In this document: piece after piece, positions 1 to 40,422 of the stretch
Numbering within the stretch: position 1 is the first letter of the stretch
How the letters are laid out: each line of letters starts with the position of its first letter
Virus record (IMG/VR): IMGVR_UViG_3300031999_000077
Location: 1-40,422 of that record
Source of the DNA: a virus
DNA: 40,422 bases
Strand: one strand, 5' to 3'
The notes under the pieces: model-generated
Told to the model about the DNA's origin: nothing
Database searches by the model: none
What the model saw: the letters and a program-made list of their open reading frames with translations, nothing else
Translations under genes and position numbers: made by a program

Positions 1-111
1 AGTCCAGGTCGCACGTTCTTCAGAGGCCGACCCATGTTTATGCCTCCGCAAATCCTCACCCTTTCGGAAGGGTTTGAGATTCCTGGTTTTCACAGAGGCG
101 CTGTGATTCAT
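1..111 (-). CDS. 5' end of probable small-terminase-type gene (partial)
   Basis: The frame opens with ATG at 111, overlapping the TGA of the preceding gene (ATGA), and runs 37 codons off the window edge without a stop. The visible N-terminus is basic and contains NLKPFRKGED, followed by RRHKHGSA. This resembles the low-complexity basic leader of phage DUF5681-type or small-terminase-like proteins, which often begin with a 'KPF.KG.D' motif. Such genes usually sit just before the large terminase, which fits this position: the next expected genes would be terminase, portal and protease, and the protease appears at the other end of the window. Only the leader is visible, so the function is inferred from context and could be another small phage protein. 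Confidence 0.55.
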   Translation of the reverse strand, partial: MNHSASVKTRNLKPFRKGEDLRRHKHGSASEERATWT

Positions 112-281
112 CCTTCCACCGTCACCGTGATCTCTTCATCGGCCTTAACGAGCTTTGCCAAATCGCCAATAAGCTTATCGTTGGGCAGATTAAACTCGAT
201 GACCAACTTCCCGCCCTTATCTCCAGTCGCCAAAATTCGGGACTGAAGTTGTTTTATTTGTCCCCTGAAGACAACTTTCAC
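108..281 (-). CDS. small conserved phage protein, unknown function
   Basis: 57-residue beta-rich protein beginning VKVVFRGQIKQLQ and ending ITVTVEG. The start chosen is GTG at 281. It overlaps the TGA of the upstream gene as GTGA and has GGGGGGAA just upstream; an in-frame ATG at 317 would lie deep in the upstream gene and lacks a good ribosome site. The KVVFRG...LATGDKGG... pattern resembles small phage proteins found near terminase or DNA metabolism genes, but I know no function. It is translationally coupled to the genes on both sides. Existence is likely; role unknown. Confidence 0.65.
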   Translation of the reverse strand: MKVVFRGQIKQLQSRILATGDKGGKLVIEFNLPNDKLIGDLAKLVKADEEITVTVEG

Positions 282-502
282 TTCTTCCCCCCGATCCACT
301 TCTTGAACCTCTTCCACCGCCCCCCGAGCGTCCGGGCCATAAGCTCTTCATAGATAAGCTCAAGCGATTCTTTGGCGCTGGTGATATCCCGCCCAAGGCG
401 AAGGATGTTGTCGTTGACCGCCTTGCCGATCTTCAGCGACAACTCTTCGACCCGTTCGACGCGATCATTCTTGAGGGCTATGCGCAGACTCTTGTTTCCC
501 AT
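278..502 (-). CDS. small basic/helical protein, unknown function
   Basis: 74 residues, predicted to be almost entirely alpha-helical, with a long charged heptad-like stretch (RVERVEELSLKIGKAVND) and a basic C-terminus ending RFKKWIGGKK. ATG at 502 follows the TAG of the preceding gene with no gap, and GAGGGAATAG supplies the ribosome site. Its stop overlaps the GTG of the next gene. The helix plus basic tail would suit a DNA-binding or membrane-associated accessory protein, but nothing diagnostic is seen. It lies between a holin-like gene and the terminase-proximal genes. Confidence 0.65.
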   Translation of the reverse strand: MGNKSLRIALKNDRVERVEELSLKIGKAVNDNILRLGRDITSAKESLELIYEELMARTLGGRWKRFKKWIGGKK

Positions 503-823
503 CTATTCCCTCGGCGGTATCCTCTGCAAAAGCGTTTTCACGTCCCCCTCAATTGTGGCGATGTGGCCCTTCATCTCATCGATTGCCTTATCCGTCCCGT
601 CCTGTTTCGTTCTGAGTTCGATCAACTCCTCCCCGTGTTTATGGCACGTCTCCCCCTTGCCGGGCTGGACGCCATTACCATTTTTCCCCCGCCGCCGGGT
701 TAGAAAATGTTCCCTGGCCAGGACGGTAACCAACCCACACAGGGAACCGATTGCCCCGCTGCCAACCCAAATGCCCGACGGATTCTTCACCGCCTCTGTT
801 GCCGCTTGCATCAGCATCGTCAT
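503..823 (-). CDS. holin-like membrane protein with cytoplasmic coiled coil
   Basis: 106 residues. One hydrophobic segment, roughly residues 15-37 (GIWVGSGAIGSLCGLVTVLA), is followed by a basic turn (LTRRRGK) and a charged helical tail of about 45 residues. The layout resembles small phage membrane proteins of the Bhl/haemolysin-XhlA kind, which combine a coiled coil with one membrane segment, though the order here is reversed. GGAGCGGGGACA lies just before ATG 823. It is one of four small membrane proteins in the window that could serve as the holin; the M15 endolysin is 2 kb upstream in the same transcript. Alternative: a structural tether unrelated to lysis. Confidence 0.55.
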   Translation of the reverse strand: MTMLMQAATEAVKNPSGIWVGSGAIGSLCGLVTVLAREHFLTRRRGKNGNGVQPGKGETCHKHGEELIELRTKQDGTDKAIDEMKGHIATIEGDVKTLLQRIPPRE

Positions 824-837
824 TGTCCCCGCTCCTG

Positions 838-1899
838 CTATTTATCCCATTTCATAAGTTGCCATTCCGTCCGATCAAACTCGCCCCACTGAGGGTGGAC
901 CATCCAGCTCACCTGCTGGGGGGCAGCTTGGCGTCCCTCTTGATGGTCGCGGGTGTCGGTTCCGCTGACGCTTCCTCCGACCCAGAAATATTGCGTCGTC
1001 ATAGGTGCGTGCCAATGACCGAGAATCACTTTATGGAATTTTGTGAAATCTGGGGCATTCATTCGCTTCATGGCCTCGCGTGCAACTTTTCGCTCAATGC
1101 CGTAGAATGGAAAGCCCATCCACCCGGAAACCTCATGGCCGTGACAAATGAGATAATTTCTTCCGTTGACGTTAACGACCTTCTGAGGCTGCGCCCAAAT
1201 ATTGACCGCTACGTTTTTATGCGCCGACAAAAGCATCCTGGAAATATTTGCCACTACATACATCCAGTTATTGATCCCGCCCTCTTTCGATTGAGGCTTC
1301 TTAGTCATTCGCCCATGGTTATCAAGTGTGATGATATCGACAATGATGCGTTCAAAATGCGGAGCCATCGTCGATACTTGATGCGCAAGAATCTCTCCGG
1401 CCTCGACCGCTTGCTGCGGAGCGGGGAAAGCATTTGTCATGCGGAAGTCTTGGATATCTCCAGAGATTAAATCTCCCGTGACCAGGAATCGCGCCTCCGG
1501 GATCGAATAGACAGTACGATGAAGTTCCGTCCAATCCATGATGTCTTGGATAAATCCGAATTGGCGAAGTCGGGATAGTTCGGGAGAGAAAACCCCGAAA
1601 CCTTCAATTTCATCTTGAACCTGAACTGCGCCATGATGAGCATCGGTAACATGGAGGACAACGGCAATATCGCGGTCAACGCGTGTTGTCTTGGGTGGTT
1701 TATAAACCGGAGCCTGCGGTTTGATTGCGGGAATAGCGGCCAGAACTTCGGCCATAAGTTGATCGAGCTGGCCGTGCTCTTTTTTGTATTCCTTATAGGC
1801 GCCGGCGATTTGGTCCCGTTCAGCCTGGAGGGCGATAATTCTTTCCGGTGGACGGAGAGCATCCCTCACTTCATCAAGCGTGATCTCTTTTTTAACCAT
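838..1899 (-). CDS. calcineurin-like metallophosphoesterase
   Basis: 353 residues. A charged helical N-terminus (1-60) precedes a complete metallophosphoesterase core: D86-A-H88 (TDAHHG), GD at 142-143 (TGDLISGD), N194-H195 (DNHGR), H253-G-H255 (CHGHE) and G294-H-W-H297. These give all the usual dinuclear-metal ligands of the calcineurin-like superfamily, so a phosphodiesterase or nuclease activity is likely; the substrate is unknown. The block-III motif reads DNH where GNH is usual. Phage versions commonly lie near the terminase, as here. ATG 1899 has AGGATTTGCA upstream and overlaps the stop of the zinc-ribbon gene by eight bases, so the two are probably co-translated. Confidence 0.88.
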   Translation of the reverse strand: MVKKEITLDEVRDALRPPERIIALQAERDQIAGAYKEYKKEHGQLDQLMAEVLAAIPAIKPQAPVYKPPKTTRVDRDIAVVLHVTDAHHGAVQVQDEIEGFGVFSPELSRLRQFGFIQDIMDWTELHRTVYSIPEARFLVTGDLISGDIQDFRMTNAFPAPQQAVEAGEILAHQVSTMAPHFERIIVDIITLDNHGRMTKKPQSKEGGINNWMYVVANISRMLLSAHKNVAVNIWAQPQKVVNVNGRNYLICHGHEVSGWMGFPFYGIERKVAREAMKRMNAPDFTKFHKVILGHWHAPMTTQYFWVGGSVSGTDTRDHQEGRQAAPQQVSWMVHPQWGEFDRTEWQLMKWDK

Positions 1900-2350
1900 T
1901 GCAAATCCTCGTAGCCTCTTCTATGTCGCTCATCCCCCCCCAATACCATTTCGGCTCCCCGTCATCGAGACGGAGCTTGATGCGGTAAGCGCGGAAGGCT
2001 TCAGCGTTATTTTCGACCGTGCGCCGAAAGCGATTGCGATCGGTACCGGCTGTCTTTTGGCAAAGCTCAGTCTCCAGGATCAACCGGCCTTTGGGCAGGA
2101 CCGCAAGTTCCCGCCTGATAGCGGCGGCGATATCGTATTTCTCAATGACCTTGGCCAGCATAACGAACCCGGCGCTCTCGGGTCGAACCGGGGCGGTGGA
2201 TACGGTGGGCCCCCCCCCTCCATCAACGACGATTGAATCGCGGGCACAGGTCTTGCAGTGGATTATCTGCCGGCCTCTTTTCTTACCCGCCCGAGTGACC
2301 TTATCCGACCCACATTTGGGACAGAGGAAAGATTTTGTTTCTTCGGTCAT
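1892..2350 (-). CDS. zinc-ribbon protein with putative winged-helix C-terminus
   Basis: 152 residues. The N-terminus holds a four-cysteine ribbon: CPKC (about 10-13) and CKTC (about 32-35) with basic residues between them, similar to transposase- or terminase-associated ribbons. After a glycine-rich linker the C-terminal half looks like a helical, possibly winged-helix, DNA-binding domain ending with WYWGG. The start at 2350 overlaps the upstream stop as ATGA, and the 3' end overlaps the metallophosphoesterase. DNA binding and a partnership with the phosphoesterase are inferences from domain type and overlap. Confidence 0.7.
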   Translation of the reverse strand: MTEETKSFLCPKCGSDKVTRAGKKRGRQIIHCKTCARDSIVVDGGGGPTVSTAPVRPESAGFVMLAKVIEKYDIAAAIRRELAVLPKGRLILETELCQKTAGTDRNRFRRTVENNAEAFRAYRIKLRLDDGEPKWYWGGMSDIEEATRICNG

Positions 2351-2550
2351 TTCTTCTCGCAGTCCCTGAGTTTGAGTTCCAACAGCCGCGCCTTGCCCAG
2401 GGATTCAAAATATAGAGTGAGGAGTGAATCGAAATCTCGCTCCTGGATGACCCGCTTGATATTCGTATCGATCGCCACGTAAACCACCGCGGGCCGTTTA
2501 AAGCAGGCCGCTGTACTTAGAAATAAGACGGCTAAGAGTATCAGCGTCAT
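2347..2550 (-). CDS. small lipoprotein, possible outer spanin-like protein
   Basis: 67 residues. The N-terminus MTLILLAVLFLSTAAC is a short hydrophobic signal with a plausible lipobox ending at Cys16, followed by a charged, mostly helical mature region. The ATG at 2550 was chosen over a longer frame because it places the signal peptide at the N-terminus. The first 53 bases overlap the preceding gene in another frame, as is common for Rz/Rz1-type spanin pairs. It is about 150 bases downstream of the endolysin gene. An outer-spanin role is inferred from lipobox, size and neighbourhood; no matching inner spanin is obvious. Confidence 0.55.
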   Translation of the reverse strand: MTLILLAVLFLSTAACFKRPAVVYVAIDTNIKRVIQERDFDSLLTLYFESLGKARLLELKLRDCEKK

Positions 2551-2683
2551 GCTTTTCCAGAGCCGCGAGAAACGCCTGTTTGTCATCCTTCCATTCCTTC
2601 TCGAATTTCTCGATATCGTCTTTATGCATAAGCTTGAAAGCCTCATAAAGCATATTTAGGGCGATCGTAATTGCCGGGTCCAT
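2498..2683 (-). CDS. small acidic/helical protein next to endolysin
   Basis: 61 residues with a mildly amphipathic N-terminus (MDPAITIALNMLYEAF) and a strongly charged helical remainder. AGAAAG precedes ATG 2683, four bases after the endolysin stop. Its 3' end overlaps the lipoprotein gene. The position suggests a lysis-associated accessory protein, but the N-terminal helix is too short and polar to call a membrane segment. No family recognised. Confidence 0.6.
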   Translation of the reverse strand: MDPAITIALNMLYEAFKLMHKDDIEKFEKEWKDDKQAFLAALEKHDADTLSRLISKYSGLL

Positions 2684-2687
2684 CTTT

Positions 2688-3053
2688 CTAAAGCTCGAAG
2701 TGATTCATGTCGCATAGGCCCTTGAAGTCTCCCCCGTGTTTCCCGCCCAGGTCTTTCCACATCTGGCCGAGAAGCTCGTACCGGGCGGAAGCGTCCCAAA
2801 TCAGCCCGCCGTCCTCTCCGACAATAACCAGATCAGCGGCCCGCCAACGCTGGTGAGGGGAGATTTTTTTGTAGCCGTCGCAGTTCGTTACGACCTTGCC
2901 GGGCTCTGTCCTGCCTTGCTGGTAAAGCGTGAATTGCTGTTCGGCTGACCTTTCGATCCAGTAGGGCATGAGCCGGATCCCGCCGGACAAAGCTCGGGCG
3001 ATGAGCTGAGTGAGTTTTTGGAAAAAGAGGACGCGGTACTCGGCGTTGGTCAC
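2688..3053 (-). CDS. endolysin, M15-type L-alanyl-D-glutamate (or D,D-) peptidase
   Basis: 121 residues, the usual size for single-domain phage M15 peptidases such as the T5 endolysin and CwlK-like enzymes. The zinc ligands are visible as H67 and D74 in SPHQRWRAADL and H118 in the C-terminal MNHFEL, with D115 near the catalytic position and W99-K100 where family members have W-x-x-LG. These enzymes cut the stem peptide or cross-bridge of peptidoglycan. No signal peptide is present, so a holin is needed for release. The family motif SxHxxGxAxD here has R-W-R in place of the glycine region. ATG 3053 overlaps the TGA of the endonuclease gene. Confidence 0.87.
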   Translation of the reverse strand: MTNAEYRVLFFQKLTQLIARALSGGIRLMPYWIERSAEQQFTLYQQGRTEPGKVVTNCDGYKKISPHQRWRAADLVIVGEDGGLIWDASARYELLGQMWKDLGGKHGGDFKGLCDMNHFEL

Positions 3054-3409
3054 ATGGCTCCCTGTTCACTTTTTCTCAGATATTGCCAAACTCTCCAGAT
3101 ACTATCGGCATCATCCCCGAGCATGCCCAGCGCCAAATTGCAGCAAGTACACAATAGCCCCCTGACCTTATTGGAAATATGATCGTGATCAATGTGTGGA
3201 CCGCGAGATCCCCATTCTGGACTTTTACAAAGGGCGCACCGATAATCTTGTTCATAAAGAAGATCAGCAAAGGCTTGCTCAGTTAGGCCATAATCCCTTA
3301 GCAACCGAACTCGTGATCTTTTTTTTGTGGCTTCTTTGACATGTGCTCTTTGGCGATATTCACGACGATAAGCCCGGACCTCTGCTTTACTTCGTAGTCC
3401 TTTGGCCAT
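3050..3409 (-). CDS. recombination endonuclease VII-like (His-Me finger) nuclease
   Basis: 119 residues. A basic N-terminus (about 1-35) leads into the endonuclease VII core: zinc cysteines C58/C61 (CALC) and C87/C90 (CTCC), the catalytic HIDHDH at 72-77 and N91 after the last cysteine, in the arrangement of phage T4 endonuclease VII and its many small phage relatives. It would resolve branched or Holliday-junction DNA before packaging. The ATG at 3409 has no clear Shine-Dalgarno; the upstream 30 bases are AT-rich. The 3' end is ATGA-coupled to the endolysin. Confidence 0.9.
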   Translation of the reverse strand: MAKGLRSKAEVRAYRREYRQRAHVKEATKKRSRVRLLRDYGLTEQAFADLLYEQDYRCALCKSPEWGSRGPHIDHDHISNKVRGLLCTCCNLALGMLGDDADSIWRVWQYLRKSEQGAM

Positions 3410-3493
3410 AAAATAATTATAAACCTTGGTTTTTTGGGGGTTTAATTAGTTGGCCACAAGCTGTGACCACCCTCTACCCAAGAGCCGTGACCG
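3410..3493. other. short AT-rich gap with imperfect direct repeat
   Basis: 84 bases without a gene, upstream of the endonuclease VII start. On the minus strand GGTCACGGCTCTTGGG is followed about 24 bases later by GGTCACAGCTTGTGG, an imperfect direct repeat sharing GGTCAC-GCT. Next comes an A-tract and TTTATAATTATTTT immediately before the ATG. A TATAAT hexamer is present, but no convincing -35 lies at 16-18 bases, so a promoter is only possible. The repeats could be regulator sites; the adjacent upstream genes include an XRE-type regulator. Confidence 0.3.
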
Positions 3494-3799
3494 CTAAATG
3501 GGGAAAGATTTCCTATTGACAGGGTTTGGAATTTTTATGATATCGAAGTTCGGGACGCCCTTTTTTTTAAGCCAAATCTCTTTTTGGCAAAACGCCGGGA
3601 AGGCAATCTTGGTGAGCGTTTCCCGGTCTATTTTCGTGACCATATCCAGATAGATTTTTATTTTCAGAAGCTCGAATTCCCGCGATGCTTCAAGATCAAA
3701 CGGGCCGTCCGAAAAAACCTGGACCCGATAACCGCAGTTTATGAGCAATGCCCTGGCGCGGCATCGGGCTTTATAGAATCGGTTTCGAGTTTCAGTCAT
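3494..3799 (-). CDS. uncharacterised protein with degenerate resolvase/VSR-like pattern
   Basis: 101 residues. The N-terminus RFYKARCRARALLINCGYRV followed by SDGPFDLEAS and a hydrophobic strand LLKIKIYLD loosely recalls the start of PD-(D/E)XK Holliday-junction-resolvase-like folds (helix, 'GY.V', 'G..D', then a strand carrying E/Q-x-K). Here the strand reads K-I-K, so the acidic or glutamine metal residue is missing and activity is doubtful. ATG 3799 overlaps the stop of the XRE gene (ATGA), so they are probably made together. It could equally be an unrelated small alpha/beta protein. Confidence 0.6.
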   Translation of the reverse strand: MTETRNRFYKARCRARALLINCGYRVQVFSDGPFDLEASREFELLKIKIYLDMVTKIDRETLTKIAFPAFCQKEIWLKKKGVPNFDIIKIPNPVNRKSFPI

Positions 3800-4347
3800 T
3801 TTTTCCCGTACATACCACGCAGCACCCGCCGCCGCTTCCTGAGTCCTCCCCCGTCTTTCTCATCCTCCTCCGCCATGCCCGGCGACATCAGCCGCTTCTG
3901 CGCTCGGAGCAATTCTCCCAAAACCATGACAGCCGTGGAGAAGTCGCCCGGATAGAACTTCGTCCGCGAGAAAAACTCGGCGTTGTCAATGAGTGTGGAG
4001 ATGAGGGGCTCGTTGAAAAACAGGCCCAGCGCCTGGCTCATCTTCGGCTTGAGCTTGGCGAAAAATTCATCGCGGGTCAGGACCTCGCCATGGAAAATCG
4101 GAGCCGGGGCTTCGCTGATCACCGCGGGCTCAATATGTATCGCCCCCCGTGCCCGTTCCTTCTCATCCAGAGCCAGGGAAAGTGCGCTCAGCAAACTCCG
4201 CCAAGTCAGCTCCCTGGGCTTAGATTTTCCTTTCTCGATGAGCCAGATGGTGACGTTGCTGATCCCGCTCCGCTTGGCGAGCTCCACCTGCGTCAGCCCG
4301 GCCTGGAGCCGCAGCTCGCGCAGACTGCCCGCCGTAAGTTCGCTCAC
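3796..4347 (-). CDS. XRE-family HTH transcriptional regulator
   Basis: 183 residues, GTG start at 4347 preceded by GGAGAGGAT. The N-terminal domain (about 6-62) is a Cro/C1-type helix-turn-helix with the signature LRLQAGLTQVELAKRSGISN and the following VTIWLIEKGKSKP. The remaining 120 residues are not recognisable as a LexA-like peptidase or any known effector domain, and no Ser/Lys dyad motif is apparent. It likely binds an operator as a dimer. It is encoded in the same direction as all other genes rather than divergently from an early promoter, so it does not look like a classical lambda-type repressor. It may be a late or middle regulator. Confidence 0.82.
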   Translation of the reverse strand: MSELTAGSLRELRLQAGLTQVELAKRSGISNVTIWLIEKGKSKPRELTWRSLLSALSLALDEKERARGAIHIEPAVISEAPAPIFHGEVLTRDEFFAKLKPKMSQALGLFFNEPLISTLIDNAEFFSRTKFYPGDFSTAVMVLGELLRAQKRLMSPGMAEEDEKDGGGLRKRRRVLRGMYGKK

Positions 4348-4415
4348 ATCCTCTCCTTCCTCTCCTTGCGGGGAGCGAGCAGCCTCTCCTTACCGCCCGC
4401 CCCCCTCGCGCATTG

Positions 4416-4670
4416 TCACTTCGTGGCTTGATAAGTAATCTGTGCGCCGGAAAAAACGCTTGTCGCGATGACCAGAAGACAAGTCCAGCTGAATTGATGA
4501 ACGATCATCAAATAAGCTGCCGAAGCCACCGCACACAATACGGCCGAAAGCGCCAGGGCCGTAATGCCCGCCAGATTCAGCCACCCTTTCACAAGCGCAA
4601 TCAGGCCGCGCAATGTGACACCGCCGATCGAGAATGTCAGAATGATCTCGATGGCCTTCAGATCACACAT
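4416..4670 (-). CDS. small multi-pass membrane protein, holin candidate
   Basis: 84 residues with about three hydrophobic segments: ILTFSIGGVTLRGLIALV, LNLAGITALALSAVLCAVASAAYLMIV and FSWTCLLVIATSVF. Size and three-pass topology fit class I holins, but a basic C-terminus is lacking (ends YQATK). ATG 4670 overlaps the 3' end of the HNH gene; AAGGAGGTC lies just upstream of the start. It sits about 1.4 kb before the endolysin in the same transcript. A superinfection or other membrane function is also possible. Confidence 0.65.
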   Translation of the reverse strand: MCDLKAIEIILTFSIGGVTLRGLIALVKGWLNLAGITALALSAVLCAVASAAYLMIVHQFSWTCLLVIATSVFSGAQITYQATK

Positions 4671-5304
4671 TTAGACCTCCTTGAATTAAATTAGGCAAAT
4701 GTTTTTGCCAATATTCCCGATTGATATTTGTTTTCATGTGGCATGATGAACAAAGAGATATTAGATTTTTTGGATCATCATTTTTGAAATCATAATCAAT
4801 ATGATGAACCGGCAAGGAATGGGTTCCATTTTGACCCGCACAAATCTGACACCGATGGTTATCGCGTATCCGAATGTCGTGCCTGATCTGGCGCAAAAAT
4901 ATACCGGTATATCGCATGGTTTTTGAATGCCCCCCCATCCAGCGCGGATGTTTATCGCCGGTTATTTCTGGTCGGAGTTTTCCTTTTTTTGCGAGAGATA
5001 TTTTTCTTTTTTGTTCTTCTGTGTTTGGCTTGCCTCGAACCTTATCTCCATTCGCTCGATTTAGGCATAGCTGAGAGCAATATTTTGTAATAGAATCCAG
5101 ATATGGTTTTGTATAATAAGCCTTGCCGCATCGCTGACATCTATGCTCTATTTTTTGTTTCCATTTTGAATTATTTTCTCCGCGGTGTGCAAGGCCGGAG
5201 CATTTCTGCGAACAATAAAACGCCTTATTGTATTTCAGGGTAGATGGATGAACGAAAAAAGCGTTTTTACAGACTTGGCATAATCTTTCAATTTTTCCGT
5301 TCAT
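4663..5304 (-). CDS. freestanding HNH endonuclease with zinc knuckles and NUMOD3-like motif
   Basis: 213 residues. Two treble-clef-like cysteine units come first (C9-x2-C12 with C31/C35, then C56-x2-C59 with C76/C80). A NUMOD3-like element follows (about 94-120: EEQKRKISLAKKGK...). The C-terminal HNH domain has CQIC (152-155), HHID (167-170), N180 and CSSCH (185-189). NUMOD3 plus HNH is typical of homing endonucleases, which cut DNA and spread by gene conversion. The start at 5304 is fixed by ATGA overlap with the upstream membrane gene; the longer frame to 5385 has no ribosome site. Its base composition looks more AT-rich than its neighbours, which suits a mobile cassette. Confidence 0.87.
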   Translation of the reverse strand: MNGKIERLCQVCKNAFFVHPSTLKYNKAFYCSQKCSGLAHRGENNSKWKQKIEHRCQRCGKAYYTKPYLDSITKYCSQLCLNRANGDKVRGKPNTEEQKRKISLAKKGKLRPEITGDKHPRWMGGHSKTMRYTGIFLRQIRHDIRIRDNHRCQICAGQNGTHSLPVHHIDYDFKNDDPKNLISLCSSCHMKTNINREYWQKHLPNLIQGGLNV

Positions 5305-5534
5305 CGAAAATTCTCTCCTTCTCCATCCGCCTTGCCCTGATAGGCATCGCGGGCGGATTTCCATTCGTTGTCCGAATCCGGCCATTTGCGTAGGCGATCC
5401 ACTGTTAGAAGCTCTGGCCGGAAAGGCTCCTCCTCCATCCTGCTCGCCCTGCCGGACGCGGCCAGGACACCGGCAAGAATAAAGCCGAATACAAAACCGA
5501 CGAAGACCAGGCCGAAGCCAATCAAGTAAATCAT
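5301..5534 (-). CDS. single-pass membrane protein
   Basis: 77 residues. The N-terminal 26 residues (MIYLIGFGLVFVGFVFGFILAGVLA) form one glycine-rich transmembrane helix; the rest is charged and hydrophilic, rich in Asp, Arg and Lys. ATG 5534 overlaps the stop of the duplicated small gene upstream and GAGGAAAC lies before it. Function unknown; an early membrane accessory protein is likely because it is embedded in the small-gene array rather than in the lysis cassette. Confidence 0.65.
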   Translation of the reverse strand: MIYLIGFGLVFVGFVFGFILAGVLAASGRASRMEEEPFRPELLTVDRLRKWPDSDNEWKSARDAYQGKADGEGENFR

Positions 5535-5818
5535 GTTTCCTCCTTGCCGAAGTCGAAGTCGCGGATATCCATTACGAATTCATATAGCTCATTGGATTGT
5601 CCGACCTGACCCACAGAACGTAGGTGTTCATAGCTTGTTATTTTCTCTGCCCTTTTCTGCCACTCCCCCACCTTCTCGATGAGGCGGCGGATGGCATCCT
5701 CAGCCTCGATGCACTTCTTCATTTCCTCGGGTGGACATTGGTCAGCCTGGGAACAATGTTTCCAGCGCCCAAGATAGTCCAGCATTTCCTTCTGTGCCAC
5801 TTCATTCGGCTTTTTCAT
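5531..5818 (-). CDS. duplicated small protein, family copy B
   Basis: 95 residues, helical and charged. Residues 1-55 are nearly identical to the product of 7049-7330, including KPNEV, EMLD(Y/F)LGRWKHC and SQADQCPPEEMKKC with three conserved cysteines. The two diverge after about residue 60. A shorter relative (RKVTRKEMLDVLERIED) begins the product of 5802-6140. ATG 5818 is preceded by AAGGAGGCCGCCG, which is itself coding sequence for the upstream protein's C-terminal KEAADE. The spaced cysteines might bind metal, but function is unknown. Confidence 0.7.
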   Translation of the reverse strand: MKKPNEVAQKEMLDYLGRWKHCSQADQCPPEEMKKCIEAEDAIRRLIEKVGEWQKRAEKITSYEHLRSVGQVGQSNELYEFVMDIRDFDFGKEET

Positions 5819-5831
5819 CGGCGGCCTCCTT
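5657..5831. repeat. direct repeat copy 1 (pair with 7169-7343)
   Basis: A 175-base segment matches 7169-7343 at high identity by eye, with no insertion or deletion. It covers the first half of two paralogous small genes and their ribosome sites. The last part (agcatttcct through the ribosome site) occurs a third time at about 6099-6153. This shows a recent segmental duplication within the small-gene array. Confidence 0.8.
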
Positions 5832-6140
5832 TATTCGCACTCCGGCCTCACCGTCTATTTCCAAGATAGTTTTGCCACATATTTTGCAGACAGGAATTTG
5901 GTTGCCTGACAAGTGACTCTCGATATGTCTGACAAATCTTTCTTCGGTCGTCACCTCCGGCCCATTCTTGATGAGGCGGCGGAGGCTTGCGACGGCTCTT
6001 ATTCTCTCTTCCATAAGCGGAAGCCGGGTTTCTGCCCATTCCCCTTTTTTGATAACCCGAATTTCGTCCCTTGTCTCATCTTCTATGCGTTCAAGTACAT
6101 CCAGCATTTCCTTCCTCGTCACTTTACGCGGCTCACTCAT
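5802..6140 (-). CDS. small protein related to the duplicated family, with CxxC pair
   Basis: 112 residues. The N-terminus SEPRKVTRKEMLDVLERIED matches the start of the duplicated small-gene family, followed by a different helical middle. Near the C-terminus CKIC (about 86-89) and an H-S-H stretch could form a partial zinc knuckle. The final EAADE codons supply the ribosome site AAGGAGGCCGCCG of the next gene. ATG 6140 is likewise preceded by AAAGGAGGCCGCCG. Function unknown. Confidence 0.7.
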   Translation of the reverse strand: MSEPRKVTRKEMLDVLERIEDETRDEIRVIKKGEWAETRLPLMEERIRAVASLRRLIKNGPEVTTEERFVRHIESHLSGNQIPVCKICGKTILEIDGEAGVRIKEAADEKAE

Positions 6141-6152
6141 CGGCGGCCTCCT

Positions 6153-6248
6153 TTAACCCCCTCCCACCTTCCTGCCTCTACGAATATGAATCCAGGGAAA
6201 TACGGCATCGAGCCAAACAAGCCAACCGGGACGCAATAATAAAATCAT
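6153..6248 (-). CDS. 31-codon small ORF, possible membrane peptide
   Basis: A short frame coding a 31-residue product that starts MILLLRPGWLVWLDAVF and ends with a basic glycine-rich tail. ATG 6248 overlaps the stop of the upstream gene as ATGA, with GAGGAAAAG in front, and its stop precedes the next ribosome site directly. It fills what would otherwise be the only gap in this part of the array. The N-terminal 18 residues are hydrophobic and could insert in a membrane. Because it is short, chance is not excluded. Confidence 0.45.
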   Translation of the reverse strand: MILLLRPGWLVWLDAVFPWIHIRRGRKVGGG

Positions 6249-6445
6249 TTCTTTTCCTCATTTGCCTTTTCTGCCCATGTATGTTCATGGTTTTTTGCGG
6301 CCGGACAATAACTTGGATCATTCACTCTTGCCCCATAATCTTTCAACAGCGCATAAAATAGAGTTTCCTTGAGACTTGCCCCACAGGTGGAACATTTTAT
6401 GATTTCTTTCTGGCTCACTCCCACCTCCTCTCTCGGCTCACTCAT
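6245..6445 (-). CDS. small CxxC protein
   Basis: 66 residues starting MSEPREEVGVSQKEIIKCSTCG. A CSTC pair at 18-21 and a distal Cys/His set (Y-C-P, N-H-E-H) could complete a zinc site. The start at 6445 overlaps the TGA of the 37-codon membrane ORF (ATGA), which decides it over the longer frame reaching 6541. The MSEPRE opening echoes MSEPRK and MSEPE in neighbours, suggesting that translation-start regions were copied among these genes. Function unknown. Confidence 0.65.
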   Translation of the reverse strand: MSEPREEVGVSQKEIIKCSTCGASLKETLFYALLKDYGARVNDPSYCPAAKNHEHTWAEKANEEKK

Positions 6446-6555
6446 TTCACCACCACCACAACAATCAAGACCATTAACAGGAAAATAATCGTTCCCAAGC
6501 TGCCACGAATAGCCCCAAGCGAAACCTTGAGATATAACCATTGATTATCACTCAT
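6442..6555 (-). CDS. 37-codon single-pass membrane protein
   Basis: The product begins MSDNQWLYLKVSLGAIRG and continues into a continuous hydrophobic stretch (TIIFLLMVLIVVVVVK) that is long enough for one transmembrane helix ending in lysine. AAGGAGGCCGCCG precedes ATG 6555 and the stop overlaps the next ATG, so it is sandwiched correctly in the operon. The poly-valine tail comes from GTTGTGGTGGTGGTG. Function unknown; the size is typical of small phage membrane proteins. Confidence 0.65.
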   Translation of the reverse strand: MSDNQWLYLKVSLGAIRGSLGTIIFLLMVLIVVVVVK

Positions 6556-6895
6556 CGGCGGCCTCCTTTGCTTTTCTTGTCCTCAACCATTTAGGAATCT
6601 CAATCCAATAATGTCCGCCGCGAATTGATTTTTCCCAACAAAACCCCCAAAAATCATTTTGTTGCAAGGTTTCGATAATATCTTCATTCCCAGACCAGCC
6701 TCCGGTATGAAGCTCCAGCCTCCATGTCGGCTTGCCCATAATATCCTTTTGCCCATTTTTCAGGAGCTTGAATCCCCAATCGGGCCAATGCCAAATTTCC
6801 TCAAGATATTCAATAAGCTCCAAGACAGGATTCTTTAGGACATCAAACTCCCGGATGTATTTCAAGTTTTCCTCAGTCGGGTATTCTTGGCTCAC
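6548..6895 (-). CDS. hypothetical phage protein, tryptophan-rich
   Basis: 115 residues with eleven tryptophans, in clusters such as EEIWHWPDWGFKLL, DFWGFCWE and GGHYWIEIPKWL. It appears alpha/beta and soluble. The pattern of a phage protein with 'W.(I/L)E' strands resembles small replication-associated unknowns, but I do not recognise a family. ATG 6895 lies inside the 3' end of the 59-codon gene. The C-terminal KEAADE codons provide the ribosome site for the 37-codon gene that follows. Confidence 0.7.
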   Translation of the reverse strand: MSQEYPTEENLKYIREFDVLKNPVLELIEYLEEIWHWPDWGFKLLKNGQKDIMGKPTWRLELHTGGWSGNEDIIETLQQNDFWGFCWEKSIRGGHYWIEIPKWLRTRKAKEAADE

Positions 6896-7052
6896 TGGTT
6901 TCCGCCCTTACTTCCTCGATGCTGATTTGAACAACTTCATCTCCGTCTTTAATATAAATCCCGGTAGAAACACAACAACGAGCCCTCCTTGCCGTGGAAA
7001 TTAAATAACGTCCATGTCTTTTCACGCACCACCAATATTCAGGCTCACTCAT
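6873..7052 (-). CDS. 59-residue protein paralogous to the product of 7781-7984
   Basis: The frame begins ATG 7052 overlapping the preceding TGA (ATGA) and codes 59 residues, starting MSEPEYWWCVKRHGRYLI. This matches the start of the 7781-7984 product (MNKPKSWWCIKSGNLLLPF). Both continue into a basic Arg-rich stretch and a strand with I(Y)I or VARIRV. The rest is charged. The WWC(V/I)K signature occurs in small phage proteins of unknown function. The good start context and paralogy make it a real gene despite its length. Confidence 0.7.
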   Translation of the reverse strand: MSEPEYWWCVKRHGRYLISTARRARCCVSTGIYIKDGDEVVQISIEEVRAETSEPRIPD

Positions 7053-7330
7053 CTCTTTTTCCCCTTCCCGAAATCGCGGATTTGAAATAATAGTTTTCCT
7101 GATTCCTGGATATATCGAAAGGCGTCATTCGGATTCCTGCGCACATCTAGCAAATCCTTAGCCGTTCCCTGCCACTCCCCCTGCTTCTCGATGAGACGGC
7201 GGAGGGCATCCTCAACCTCAATGCACTTCTTCATTTCCTCGGGTGGACATTGGTCAGCTTGGGAGCAATGTTTCCAGCGTCCCAAAAAATCCAGCATTTC
7301 CTCCCTCGTCACTTCATTTGGCTTGGTCAT
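7049..7330 (-). CDS. duplicated small protein, family copy A
   Basis: 93 residues starting MTKPNEVTREEMLDFLG. The first 55 residues are nearly the same as those of the 5531-5818 product, including the three cysteines in RWKHCSQADQC and MKKC, and the C-termini then diverge. ATG 7330 with GGAGACCGCTG upstream was chosen over the frame opening at 7378, because the repeat homology begins exactly there. The gene overlaps its upstream neighbour by 17 bases. Charged and helical; function unknown. Confidence 0.7.
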   Translation of the reverse strand: MTKPNEVTREEMLDFLGRWKHCSQADQCPPEEMKKCIEVEDALRRLIEKQGEWQGTAKDLLDVRRNPNDAFRYIQESGKLLFQIRDFGKGKKR

Positions 7331-7343
7331 CAGCGGTCTCCTT
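7169..7343. repeat. direct repeat copy 2 (pair with 5657-5831)
   Basis: The second copy of the 175-base duplicated segment, including the 5' half of a small gene and its ribosome site. Long identical runs such as gcacttcttcatttcctcgg and the following ggtggacattggtcag make an independent origin unlikely. Differences are scattered single bases, many in third codon positions. Confidence 0.8.
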
Positions 7344-7616
7344 CTCTTTTCGCTCCCGTTCCCGCCGATGAACTTCAATCCAAGCCGTAACCTTTTCCAC
7401 GGAACCCCAGCAGCCTGACGGCACTTCGAGATACAGGAATTTGGCGTAGTCGACGATCCTCGCCGTGTTGATAACGTCGGCCTGACCGAGCGCGTGGACG
7501 AAGTCGTTGCAAAGGATTAGGTACAGGAAATCGCCCGGCCTGATTCCGTACTCCAGGTATCGCTGCATCCCCTCCTGTATGTGCTCGGGAAGAATAGAAT
7601 AATTGATTTCTCTCAT
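7314..7616 (-). CDS. hypothetical small phage protein
   Basis: 100 residues, starting MREINYSILPEHIQEGMQRYLEYG, with a helical middle (FLYLILCNDFVHALGQADV) and a charged Arg/Lys-rich tail. The fold looks mostly helical. The pattern 'LP.H...G...Y.E.G..PG.FL..vl.NDl..A...AD' is familiar from small phage proteins of unknown function that regulate nothing known. ATG 7616 has GAGGGAGATTAAG upstream; the longer reading from GTG 7631 would bury that ribosome site. Function unknown. Confidence 0.7.
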   Translation of the reverse strand: MREINYSILPEHIQEGMQRYLEYGIRPGDFLYLILCNDFVHALGQADVINTARIVDYAKFLYLEVPSGCWGSVEKVTAWIEVHRRERERKEKETADDQAK

Positions 7617-7617
7617 C

Positions 7618-7800
7618 TTAATCTCCCTCACTCACCTTCACCGACACGCTATCCCCGAACTCCCTCGCCCAGGCGTCCTCATTATGCGAAAGTTTATTTA
7701 TGATCTGTGGGACCCCGAACAGGCACAGCCACACAAACGCCCAGAGGATGATGAACCAGACGAGGGTGTTGGCGATGCGGTCAGCTTTTTGGGTTAGCAT
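7618..7800 (-). CDS. small single-pass membrane protein
   Basis: 60 residues. A hydrophobic helix at about 12-34 (TLVWFIILWAFVWLCLFGVP) is flanked by a polar N-terminus and a charged acidic C-terminus. The start overlaps the 3' end of the preceding gene by 20 bases. Its one-helix topology and place in the small-gene array suggest an accessory membrane protein, not necessarily a holin. Confidence 0.6.
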   Translation of the reverse strand: MLTQKADRIANTLVWFIILWAFVWLCLFGVPQIINKLSHNEDAWAREFGDSVSVKVSEGD

Positions 7801-7984
7801 GCTTGGCCTTCTTACGCGGCATCTCTATGACGCGGATGCGGGCAACGGACTCATAGTCGGGAAGTTTCTCCTGCCAAAGATCATCCAAGCGGTCAGAGAT
7901 AGCCTTTCTCCTGCTGCCTCTAACCGTAAAAGGCAATAGTAAATTTCCCGACTTAATGCACCACCAAGATTTAGGTTTGTTCAT
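7781..7984 (-). CDS. WWC(I)K-type small basic protein
   Basis: 67 residues, starting MNKPKSWWCIKSGNLLLPF, then an Arg/Lys-rich region with strand ESVARIRVIEM. It is a paralogue of the 6873-7052 product; both carry the WWC(I/V)K signature. The C-terminus is strongly basic (RKKAKHANPKS). Overlaps at both ends imply coupled translation. A nucleic-acid-binding role is possible from charge but unproven. Confidence 0.65.
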   Translation of the reverse strand: MNKPKSWWCIKSGNLLLPFTVRGSRRKAISDRLDDLWQEKLPDYESVARIRVIEMPRKKAKHANPKS

Positions 7985-8129
7985 CTCCCTCCTCCTCCTC
8001 TATTTCCTCCGGCTCTATCGCCCCGCATGAAACGCAGTAAGGCACCGGGTCCGGCGGACTCTGGCTGTAGAATGATACGTTCGGCATATGAGCCTTTATC
8101 GGCGCATGGCAGCAGGCGGAGACAGTCAT
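7971..8129 (-). CDS. small four-cysteine protein with acidic tail
   Basis: 52 residues starting MTVSACCHAPI, with a second pair CVSC near 33-36 and an acidic C-terminus (EEIEEEEGDEQT). The CC...CxxC set looks like a minimal zinc ribbon. ATG 8129 overlaps the TGA of the upstream gene as ATGA, which fixes the start against the longer frame from 8195. Similar 'ACCHAP' ribbon proteins are frequent in phages; their role is not known. Confidence 0.7.
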   Translation of the reverse strand: MTVSACCHAPIKAHMPNVSFYSQSPPDPVPYCVSCGAIEPEEIEEEEGDEQT

Positions 8130-8347
8130 GGCTTTCTCGATTTCCAGCCCATCTTGCTGTTCCAAAGCCCAGAAAAGCCCTCGTCGTTCAGGCATCGTTT
8201 ACTACACCAACCAGCGATAACCGCCACTTTCCCCTTTGGCATAATCCCATCGACAACATAGACATTGAGTTTGATCACGTGGCCAGTGAATATTTTGGCG
8301 GGCTTAAAACAGCGCACACATTTCGTCGTTTGACCATGAATATCCAT
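8126..8347 (-). CDS. small zinc-knuckle protein
   Basis: 73 residues. CVRC at about 10-13 and C-SKRC (WCSKRC) at about 48-52 make a treble-clef-like arrangement. ATG 8347 follows the upstream TAA directly, with GGGAGGAAC in front. The 3' end is ATGA-coupled to the next cysteine-rich gene, so two zinc-type proteins are made in tandem. Function unknown. Confidence 0.65.
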   Translation of the reverse strand: MDIHGQTTKCVRCFKPAKIFTGHVIKLNVYVVDGIMPKGKVAVIAGWCSKRCLNDEGFSGLWNSKMGWKSRKP

Positions 8348-8650
8348 TTAGTTCCTCCCAAAATTCTCAATCTCGATCCGCTTCTTTATCTCCGAGAATG
8401 ACTCCATCCCGATTAGGTGGGAATCCATCGGAAAGAAGTAGCGCCAGGAATCCTTGACGACATAGAAAAATCCGACCGCCCGCTTGCCCGAGCTCTTTTT
8501 GAAGACGACGGCAGCCGTGAACTCGGAGAGCGCCAGAATCTCATCGACCTCGAAGACCTCCCCGTTCCCGTATTCCCGGTTAGGATTCGAGTATTCCCTG
8601 GCCACGCGCTCGGCCTCCTCTCTGAGTCTCAGGGCGATTTCTTTTCTCAT
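8348..8650 (-). CDS. hypothetical small alpha/beta protein
   Basis: 100 residues. A helical, Arg/Glu-rich N-terminus (RKEIALRLREEAERVARE) is followed by beta strands with aromatic residues (AVGFFYVV, WRYFFPM). ATG 8650 overlaps the upstream TGA (ATGA). The C-terminal part 'FFPmdsHl.gm..f.eik..iE..N' recalls small phage unknowns near replication genes. No function can be assigned. Confidence 0.65.
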   Translation of the reverse strand: MRKEIALRLREEAERVAREYSNPNREYGNGEVFEVDEILALSEFTAAVVFKKSSGKRAVGFFYVVKDSWRYFFPMDSHLIGMESFSEIKKRIEIENFGRN

Positions 8651-9108
8651 CGCTCCCGGTCCCTCCCCGGCTTGCCTTCCGTGAGCTGCTTGAAACCCCC
8701 TTCTTTAAGAGAGGCATAGAAGGTTTGCTTCCCATCCCAAATATAAGGCAAGAATACCTGGATAAATTCGACCTGCTGCATTTTTATCATGGCCATCTGC
8801 ACTTCGACCCAATCCTGGACGAGCTTCCAGGCCGTACGCTCGGCTTGATCTCGGAGCCGCTTGAGAGTTTCAGCCCGGGGTCTCTTCATCGCTGCAAAAA
8901 GCACATCGTAAACAGCATCGACGTTAGCCGGAAGGCGAATAGCAATGAGTCTTTTTTCCAGGGATTGAATTGAAAAAGAGATACTATCGATTCTCTGATC
9001 AGAATAGTCCTTCATGATCCCGATTGCTCCACCTTGGATGAGCGCCATTTCTATTCTGATGATCGTCTTTTCAACCGGGACGCCTGACGTGTAATTTTTT
9101 ATGGGCAT
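8647..9108 (-). CDS. conserved phage protein (MPIKNYTS type)
   Basis: 153 residues. The opening MPIKNYTSGVPVEKTI is characteristic of a widespread phage/prophage hypothetical protein whose first residues are highly conserved. A beta-rich region with ISFSI and LIAIRLP follows, then a long helical stretch containing tryptophans (AWKLVQDWVEVQMAMIKMQQVEF). These proteins usually sit among early replication and recombination genes, as here. Function is not established. GGGAGAGGAT lies before ATG 9108. Confidence 0.75.
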   Translation of the reverse strand: MPIKNYTSGVPVEKTIIRIEMALIQGGAIGIMKDYSDQRIDSISFSIQSLEKRLIAIRLPANVDAVYDVLFAAMKRPRAETLKRLRDQAERTAWKLVQDWVEVQMAMIKMQQVEFIQVFLPYIWDGKQTFYASLKEGGFKQLTEGKPGRDRER

Positions 9109-9117
9109 ATCCTCTCC

Positions 9118-9810
9118 CTAAAACGGAACACTATCATCCTCCTCCTGGTCATCCCCGGGCTCGCGCATAACCGGCACTGTCATGCGCCCCCGGACGCCCG
9201 CGACGGTATCCTTGAGCAACCTCCTCCTGAGCTCGTCCGGGAGAGTTGGCCCCTGTGGGTGTTCCGCCTGGCGCCGCTTGATCTCCTCGATCTCGGCCCG
9301 TTTTGCCGCCATCCAGCGGTCGTGTTCGGCCTGGGTGTCCTCCCAGAAACCCAGGCTATTTTTTTCTTGTAGACCCCGGTACGGCAGCTCCGGCGGGGGA
9401 AGTTTCTTTACCTCCTCCTCAACCTCAGTGCGCCTGGCCGAGGTCCCCAACCTCATTCGCGCCTGTTTCAATCGCCCGGCCCGGCATGAACACGGCGAGG
9501 CACCACCCCTGGCATTCATATACCAGCCCCGGTTTTCACATCGTTGGCAATACTCCCGCGCCTCAAGGTCGAAAGCGCCTGCGCTCGGTTTCTCCCGTTC
9601 AACCTCATCGAGTGCAGTGTGTATCTCGGCAACCAGGGGAAACCCATAGCGGTCATCCCGAATTTCAATGATCCGCCTCACGGCTCGGCTGAAGGTCCAC
9701 ATGGAGACGTGTTCGAGCTGGCGGAAGTAGAACTGTCGTCTCTCGGCGCCCTGTTCCCCGAAGGCGCTTTCGAGAAACTCAAAACTGCGCCCGAATTCAT
9801 CCCGCGTCAT
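9118..9810 (-). CDS. probable replication accessory/helicase-loader-type protein with SSB-like tip
   Basis: 230 residues. The N-terminus (about 1-75) is helical with the pattern 'F...W....V.......RFP...E.' seen in phage helicase-loader/inhibitor proteins such as G39P-like and DnaC-loader N-domains. Cysteines follow: C-QRC (about 79-82) and C-SC (about 96-98), a possible zinc site. The middle is Arg/Glu-rich. The C-terminus is GDDQEEDDSVPF, matching the acidic tip of SSB proteins. ATG 9810 overlaps the TGA of the replisome-organizer gene (ATGA). It is likely its partner, but loader activity is inferred from position and pattern. Confidence 0.65.
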   Translation of the reverse strand: MTRDEFGRSFEFLESAFGEQGAERRQFYFRQLEHVSMWTFSRAVRRIIEIRDDRYGFPLVAEIHTALDEVEREKPSAGAFDLEAREYCQRCENRGWYMNARGGASPCSCRAGRLKQARMRLGTSARRTEVEEEVKKLPPPELPYRGLQEKNSLGFWEDTQAEHDRWMAAKRAEIEEIKRRQAEHPQGPTLPDELRRRLLKDTVAGVRGRMTVPVMREPGDDQEEDDSVPF

Positions 9811-10490
9811 TTCTTTCCCTCTTTTATCCATTCTTCCATTGATTGACGCCCCTTCTTTGTCCCCCCGCGATCCTGGGTCCGGCTCAGCCAATTAGTGATG
9901 AATCGCCGCCAATTTGATTTCTTCCCCTTTTGCTTATTCGAGAGTATCCACTCGCGCATCTTCAAGAGCTCTTGTTTTATGTCGCAAGCTGGATACGCTT
10001 CCTTCCATTTGGCGATGTCCCCCTCCCCAATCCCCTCCCATTCAGAAGACTTAAAATTAAAACTAATACTTATACTTAGACTTATACTAAGACAGCCGTC
10101 CGCAGAAGCGGACGCCGTGTCCGCCTTCGCGGACATCATGTCCGGGTTCTCGGACACAATTCTCCTCTTATGACGGGAAGAAAGAGAATATGGTTTCCAG
10201 TTCTTGATGTAGAAGATTCCGTTCTTCCGTTTTTCAATTTTTTTGAATTGAACACATTTTTCGATGGTTGAACATAAAAGATCACGGGAAATGTTTAGCG
10301 TTTGGGCAAGATATTCCAGCGGATATCCCATCTCTGAATTTGCTCTTATATATCCGTCATCCTTGGCAGCCATCACCATAAAATCAACGAAAACGGACCG
10401 CTCTGCCGGATCCAACTCAAACCTCGTTGATCCCATCAGCCACTTATCAATCCACAGGGGGATCCAATCGTAACTTCTGCCTCTCTTCAT
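9807..10490 (-). CDS. phage replisome organizer, DnaD-like
   Basis: 227 residues from ATG 10490, with AAAGGACACACC upstream. The N-terminus (RSYDWIPLWIDKWLMGSTRFEL, SERVFVDFMVMAAKDDGYIRA) is the winged-helix domain of phage replisome organizers, which bind the origin. A variable Ser/Ala-rich linker (about 125-155) follows. The C-terminal region (WKEAYPACDIKQELLKMREWILSNKQKGKKSNWRRFITNWLSR, in segments) is the conserved 'YP..D....L..A..W...NP...K.N..RFI..WL' tail common to DnaD-like and replication O-type proteins. It would load the host or phage helicase with the following gene. A repetitive origin may lie in the linker-coding DNA. Confidence 0.85.
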   Translation of the reverse strand: MKRGRSYDWIPLWIDKWLMGSTRFELDPAERSVFVDFMVMAAKDDGYIRANSEMGYPLEYLAQTLNISRDLLCSTIEKCVQFKKIEKRKNGIFYIKNWKPYSLSSRHKRRIVSENPDMMSAKADTASASADGCLSISLSISISFNFKSSEWEGIGEGDIAKWKEAYPACDIKQELLKMREWILSNKQKGKKSNWRRFITNWLSRTQDRGGTKKGRQSMEEWIKEGKK

Positions 10491-10504
10491 GGTGTGTCCT
10501 TTGT

Positions 10505-10572
10505 AAAAAAGGGGCCGGACGCGTTGAAAGGAGGGTGGGGGGATAACCCAAAGAAAAGACCGGCCCGGCCCC
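10505..10572 (-). terminator. long-loop GC hairpin followed by T6 (terminator or attenuator)
   Basis: On the minus strand GGGGCCGG (10572-10565) pairs perfectly with CCGGCCCC (10518-10511) and is followed at once by TTTTTT (10510-10505). The stem is 8 bp, all GC, with a loop of 46 bases. It lies in the 88-base gap between the zinc-ribbon gene and the replisome organizer, whose ribosome site follows directly. The long loop is atypical for an intrinsic terminator, so partial read-through or attenuation is more likely than full termination. Confidence 0.45.
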
Positions 10573-10578
10573 GTGTGT

Positions 10579-10785
10579 TCAAACTCGTCTCTCCCGCTGT
10601 CCATGTTTCGCAATCTCCCCGACCCGCGTCCCCGGATCGGCAAGATCATGGAGGTCGCCACAGCCCAGGCACTTCATCCACTGCGCATCCTGGGCAGTGT
10701 GCCAGACGAAAAGGCCGCCGCACTTTTTGCAGTAGATCATGAGGTCGTGGTTAGGATGTTCGGCTAACGGTGATTGTGTCTTCAT
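10579..10785 (-). CDS. small zinc-ribbon protein
   Basis: 68 residues. CKKC (19-22) and CLGC (39-42) form a classic four-cysteine ribbon, with FVWHTAQDAQWMKC between. The N-terminus overlaps the preceding gene's 3' end by 35 bases, and no strong ribosome site is evident at ATG 10785. Probably nucleic-acid associated given its place between recombination and replication genes; the precise role is unknown. Confidence 0.65.
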   Translation of the reverse strand: MKTQSPLAEHPNHDLMIYCKKCGGLFVWHTAQDAQWMKCLGCGDLHDLADPGTRVGEIAKHGQRERRV

Positions 10786-11413
10786 AGGTTTCTATCCCGC
10801 CGATAGAGATTTTCTCTCGTTGGATTTGGAAGACCGCCTCAACCTTCTGCTTGTCAAGTATCAGGAATTCTCGCGGGACAAGGTTGGAATCGAAGACGCG
10901 CCACTTGAGGACCTTGCGCAGGAATGTCCCTTGAGCCTTCACCGGCTCGGGGATGACGGCCTTCGGCGGCTCGATGGCCACCGCCTCCTCGAAGTGCTTC
11001 TCCGCCTCCTCCGTCTTCCCCGCATTCTCAGCGTCTATGGCCGCCTGCATCGCCTCAAGTCGCTTGCGCTCAGCCTCGGCAGCCTCCCGCCTGGCCTTCT
11101 CCTCCGCCTCCTGGCGGAGATCAGCCTGCTCAGTCAGGTAACGGCCCATCTCTTTTTTGATTATCCGCTCGGCCTGCAGCAGCGGCTCCTCGTGCTCCTT
11201 TCTTTTGTCAATCGCCTGCTTGTGCGCCTCGTGAGCCTGTTTGATAATCGGATCGAAGGTGTCGGCGATCTTTGAGAGCAGTCCCTTTACCCCCCGCAAA
11301 AACGCATTGGCAGTGTCGAGCGATACCTGGTCATAGACCTTAATTTCCTTGGCCTTGGCCGGATAGGTCAGGGCCTCGGATGAAATTGCCGTGATCAAAT
11401 TTTCGGTGCTCAT
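10751..11413 (-). CDS. coiled-coil protein of the phage recombination module
   Basis: 220 residues from ATG 11413, with AGGAGATATC in front. Residues about 50-150 are a long charged coiled coil (AHEAHKQAIDKRKEHEEPLL, then Arg/Glu/Ala repeats). A beta-rich C-terminal domain contains LKWRVFDSNLVPREFLILD. That 'W.v.D...VPRE(Y/F)L..D...I' motif marks a family of phage proteins commonly encoded beside RecT-, SSB- or RDF-like genes. No enzymatic residues are evident. A scaffold or ssDNA-handling role is inferred from neighbourhood. Confidence 0.75.
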   Translation of the reverse strand: MSTENLITAISSEALTYPAKAKEIKVYDQVSLDTANAFLRGVKGLLSKIADTFDPIIKQAHEAHKQAIDKRKEHEEPLLQAERIIKKEMGRYLTEQADLRQEAEEKARREAAEAERKRLEAMQAAIDAENAGKTEEAEKHFEEAVAIEPPKAVIPEPVKAQGTFLRKVLKWRVFDSNLVPREFLILDKQKVEAVFQIQREKISIGGIETYEDTITVSRTS

Positions 11414-11422
11414 GATATCTCC

Positions 11423-12463
11423 TCAAAAAGGAATTTCTCCGTCCCCGGCCTGCTTCTCGAGGGTCTGTTTCTTGAGCATGAAGAACTCGATCGCCTTATC
11501 GATCTCAGCTTTTGTCTTGAGCTCGGTGATCCGCTCAGCCTGCTTCTTCATGATTTTCCCGCCGAGGTCCTGGTAGCCCTTGAGGAGCGCCTCGAGGTCG
11601 TGGCCGGCCTTCACAAGCTCTGCCTTCTCGAAAGCCTCCTTCTCCTTGGCTTTCTTCTTCTCCTCCGCTTGCTCTTTCGCTAAAGTGGCTCGCGGATCCG
11701 GCGTCGCGTCCTTCGGTTTCTCCTCCGTGGGTTTGCCTTCCTCAGTTCCATCCTCGGGCTTGAAACCATTCGCCGGATAGAAGAGATCGTCCTTGTCCTC
11801 GTCGGCTGGCGGGAGTAGGATCTGTTCAGGCGGGATTTGCGCAGCCATTTGGAGTTGCCGGAGGTTGACGTTATCGAGGTCGATCCGGAGCGTGTAGTGT
11901 GAACTTTTCTTGGGCTTCCCGTCCTCGATCCGCTGCATCTCCATCTTCTCGCGCTTGAGAATAAGCGGAATCATGCGGACCCGGCCGCAAAGGCTCCGGA
12001 TCAGCTCAATGGAACTGTTAATGTCAATGATGGAATTCTTCGAGCCTGTCGTGATCTGCCAGACCCCCGCGCCATCGACATCGGGCAAAAGGAACTGGAG
12101 AATGGCGCACTCTCTGCAATCACCCTTGTCGAGCTTTTCGCACGGACAGGGGATCTCTTTGAGCTCGCCCTTCTCCTCATCCCAGGTCCAGGCGGCCTTC
12201 CCGTCGCCCTTGCACTTGAGAAGGTTGTAGCCATAGCACTTGTAATGCTGGCTGAAGAAGATTTCCTCATTCTCAACGGGAAACATAATTCGTAGCTCTT
12301 TCGGTTTCTCGCCGAAAATCTTGGCTACTTTCTCCGGGACGACAAAGTGCTCGACCTCTGTCGGGTACTCCTTGCCCGTCTTCTTGCTGATTTCCTTGAC
12401 GCCGAGATGGATCTTCCCCAGACGGGGCATCCGGCGCTTTTCAGATAGTCCCTGGATCGGCAT
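11423..12463 (-). CDS. gp3/recombination-directionality-factor-like DNA-binding protein with SSB-like tail
   Basis: 346 residues. The opening MPIQGLSEKRRMPRLGKIHLG, the YCYGY-type cysteine cluster (CYGYNLLKCKGDG, CPCEKL, CREC) and GVWQITTGSKNSI are typical of the phage 'hydrolase or metal-binding / RDF-like' family. Members were annotated as recombination directionality factors in actinophages but are common in phages without integrase. Residues about 225-330 are a charged coiled coil. The protein ends AGDGEIPF, like the SSB C-terminal tip. The start at 12463 has GGAGGAAAAA before it, better than ATG 12490. A single-strand-binding or recombination-mediator role fits the neighbouring nuclease. 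Confidence 0.7.
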   Translation of the reverse strand: MPIQGLSEKRRMPRLGKIHLGVKEISKKTGKEYPTEVEHFVVPEKVAKIFGEKPKELRIMFPVENEEIFFSQHYKCYGYNLLKCKGDGKAAWTWDEEKGELKEIPCPCEKLDKGDCRECAILQFLLPDVDGAGVWQITTGSKNSIIDINSSIELIRSLCGRVRMIPLILKREKMEMQRIEDGKPKKSSHYTLRIDLDNVNLRQLQMAAQIPPEQILLPPADEDKDDLFYPANGFKPEDGTEEGKPTEEKPKDATPDPRATLAKEQAEEKKKAKEKEAFEKAELVKAGHDLEALLKGYQDLGGKIMKKQAERITELKTKAEIDKAIEFFMLKKQTLEKQAGDGEIPF

Positions 12464-13625
12464 TTTTTCCTCCTTTGACTCGCAGAACATCTACAAAGGT
12501 GACGATTTTCGCCTGCTCGAGGACGCCTGCGTCGACGAGGCCATCCTTTATGGCCGCTTGAATTTTCTTGAGGTCCGGCCGGGCGATGAGCAGCCACTTG
12601 TCGCCGAGTTGTTCAAGCAAATAATCCTCATCCAAGATCGACTTTTTCATGGTCCCGTGGACGATGGCCTGGCCGTTGACGTCAATCTGCTCCAGGCCCG
12701 TCGCTTTGAAGTACCGCATGAGCACGGCGCGGAGTCGGTCGATTTCGTTCTCGACTTTCTTCTCCTCCGCCTTGAGCTCGATATACCGGGCGGACGCACT
12801 TTCCAGCAATTCTTGCTCGGGTTTCTCGACCGTCTCGTCTGCGATGAAGACCGGAGCTTCCGGCTTGGGGATGCCTTCCCAACAAATCGACTCAGAATAG
12901 CGACAGTAGGAGCACTTGATCGAATCCCGCTCGAATGGCCGCATAGGGCACTCGCCGGCCAGGATGGCCTTGTCGAGCGCGGTGAATTCTGCCTTGATAA
13001 CCGCTATGCGCTCGGGGTCATAGTCCACGCGCCAGCCGCAGAGGGGCAAAGGATCGGCTATCATCGCCCGATCGGCATAGAGGATGAAGCCATAGTCGAG
13101 GACTTCGGATTGCCGGATACTCCTGGCCGAGCTTTCCTTGAGCCGGTCGATGTACCACAACAGCTGATCGATCTCGTCCTGGGTCGGCTCTTCCCCGCCG
13201 AAGTTGTAGGGATTTTTCGTTTTGATCTCCGCGACGGCGATCCCCTTTTCTGTCTCGATGAACTTGTAGACGGCGGTGATGAAGTCGAGCCGACCGGTCG
13301 CCTTGTGAGCCCAATCCTCAACGCCCATCTCAATATCCCGGCCAGTCTCGATCATCCCTCGCTTCCGGGCCCGTGCCTGGATATCATCATGGAGAAGGTT
13401 CCCAGCGTTGAACATCATAAGCGTCTTGGCCGTGATGGGCCGCTTCTTCTCCGGGCAAGTGAAGTCATAGAAGATTGACCGTTTGCACTTGCCGGCGTCG
13501 GACATATAAAAATAATTCCGGCGTTGATGATCACGTTGACCGCTTTTCTTTTTCCAATCATCAACAAAAGAATCGACGATCTCCCGGATGAGGAAATGGT
13601 CAGCTTCGAGTTTTTCGATCGTCAT
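12441..13625 (-). CDS. PD-(D/E)XK nuclease, Cas4/RecB-like with probable Fe-S cluster
   Basis: 394 residues. Catalytic elements are H79 (LLHDD), D114 (GRLDF), E133-x-K135 (AEIKT) and Q154 (QLLWY), matching RecB/Cas4 motifs. C47 (GKCKR) with C238, C241 and C248 (KCSYC...C) gives the C...CxxC...C arrangement of the 4Fe-4S cluster in Cas4 and AddB-type nucleases. A coiled coil (about 285-310) and a small C-terminal domain follow. It probably makes 3' ssDNA ends for annealing-type recombination with the neighbouring gp3-like protein, as many phage operons do. ATG 13625 overlaps the upstream TGA (ATGA). Confidence 0.88.
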   Translation of the reverse strand: MTIEKLEADHFLIREIVDSFVDDWKKKSGQRDHQRRNYFYMSDAGKCKRSIFYDFTCPEKKRPITAKTLMMFNAGNLLHDDIQARARKRGMIETGRDIEMGVEDWAHKATGRLDFITAVYKFIETEKGIAVAEIKTKNPYNFGGEEPTQDEIDQLLWYIDRLKESSARSIRQSEVLDYGFILYADRAMIADPLPLCGWRVDYDPERIAVIKAEFTALDKAILAGECPMRPFERDSIKCSYCRYSESICWEGIPKPEAPVFIADETVEKPEQELLESASARYIELKAEEKKVENEIDRLRAVLMRYFKATGLEQIDVNGQAIVHGTMKKSILDEDYLLEQLGDKWLLIARPDLKKIQAAIKDGLVDAGVLEQAKIVTFVDVLRVKGGKNADPGTI

Positions 13626-13858
13626 TGGAATCTCTCCCCCGCCTTGGCCTGCGAGTCAAAGACGATCGCGTCGTCCTGGCCTGCCTCAGCAAAAACGCCG
13701 TCAACCCATCCGGGAAACTCTTTCGCTTCTTTATCCTTGACAAAATCCACGAAGCGACATAGAATTTTGATGAGTTCACCGCGGGTCAGTACGATCCGCT
13801 TTGGTTCTTTCGTCCCCCCGCTTACGACGGTTGGGGACGCTTGTCCGTTTTGTGTCAT
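13622..13858 (-). CDS. small early protein, unknown function
   Basis: 78 residues starting MTQNGQASPTVVSGGTKEPKR. A charged disordered N-terminus is followed by a helical segment (RGELIKILCRFVDFVKDKEAKEF) and a short region with DDAIVFDSQ. No cysteine pair or catalytic motif. ATG 13858 has GGGGGAAACG upstream and the stop overlaps the nuclease gene. Perhaps an accessory to the nuclease; otherwise unknown. Confidence 0.65.
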   Translation of the reverse strand: MTQNGQASPTVVSGGTKEPKRIVLTRGELIKILCRFVDFVKDKEAKEFPGWVDGVFAEAGQDDAIVFDSQAKAGERFQ

Positions 13859-13871
13859 CGTTTCCCCCGTT

Positions 13872-14105
13872 TCAAAAAAGTTTTAGTTGTTCTACTGAAA
13901 TGTTGAGGAGGGCGTCGCCGCCCCCCTCGTTTCCAGCGCCTGTGCCCGTATCCTTGGATGAGCTTCTCTTTTTGCTTTGGCACCTCCTTGCATGAATTTC
14001 GGGCCCCACATCGACGGGCCGGGTGTTGCATGACAAGCAGCGCCCACGACGGAATACTTGGTCATAACCGCAGCGCGGACAATAGGTGCGATAGAGGGTG
14101 GTCAT
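13872..14105 (-). CDS. small zinc-ribbon protein, first gene after promoter P2
   Basis: 77 residues. CPRC (9-12) and CLSC (23-26) form a ribbon with FRRGR between; the rest is Ser/Lys/Gly-rich and probably disordered, ending ISVEQLKLF. ATG 14105 has GGGGGAAG upstream. It is the first gene downstream of the 14.25 kb promoter and its structured leader, so it is likely among the earliest expressed. Function unknown. Confidence 0.65.
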   Translation of the reverse strand: MTTLYRTYCPRCGYDQVFRRGRCLSCNTRPVDVGPEIHARRCQSKKRSSSKDTGTGAGNEGGGDALLNISVEQLKLF

Positions 14106-14240
14106 GCTTCCCCCAAAAATGGGAAGGCCCCTTCTCCCAGTCCGGGAAGACTGTAGTTACCTCGTGAGAGGCAGGAAGTCGGGGCCGTCGGATTATTTTC
14201 TGGATTGGCCATGCTGTCTTCCCGGTTTAAGCATTGTGTT
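14106..14240 (-). promoter_or_regulatory. structured 5' leader of the early operon
   Basis: About 135 transcribed bases lie between the 14.25 kb promoter and ATG 14105. A perfect 10-bp inverted repeat closes it: ccgggaagac (14142-14151) with gtcttcccgg (14216-14225). A nested hairpin cctc-gtga-gagg lies at 14160-14171. Ggcccc (14126-14131) can also pair with ggggcc (14181-14186), crossing the outer stem, so two exclusive folds or a pseudoknot are possible. I recognise no known riboswitch. Attenuation, a processing site or a protein-binding leader are possible. Confidence 0.4.
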
Positions 14241-14247
14241 TGTCCTA

Positions 14248-14277
14248 ATCATAAATCAGCATTATAACGCTTGTCAA
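14248..14277 (-). promoter_or_regulatory. sigma70-type promoter P2 (early)
   Basis: On the minus strand, TTGACA (14277-14272) is followed by an 18-base spacer and TATGAT (14253-14248), a perfect -35 and a five-of-six -10. Transcription would start near 14241. The element GCATTATAACGCTTGTC (14259-14275 on plus), shared with P1, overlaps the -35 and spacer, consistent with an operator. Confidence 0.6.
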
Positions 14278-14326
14278 TACCTTTTGAGGAATATTTTTTG
14301 GGGGCAGAAATTGGCACGGTTTTGCA

Positions 14327-14746
14327 TTAGTAGGCAATCCGCTGCTTTATGAAATCCCTCCATTTCGCCGATGATCTTACGAAGACTTGGAGATTGTATC
14401 CTAATTCATCAATCTCAGTATCTGTCCATGTCGGCAAGGCCAGAATTCTCTTGTACCTTTTGCGAAGTTTATCTTTTACAAATCCCCTCCGCTCCGTCAA
14501 AGAATCTTGGAGAGAAGAACTCGCAAGGTTATTACATTCCCGACATGACCAAACCTTGAGCGCCCTTTGGCCGAGTGTCTTTTTGGTTATCTGTTTATCA
14601 TCTAAGGCAACCAACATTCGTATAACGTATTGAGGTATGACATGGTCAACGGAATCGGCGTGCTGGCCGCAATAGTAGCAGATATTTTGTGTTCCCCAGA
14701 TTGTATTTTTATCAATCCAAATCGATCGCCAACTTCTGTTGCGCAC
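14327..14746 (-). CDS. HNH endonuclease-like protein
   Basis: 139 residues; the start at 14746 is GTG, abutting the TAA of the preceding gene. CYYC (23-26) and CREC-N (69-73) bracket SVDHVIPQ, giving the C-x2-C...DH...C-x2-C-N pattern of HNH nucleases. A basic helical C-terminus (RRGFVKDKLRKRYKR) could bind DNA. It lies with the small zinc-knuckle gene between promoters P1 and P2, and related promoter sequences flank the pair. This may be a homing or other selfish cassette; a dedicated packaging nuclease is an alternative, but those lie near terminase. Confidence 0.72.
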   Translation of the reverse strand: MRNRSWRSIWIDKNTIWGTQNICYYCGQHADSVDHVIPQYVIRMLVALDDKQITKKTLGQRALKVWSCRECNNLASSSLQDSLTERRGFVKDKLRKRYKRILALPTWTDTEIDELGYNLQVFVRSSAKWRDFIKQRIAY

Positions 14747-14932
14747 TTATAACCCCATCTTTTTTGCCAAGCTTTTGATGAGATCAACTTCCTCGGGAGA
14801 CAGTTGCGGATGCATCTTTTGGAAATATTCAAGTCGACATCGCGGAGAACAGTGAACATGATGGTTTCTCATCGCCGTGAATTCATGCTCGCAATTCTTG
14901 CATTTCCTTTCTACTTTTTTGAATTTAGCCAA
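14747..14932 (-). CDS. small zinc-knuckle protein, first gene after promoter P1
   Basis: 61 residues read from TTG 14932. GGAGGT sits five bases upstream of that TTG, whereas the in-frame ATG at 14950 has no good site, so the ribosome site decides the start. CKNC (about 11-14) with H-C-SPRC (about 25-31) forms a treble-clef-type knuckle like those of MYM or HNH-associated N-terminal domains. The helical tail contains LSPEEVDLIKSLAKKMGL. The gene immediately precedes the HNH nuclease and may be its partner. Confidence 0.65.
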   Translation of the reverse strand: MAKFKKVERKCKNCEHEFTAMRNHHVHCSPRCRLEYFQKMHPQLSPEEVDLIKSLAKKMGL

Positions 14933-14954
14933 ATTTGACCTCCAGTGCATTATT

Positions 14955-14982
14955 AACGCTTGTCCCTAAGGCCGCAAGCGTT
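14955..14982. promoter_or_regulatory. inverted repeat, candidate operator
   Basis: AACGCTTG (14955-14962) and CAAGCGTT (14975-14982) are perfect 8-base inverted arms with a 12-base centre. It lies just downstream of the P1 -10, in the transcribed leader, where a repressor could block elongation or initiation. The left arm is part of the longer GCATTAT(T)AACGCTTGTC sequence that also occurs at P2. No known regulator is implied; an RNA hairpin in the leader is an alternative. Confidence 0.45.
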
Positions 14983-14996
14983 CGCGTTACAATCGC

Positions 14997-15025
14997 ATTA
15001 TACTGCTACCGGAGAAGAAAATCAA
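14997..15025 (-). promoter_or_regulatory. sigma70-type promoter P1 (early)
   Basis: On the minus strand, TTGATT (15025-15020), a 17-base spacer and a perfect TATAAT (15002-14997) lie upstream of the zinc-knuckle and HNH genes. The start would be near 14990, leaving a leader of about 58 bases that contains the AACGCTTG inverted repeat. This is the junction between late tail genes and the early block, exactly where an early promoter is expected. Confidence 0.62.
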
Positions 15026-15102
15026 GCCTATTTTATGCCAGTCTCGGAATTCCGCCTTTTTTCCCCTTATGCCTTTTGAATATGGACACAATCCTGGACA
15101 CA
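15026..15102. other. intergenic junction between late and early blocks
   Basis: No gene. It contains CGGAATTCCG, a perfect 10-base palindrome (15045-15054), and on the minus strand a tandem TGTGTCCA repeated with a 4-base gap just after the late block's last stop. I see no standard terminator with a U-tract on the minus strand here. The palindrome sits upstream of P1 and could bind a regulator. Confidence 0.3.
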
Positions 15103-15339
15103 CTATAAAAACCTCACAATGATATACGTTCCGACAGCGCAACCGAGTAACTCAGCCATGATGAGCCGGGGCCGCCAGACAACGACTATTTTCCGAATGA
15201 TGAAGTATCCTAAGCCCCCGATGAGCACAGAGAGCAAGGCGGCTAATTCAGGCCAACCCCGTGATATCGCCAAATAGTATAGGGCAATGATTGCATCGCT
15301 CACAACGCCAAGTATGAAAAAGCCCAGGGCCTGGATCAT
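15103..15339 (-). CDS. small three-pass membrane protein
   Basis: 78 residues with hydrophobic segments at about 1-22, 30-48 and 58-77, the first containing LGFFILGVVSDAIIALYYLA and the last GCAVGTYIIVRF. Similar small phage membrane proteins ('...D...a.Y...v..g....aa..s.l......A...GC..GTY.G') are common in phages and lack an assigned role. It ends the late operon, overlapping the 30-residue membrane ORF upstream as ATGA. A holin role is possible, since the glycoside-hydrolase-like gene is close, but not supported further. Confidence 0.65.
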   Translation of the reverse strand: MIQALGFFILGVVSDAIIALYYLAISRGWPELAALLSVLIGGLGYFIIRKIVVVWRPRLIMAELLGCAVGTYIIVRFL

Positions 15340-15428
15340 CCATTGAAATATTTATGAATGAAATACCGAATGAGGAAAATTCCGGCGACGATGGCAATGG
15401 CCGCTCCGATAATAATTCCGAGGATCAT
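15336..15428 (-). CDS. 30-residue membrane peptide
   Basis: The frame begins MILGIIIGAAIAIVAGIFLI, a single transmembrane helix, followed by RYFIHKYFNG. TTAGGAGGCCCAA in front of ATG 15428 is a near-perfect ribosome site, and the TGA overlaps the ATG of the next membrane gene. The tidy signals make it a real small gene. Such GxxxG-rich peptides may assist holins or be part of the virion; unknown. Confidence 0.7.
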   Translation of the reverse strand: MILGIIIGAAIAIVAGIFLIRYFIHKYFNG

Positions 15429-15437
15429 TTGGGCCTC

Positions 15438-16667
15438 CTAATGCTTACCCAGGAAAATACACCTCAGCCAACCCAGGATATTGAGCCGCTTGAGGAAATA
15501 CGAGCAGGGCTTGATGACGATGGGCGGGGGGGGCCCCGGCTCTGGCGGTTCGGGTTCGGGTGGGATGGGCGGAGGAAGCCAATCGTCCGGGTACTTGCCC
15601 CAATTCTCCGGCCATGTACCCCACTTTGTGTGGTATTCTTCGCTTATAGCGGCAACGCCCTTGGCCGAACACTCATCTTTATTTATTGCTTTGGGAAGGT
15701 ACTCGAAACCGAATTTGACCTGGCCCTGATACGGCCCCTTGGTTAGGGCGTATGCGGGGTATTCACCGTTAGCCTTTTTGTAGTTCAGGACATAGGCGAC
15801 GGCCTTCCCCCATTGAATAGGCGATGGCCTACGCTGGATTTTTCCCGTAGACGAAATTGCCCAGTCGCAATCCGAGGCCCCATCAAAAACACCATCCACG
15901 CCAAAGATCATACATAATGGGTGGGTAACCCAATACCCCGCAGCCTCTATAAGATTCGGACTCAACTGGTCCTTGACCCCATGCACCTGCCGGTAGATAT
16001 GCTCGGCTACGGCATCGCCCAGGGTGAAGTCCGGTAGTCCACCCTTCCAGGCTACGGCCGCCGCCGCCTTCTCTTTTTCCAGCCAATCATCCTTCGATGA
16101 ATAGGTAGCGCCATAGCTGAAGGGCATCCTGCCAGCCTTCTTAAATTCATCAAATACTACCGTAGAAATGAATTCCCGCAAGTCTCGGTTGAGTTCGTTG
16201 CCGACGCCAAACTTGACATATGGTAGGTGGCCTAATTCGCTAAACATGCGCTGCATCATGGCCCTGGCCAGGTTCCAGTTTATCTTTTCGTACAGCTTTT
16301 TTGCGGGATCGTCGTACAGGTCAAAGAGTTCAATCAACACATCAGCGCCCTTTCCGACGCCCGGTCCCTGCAATGGTTGATGCAGTATCCCCAAATACTC
16401 CCTGAATAAGTCGAAGTAGCCTGGACTGTCCCAATCAAATTCCCCCCCAGGTGGGAGAGCCCAAACACCCCGGCGCAGAAGGCGTTGGTAATTAGCCCCC
16501 GCATTTAATACCTTCCGGGCTTGGTTGAAAGCCTTGGCTACGTTCAGATTCATCTTTCCATCGTTCAGAAATAGAACGCCCCACTCGGCCGTGCTGAAGG
16601 CAGACATGGGGGCAAAGCCAATAAAGATTTTGTCTTTCATGTTAATCCAGCAACCTCCATTAGACAT
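15438..16667 (-). CDS. glycoside-hydrolase-like TIM-barrel protein with proline-rich C-terminus
   Basis: 409 residues. The opening strand KIFIGFAPMSAFST, successive helix/strand units, and KFGVGNELNRD with E158 in a 'GNE' position resemble cellulase-like (GH5/clan A) TIM barrels, where that Glu is the acid/base. I cannot locate the second catalytic Glu with confidence. Residues about 365-385 are a proline-rich linker, followed by a short hydrophobic, cysteine-containing tail. Located at the end of the tail module, it could be a virion-associated depolymerase for a host polysaccharide. Start: ATG 16667 overlaps the upstream stop; ATG 16640 is an alternative. No signal peptide. Confidence 0.6.
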   Translation of the reverse strand: MSNGGCWINMKDKIFIGFAPMSAFSTAEWGVLFLNDGKMNLNVAKAFNQARKVLNAGANYQRLLRRGVWALPPGGEFDWDSPGYFDLFREYLGILHQPLQGPGVGKGADVLIELFDLYDDPAKKLYEKINWNLARAMMQRMFSELGHLPYVKFGVGNELNRDLREFISTVVFDEFKKAGRMPFSYGATYSSKDDWLEKEKAAAAVAWKGGLPDFTLGDAVAEHIYRQVHGVKDQLSPNLIEAAGYWVTHPLCMIFGVDGVFDGASDCDWAISSTGKIQRRPSPIQWGKAVAYVLNYKKANGEYPAYALTKGPYQGQVKFGFEYLPKAINKDECSAKGVAAISEEYHTKWGTWPENWGKYPDDWLPPPIPPEPEPPEPGPPPPIVIKPCSYFLKRLNILGWLRCIFLGKH

Positions 16668-17106
16668 ACCCCAAAAGATTCATTACTCTATAACCCGCCA
16701 CACTATTCGATGGAAGTTTATATGAAAATCGCTGTTGGCTATCCATCGGTATCCACACAACCGATCCGGTAGCATCATCATCGTCAGCTTGAGTGCTTCT
16801 CAGGATGATATAGGCGGTCGTCTCTCCGTATTTTCCAAATTGAGGAATGGCATTCAGATTGGCTTGGTAATTGCGACATGCGACGGCCATGATAGCCCAC
16901 CGCGCCGTTGCGGAGGTCTGGGCGGTCAAATCGATATCATGCCAGCCCGCGTCCCAGGTAAACGACGCGACCAGGTCCGTCGGCGTGGCAATTTGTATCG
17001 GGGCCGGTGACGGGACATGCCCCCAGATTCCGTGAGCCGCTTTCCAATCCGTGCCGATGTGTCTATCAAGGTCGGATGTTTTAGCGACTTCCGTTTTCTT
17101 CGCCAT
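16660..17106 (-). CDS. probable minor virion protein
   Basis: 148 residues starting MAKKTEVAKTSDLDRHIG, then a beta-rich region with WHDIDLTAQTSATARWAIMAVAC. Such 'D.DLTA.........W...V......G' beta-sandwich patterns occur in phage tail-associated proteins and fibre-type proteins. ATG 17106 shares an A with the preceding stop (TAATG), behind GGAGGTGGTG. It lies directly after the tail-tip gene, so a tail-tip or fibre accessory is likely; no catalytic residues. Confidence 0.6.
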   Translation of the reverse strand: MAKKTEVAKTSDLDRHIGTDWKAAHGIWGHVPSPAPIQIATPTDLVASFTWDAGWHDIDLTAQTSATARWAIMAVACRNYQANLNAIPQFGKYGETTAYIILRSTQADDDDATGSVVWIPMDSQQRFSYKLPSNSVAGYRVMNLLGYV

Positions 17107-20100
17107 TACACCACCTCCGCCGTGATCGATGTTTTCCCCGAACTGATAAGCTTCGATATCCCGAGAATTCGGACCGGAAGATTCGCCGCCGTCCCCGAGA
17201 GCGACGGGAAGCGGGTCCGGTTGAAATAGATCACGTCGCCCGGTAGACAGGTATAGAGAACACGGGGGACGGTGAACGATATCTGTTGCCGCTGCATCAT
17301 GTCGGCGATGGCCGTTCCGAGCGCGGCCGCGTCCGAGGCGTCGGCCAGGGCGACGTAGAGATCGAGACTTTTATTGATGCCGTGCCGCCATGTCATTGTC
17401 GGCCTGAGCGTTTGGCTCAGGGAGTAGATGTCGTTCTGCAGATTCTCGTTATAGTAGACGTTGATCGCCGAGTAAAGTTGGTCTTGGCTCCTGGCCGTCT
17501 GAAAATCGAAGACATGGAGATTCCAAACGTAGGGCGCACCGGAGAGGGGCGTCGTCTGTTCAGCCCTAATCCCGAGCCGCCCCCCGGCGTCCTGCATGGT
17601 GTAGCTCTGGATGGATTGCTCGATCGTCCTGATATATTCCGACGAATTGACCCCGCCTCTCATGTAGAGCGAAAGAGCTGTTGTCTTGGCATACTTCGTC
17701 GCATAGATCGCATCGAGGTCCATATCCGCAAGTGCACATCCGAGGAACGACCGGCAGACATAAAGAAAAATCTCTGCGCCCGTGACGTTGGCTTCATCGG
17801 CGAGATTGACGCATCCCGTAAAACCGATGAGTAAAATATCCGATGATGAATATGATAGTCCGCGTGCGAGCGTCAGGCGCCCGCGTTGGTAGTCCACGAA
17901 GAAGTCCGTGTTCTCGACAAGACTCGTGCCATTCTGTGTTGCCGTCACGGATTTTACCCGCCCATTGTGGAACTCAAAGATGCGGTTTGTCGTATCGATC
18001 TGTGTCGGGACCGCGTTTGTGATGGCACCGAACCCGAACGGCCGCGCCTTGTCCTTCCCACTGGTATCCATGAGCGGGAATGTGTCCGTCGAATAGACCT
18101 CGGACGGAATCGCCTTATTGAGTCCATCCCGGAAGTCCCGGAGATCGAGGCTCATCCGCCGGTCATCAATGGATATGGAATTGACCGAACCCGTGTTGAT
18201 CGTCGCGAACTCCGCATAGGTAAACGCCTCCCCGCCGGCAAGGAGTTTGACTTTGCGGTTGAGCCATAGATACTTCGCATAACGGCGATCGAAGTAGAAT
18301 GCCTTGCGAACCCTGCCGTTGATTAGGCTTACGGTCCCCGACGACACGGCGAAGGTTCCCTCATAGTAGGGTTGGATCGCCTGCGAGATGTCGGGGATGC
18401 CGTCGGCCGCGACGAGCGGGAGGTAGAAGTTCCCGTTATAGATCGTCGCGCCCCTCTGCCAGGTTGTGAAGTGAAGCCAGAACGAGCCCGTAATGAGCGC
18501 GTTGATCGGATCGTCGCCGTCCAGCGTATGGACGTAGACCTTCTTGTTGGCCGTATCATGCCAGTAAGTCCCGGCGGTCGCTTCAACGGTTACGATAGAG
18601 GTTCTGGCCGCGAGTGCGACGCCATTCTCGTAGGCCGCGTCGAGGGCCGCGCCATCCTCGTCGAACGCCGCTTCGTAAGTCACCCCCGAAGTCAGCGTCC
18701 AGCCGGTGAGCTCCATGAGCGGGTTCGCCTCGACGAGGAAGATGAGTTTCGGTTTTGACTTGCGGATGAGCTTCTCGAACTTCGAGGGAAGATACGCTGC
18801 CCGCGTCGTCTGCGTAACCGGGGACGTATAGCCCGAATTCCCGGCGCCGCTGTAGGCCCGGATTTTAAACCCGTAAAGGATAGAGGCCGTAAGTCCGGTT
18901 TTTTTGAACGACTCAATCCCGGCGTCGATCCGGGCGATTTCCGCATAGGCCCCGCCGCTCGTATTCATTTCGATGGAGTAACCGACCTCCCCAGATGTTT
19001 TTACCCAAGTGATCTTAATCCATGTATCTTGATACTCCGAGACGGCAAGCCCCGTCGGGGCCGCTGGCACGTCGGGGACGGCGATTTCGGCTTCGTTGCT
19101 GTAGGACGAATAGGTGGATGCCCCCTGTTTCGCCCGAACTTTATAGGTATAGGTCGTCCCGGCCGCCGCCGTGGCGTCATGGTAGTAAGTACGGTTCGGG
19201 GCCAGGGTCACAAGCTCCGCATAGGCCCCGGTTGTTTTCCTCTCAATGATGTGGCTGTCCTCAAGTTCGCTGTTGTCCTCGAAAATGCACTCGACGCCAT
19301 AGGCCCCGCCGACCTTCGCCGCCGTACAGACGAGGTTCGTCGGCGCCGCGATGGCCGCCCAAGTGACGGCCGTGGCGACGTTCGAATAGGCCGAGTAACC
19401 CGAGGCATTGTGCGCCCGGACGCGGTACCAATACTGCGTGTTCGAAGTACGTCCCGTATCCCCGTAGGTCTTGACGTTCGCGCCGACGGTCCCAATCTGC
19501 GAAAAGTCCGCCGTGCCCGAGGTTGCACTTCGCTCGACATGGAAGTCAATCTCGTTGTCGGAGTTATCCGTCCAGTTGAGCTGAACCTTCGTCGTTGCCG
19601 TGGGCGTTGCCGTGAGACCGGAGGGCTTCGCCGGAGGATCGGCCATCGTCAGACTAAGTGTGTTTGATGGTGAGGAGAGGCCCGCCGCCGCGTTATAGGC
19701 CTTGATATAAAAAGTATAAGTCGCGCCCGGCGTCAGTCCCGTCGCCGTGTAAGCTTCGGCATTGGCCGCCGTCGTGTAAAGAAGTACTCCATTCTTATAG
19801 ACCTTGAATGATGCCTCATTCTGCGAATTATCATTCCACGTTAGCGGAGCCTCCGTCCCGCCCGCGTTCGAGTATCCTGATAGGCCCGATGGGGCAGGAA
19901 GTTGCGTCGTCGCATTCGCCTCATTGGAAAAGGGCGAGAATTCTTCACCTATATATGCTTCTAATTTGTAATAATATTTTGTACCATCCGCAAGTCCTGA
20001 ATCCAGCCAGGAAGTAACACCGCCACCGGTCTGGTGGACAGCAGCATAGGAACCGCCCGCCGGTTTCCTGTAAACGAGAATACCATCATAGGCGCCGTTA

Positions 20101-20174
20101 TTGGTCCAGGCTAACTGAATTTTTATTACTTGTGTGACTGAAGCGATTAAAGAGGACGGGGCGGCGACGGACAC
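17106..20174 (-). CDS. tail tip/fibre protein with five fibronectin type III domains
   Basis: 1022 residues; start GTG 20174 overlaps the TAG of the previous gene. Residues about 3-460 are five consecutive FN3 domains (starts near 3, 93, 183, 275 and 369), each with the core Trp and Tyr (for example LNWTDNSDNE, YWYRVRAHNASG). The remaining 560 residues are a tail domain with PKLIFLVEANPLMELTGWT, YVHTLDGDD, SISIDDRRMSLDLRDFRD and FQTARSQDQLY, similar to phage central tail/baseplate hub-type proteins. FN3 domains at the N-terminus are unusual; they more often decorate the surface or C-terminus. It likely contacts the host. Confidence 0.8.
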   Translation of the reverse strand: MSVAAPSSLIASVTQVIKIQLAWTNNGAYDGILVYRKPAGGSYAAVHQTGGGVTSWLDSGLADGTKYYYKLEAYIGEEFSPFSNEANATTQLPAPSGLSGYSNAGGTEAPLTWNDNSQNEASFKVYKNGVLLYTTAANAEAYTATGLTPGATYTFYIKAYNAAAGLSSPSNTLSLTMADPPAKPSGLTATPTATTKVQLNWTDNSDNEIDFHVERSATSGTADFSQIGTVGANVKTYGDTGRTSNTQYWYRVRAHNASGYSAYSNVATAVTWAAIAAPTNLVCTAAKVGGAYGVECIFEDNSELEDSHIIERKTTGAYAELVTLAPNRTYYHDATAAAGTTYTYKVRAKQGASTYSSYSNEAEIAVPDVPAAPTGLAVSEYQDTWIKITWVKTSGEVGYSIEMNTSGGAYAEIARIDAGIESFKKTGLTASILYGFKIRAYSGAGNSGYTSPVTQTTRAAYLPSKFEKLIRKSKPKLIFLVEANPLMELTGWTLTSGVTYEAAFDEDGAALDAAYENGVALAARTSIVTVEATAGTYWHDTANKKVYVHTLDGDDPINALITGSFWLHFTTWQRGATIYNGNFYLPLVAADGIPDISQAIQPYYEGTFAVSSGTVSLINGRVRKAFYFDRRYAKYLWLNRKVKLLAGGEAFTYAEFATINTGSVNSISIDDRRMSLDLRDFRDGLNKAIPSEVYSTDTFPLMDTSGKDKARPFGFGAITNAVPTQIDTTNRIFEFHNGRVKSVTATQNGTSLVENTDFFVDYQRGRLTLARGLSYSSSDILLIGFTGCVNLADEANVTGAEIFLYVCRSFLGCALADMDLDAIYATKYAKTTALSLYMRGGVNSSEYIRTIEQSIQSYTMQDAGGRLGIRAEQTTPLSGAPYVWNLHVFDFQTARSQDQLYSAINVYYNENLQNDIYSLSQTLRPTMTWRHGINKSLDLYVALADASDAAALGTAIADMMQRQQISFTVPRVLYTCLPGDVIYFNRTRFPSLSGTAANLPVRILGISKLISSGKTSITAEVV

Positions 20175-20929
20175 TATAAAACTTCCTCAATCTCAAGCGC
20201 AACATTCCAGTAGTTGACGTGCTGACACTCGGGCAACTCCTGGGATTTGAGATGGACCCAGTAAGAGTTGGCATTCGGCGCGGTTGAATCGAGGCACAGC
20301 ACCCAGGCCACGTGGGACCCGCAGGCTTCGAGCAGGGCTTCCACGATGAGCTCGGAGGCGTCGTTCAACCCGACGAATGAGAACACTCTGTTATCGAGGG
20401 ACGGCCGCTCCTGAATGGTAAACAGATTGGCCGAGGGCGAATACTCGACCTCAGTCTCGTTGAGCGGTCCTCTCTGGTACGGTACGGCCGGGCCGCGGTT
20501 GAGTGCATTCCCCTTACCGACAACAACGGTCCCGACCTGCAGATAGCCCGAGGGGTTTGCAGTGTTGAGAAGCGAAACCCGAACGTAACGCTTCGTCCGG
20601 GCGGCCGCAAGAATCTCGTAAAGGTTGTTGCCGTTGAAAGTCAGGGTGTCGGACACGACGTTCACGCTGAATGCATCGTCATCCGCGCCATAAACGATGA
20701 TGGTCGCCGCCGAGGTAAGGTTATGCCCCAGGAGGGCTACGAAATCGTACTCAAGCGCCGCCCCGAGATCACAGTCGATGGTCACCTCGACGTTGATTAC
20801 GGCCGATCGCCAAAATAGCTGGGGCGAGTCATCCTGGGTGTATTCCGCCGAGAATTGCGCCGCCTCGGAGGACGCCGTAAGTATGGTTCCGGTTTGCCAG
20901 CGGTTCGTATGTAGAATGAGGACTGACAT
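20174..20929 (-). CDS. probable distal tail/baseplate protein
   Basis: 251 residues, beta-rich. Residues about 15-145 have a discoidin/jelly-roll look (WRSAVINVEVTIDCDLG, YDFVALLGHNLTSAATIIVYG, RYVRVSLLN), then a second domain with ELIVEALLEACG and WNVALEIEEVL. The order tape measure, this gene, then hub-like protein matches distal tail (Dit) placement. The two-domain design also fits. ATG 20929 follows the TAA of the tape measure immediately. Confidence 0.65.
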   Translation of the reverse strand: MSVLILHTNRWQTGTILTASSEAAQFSAEYTQDDSPQLFWRSAVINVEVTIDCDLGAALEYDFVALLGHNLTSAATIIVYGADDDAFSVNVVSDTLTFNGNNLYEILAAARTKRYVRVSLLNTANPSGYLQVGTVVVGKGNALNRGPAVPYQRGPLNETEVEYSPSANLFTIQERPSLDNRVFSFVGLNDASELIVEALLEACGSHVAWVLCLDSTAPNANSYWVHLKSQELPECQHVNYWNVALEIEEVL

Positions 20930-23191
20930 TTATGCCATTGCCTTGCCGACGGGGCCCAGGAGTCCAAGTCCGCCCGACTCACGGACGGTCTTGGTAATAA
21001 AGAGTTTTATTTCTCGCCCGTCGATGTAAATGTGATTCTGTATGACGATCGGTTTTCCCGTCCCGTCGGTGCCCTTCCCCATGATCGCCTCCCGCAACCG
21101 GCGCGGCGAGCTGACGATCTCCGCCTCCCCGGCCTCGGCCACCTCGTAAGTATTCCCGCCTGCCGAACTCAACATGGCCGGCCTCTTGAAGATCGCGCCC
21201 GTCGCCAGAGGGATCGGCTGGGCGCGGATAAGGGCGATCTGAATTGCCCCGGCGGCCGCCGTGATTGCCGCCAGTATTATATTGAACGGTGGGGGCAGAG
21301 CGCTCAGGGCTTTCGTGATGCCCTCGGCCACGTTGATAATAGCGTTGGCGATGGCCACCCCCTTCGCACTCTCCGCCGCCTTTCTCTGGAGCCCCCGGCG
21401 TTTTATGTCGTATTCGGCGTCCAGCCCCTCAATAGCTTTGTTTTTCTCCTCCTCACTCAGGAGCGAATTTTTAATGCTTTCGAGTTTGGCCTGATACTCC
21501 TTGTCGAGCAATAGCATCTTATTATTCGTGCTTTGCTGCATGATGGCGTCGATCTGACCGACGACGGAAGAGGCGGCGCCAAGGATCTGGTCAAGAGCTT
21601 CCTGGTTCTTATCCACCCATTCTTTCGCCGCGGCGCCCCAGGATTTCGTAATGTAACCCGGCCCCTCCTTCATCGAGGCGACGGCTTTCTCCATTACCTC
21701 CTGCATGCGCCTGGCCGCCGGGATTGCCGTAGCGACGACCGTTGATCCGAACGATCGCAGTTCCTTCTCGCACGCGGCCATACCGTTTCGGTATTGCGCC
21801 TCCGTGATGACGCCCGCCTTGAACGCCTTCGTTAGGTCCTGCTCTTCCTTAATGACCTTGCGCATCGCGCCCTCGAGCGGGTGGTACTTGTCGAGGATGG
21901 CCTTTGCCGTTTTCTCAAGCTCATCCTTCATTTCCCTCGCTTTTTTGGCTGCGTCTATTTCCTCTTTCGTAAGAGTTTTGGTCTTGTTCCCGATTTCATC
22001 GATCACGCCGGCCACGGGCGCGAGCTTCTGAGCCACCTCAACCCCAACCCCGCCGACAACCTTGAAAGCGGCCGCGATTTTTTCACCGTATTTTCCGGCC
22101 AGGATTGCCTTGAGGGTTTCGACCGTGTTCCCCCCGAAGTCCTGCCAGGCTTTATTGAGCGTAACGGCGGCGCTCCTCAGCTCCTCCGCCGACGCCCCCT
22201 GTTTCCCCATCATGACGATGATGTCCCTGGAGACGGTCGAATAGCCGCCCATCACCACGTTGACATTGTTCCAGGCTTTTTCCTCGTCGCTCAGGTAAGA
22301 CCGGAGTCCCCCGATCTTAGTCTGGAGCCGTTCCATCGCATTCAGCGTCCCCTCGATGACCTTCGCAACGGTCGATATAAAACCGGCCAGGTCCTTGGCG
22401 TACTGCTCGATCTCCGGCATCATCTCGGTGATTATCCGGTTGATCGTCTTGATGAGTTCCTTTGCCCCCTCGGACTTGACGACGGCGCCGCCGATGGCCT
22501 CCTTGGCCTCGCCCCACGTGTTGCCCATCTGCTTGACGGCCCCGCCGAAGGTATTGACCTCCGCCGTGGAGCGCCCATAGAGTTTCTCGAGCTGGTCGAG
22601 AAGCGCCGCCGTCTTTTGTTCCCCCGTCAGGTTTTCGGCAACCCTAATCCCGACCCGGCTGAGCGCCACATAATTCCCCTCCATCGCTTTCGTCACCATC
22701 ATCGTGGCCGAGTGGAGGTCTATGCCCATCGTCGTCGCCAGGCCCATCGTGCCCTTCATCGCCCGATCCATCCCCTCCTGATCGAGGCGCGTCAGCTGGA
22801 GGAGGAGCGCCTGGCTTGATTTAATCTGCTCGTCATCGAAGGTTGTGACCTTCATCTGCGCTTCGGCAAAGTCAAGATAGTGTTGGATATTTCCGGCGAC
22901 AGTCCGGCCCGTTATGGATAGCGCGGCTTCGAGGTTCTTTTCGGCAAGTTCCGCGTCGATGGCCCCCTTAATACAAGAACCAATCGCGCCCACCAACTTG
23001 TCGTATGCTTTCTTTGCCAGGTCCGCAGCGATTGACCCGATGGCTACTTGGCCGGCCATCCCGCCGAAGGCCTTCTTACCCTTATCGGCCTTGTCCGAGG
23101 CCTCCCAGAGCGCCGCATCAAAATCCTTCATGCTTTTGATCGCGCCCGTGGCGTCGAGCGTGATGATATATTTTACGTCTTCGTTGGCCAT
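20930..23191 (-). CDS. tail length tape measure protein
   Basis: 753 residues. Features are a charged N-terminus, long alpha-helical and coiled-coil stretches, an internal hydrophobic region, and a C-terminal hydrophobic helix (about 640-680: AIINVAEGITKALSALPPPF, LAAITAAAGAIQIAL). The terminal segment PLATGAIFKRPAMLSSAGGNTYEVAEAGEAEIV is typical of phage tape measures. The gene follows the frameshifted chaperone pair, as in most siphoviruses. By the family rule of about 0.15 nm per residue, the length would predict a tail near 110 nm (inference). Confidence 0.92.
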   Translation of the reverse strand: MANEDVKYIITLDATGAIKSMKDFDAALWEASDKADKGKKAFGGMAGQVAIGSIAADLAKKAYDKLVGAIGSCIKGAIDAELAEKNLEAALSITGRTVAGNIQHYLDFAEAQMKVTTFDDEQIKSSQALLLQLTRLDQEGMDRAMKGTMGLATTMGIDLHSATMMVTKAMEGNYVALSRVGIRVAENLTGEQKTAALLDQLEKLYGRSTAEVNTFGGAVKQMGNTWGEAKEAIGGAVVKSEGAKELIKTINRIITEMMPEIEQYAKDLAGFISTVAKVIEGTLNAMERLQTKIGGLRSYLSDEEKAWNNVNVVMGGYSTVSRDIIVMMGKQGASAEELRSAAVTLNKAWQDFGGNTVETLKAILAGKYGEKIAAAFKVVGGVGVEVAQKLAPVAGVIDEIGNKTKTLTKEEIDAAKKAREMKDELEKTAKAILDKYHPLEGAMRKVIKEEQDLTKAFKAGVITEAQYRNGMAACEKELRSFGSTVVATAIPAARRMQEVMEKAVASMKEGPGYITKSWGAAAKEWVDKNQEALDQILGAASSVVGQIDAIMQQSTNNKMLLLDKEYQAKLESIKNSLLSEEEKNKAIEGLDAEYDIKRRGLQRKAAESAKGVAIANAIINVAEGITKALSALPPPFNIILAAITAAAGAIQIALIRAQPIPLATGAIFKRPAMLSSAGGNTYEVAEAGEAEIVSSPRRLREAIMGKGTDGTGKPIVIQNHIYIDGREIKLFITKTVRESGGLGLLGPVGKAMA

Positions 23192-23195
23192 CGGA

Positions 23196-23941
23196 TTATT
23201 CTTGAGCCTTCTTTCTCCGTTCGACGGAGACGACCTGGAACATCTGATGAATGGCGTTCAGCGCGGCCAGGGTCATCCTACGGACCGGGCCCTGGAGCCC
23301 CTCCCCCCTGAATTCGCCGGCGACAATCCCGGCCTCGAGCGCAAATGGGTTTACAACCTCGTGATACCAATTCCAGACCCCGGCCTCAAAAGCGCTCATC
23401 TTCGCCGCCGTTGCGTCCAGCCCGCAGTTCACACACTCCTCCGTCGCCTCGCCCGCCTCATGCCGGTGATCCTCCGGCTTCAGCATCGCCTCCCACCGAT
23501 CGGCGTAGAATTCGAGGAAGGCTTTTAGTTTTTTAGGAAGTTCTCCGGATTCCCCGCGAACTCCGCCAGCACCCGGACGAGGACCGAGGCCACGGGGTCG
23601 GTCGGAATGACCTCGCCGTCAACAATCACCTCCGGTTGTCTGGTTCTCAGGCCGAAAAGGAGCGGGAGGTACTTGTCCTTATTCTCCTGCGTGCAGGGAA
23701 GGGGCGCCCCGCCGTCCATCAAGTCCCAGCCGTGGATCGCATCGGAAACGGCCCGCCGGAGAATGTCCGAAATTCTGGGCCTGGCCGCCTCGGGCGCGGC
23801 CGCCCCCCGGCTTTCATTAACATAGTCCGGCACCGCATCGAGTGGGATAAAACCTACGCGGAACATGATCGTAACCGGCTCGCCGGTGGTTTCCAGTGCG
23901 CAAGTGATCTCGGCCTCGGGCTGTAGTTTTTTGATATCCAT
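23196..23941 (-). CDS. tail assembly chaperone fusion produced by -1 frameshift
   Basis: The 138-residue upstream chaperone ends ...NPENFLKN. At its last codons CTA AAA AAC the ribosome can slip back one base and continue in the -1 frame for 110 codons (to the stop at 23196-23198), giving a protein of about 248 residues. The downstream part contains FLEFYADRWEAML, TEECVNCGLDATA and FEAGVWNWYHEVV. The downstream frame has an ATG at 23486, but no good ribosome site. The layout equals lambda gpG/gpGT: the fusion binds tape measure and recruits tail tube subunits. The frame relation was checked by coordinate arithmetic. Confidence 0.85.
23525..23941 (-). CDS. tail assembly chaperone, unshifted form (gpG-like)
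   Basis: 138 residues from ATG 23941, which has AAGGAGGCACAT in front; the in-frame start at 23962 is less likely. Mixed alpha/beta with PEAEITCALETTGEP and a helical remainder (SDILRRAVSDAIHGW). It lies between tail tube and tape measure genes, where tail assembly chaperones always sit in siphoviruses. It is absent from mature virions in known systems. The stop TAA immediately follows the slippery heptamer. Confidence 0.83.
   Translation of the reverse strand: MDIKKLQPEAEITCALETTGEPVTIMFRVGFIPLDAVPDYVNESRGAAAPEAARPRISDILRRAVSDAIHGWDLMDGGAPLPCTQENKDKYLPLLFGLRTRQPEVIVDGEVIPTDPVASVLVRVLAEFAGNPENFLKN
23528..23534 (-). promoter_or_regulatory. -1 ribosomal frameshift slippery site A AAA AAC
   Basis: On the minus strand the zero-frame codons are CTA AAA AAC TAA. 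The heptamer A AAA AAC has the X XXY YYZ form of efficient bacterial and viral -1 slippery sites, and the zero-frame stop follows directly. The -1 frame is open upstream of the tape measure for 110 codons. No strong downstream stem was identified by eye. Confidence 0.85.
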
Positions 23942-23954
23942 ATGTGCCTCCTTG

Positions 23955-25316
23955 TCAACCAAGATAGTCTTCGCTTCTTGAATTCATTAATTGACCAACG
24001 ATCGGGACCAGGATGCCCGTCATGCCTATCGGCGCAGAATCGGCGGTCATGGCCCGCAGCGCAATCTTAGCCGGGATGATCTTCGAATCGGCGTACTCAA
24101 CGTCCTCGATGATGAGGCGCGGGAGCTGGAACTTTAGGTAGAAATTGTACGCGCCCTCGATGACCGGGCCGGTGATGGTCAGGTCCGCTTTCTTTTCCGC
24201 CCCGGCGATCCAGGCTGCGAAATAGGCCGCGTTCACGGTGTCCATCCGCGCAAAGTCCATCGTCAACTTGACGCTCGGCTTATCGTTCTCCGCCGGCTCG
24301 ATGATTGTCTGGACTCCGGCCACATGCTCGCTGTCCATTTTCCGCTCAATATCCAGGGTAAAGGATTTCGGTCGGACGATATCCCCGTCCACGAAGTCGT
24401 CCCCAGTCTGGGCGTTCATCCGAAAGACGGCCTGGGCGAATTTGGCCCGGGCGTGGGTATTGCCCGTGATCGTCGTGGACGTAAATGCCGCCGGGAGTGC
24501 CGAGTCATCCATAACCCGAATGCCGCGCAGATTGAACGCCGCCTTGATGAGTCCGGCGCTCATAGAGAACGTGCCCTTCAGGACCTTGAACGTCGGGACG
24601 GTGTGGATCTTCGTGCCCTTCTCCGTCGCGTATGTCCCAAAGATCCCCGCAACCGTGTTCAGGAGGACGAAGGAGTGAAGGTAATTAAGCGCCCCGCCGA
24701 TCGCATTTGCGGACGACGTATAGGTTATTTCCCCGCTCAGGTCGGCCGCAAACCCCAGGAGGGTGTCGGCCGCCTGCGCATTATTCGTGCCGGTGTTCCA
24801 CCAGAGCTTAAAAGGCGCGGTTGTGGCGATTGTGAACCTGTGGGTATTCGCATTAAAATTGACATCGTAGGTTAAGGCCCCGTTGGAGAGGGCTTCGAGC
24901 TTCGCCTTGATGTCCGCGCGGATTTGGGTTACCGTCCAGGTTCCGTTCGCCAATACCGCATTCTTTTCACCCCCCGCCGCCTCCTCGAAGTCGATGTGGT
25001 GGTTCGCGTTGCTCACGATGGAATACATCCCCGGCACCCCGGCCGTCCCCATGAGCATGGCGAGCAGGAGATTTTCGCGCCCATCCCATCGGTAGTCAAA
25101 ATCCAGTCCGAAGTCGGAGGGGTTGATGAACCCGGCGTCCAGATTGGCCTCGAAAGCCCCGTAGCTTTCATCCTCCATCATCTGTACCGCCGCCTTCGGC
25201 GACCCGGGGTTCAGGGGTAGGAACCCCATGCCGGCCGCATCGGTATTGACGGCCGTCCCCCAGATCGCGGCCTTTTTGACCGCTGCCTTGTTTAACCGCT
25301 TTTCAATATCTCCCAT
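23955..25316 (-). CDS. tail tube protein paralogue with inserted domain
   Basis: 453 residues, starting MGDIEKRLNKAAVKKAAIWGT. It shares the whole framework of the 346-residue neighbour (FGLDFDYRW, FKVLKGTFSMSAGLIK(A/V)AFNLRG, NDKPSVKLTMDFARMD, VEYADSKIIPAKIALRAM). Inserted at about 105-205 is an extra domain (NHHIDFEEAAGGEK to SGEITYTSS, including FKLWWNTGTNNA) that occurs again in the head connector 36865-37782. Virion tail tubes can carry Ig-like or other decorations on outer loops. AAGGAGACTTAC precedes ATG 25316. It is either a second tube subunit or a tube-related tail protein. Confidence 0.82.
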   Translation of the reverse strand: MGDIEKRLNKAAVKKAAIWGTAVNTDAAGMGFLPLNPGSPKAAVQMMEDESYGAFEANLDAGFINPSDFGLDFDYRWDGRENLLLAMLMGTAGVPGMYSIVSNANHHIDFEEAAGGEKNAVLANGTWTVTQIRADIKAKLEALSNGALTYDVNFNANTHRFTIATTAPFKLWWNTGTNNAQAADTLLGFAADLSGEITYTSSANAIGGALNYLHSFVLLNTVAGIFGTYATEKGTKIHTVPTFKVLKGTFSMSAGLIKAAFNLRGIRVMDDSALPAAFTSTTITGNTHARAKFAQAVFRMNAQTGDDFVDGDIVRPKSFTLDIERKMDSEHVAGVQTIIEPAENDKPSVKLTMDFARMDTVNAAYFAAWIAGAEKKADLTITGPVIEGAYNFYLKFQLPRLIIEDVEYADSKIIPAKIALRAMTADSAPIGMTGILVPIVGQLMNSRSEDYLG

Positions 25317-25326
25317 GTAAGTCTCC

Positions 25327-26367
25327 TTATGCGATCAGGCTGGCTACGCGAAGGTTGGTCAGGAAAATGCCGATGGGCAGGATGCCCGTAAGGCCCGTCT
25401 GGGCCACGTCCGCCGCCAGGCCCCGAAGGACAATCTTCGCGGGGATGATCTTGCTGTCCGCGTACTCCACGTCCTCGACAACAAGGTGCGGGAGCTGGAC
25501 GTTTAAAACATAATTATAGCCCGCTGCGGCCAATGGCCCGGTCACGATGATGTCGGCCTTCTTGTCCGTCGGCGCCGTCCAGGCCGCGAAGTAGGCGGCG
25601 TTCGTCGCGTCCATGCGCGGGAAGTCCATCGTAAACTTCACGGCCGGCTTGTCGTTCTCGACGGGTTCGAGGATGACCTGGCCTCCGGAAACGTGCTCCG
25701 CGTCCATCTTGCGTTCGATTTCAAGCGTAAACATCTTCGGCTTGATGATGTGGCCGGCGCCCAGGGTGATGCCCCCGCCCGCGAGCGTATAGTCGTTCAT
25801 GCGGAATACGGCCTGCTGGAACTTCGCCCGGATGTGCGAATTGGCCGGGACGGTCGTCGAACCCAGTGTCGCCGTCGCGTCCGCGGTCTCGCTTCCCCTT
25901 AGGTTAAAGGCCACCTTGATCAGACCTCCGCTGGTCGAGAAGGTCGCTTTCAGAACCTTGAGCGTGGGGACGGTATGGACCTGCGCCCCCTTCTCTACGG
26001 CATAGGACGCAAACAACCCGAACGCGGAATTCGCCAGGGTGATCGTGTGCAGATAGGCCGCCGTACCGCCCTGTGGCGCCGGGGACGTATCGACGCCCAT
26101 CAGGAGACCCAGAAGAATGTTCTCCAGGCCGTCCCAACGGTAATCGAAGTCCAGGCCGAAATCGGACGCCCCGAAAACGCCAACATCGAGGTTCGCCTCG
26201 AATGCCCCCGCCGCCTCGTCCTCGATCATCTGGACGTTCCGCTTCGGCGTGCCGGGGTTCAGCGGGAGGATGCCGTTGCCCGCGCCGTTCAGGCCGGCAA
26301 TGACCGTACCCCAATCCGTCGCCTTCATGAGGGCCGCCTTGTTTAATCTTTTTTCGATATCGCCCAT
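25327..26367 (-). CDS. tail tube protein
   Basis: 346 residues, the simpler member of a tandem pair. Beta-rich with NLDVGVFGASDFGLDFDY and long repeats of the tube-type beta-sandwich (ATFSTSGGLIKVAFNLRG, KPAVKFTMDFPRMD). It lies directly before the paralogue and after the small tail genes, the usual place for major tail protein. GGAGGATAAC precedes ATG 26367. Which copy forms the tube cannot be told from sequence; abundance data would be needed. Confidence 0.8.
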   Translation of the reverse strand: MGDIEKRLNKAALMKATDWGTVIAGLNGAGNGILPLNPGTPKRNVQMIEDEAAGAFEANLDVGVFGASDFGLDFDYRWDGLENILLGLLMGVDTSPAPQGGTAAYLHTITLANSAFGLFASYAVEKGAQVHTVPTLKVLKATFSTSGGLIKVAFNLRGSETADATATLGSTTVPANSHIRAKFQQAVFRMNDYTLAGGGITLGAGHIIKPKMFTLEIERKMDAEHVSGGQVILEPVENDKPAVKFTMDFPRMDATNAAYFAAWTAPTDKKADIIVTGPLAAAGYNYVLNVQLPHLVVEDVEYADSKIIPAKIVLRGLAADVAQTGLTGILPIGIFLTNLRVASLIA

Positions 26368-26368
26368 G

Positions 26369-26563
26369 TTATCCTCCTATCCTTTTTATTTTCCTCGGCT
26401 TGTCCGGTTTTTCCGCCGCTATCTCCGGCACCGCATAGCCGTCTTTTATCCATGACGAGATGACCTCGCCCGGGATTCCCAGGGCTATCGTATCAATTAC
26501 GTCCCCTACGCGGAACAAACCCCACTCCGTGTGCTGGTCACTTTTCGCCCATGTTATTTTCAT
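26369..26563 (-). CDS. small tail-region protein
   Basis: 64 residues starting MKITWAKSDQHTEWGLFRVGDVIDTI. The GDVIDTIALGIPGEVISSWIKDGYAV segment resembles GTVLRIPEDLDEATALSWLKGGLA in the 37770-38012 product. Both follow the phage pattern 'G.v..lp...a..li..G.A', found in small structural-region proteins. Start 26563 has GGGAGTCTAAC. The C-terminus is basic. Role unknown; it lies between tail terminator and tail tube genes. Confidence 0.65.
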   Translation of the reverse strand: MKITWAKSDQHTEWGLFRVGDVIDTIALGIPGEVISSWIKDGYAVPEIAAEKPDKPRKIKRIGG

Positions 26564-26564
26564 G

Positions 26565-27044
26565 TTAGACTCCCATAACTCCCGCGATTGATATTCTGAC
26601 CTTCTGGTCGAAAAAGCCCATACCCTCAAGGCTCAGATATCCGTCGTCCGTCTCGGGGCTTTCTTCGATCCGCGTCTCCACGGCCAGCGCGCCAAGGCTC
26701 CCGGCCGCCCCGCTCCGCGAGTCCGCGTCGATGGCCTTCCTAATGTCGGCGATGCAGTTTTCCAGCCGCGTCACGGTATCCACGCTGTCCTTGACCCATC
26801 CCTTAATCGAAACGAAAAAATCCTCAGTGTACTCGGAGGCATCCCCCGCCGCGCCGCTGAGCTCGATCGTGCCGCCGGAGCCGGTGAACACCATGTAGGT
26901 CGGGAACGACTTCGCCTCGGCCCAATGGACGAAGCGCTTGATGACGGCGCCAGGGGTGTAGAAGTACGTCGCGCCCGTCGAGATTCCTTGAAGGACCGCG
27001 ACGATGCGGTTAATAACCTGAAGGCGGAGCGGTATGGCCGGCAT
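26565..27044 (-). CDS. probable tail terminator/tail completion protein
   Basis: 159 residues with the alpha/beta layout of tail terminators (gpU/gp17-like): N-terminal helix (LRLQVINRIVAVLQ), strands with FPTYMVFTGSG and SEYTEDFFVSIKGWV, then a helix (TRLENCIADIRKAI) and strands at the end (KVRISIAGV). Placement between connector and tail tube genes supports this. TAATG overlap joins it with the previous gene. The family assignment rests on pattern and order. Confidence 0.68.
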   Translation of the reverse strand: MPAIPLRLQVINRIVAVLQGISTGATYFYTPGAVIKRFVHWAEAKSFPTYMVFTGSGGTIELSGAAGDASEYTEDFFVSIKGWVKDSVDTVTRLENCIADIRKAIDADSRSGAAGSLGALAVETRIEESPETDDGYLSLEGMGFFDQKVRISIAGVMGV

Positions 27045-27334
27045 TATATCACCCTCACGAGAATTGCATCATGGTCAGGCGAACAGTAGATACTTCCATT
27101 CGAAGTCGTGATCGTGAATTGAATCAGATAGACCACACCCGCCGTCCCCCCGTGCATCATCTGCATGACCTGCGAGCCGGAGATAACTACGTCTCCATCA
27201 AGAATTAAATCGGCCGGCACCACGGCCGCCGTCGCCGTGAGGATTATATTCGTCTCATTTACGTCGGGCGGCATGTAATAGAGTCCAACCCTAAACTTTT
27301 CGACCACCGCTTTCTCAATGATGAATTGAGTCAT
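27044..27334 (-). CDS. Ig-like small adaptor protein
   Basis: 96 residues. Beta-sandwich pattern: FIIEKAVVEKFRVGLYYMPPDV, then strands with ILTATAAVV, LILDGDVVISGSQVMQMMHGGTAGVVYLIQFTITTS in segments. The 'G.tv..wlsGGtaG..Y.v...vtTs.g' pattern is the Ig-like fibre-tail adaptor family of phages. ATG 27334 has AGAGGATTGAAT in front; TTG 27340 is an alternative. It follows the repeat-rich fibre-type protein, so an adaptor between fibre and tail is plausible. Confidence 0.65.
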   Translation of the reverse strand: MTQFIIEKAVVEKFRVGLYYMPPDVNETNIILTATAAVVPADLILDGDVVISGSQVMQMMHGGTAGVVYLIQFTITTSNGSIYCSPDHDAILVRVI

Positions 27335-27336
27335 AT

Positions 27337-29058
27337 TCAATCCTCTTGTGCCGGAATCCCCGTACCCTTAATCCAGCGCCTCGGAGGACGATGCCTAATG
27401 ACCGCCTGCGCCTCATTCCGATGCGTCAAGACGACGGGTTTAATTGTTGGACCCCGCTCCGGGATAAAGGCCAACACCTGGCGAGTCTCCACGATCAAAT
27501 AGTCAACTACGTCGGAGAATTGCTCCTGTTGGCCTTCCTGGACTGCAAGACAGATGATTAGATCGAGCAGGGCCGCATCGGAGACTTGGATTTGAACGCC
27601 TTCCGCCGTCACCAAGTCTATCGTGGCGCCGGATAGTGTCGCCTCATCGGATACCTGGGTCTGCGCGCCTTCCTGGGCTGTCAGATAATGTTCTTGACTG
27701 ATTACCGGAGTATCCGCTATCTGTATCTGAACCGCCTCGACCGGGATGAGGTCGATTGCGCCGACAACCTCAAGGGCCGCCCCGTCAGATGTTTGGACCT
27801 GGCTTCCTTCTTGAGCCGCCAGTTGATGTTCTTGGCTAACCGTCGGAACGTCGCCCGTCTGCAGCTGATAGCCTTCAGCCGCCGCGAGTTGGTGTTCCTG
27901 CGTAAGTGCCTGGCCATCCGATATTTGTATTTGAGCGTCTTCATCAACAGCCAGCTGGTGTTCCTGACTCAATACCGAAGTATCCGATATCTGAATTTGC
28001 ACACCCTCTGCCGCCGTCAGGATATGGGTTTGAGTAAGCATCGGAGAATCCGAGGCTTGAGTCTGATTGCCTTCTGCGGCTATAAGTTGATGCTCTTGTG
28101 TTAATACTGAAGCATCGGACAGTTGCGTCTGCGTCCCCTCCGCGATAATGAGAGCATGGACCTGCGTCAGCGCGGGCGCATCGGATATTTCAACCTGCAT
28201 CCCCTCATCCGGGACGAGATCGATTGCCGCCGATTCCTCCGTTATCGTTGCTTGGTCCGAAAGTTGCGTCTGCATTCCTTCTGTGACGGATAGGGTATGT
28301 TCTTGTGTCAAGGCCGGGGCGTCCGAAAGTTCGGTCTGATAACTCTCGGTTACTGTCAGAATATGTGTCTGTGTTAGGGGGGATGTATCCGATAGTTGGG
28401 TTTCGTTTCCTTCGGCAGTAACGAAAGCGATGGCCGTCGGGTTCAGGGCTATCGCATGCCCGCTGCTAACGGCTGAGGTGAATGTGCTCAGCGAATGAGC
28501 GTCAATGGCATCCGTGCCGGATTTTACTCCGCTAAATATAGCCAGGGCGCAATAGGTACTATAGGCGACGGCATAACCAAGTGTGATAGTCGCCGTCGGA
28601 TCGGACCCTGAACAGGCCGAGGCCGTCCCACCGGCGGCATTACTACCGACGATAAGGACTAAGCACGAATTCGTGACGGTCGGCGTCGGGACGGCTATCG
28701 AAGTCCCGGCCGCGTTAATCTGCTGATCCGCTACATTGATTGGACTTATTGGATCGACTCCGGTCCAGGCCGACACCTCCCCCCGGTTGCGTCCCGTTGC
28801 AGAGGTAAATGTAAATGTCGTAGCATCGACATCGGCTTGGACCGCGATCTTCCAGAGTACCGCCGAGCGGGAGCTGGCTGTGTTGGATTGTGCACCGACT
28901 ATGGTCCAGCCCGATAATGCGATGGTTCCGCTCGTGGCCTTGAATACAACATGGGCCAGCATGAAATCGCCGAGGGCCAGACCTGCAGGCTTTGTAATAA
29001 CACAAGTCGTAGAATTCGCCCCAGGGCTTGCTCCGATGGATCGCAAAGAAATAGCCAA
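27337..29058 (-). CDS. fibre-type virion protein with 22-residue repeats
   Basis: 573 residues from TTG 29058, with AAGGAG upstream. Residues about 1-210 form a beta-rich lectin-like domain (ISLRSIGASPGANSTTCVI, NCLVLIVGSN style); a similar domain occurs inside the giant beta-helix protein. Residues about 212-530 are 14 copies of a 22-residue unit of form EG.Q.Q.SD..x.LTQEH.L..A, with occasional longer spacers. A short C-terminal domain ends RHRPPRRWIKGTG. Repeats of this type form extended shafts in phage fibres and let length vary by unequal recombination. Likely surface-exposed. Confidence 0.72.
   Translation of the reverse strand: MAISLRSIGASPGANSTTCVITKPAGLALGDFMLAHVVFKATSGTIALSGWTIVGAQSNTASSRSAVLWKIAVQADVDATTFTFTSATGRNRGEVSAWTGVDPISPINVADQQINAAGTSIAVPTPTVTNSCLVLIVGSNAAGGTASACSGSDPTATITLGYAVAYSTYCALAIFSGVKSGTDAIDAHSLSTFTSAVSSGHAIALNPTAIAFVTAEGNETQLSDTSPLTQTHILTVTESYQTELSDAPALTQEHTLSVTEGMQTQLSDQATITEESAAIDLVPDEGMQVEISDAPALTQVHALIIAEGTQTQLSDASVLTQEHQLIAAEGNQTQASDSPMLTQTHILTAAEGVQIQISDTSVLSQEHQLAVDEDAQIQISDGQALTQEHQLAAAEGYQLQTGDVPTVSQEHQLAAQEGSQVQTSDGAALEVVGAIDLIPVEAVQIQIADTPVISQEHYLTAQEGAQTQVSDEATLSGATIDLVTAEGVQIQVSDAALLDLIICLAVQEGQQEQFSDVVDYLIVETRQVLAFIPERGPTIKPVVLTHRNEAQAVIRHRPPRRWIKGTGIPAQED
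27480..28425 (-). repeat. tandem 66-bp coding repeats
   Basis: About fourteen units of roughly 66 bases each encode EG(x)Q(x)Q(x)SD plus LTQEHQLA-type segments, with irregular 60- to 78-base units interspersed. The repeat is recognisable in DNA and protein but units differ at many sites, so it is old rather than a fresh expansion. It lies wholly within the 573-residue fibre-type gene. Confidence 0.8.
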
Positions 29059-29067
29059 GTAAACTCC

Positions 29068-29442
29068 TTACGCCACGTCCCTTATTTCGTCCACGTCGGT
29101 CGCCGGGAAGTTGACCAGGTTGCCGTTCGTCAACACCTGGCTCGTCAAGGTTCCGACCAGAAGCAGCGTCGTTGTGGCCTCGATGCCAAGAGCATAATGC
29201 GTCGCCGTCCCGTCGTGATCGACGGTGAATCCGTTTTGGGCCGCGAGAATGAGCTTCCGGCCCGATGTGTCCCCATTGGCCTTCGAGAAGTCGCCGCCGG
29301 TCAGGATGTGGGTTGCCAGATCAACCGTGTCCCGAGCATTAGCATAGCTCGACGGTTCAGCCGAGCAGATGAAAAGCCGGGTGGCCGCTCCAATCTGATC
29401 CAGCATCAGATCGATGATCGCATCCGGAATAAGTTTTGCCAT
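29068..29442 (-). CDS. small conserved virion-region protein
   Basis: 124 residues starting MAKLIPDAIIDLMLDQIG. The N-terminal helix is followed by beta strands with ATRLFICSAEPSSYANA and TATHYALGI. This 'MAKLIPDA..D.ml..i..A' protein is common in phage tail and fibre regions with no assigned function. GGAGGATAAC precedes ATG 29442. It separates the repeat fibre from the giant beta-helix gene; a virion role is inferred from position only. Confidence 0.65.
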   Translation of the reverse strand: MAKLIPDAIIDLMLDQIGAATRLFICSAEPSSYANARDTVDLATHILTGGDFSKANGDTSGRKLILAAQNGFTVDHDGTATHYALGIEATTTLLLVGTLTSQVLTNGNLVNFPATDVDEIRDVA

Positions 29443-29457
29443 GTTATCCTCCTAAGT

Positions 29458-32400
29458 TTATTTGATTATGCTCAATAACCATCCCTTCGGGATTAACGTA
29501 AATGCCGCCGCGCCGCTTGCGAATCCCTCGGGCCGGGTGGCGATGACGTTTCCCGTGCGTGCGCCCGAAGGCACACGGAAGGTGAGTACGGTATCGGCCC
29601 AAGTTAGCACCGTCGCAGATATACCATTAACCGTCACCGTTCCTGCCGATGCCCCGAACGCAGTCCCCGTCAATGTGAGTGTTGCGCCCGTTCGCGCCTT
29701 GTTTGGCGTAAGACTCGTTATCGCGGGATAGACAAACTCATACGCCCCGATATCTGGCGCACTGCCTTGCGGAACGCTCGTCCCCGCATAATCTTGCGTC
29801 AGCCCGACATTCGTCCCCGCGTTGATGCAGGGGGAGATGGGCTGGGGGGTGAAGTCGGGTGTTACGATAGACACAAATTTCGGGTCGGCGTTGACGCTGT
29901 TGACATCATTCCCCAATGCCTGCCATTGGGCAAAGTTGTAATCGGCTACCCCGCTGATAGTAAATTTTGGAGCATTGACTCCTGTATAAAAGCAGTTGTA
30001 ATTGATATCCAATCCGGTGCGGGTTTCCCCGCCCTCCATCCATATCAGGGTATTGTCGGCAAAGTCGCTGTAAAAGATATTGTTCTTTACTATTGTATCT
30101 ATTTGGTCATCAGCCAAAGAAACGCAACTCTTATATTTGTAAACCGTATTATTAAGAATCTGAAGGTTATCTACGGCGAATCCATACGGTGGCCCAGGAA
30201 CGCCTTCCCACCTGAAAAGACTAAATGCATATCCCGAAGTGTTGTCCGTTCCGTCTATGATATTGTATCGCCAGGTTATATCTTGCCCCCCATCACAGGC
30301 AAAGGCCGTCCCGAGAGGCTTGAGGTAATTATGTTCCCAAATAATATCATTACAAAACCAATCGCCCTTGAATCCGGCGGCATCTCCGGTGCTGGTGTTT
30401 CCCTGGACTAAGACATCTTCAATGTAGTCGGTGGGACTGTTTCCGCTTATATTTAAGGCGAATCCAGTTCCCCCATCTGGTACACACGCTATCCCATTAT
30501 CAATAAATTCATTGTCCAAAATTTGAAGCCCGGTCGAAACCCCGTGTCCCGATGTGGCGAATCCCCCAAGACCAGCCGCAAGTCCGTGAGTGTACGCCTG
30601 TCGGATAGTGCAACGCTGGACTATGAGATCATCAAATTCCCCGGAAGCGGTATCAATCCAGACGTTGTGTCCGTTGGATTTTCTGAGCCCTAAATCCTGA
30701 ACGGTTATATAACTCTTGTTGTTGAGGCTAATACACATCGCCCAATAGCCCGCCTCGATGGTATGGGCAGTCGGATCGTCATATAGATATATCCTGGTAT
30801 TTACCGTGTCGTCATACCATTCACCAGTAACCAACGATGCCTTAGATGTGGTATTCTTAGTAAGAAGCGTATCATCAAAAAATACTTGATTAGGCTGTAT
30901 CGAATAGGAGACATTCCATTGGTCAAGTGCCTTCACGGTATGACCGGAAGGGTTGTCATAGATATAAATCCTGCTGTTTCCGGTGTCCTTGAACCATTCT
31001 CCCGTTGCGAGGGTTTCTTTAGACACCTCATTTTCGACCATAAGAACGTCATCGTAATACATCGCTGTCGGCGCTTCGGTGTAAGTGGCATAATAGGGGA
31101 GTGCCCCGCCCTGATAAAGCTTGATGCCCATTTCATAGGTTGCATAATTGGATGCGGATGTTTTGTTTCCATACCAATTTACATAATTTCCCGACCATGA
31201 ACTGCCCGTGGTATCTACATAGAGAGATAAGCAATTAGTTCCATCATACGAAGAATCTGATCTCCTGATAATAAGTCCGTATGAGTTTCCATTAACGATT
31301 GCGGCATTCATGCCAGTAAATTTTACTACTCCCACACCAGTTACTAATTGTGCGGCTGACGCACCGACAAGCGTCCCCAAGCTGGTCCCGTCCATGTTAT
31401 AAATTTCAGCAACAACATTTTGGCTGAACGTCCCCCACTCATAACTGAACTCCACCTCTAATGCGCTAATGGTATAATTATTATCGGCAACCCAGGCCCC
31501 TTGACCGACATATATCCTTGAATCGAGGCTAAAAACTTTAATGCCCGCATTATTAGTTGGTTTATTAAGGACTACCGTCTCCCCTTCTGCCGTCCAGGTG
31601 GAGTAGGTTACACGCTCCAAAAATCCGGTATAGATGTTTGAACCGTTGATAATTGGCTTCTCCCCCGTCCCATACGCCCCGAAGGTGATGGGCAGGCCAG
31701 CAGAACCAGAGGAGGGAACGAGCAGACGTTCGCGCCAAGTTTCGCCGCGCTTGAAATCTATATTATCGCCCCCATAGAACGTCGTAGCGTTTACCTTGGC
31801 TATCGTCTTCCAGGCCAGGGCTTCAGTCAGGCCGGTGTCGCTGTCAAGCCCAGTAGTGAAGTCAACATAATAAGTGACGGCGAGGCCGGTCCCAGTCAAG
31901 GCGATATCATAGGGGTTCTCGTCTGTATCGTTATTCCCAATAGCAATCGCCGCCACCTTTGCCCCTGGAGAAGTAGGGCTGAATCGAAGGGTAAAATGGA
32001 CATGCGCACTTCCTGCAATCGGGGTCGTCGGTTGCGCCTGGACACTAAATTGGTTAGCGTTAGTCCCTGTAATTGTGATAATCGGAGTTCCACTTAAAGT
32101 CAGATTCTCATCTCCGGGGTTTTCTATCGTGAACGTCTGGTCTGTATCGCTTCCCCTTGTCTTGGAGCCGAAGGCAAAGGTCCCACCGTCCTGAATGTTG
32201 GTAGAATCGTATTTAATGTTTATTTCCGATTCACCCACACCACCCTGATATTCATGGGCTCCTATATCCGGTGCGCCACCAGTGGGTACAGGGTTGCCCC
32301 AATAGTCTTCGATCAGGCCAACATTAACTCCGGTATCGCGGCAGGGGGAATCTATGACAATTTCATAATCCACAGCGGTTGTCCCACCGGCATTGGCAAA

Positions 32401-35400
32401 ATCGGGATTCTCCCACTTCCCGTTAGTGTCCCATCCGGTATCTGTCTTGTATTGAGCGAAATCATCAGAATGATAAGAGACTCCTGCGATATAAGTATAT
32501 CTTTGCACGCCTCCCCCAGTATTGTACCAGCAGTTGTAATCACAGGCATCTATGGAACTGGCAAGCTCGGCCGTAAAAGCAGCTTTCAATAAATTATTCT
32601 GTACGGCGATGTTGTTTTTGACCGTGACATGAGTTACCAAAGAGTCAACGTATATTCTGGACTCAACATCAGTAAGAGGATGGTGGTCATAAACGGTATT
32701 ATTGTACAGATAAACATAATCACAATAATCGAGAACCGAAATCCCCACTCCACACGCACGTCTGACAATATTATATGCTACAGTAGTATTTGTAAGTGTC
32801 GAAGCGGCATTTCCAGACGGTTGAATTCCAGCCATGCTATACGCAGGACTCGCGAAATCATCCGTTGTATAAACATAGTTCCGCAAGACAGAGGTGTTGG
32901 TCACTGTGCCGCCGGCATTCGGGCCCATTATGTCTATTCCGGTGTGATAGCAGTTATAGATTTCATTTCCGCTAACGGTAACATTGGTCGTGGTCTGGCC
33001 CGTTGTTCCCCCTACAACATAAATCCCGTGTGTCCCTGCATCATAAATCAAATTATTTGATACAGTTGAATATGAACCCCTGATGACAATACAATTAGCA
33101 TCTGCCGCATCCCAGGCTCCGGCATGATGGAGCGTACAGGAATCTATCGTTGCGTTAGTCCCAGTTACGCCGTTTTTTATCGCAGACGCAGCAACATAGG
33201 CGACTTCTATATCCTGAATAGTGATGTACGACTTTGTCGAAAATTCGATGCCGTAACTCCTGGCCGCATTTTCAACCGAAGCATATCTCGAATCTGGGTC
33301 GGTAGCGGCATAGACATAAAGTCTATCGTTGGGATCATCCCACCACCAGTCATATTCAGCAGTTAGGGTAGCTTTTGAGGCTTTTTCCCTACCCCATTTA
33401 ATTGATCCGTCGGTATTGATAAACCAAACTACCGTAGGGTCAGCGGTGCAGGTTGCGTACCATCTATTGGGTGTCGGACTACCCTTGAAGGTGGCAATCA
33501 ATCCGCCGCATTTTACAGCTGTTGTCCAGGTATATGTCGTTTCGTACGCTCCGGTTGCGGCGGTGACTCTGGTAGCCAGCGAGTGATTTGTACCATGTTT
33601 CGACTCGACAAAGGAATTAGTGTAACTTACCGCGTTTCCGGTTGCCCCACTCATCCAAAATCCGGCAATACATAATTCCACGGCAGCGGTCGTCGTAGGT
33701 GTCGTTCCGCTTGACCAAGCCGTAACGTTAGCGCCGCTATAAGTGTTATACTGAACCTGATCGAGTACCGGACTTGATAAACCGGAATATTCCGCAATTT
33801 CCATGGCCGTTGACGTACTTCCTGTCCAGACAACAACCACATCCTTGCTTTCGCTTGCTCCCGCAACCTTATAAAATAGGGCCGTCCACGAAGTTGAACT
33901 CATCTGGACACCGACAGCTTTGGTAAATCCGGATATAGAAGCATTGGTATCCGATCCTACTCCCTTGGCGAAAGCCAAAAGCAGATTTCCCTGGGTAGGA
34001 GTATTAGTATACGATGTTGTTACAGTATCTGCGCTGGCTGAGTTATAAGCCCAGTCCTGGACCTTAGTGATAGTCTCAGAAACCTCTTCAGTCCACGTCG
34101 AGAGTTGCTCCGATCCATAAATCTTCGGCTTATCCCCTGTCCCAAATGCCCCGAAGGTAATGGGATGGCCCGATGTACCGGATGAGGGGACGGTCAACTG
34201 TTCACGCCAGGTCTGTCCCTTGCGAAAATAGATGATATCGTCAGGAACGAATGTGCGGGCGTTTACGTCTGCTATTGTCTTGAAAACAAAATCAGTACCT
34301 GTACTCGTAGAAAAGGTAACGGGATTATAAGTCGTGAAGTCGGGCGTAGCACTCCCGACGTAGGTATCCGTGATTGATGAGTCGACATAATAGACGGCAT
34401 TGACTCCCGTATATTCATGGCCGCCCATGTCGGGATCATCGCCTCGCGCAGTTTCAAAATAATCTTCAGTGACTTCCGCAAGTACAACCGCCGCCCCGAT
34501 TGCCGGTGAAGTATATAGAATCTTGAAATAATTAGCCGTGAGTGTACCAGCACCCGATGGGGGAGTCTTGGCTACCTTGGGGTCACCGACCACATCGCCA
34601 GTCCCCTGAGCTGCCGCGATAGGCGTCTTGCTCCAGCAATTATAGGAAAAAGTCAGCCCCGAATGCGAGGACTCAACATAGATTGGGACGCGCTGCGAAT
34701 CTTCCTCAATGACTATGTTGTTTGTGAATACGCAGTCAATATAGGATGTAGTATCCGGCCTAATAAAAACACCCATGTTATAACCCTCACCGATGTTTCC
34801 GGTAGAATTGATGAAGGTATTATAGGCACAGAAAAACCCGTTGAGTTCTGCCGTACCCGTATAAGTTTCCATGTTGATGCGGCAGTTGTAGACGAAATTA
34901 TTGTAAACGGCTATGTCATAGGGGGTTCCCGTTTCGCATGAGATTGTGATGCCAGCCGTATTTGAATAAGCCGGTTTGGTATTATAAACGATATTCCGCC
35001 TGACTATCGTATGCGTGGGTGAATCTATGTAAATATTGTAGTTTTGTTTAGTGTTGTAGACGATACAATCTTCGATGATGGAATAAGTCGCGCTGGAATA
35101 GGCGTTAAGACCCTCGCCCATATTCTCATAAGAGATACAATTCTTGATGGTTCCATGAGAACCAACTGTGGCAATCCCGGAACCCCACGGAATAGCCACA
35201 AGTCCATTTTCCGTCATAGTACAACCGTCAAATGTGTTATAGGATCCACCCAAGCACATCCCGGCTTGGTAACATCCATTGCCAAAAATGTTATAACCCG
35301 TATTGTGATTCCCCGCGATGGCAAAGAGCGCACCATCTGATCGAGTAAAAGTCATATTGCTGATCGTCGTATAAGCGCCCTGCAACTCTACCAAGTAATA

Positions 35401-35751
35401 ATCATATCCAATGCCGGGTAGGGTATATTCACCATCAACGATAACTTCTTCATCACCATAATTCGTCACGGTTATTGGGCTACCGGATGTCCCGACAACA
35501 TCTAAGTAAATACGTTCATGGTATGTCCCCGCCCGAACCTCAATCGCGTCTCCGGCGGAAATGTGGGCATTGGCATAGGTGAATGTCAACCACGGCCCAT
35601 TTGTTCCGCTCACCCAGGCCGGGGCAAGTCCATCCCAAGAGTTATTGCCAGCCGTGGAGACGTAGTAGGTCGTACCAGCAGCGTGAAGAAACGGATTGCA
35701 AAGGCAAGCCAAAAATGCGATTATCAGAAAAGCCCTTGAAAATCTGTGCAT
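29458..35751 (-). CDS. giant exported right-handed beta-helix protein (2097 residues)
   Basis: From ATG 35751 the first 25 residues (MHRFSRAFLIIAFLACLCNP) are a Sec signal peptide with an AA-like cleavage site. Three parallel beta-helix modules begin near residues 30, 452 and 1294, with openings like YYVSTAGN or YYVDSS/YYVDFT and ends like APDIGAHEY, APDIGAYEF or DPDMGGHEY. Between them are a Hydin/Spd-2-type domain (about 1178-1290) and lectin-like inserts (about 575-775 and about 1360-1540); an IPT/TIG domain (about 2007-2085) closes the protein. The start at 35751 puts seven bases between AGGAGC and the ATG. Such architectures bind or cut polysaccharides on bacterial surfaces; here the phage context is unusual. 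Sites for catalysis are not evident. Confidence 0.82.
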   Translation of the reverse strand: MHRFSRAFLIIAFLACLCNPFLHAAGTTYYVSTAGNNSWDGLAPAWVSGTNGPWLTFTYANAHISAGDAIEVRAGTYHERIYLDVVGTSGSPITVTNYGDEEVIVDGEYTLPGIGYDYYLVELQGAYTTISNMTFTRSDGALFAIAGNHNTGYNIFGNGCYQAGMCLGGSYNTFDGCTMTENGLVAIPWGSGIATVGSHGTIKNCISYENMGEGLNAYSSATYSIIEDCIVYNTKQNYNIYIDSPTHTIVRRNIVYNTKPAYSNTAGITISCETGTPYDIAVYNNFVYNCRINMETYTGTAELNGFFCAYNTFINSTGNIGEGYNMGVFIRPDTTSYIDCVFTNNIVIEEDSQRVPIYVESSHSGLTFSYNCWSKTPIAAAQGTGDVVGDPKVAKTPPSGAGTLTANYFKILYTSPAIGAAVVLAEVTEDYFETARGDDPDMGGHEYTGVNAVYYVDSSITDTYVGSATPDFTTYNPVTFSTSTGTDFVFKTIADVNARTFVPDDIIYFRKGQTWREQLTVPSSGTSGHPITFGAFGTGDKPKIYGSEQLSTWTEEVSETITKVQDWAYNSASADTVTTSYTNTPTQGNLLLAFAKGVGSDTNASISGFTKAVGVQMSSTSWTALFYKVAGASESKDVVVVWTGSTSTAMEIAEYSGLSSPVLDQVQYNTYSGANVTAWSSGTTPTTTAAVELCIAGFWMSGATGNAVSYTNSFVESKHGTNHSLATRVTAATGAYETTYTWTTAVKCGGLIATFKGSPTPNRWYATCTADPTVVWFINTDGSIKWGREKASKATLTAEYDWWWDDPNDRLYVYAATDPDSRYASVENAARSYGIEFSTKSYITIQDIEVAYVAASAIKNGVTGTNATIDSCTLHHAGAWDAADANCIVIRGSYSTVSNNLIYDAGTHGIYVVGGTTGQTTTNVTVSGNEIYNCYHTGIDIMGPNAGGTVTNTSVLRNYVYTTDDFASPAYSMAGIQPSGNAASTLTNTTVAYNIVRRACGVGISVLDYCDYVYLYNNTVYDHHPLTDVESRIYVDSLVTHVTVKNNIAVQNNLLKAAFTAELASSIDACDYNCWYNTGGGVQRYTYIAGVSYHSDDFAQYKTDTGWDTNGKWENPDFANAGGTTAVDYEIVIDSPCRDTGVNVGLIEDYWGNPVPTGGAPDIGAHEYQGGVGESEINIKYDSTNIQDGGTFAFGSKTRGSDTDQTFTIENPGDENLTLSGTPIITITGTNANQFSVQAQPTTPIAGSAHVHFTLRFSPTSPGAKVAAIAIGNNDTDENPYDIALTGTGLAVTYYVDFTTGLDSDTGLTEALAWKTIAKVNATTFYGGDNIDFKRGETWRERLLVPSSGSAGLPITFGAYGTGEKPIINGSNIYTGFLERVTYSTWTAEGETVVLNKPTNNAGIKVFSLDSRIYVGQGAWVADNNYTISALEVEFSYEWGTFSQNVVAEIYNMDGTSLGTLVGASAAQLVTGVGVVKFTGMNAAIVNGNSYGLIIRRSDSSYDGTNCLSLYVDTTGSSWSGNYVNWYGNKTSASNYATYEMGIKLYQGGALPYYATYTEAPTAMYYDDVLMVENEVSKETLATGEWFKDTGNSRIYIYDNPSGHTVKALDQWNVSYSIQPNQVFFDDTLLTKNTTSKASLVTGEWYDDTVNTRIYLYDDPTAHTIEAGYWAMCISLNNKSYITVQDLGLRKSNGHNVWIDTASGEFDDLIVQRCTIRQAYTHGLAAGLGGFATSGHGVSTGLQILDNEFIDNGIACVPDGGTGFALNISGNSPTDYIEDVLVQGNTSTGDAAGFKGDWFCNDIIWEHNYLKPLGTAFACDGGQDITWRYNIIDGTDNTSGYAFSLFRWEGVPGPPYGFAVDNLQILNNTVYKYKSCVSLADDQIDTIVKNNIFYSDFADNTLIWMEGGETRTGLDINYNCFYTGVNAPKFTISGVADYNFAQWQALGNDVNSVNADPKFVSIVTPDFTPQPISPCINAGTNVGLTQDYAGTSVPQGSAPDIGAYEFVYPAITSLTPNKARTGATLTLTGTAFGASAGTVTVNGISATVLTWADTVLTFRVPSGARTGNVIATRPEGFASGAAAFTLIPKGWLLSIIK

Positions 35752-35778
35752 CACCATGCTCCTAAGTAAAGGGTTAGG

Positions 35779-35798
35779 GGGCGTGATAGCGCCCCCGC
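35779..35798 (-). terminator. GC hairpin before the giant gene
   Basis: GGGGGCG (35779-35785 on plus) and CGCCCCC (35792-35798) form a 7-bp perfect stem with a six-base loop in the 50-base gap between the exported 161-residue gene and the giant gene. On the minus strand it is followed by TAACCCTTT rather than a U-run, so it is at best a weak terminator. It could instead be an RNA processing or stability element that lowers expression of the 6.3 kb gene. Confidence 0.4.
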
Positions 35799-35801
35799 CT
35801 T

Positions 35802-36287
35802 TTAATAACTCAACTTCACATTAACTGCCGTCAGCGCATTTGCGCCATCCCCATTGACGATCTTCGATAACCGGATACGGTTTACCATAGGCACAAAGAA
35901 TGCCTGGGTCACACGAACCGTCGTGCCGCTTATAACGCCGTGATTCGTTGCGACTTCGATACACTCCAATCCGCTAATCGGTTCGACAAAATCCGTCCAG
36001 GTCGTCCCATCGTCATAACTCACTTGAAAATAGAACGATACCTTTGATGTACTCCCTGCCGCTCGCGTAAAAGTCACGGTCATCACGGTAAGGAGAACGG
36101 TGGAAACTTGGGGCATGGGCACTTCTACGCTCGTGAATCCCACTCCATTAACCTTTGTCTCCGCTGCGGTAAGCCCAATTGCCGCGGCCAGGAAGTCCCG
36201 ATTGGTGCGAATATACTGGGCGGACGCCAACACTGACATCGCCAAGGTCAAGATGATCGCGATGAAAATCGACTTTCTTTCTCTCAT
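35802..36287 (-). CDS. small exported protein, unknown function
   Basis: 161 residues. Residues 1-24 (MRERKSIFIAIILTLAMSVL, then ASAQ) are a clear signal peptide, with cleavage likely after ASA. The mature part is beta-rich (SVEVPMPQVSTVLLTVMTVTF, STSKVSFYFQVSYDD), like the beta-sandwich domains of phage fibre or adhesion-type proteins. GGAGAATAAC precedes ATG 36287. It and the giant protein are the only exported soluble proteins in the structural operon and are adjacent, so they may act together outside the cytoplasm. Confidence 0.7.
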   Translation of the reverse strand: MRERKSIFIAIILTLAMSVLASAQYIRTNRDFLAAAIGLTAAETKVNGVGFTSVEVPMPQVSTVLLTVMTVTFTRAAGSTSKVSFYFQVSYDDGTTWTDFVEPISGLECIEVATNHGVISGTTVRVTQAFFVPMVNRIRLSKIVNGDGANALTAVNVKLSY

Positions 36288-36304
36288 GTTATTCTCCTAA
36301 CGCA

Positions 36305-36868
36305 TTAAGCCAATTTCCCGACGGAGCTCCCCGCCATCATCTCCGCAAGCCTGAGGACCGCTGGTTTCTGCATCATGGCCGAAAGGATCGGCTCCCGCTG
36401 CTCGATGATCGAGGTAAACCACTTCGAAGGCGGGATGACAACATTAAGCTTTGACTTCTTAGTAAGCGCGAGCCACTTGTACCGTTCTTCTCCCCACTTG
36501 GAGTACATAAACCAGGCCCATCCTCGCATCCGTTTCGTGACGGTCGGGTGGGTTGTCCCGCCCTTGTCCTGAATGCTGGCATAGGGAACCGTTTGCTTGC
36601 CCCCGATCCCCGTCCCGATGGCGATGGTCCAGCGCTCGTCGCCCACGGCAATGACCTTTCCAATATTGCGCATCATCTGGCTCGTCTTTTTTGCGTGATG
36701 AACGCGAACCGATATCTGCCTGTCCCTCGCCGAATCCATGAGTGCCTTGATCGTCTGGGAAGTCCAATCTGTGGCCTGATATTTATGCGCTTTGGGGAGT
36801 GCCTTCAGGATTTCTGTCTTTCGGATTGCGCCCGCGAAGTCCGCCTTGAGTCCGATTCCGGTTGTCAT
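36305..36868 (-). CDS. HK97 gp10-like head-tail protein
   Basis: 187 residues. The segment TVPYASIQDKGGTTHPTVT and the N-terminal helical region (KALPKAHKYQATDWTSQTIKALM) match the HK97 gp10 family, whose typical motif is 'YA.i.E.Gg'. These proteins complete the head-tail junction. ATG 36868 overlaps the upstream TGA (ATGA), so the longer frame to 36982 is not used. A Trp/Tyr-rich C-terminal half (RGWAWFMYSKWGEERYKWL) is longer than usual for the family. Confidence 0.75.
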   Translation of the reverse strand: MTTGIGLKADFAGAIRKTEILKALPKAHKYQATDWTSQTIKALMDSARDRQISVRVHHAKKTSQMMRNIGKVIAVGDERWTIAIGTGIGGKQTVPYASIQDKGGTTHPTVTKRMRGWAWFMYSKWGEERYKWLALTKKSKLNVVIPPSKWFTSIIEQREPILSAMMQKPAVLRLAEMMAGSSVGKLA

Positions 36869-37782
36869 AGTATTGGCCTTTGATACTTCGCAACGATCCC
36901 CAACTGCGCCTTCGTCAATGCGCCCTCCGTATTGACCGAGGTGATGGATCCGTCCCCGAACGTCCTGCTGGTTTCCCCCCACTCCTGGCCCTTCATCGTC
37001 TTATATTTCCGGGCGATGAGTTCATGTGCGATCAGGATAATGTCAACCGGGATTGTCATATAGCCGGCCTGATAATTGACCGTGAAGTTGCCCGATCCCT
37101 TTTCCCAAACACCGTCATTGAGTTGGAGCGCAAAACATTGAGGACCGGGAGAGATGACGAAATCCTCGTCGTCGCCTTCCGTGTAAATATTGCCATCCTT
37201 ATCGACTACAGAAATGATTACTGCGATCGGCCAATTCGGGAGATACAATAACGACGATCCTCGTCCGCTCGCTTTTCCCTCATCGCCGACCCGGTAGGAG
37301 GTATAGGTCTTGGCGCCCGTCGAATTGGCGGTATCGGGATATCCGCAAAGGTTTGAAATGTCGATGGCTTTATTCGTTCCCGTATTCCACCGGATGGTAA
37401 AGTTCGATCCGGCGGCGATAGTGAATTTTCCCGTGATAGTCGAATAGACACAGGTATAAGTGAACGCCTTCCCAGGCGCCGTGTTCAGGGCCGCCGCAAT
37501 AGCCGTAGCCAATGTCGTGCCTGTATACGTCCCGGCGGTCACAGTCGCAATCAGTTCCGCCCCGCCCTCATCGAAGTTGATTTTATTATTTAGAGCACTG
37601 ACGACGAATGACAATCCGGCTTTCGCCGTATAGAATGCCCGCTCAATACAGCAGCCGATCTCGCGCTCGATCTGCTCGGACACGGCCGAGATGATCGTCG
37701 GCAGAATTGCGTCCCAGGTAGTGATCGTCTCGCCCGGCCAGAGATATGTCTTGACATCCGCCAGGGTTATTAGGTCCGGCAT
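36865..37782 (-). CDS. head-tail connector gp6-like with inserted domain
   Basis: 305 residues. The N-terminus (LITLADVKTYLWPGETITTWD, IISAVSEQIEREIGCCIERA) and C-terminus (TIPVDIILIAHELIARKY) fit phage gp6-like connectors. Between about residues 58 and 170 an extra domain is inserted (NNKINFDEGGAE, GTYTGTTLATAIAAALN, FTIRWNTGTNKAIDI, KTYTSYRV). The same domain appears in the larger tail tube paralogue. GGAGGAAAAA precedes ATG 37782. Connector plus decoration domain is inferred; the insertion is visible by alignment of the two proteins. Confidence 0.78.
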   Translation of the reverse strand: MPDLITLADVKTYLWPGETITTWDAILPTIISAVSEQIEREIGCCIERAFYTAKAGLSFVVSALNNKINFDEGGAELIATVTAGTYTGTTLATAIAAALNTAPGKAFTYTCVYSTITGKFTIAAGSNFTIRWNTGTNKAIDISNLCGYPDTANSTGAKTYTSYRVGDEGKASGRGSSLLYLPNWPIAVIISVVDKDGNIYTEGDDEDFVISPGPQCFALQLNDGVWEKGSGNFTVNYQAGYMTIPVDIILIAHELIARKYKTMKGQEWGETSRTFGDGSITSVNTEGALTKAQLGIVAKYQRPIL

Positions 37783-38012
37783 TTTTTCCTCCGCGAGCGC
37801 CCGGACTTTTCGGACGATGGTTCCGGGTTTATGGTCGTCGCCTTCGTCTCAGGAATGACATCAATCATCTTGTCCTCTTCGGCCAACCCGCCCTTGAGCC
37901 AGGATAGGGCCGTCGCCTCGTCGAGGTCCTCGGGAATACGTAGGACCGTCCCGCGCCGGATGCTACATAAATTCCGGGCAACGCCTTGTAACGTTCTAAT
38001 CCGCCGAATCAT
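37770..38012 (-). CDS. small head-region protein
   Basis: 80 residues starting MIRRIRTLQGVARNLCSIRRGTVL. The GTVLRIPEDLDEATALSWLKGGLAEED pattern (in pieces) fits small phage head-region proteins and resembles a tail-region protein at 26369-26563. The Ser/Lys/Arg-rich C-terminus is probably disordered. GGAGGCAGA lies before ATG 38012. Head-completion accessory is plausible from position. Confidence 0.65.
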   Translation of the reverse strand: MIRRIRTLQGVARNLCSIRRGTVLRIPEDLDEATALSWLKGGLAEEDKMIDVIPETKATTINPEPSSEKSGRSRRKKCRT

Positions 38013-38031
38013 TCTGCCTCCAGGAGAAAGT

Positions 38032-38056
38032 GGGGGAGGGCCTTTCGACCCCCCCC
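38032..38056 (-). terminator. GC-rich hairpin after the capsid genes
   Basis: GGGGGAGG (38032-38039) can pair with CCCCCCCC (38049-38056) using one G-U, with a 9-base loop. It lies in the 72-base gap behind the capsid-associated gene. On the minus strand the following bases are ACTTTCT, not a U-run. A partial terminator or mRNA-stability element that favours capsid expression is plausible; the G/C runs could also be chance. Confidence 0.35.
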
Positions 38057-38084
38057 GACTTGAATTACCTTTTCGTGCGCTTTC

Positions 38085-38870
38085 TCAGGGCGCGAGTTGG
38101 AGCTGATAGAACTGGTCGCCGCCGCCCGAGGTCATCGTGATAACGAACCCGGCGAGCTGTGCACCATTGGTCGTGAGGGAAGCGCCGTTGATGAGGGCGC
38201 CGTCCCCGTTGAAGAAGACTGCCCTGTCGGCGGAAGCCGCTCCAGGAATGGCGCTCATGGCCGTCCCGAAGCAAGGCCCCCAAGTCTGGCCCCAGAAATA
38301 GTAGCCGCTCGTGACGGGGATGAGGGGAACGCACACCATCGACGCATAGGCCGAGGTGGTGAAGATGATGGCTGCATAGGGGTTCGGCCAGATGGTGACG
38401 AATGTGGAAGCGGGAACGGCGAAGGGCAGACCCTCGTATAGAGTGATGTGGACATGGTCGTCGCCAGCGAGGGCCCCCTCGCTGTCCTTGATCTTGAGCA
38501 TCTGGTAGATCCCGCTGATGAGGTTCATGATCCAGACATAGCCGTTCTGGTAATAGTGCGCGGCCCGGGTCGCGGTGTCCTCGATGCGGAGTTCGGTTTC
38601 CCCGACGGCATAGATCGCCGCATAGGTGTTGACTCCCGTGTCCGCGATCGAGTTGTGGCCCGCCTTCATGGCGACGGCGGTCGTGCCTGCCGCGAGGCAG
38701 TAGTAGAACGTCCGATCGCCATGCTGATAGCGGGTGCCGATCGGATAGTTCTGGATGGCACTCTGCTCATAGACTGACTGGTGAGGCCGCCCGGAAAGAG
38801 GCGGGGCCGACAGGATGTGCTCTGTGACGACTCCTGTGGACCCAAGGATGGGAATATAATGCGCGTTCAT
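38085..38870 (-). CDS. probable capsid-associated/cement protein
   Basis: 261 residues. Starts MNAHYIPILGSTGVVTEHIL; contains TRYQHGDRTFYYCLAAGT and several aromatic-rich strands (GYYFWGQTWGPCFG, GYVWIMNLISGIYQML). Proteins with 'G..F.Y.....t' and 'QTWGPc' patterns follow the major capsid gene in related phages and are presumed capsid decoration or structural proteins. The repeating glycine/aromatic motifs fit. AAGGAGAAAAC precedes ATG 38870. Virion role inferred from order. Confidence 0.65.
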   Translation of the reverse strand: MNAHYIPILGSTGVVTEHILSAPPLSGRPHQSVYEQSAIQNYPIGTRYQHGDRTFYYCLAAGTTAVAMKAGHNSIADTGVNTYAAIYAVGETELRIEDTATRAAHYYQNGYVWIMNLISGIYQMLKIKDSEGALAGDDHVHITLYEGLPFAVPASTFVTIWPNPYAAIIFTTSAYASMVCVPLIPVTSGYYFWGQTWGPCFGTAMSAIPGAASADRAVFFNGDGALINGASLTTNGAQLAGFVITMTSGGGDQFYQLQLAP

Positions 38871-38893
38871 GTTTTCTCCTTCTTGCCGTGCGC

Positions 38894-40081
38894 TTACGGC
38901 TCAATCAGAATTGCCAGGGCGGTGGGCCTGATGACCGATCCGCCGACGCGCCGCGATGCCAGGAAGCCCACCAGGCCGGCGGTCGCGTAAAGCTCGGTCA
39001 GCCGCTGGATGGTCATCCCGACCCTGTCGATGATGCGGTAGGCCGCCTTGAAGTCACCGAAGACGACGACTCGCTGATTGGCGCCAGTAAATGTAGGCAT
39101 GGAATCGCATGCCACGACGCCATAACCCATCAGGAGGTTGGGTTTGCCAACCTGGAGCGAGGGTTCCCAGAGATACCGACCCGTAGGAACGTCCAGGAGT
39201 TGCCGAAGCGCGAGTTCGATCTGGGAGTGCATGACGAAAGTCGCCCTTGTCCGATACTGAGCCGGGAGTGTATAGATGAGGTCCAGGATGTCATTCATGA
39301 CGATGGCGCCGGCGCCAGCCAGGGCATGCGTCGGTACACCAGCAGCCGCCGGAAGAAATCCAGCCGGCTGTTGAGTTGCATGACCCGTGCCATTGACGAA
39401 GGCCGCCTCTTCCAGATCAGCCGATGCGCGCGCAAAGCTGTCTGATACAACGGGTTCAAGCGAAATGTCACTGTCACTCAGTTCGTCTTTCCCGACTTTG
39501 GTCAGGCCTTCGAGGTCTTCGACATACTGCCAGGTCTCGGTCGGCACGAGAGTCGTTTCGGGCGGAGCTCCGCCGAGTTCGAGTTTGCCCCATCCAACCT
39601 GAACCTCGCTGATCCCCCGCAACCGGATTCTATCTCTCGTGATAGTCCGCACTGAGCAGAGGGGCCGGATGACATTGAGCTGTGGAAGTGCCCGCATGAT
39701 CTCCGTCTCGATCTCTTCAGGAACGAGAATCTCGCCCGTGGCGTCTTCCACGAGTGCCTTCCGCTCGAGGTTGAAATAGGCCGCGGCCTTTTCGTCGAGT
39801 TTGAATTCTCCCGTTCGCATGAACTGGAAGAAGGCCTTTTTGTATTCGGCCTTGCCGTCGCTTTTGTCCCCACCCTCGACGGTGAGAACGGGCTTTTTCA
39901 GTTTGGCGATCTCGGTATTGATCTCGACCATCCGGGCCTCGATCTTTGCCGAGAATGCCTGAAAGTCGGACGCCAGGAGCTTGCCTTCGATCTTCTTCTC
40001 GTTGGCCGCCCGTTCGTCCTTGACGAGTTTGAAGAGTTCAGCCTTATACTCTTCTTCTTTTTTTTCAATTTCTGTGCTCAT
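38894..40081 (-). CDS. HK97-fold major capsid protein
   Basis: 395 residues. A charged coiled-coil delta domain (1-100: EKKEEEYKAELFKLVKDERA) is followed by the HK97 core: DATGEILVPEEIETEIMRAL, EDLEGLTKVGKDELSDSD, NATGHATQQPAGFL style loop (VNGTGHATQQPAGF), RTRATFVMHSQIELALRQL, GRYLWEPSLQVGKPNLLMGY and VVFGDFKAAYRIIDR, ending with a hydrophobic strand. The order protease-capsid confirms the assignment, with the delta domain probably removed by the protease. ATG 40081 follows the protease stop immediately (TAAATG). The capsid lattice is T-number unknown. Confidence 0.95.
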   Translation of the reverse strand: MSTEIEKKEEEYKAELFKLVKDERAANEKKIEGKLLASDFQAFSAKIEARMVEINTEIAKLKKPVLTVEGGDKSDGKAEYKKAFFQFMRTGEFKLDEKAAAYFNLERKALVEDATGEILVPEEIETEIMRALPQLNVIRPLCSVRTITRDRIRLRGISEVQVGWGKLELGGAPPETTLVPTETWQYVEDLEGLTKVGKDELSDSDISLEPVVSDSFARASADLEEAAFVNGTGHATQQPAGFLPAAAGVPTHALAGAGAIVMNDILDLIYTLPAQYRTRATFVMHSQIELALRQLLDVPTGRYLWEPSLQVGKPNLLMGYGVVACDSMPTFTGANQRVVVFGDFKAAYRIIDRVGMTIQRLTELYATAGLVGFLASRRVGGSVIRPTALAILIEP

Positions 40082-40422
40082 TTAGAGTACCTCCATGAAA
40101 ATTTCGTGAACCCGCTTAATTGCACGGGTTCTGGCTTCGAGCAGTTGGATTATCTCCGTGTTGCTCGGGTTATCCTTCATCTCCGGGATGAGATTGGGGT
40201 TTCCCGTATCTCCGCCCGGTTCGATGATTTCCGTTTTCACTTCGTCCGCGATAGCGCCTGGACACGCCTGGAATACACAGGGAGAAATCTCCCAAAGTTT
40301 CGCCTCTATTAGGTGACGATATCCCGTCTCCTTATCTGGTTCATCGCGGACGGTCTGGAATCCGATACTCAATCCCGTGACTGCGCCTTGACGCATGAGT
40401 GACCGAATCTCGCGCCCGCGCT
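40082..40422 (-). CDS. HK97-type prohead protease, C-terminal part (partial)
   Basis: The frame is open to the right window edge and lacks its N-terminus. The visible part starts REIRSLMRQGAVTGLSIGF; GLSIGF carries the catalytic Ser of the HK97/U35 prohead protease family, and LIEAKLWEISPC is the typical strand after it. The catalytic His lies in the missing N-terminal part. The C-terminus is a charged helix. It processes the capsid protein encoded next. An internal ATG at 40396 is not a likely start since conserved residues lie upstream. Confidence 0.88.
   Translation of the reverse strand, partial: RGREIRSLMRQGAVTGLSIGFQTVRDEPDKETGYRHLIEAKLWEISPCVFQACPGAIADEVKTEIIEPGGDTGNPNLIPEMKDNPSNTEIIQLLEARTRAIKRVHEIFMEVL

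Follow-up and report, generated by a model that had tools for sequence, protein, structure and literature searches.

The 40,422-bp virus record analysed here (the window), read mostly from its minus strand, carries two adjoining genes in its structural operon whose products both begin with a predicted signal peptide: a small beta-sandwich protein and a very large beta-helix protein. Judging from sequence, the pair is probably an accessory, Sec-exported, glycan-interacting module that acts on host-type glycans from outside the cytoplasm, either during late infection or when the cell lyses.

A gene pair between the head and tail genes

The pair and its surroundings comprise the following features, the basis being given in brackets.

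38894: major head protein
36865: head-tail adaptor
36305..36868, minus strand: conserved left border of a variable slot, HK97 gp10-like by position (start set by comparison with contig L015)
35802..36287, minus strand: small partner, 161 aa, predicted signal peptide (MRERKSIFIAIILTLAMSVLASA, followed by QY) and beta-sandwich (signal-peptide rule, AlphaFold2, relatives)
35777..35796, no strand: G+C-rich hairpin between the two genes of the pair
29458..35751, minus strand: large beta-helix protein, predicted to be exported, 2097 aa (open frames, Pfam, NCBIfam, AGGAG before the start)
29068..29442, minus strand: 124-aa protein, also in the variable slot (conserved as well in contigs L017 and G049 and in Microcystis phage Mae-JY22)
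27337..29058, minus strand: 573-aa repeat protein of the variable slot (open frame, sibling comparison)
26565..27044, minus strand: tail terminator, conserved right border of the slot (sibling comparison)

The longest open frame of the large gene spans 29458-35757 on the minus strand (2099 aa); the start at 35751 is likelier, because AGGAG lies 7 nt before its ATG. Contig L002, whose DNA is 93% identical, independently confirms the 3' part of the gene and the gene order downstream. The large gene is flanked by head-completion genes on one side and tail genes on the other, which agrees with the placement in the virion operon made by the first-pass annotation; its minus-strand orientation and the putatively exported partner gene directly upstream were absent from that annotation. 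The two genes have GC3 values of 0.49 and 0.59, compared with 0.56-0.82 for twelve other genes measured, and this low GC3 fits mobility. Promoter-like sites near the pair, within the structural operon of the window, did not exceed chance. The hairpin was considered as a terminator and rejected, as terminator-like matches in the region were no more frequent than the chance count.

A recurrent cassette with an exchangeable large partner

The small protein has relatives in 11 further contigs (L005, L006, L007, L010, L011, L012, L100-L103 and L204), L012 being from a Candidatus Aminicenantes assembly; a search of 50,697 records of phage isolates gave no match. The contigs that carry the small protein represent at least six phage lineages, both siphovirus- and podovirus-like (by layout the window is siphovirus-like, L100 podovirus-like, as is L003, a contig with a relative of the large protein), and in every one of them its gene is located in the head-gene region. 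Few or no other genes are common to these contigs, except within the groups window/L010, L006/L007/L012 and L011/L204.

The next large gene encodes a signal peptide in ten of ten readable cases (the window, L005, L006, L007, L010, L011, L012, L100, L204 and L101/L102, with L101 and L102 counted once), an association that is not phylogenetically independent, the beta-helices of L007 and L204, for example, being similar. L103, which ends before the partner gene, was left out of this count, and L006 has an additional membrane-type frame between the small and the large gene. In the window, L005, L006, L007, L100 and L204, the large partner is a beta-helix (for L005, L006, L007 and L204, a call made by eye from partial frames); the partners in L010, L011, L012 and L101/L102 are fibre-like. 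The L010 fibre matches tail-spike (E 1e-8) and virion-structural (8e-6) PHROGs, and the L102 fibre has a weak tail-fibre PHROG match (0.001). Because the L101/L102 copy of the small protein has no signal peptide, this protein is not exported in every case. The pair is a recurrent cassette in which the large partner can be swapped.

Two frames elsewhere in these contigs and their relatives also carry signal peptides. In L080, a fibre-like frame (6209-6655) directly follows the major capsid gene with no small protein, a possible variant; in L100, a protease-like frame (17057-17866; GDSGG motif, by eye) lies near the lysis end of the contig.

Predicted signal peptides of the large proteins

The N-terminus of the window protein, MHRFSRAFLIIAFLACLCNPFLHA followed by AG, satisfies a simple rule combining n-, h- and c-regions with the -3/-1 positions (the signal peptidase I pattern). 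The rule detects four of six textbook signal peptides and is therefore specific rather than sensitive; 2.6% of shuffles of the same N-terminal residues pass it. Among the preferred starts of the 52 minus-strand frames of the window, only those of the large gene, the small partner and a spanin-like lipoprotein gene at 2347 pass. In both cassette genes, the n/h/c structure and AxA-type sites recur in at least six lineages. The Sec signal peptide read by the first-pass annotation looks real and is retained in divergent relatives.

We compared this with homologous fibres from a scan with the L010 fibre (79 loci), excluding that fibre itself and requiring a complete start. With every start within 40 codons considered, not one of the resulting 58 fibres has an N-terminus that resembles a signal peptide, in line with the premise that phage structural proteins normally lack one, and the signal peptides missed by the rule are too few to account for this absence. 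In contigs with a related major capsid protein (MCP), the background was 11 passing genes of 909, several of them plainly false. Three beta-helix relatives that are not accompanied by the small gene (L004, L018 and L008) are untagged as well. A Fisher test of the ten tagged partners against these 61 untagged proteins gives 2e-12, a value that is descriptive only, because the sequences are related. Target proteins of phage diversity-generating retroelements likewise lack the signal peptides of their bacterial counterparts (PMC6199706).

Domain architecture of the large protein

The 2097-aa protein divides as follows.

35680..35751, minus strand: signal peptide, residues 1-24, cleavage between LHA and AG (n/h/c and -3/-1 rule)
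34387..35679, minus strand: beta-helix module 1, residues 25-455, end DMGGHEY (homology to modules 2 and 3; relative in L003)
32224..34386, minus strand: beta-helix module 2 with insert, residues 456-1176, end DIGAHEY (Pfam, NCBIfam, homology)
33427..33921, minus strand: insert domain in module 2, residues ~611-775 (common to L003 and L018)
31918..32223, minus strand: choice_anch_D (Hydin-like Ig) domain (NCBIfam NF012200)
29734..31887, minus strand: beta-helix module 3, end DIGAYEF (homology; choice_anch_Q)
29542..29727, minus strand: C-terminal IPT/TIG domain (Pfam PF01833)

The mosaic described in the first-pass annotation was largely confirmed. The three choice-of-anchor-Q-like modules, whose end motifs stand in the above order at residues 441, 1162 and 2000, are mutually homologous (modules 2 and 3, E 3e-33; 1 and 2, 1e-5; 1 and 3, 4e-5). 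Pfam finds Beta_helix (E 1e-21) and TIG (1e-7), and NCBIfam choice_anch_Q (9e-19; 67 bits versus a cut-off of 25) and choice_anch_D (7e-15), so that the Hydin-like and IPT/TIG domains are both upheld; module by module, choice_anch_Q scores above the cut-off in modules 2 and 3 and below it in module 1. The proposed lectin-like inserts exist, at residues ~611-775 and ~1380-1600, and a search for a lectin match to them found none. A domain shared between the module 2 insert and the N-terminus of gene 27337 is suggestive only, not significant (E 3.4; 0.009 via L003).

Neither Pfam nor PHROGs gave a virion attachment domain in the large protein, and Pfam gave no match to Gp80. No outer-membrane passage signal was seen in it, and neither it nor the small partner has a lipobox. 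An AlphaFold2 model of module 2 reached a mean pLDDT of 51, confidence being limited to the helix core (~80-90); its fold matches, all weak (TM 0.2-0.45), are to a Klebsiella K1 capsule lyase, the HK620 tailspike and polysaccharide lyases. At the sequence level, the protein matches XylC and LnbX. Membership of the GH120 enzymes was rejected: the XylC nucleophile, D382, is not conserved in the aligned set, which makes enzyme activity doubtful.

The small partner retains ~138 residues after the predicted cleavage site. In its AlphaFold2 model (mean pLDDT 80), a helix at the N-terminus accompanies a beta-sandwich, and the protein shows a weak resemblance (TM ~0.4) to TNF-like lectins and carbohydrate-binding modules (CBMs), and its matches in a viral library are mainly uncharacterised phage and C1q-like proteins. 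It is perhaps a lectin-like docking unit.

Siblings, untagged relatives and the question of capture

Sibling phages were chosen by capsid protein, and the slot was defined as the stretch from the gp10-like gene 36305 to the tail terminator 26565. The pair is accessory: in L017 and the Aminicenantia contig G049:C403 it is absent, and the slot is limited to the genes for the 124-aa protein, the repeat protein and a 98-aa protein. In L010 the slot combines the small protein with a tagged fibre and a further two genes of membrane type. In L018 a beta-helix that lacks a signal peptide occurs there beside a Gp80-type and a glycosyltransferase-like gene, and in a prophage on the 1.29-Mb contig G063:C12 nothing recognisable is present.

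Relatives without a signal peptide, one part of what the first-pass annotation had named as counting against its reading, were found in L018, of the same phage group, and in L004, where the untagged beta-helix and the virion domain Gp80 'fiber I' form a single fusion protein (E 2e-28 for Gp80; PDB 8jou weak, E 0.019). On this evidence the large protein descends from, or alternates with, virion-type spikes, its family switching between a virion-type and an exported-type role. The 124-aa protein 29068-29442 was tried as a Gp80 homologue and rejected (no Pfam match; hhalign probability 1).

The same annotation had seen a bacterial adhesin captured by the phage. The accessory insertion and the low GC3 are in keeping with this, and a simple recent capture is not supported: the close relatives of the protein lie in other phages (54-56% identical in L003), and in Aminicenantia genomes the local matches are weak, at 29% identity across the C-terminal half or 53% across 59 residues. 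On these grounds, a recent origin from the host was rejected.

Two observations concern the neighbours of the untagged beta-helices. The repeat protein downstream of that in L018 (9230-12604) retains choice-of-anchor-Q end relics (PDIGGYEYQG, PDIGAYEYQG and PDIGAYENQR), which suggests recombination between repeat and beta-helix genes. Glycosyltransferase- and methyltransferase-like genes (by eye) adjoin the untagged beta-helix in L004 (3866-5563) and L018 (5893-6951).

Host group

Over several structural genes, the window DNA is 66-83% identical to Aminicenantia genomes, the G063 prophage included, and the capsid protein is 28-32% identical. The host group is probably Aminicenantia. The window also encodes an endolysin, which together with the spanin-like lipoprotein indicates a diderm host.

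A possible role outside the cytoplasm

The sequences themselves show that the pair is accessory, that conserved signal peptides occur on both genes, that the large partners are interchangeable and that virion-type relatives exist. A mechanism that would accommodate these findings is as follows. Both proteins would be made late, alongside the virion proteins, a timing supported by the late-operon position and the lack of promoter signal above chance. Sec would carry them across the inner membrane and, given AxA-type sites and no lipobox, signal peptidase I would cleave both, leaving the products in the periplasm or beyond; with no outer-membrane passage signal seen, a protein of ~2000 residues might not leave the periplasm before lysis. 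The large interchangeable partner (a beta-helix here, fibre-like elsewhere) would bind or cut host-type surface glycans, with the small beta-sandwich protein as its constant companion; the link to glycans comes from the sequence matches to XylC and LnbX, from the weak fold matches to a capsule lyase, a tailspike and polysaccharide lyases, and from the likeness of the small protein to TNF-like lectins and CBMs. From here we infer export itself, a periplasmic or later location, glycan binding or cleavage, timing and benefit. One option is that the pair masks or trims a glycan used as receptor by the phage family, which would block superinfection and spare progeny from being lost on debris; a precedent for this benefit is T5, whose purified receptor-binding protein pb5, when added to cells, blocks infection (PMC9586334). 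Another is release at lysis, followed by sticking to virions or matrix. Matrix degradation and virion anchoring, also put forward in the first-pass annotation, would be further candidate roles.

Three other readings, which overlap with one another and with the exported module, were weighed. If the large protein were an ordinary head fibre or tailspike, its N-terminal hydrophobic stretch would be no working signal peptide and the protein would be built into virions in the cytoplasm. The virion-type proteins that also occupy the slot, the untagged L018 beta-helix and the Gp80 fibre domain in L004 all point this way; we nevertheless find it improbable in view of the signal peptides with AxA-type sites on both genes across the lineages, their absence from homologous fibres, and the fact that Gp80 is neither detectable in the window protein nor significantly aligned with its 124-aa neighbour. 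An exported protein could still be a true virion part if the tagged fibre docked, after lysis, on released particles via the small partner. This is unlikely, as no docking domain is seen in the window protein and no described precedent was found in the literature searched, even though virion-type homologues, the constant beta-sandwich partner and the Gp80 fusion in L004 would suit it.

The position of the genes within the structural operon, with no promoter signal above chance, and the failure to recognise an integrase among the window proteins searched also make it improbable that they are a lysogenic-conversion (moron) pair, through which a lysogen would export proteins to alter its own surface independently of the lytic cycle. 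In favour of such a pair are the low GC3, the presence or absence among siblings, the related prophage in an Aminicenantia chromosome and a repressor-like gene at 3796 in the window, and surface-acting phage morons are known (PMC9928086). Extending the exported-module reading beyond the window, it is conceivable, if somewhat short of probable, that tailed phages of Aminicenantia-like hosts use a transferable cassette to export receptor-binding-type spikes or fibres through Sec together with the dedicated small partner, as surface decoys or trimmers or for docking on virions after lysis.

Relation to known systems

The superinfection-exclusion lipoproteins T5 Llp, T1-type Cor and Rtp45 are already known as phage proteins that are exported and whose genes are close to those for receptor binding; in T5, the gene for the receptor-binding protein is immediately followed by that for Llp (PMC9586334, PMC12685063). 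All are small and have a lipobox, whereas in the cassette the signal peptides are of the soluble type and a beta-sandwich protein accompanies a large beta-helix or fibre. The lambda morons lom and bor also provide accessory exported surface proteins (PMC9928086). They differ from the cassette in that Lom forms a barrel in the outer membrane, Bor is a lipoprotein, and neither is fibre- or spike-like with a partner gene. The lom gene lies within the tail-gene region of lambda.

The HK620 tailspike and Klebsiella capsule depolymerases share with the window protein a right-handed beta-helix and a location among structural genes; the window protein differs in its signal peptide and three tandem modules. 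Tailspikes and depolymerases of this type have no signal peptide and possess virion-binding heads. The podophage GP4 fiber I domain (Gp80, PF23140), which occurs alone in L004 and L018 in addition to the L004 fusion, was not detected in the window. Bacterial secreted choice-of-anchor Q/D proteins have the same domain content and a signal peptide; the window protein is unlike them in its phage late operon and its phage-borne nearest relatives.

Spikes and fibres of tailed phages are thought to fold and assemble in the cytoplasm. The literature searched contained no description of Sec-tagged tailed-phage fibres, or of a constant exported partner with interchangeable Sec-tagged spike- or fibre-like proteins. 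If the exported-module reading is true, it would represent a second use of receptor-binding-type proteins, and an export-based strategy by which spike proteins act on the host surface in a previously undescribed way. It would also be a new source of glycan-active proteins that are exported. The small beta-sandwich family would serve as a marker for finding such systems in phages of a bacterial group that has almost no cultured members.

Other duplications in the window

At the major tail protein position, the window has two tandem homologous genes (23955-25316 and 25327-26367; DNA 74% identical over 128 nt), both of which are also found in L002, L010 and L017. In the early region (5531-7378), a gene start is present in three diverged copies (DNA repeats D1 and D2).
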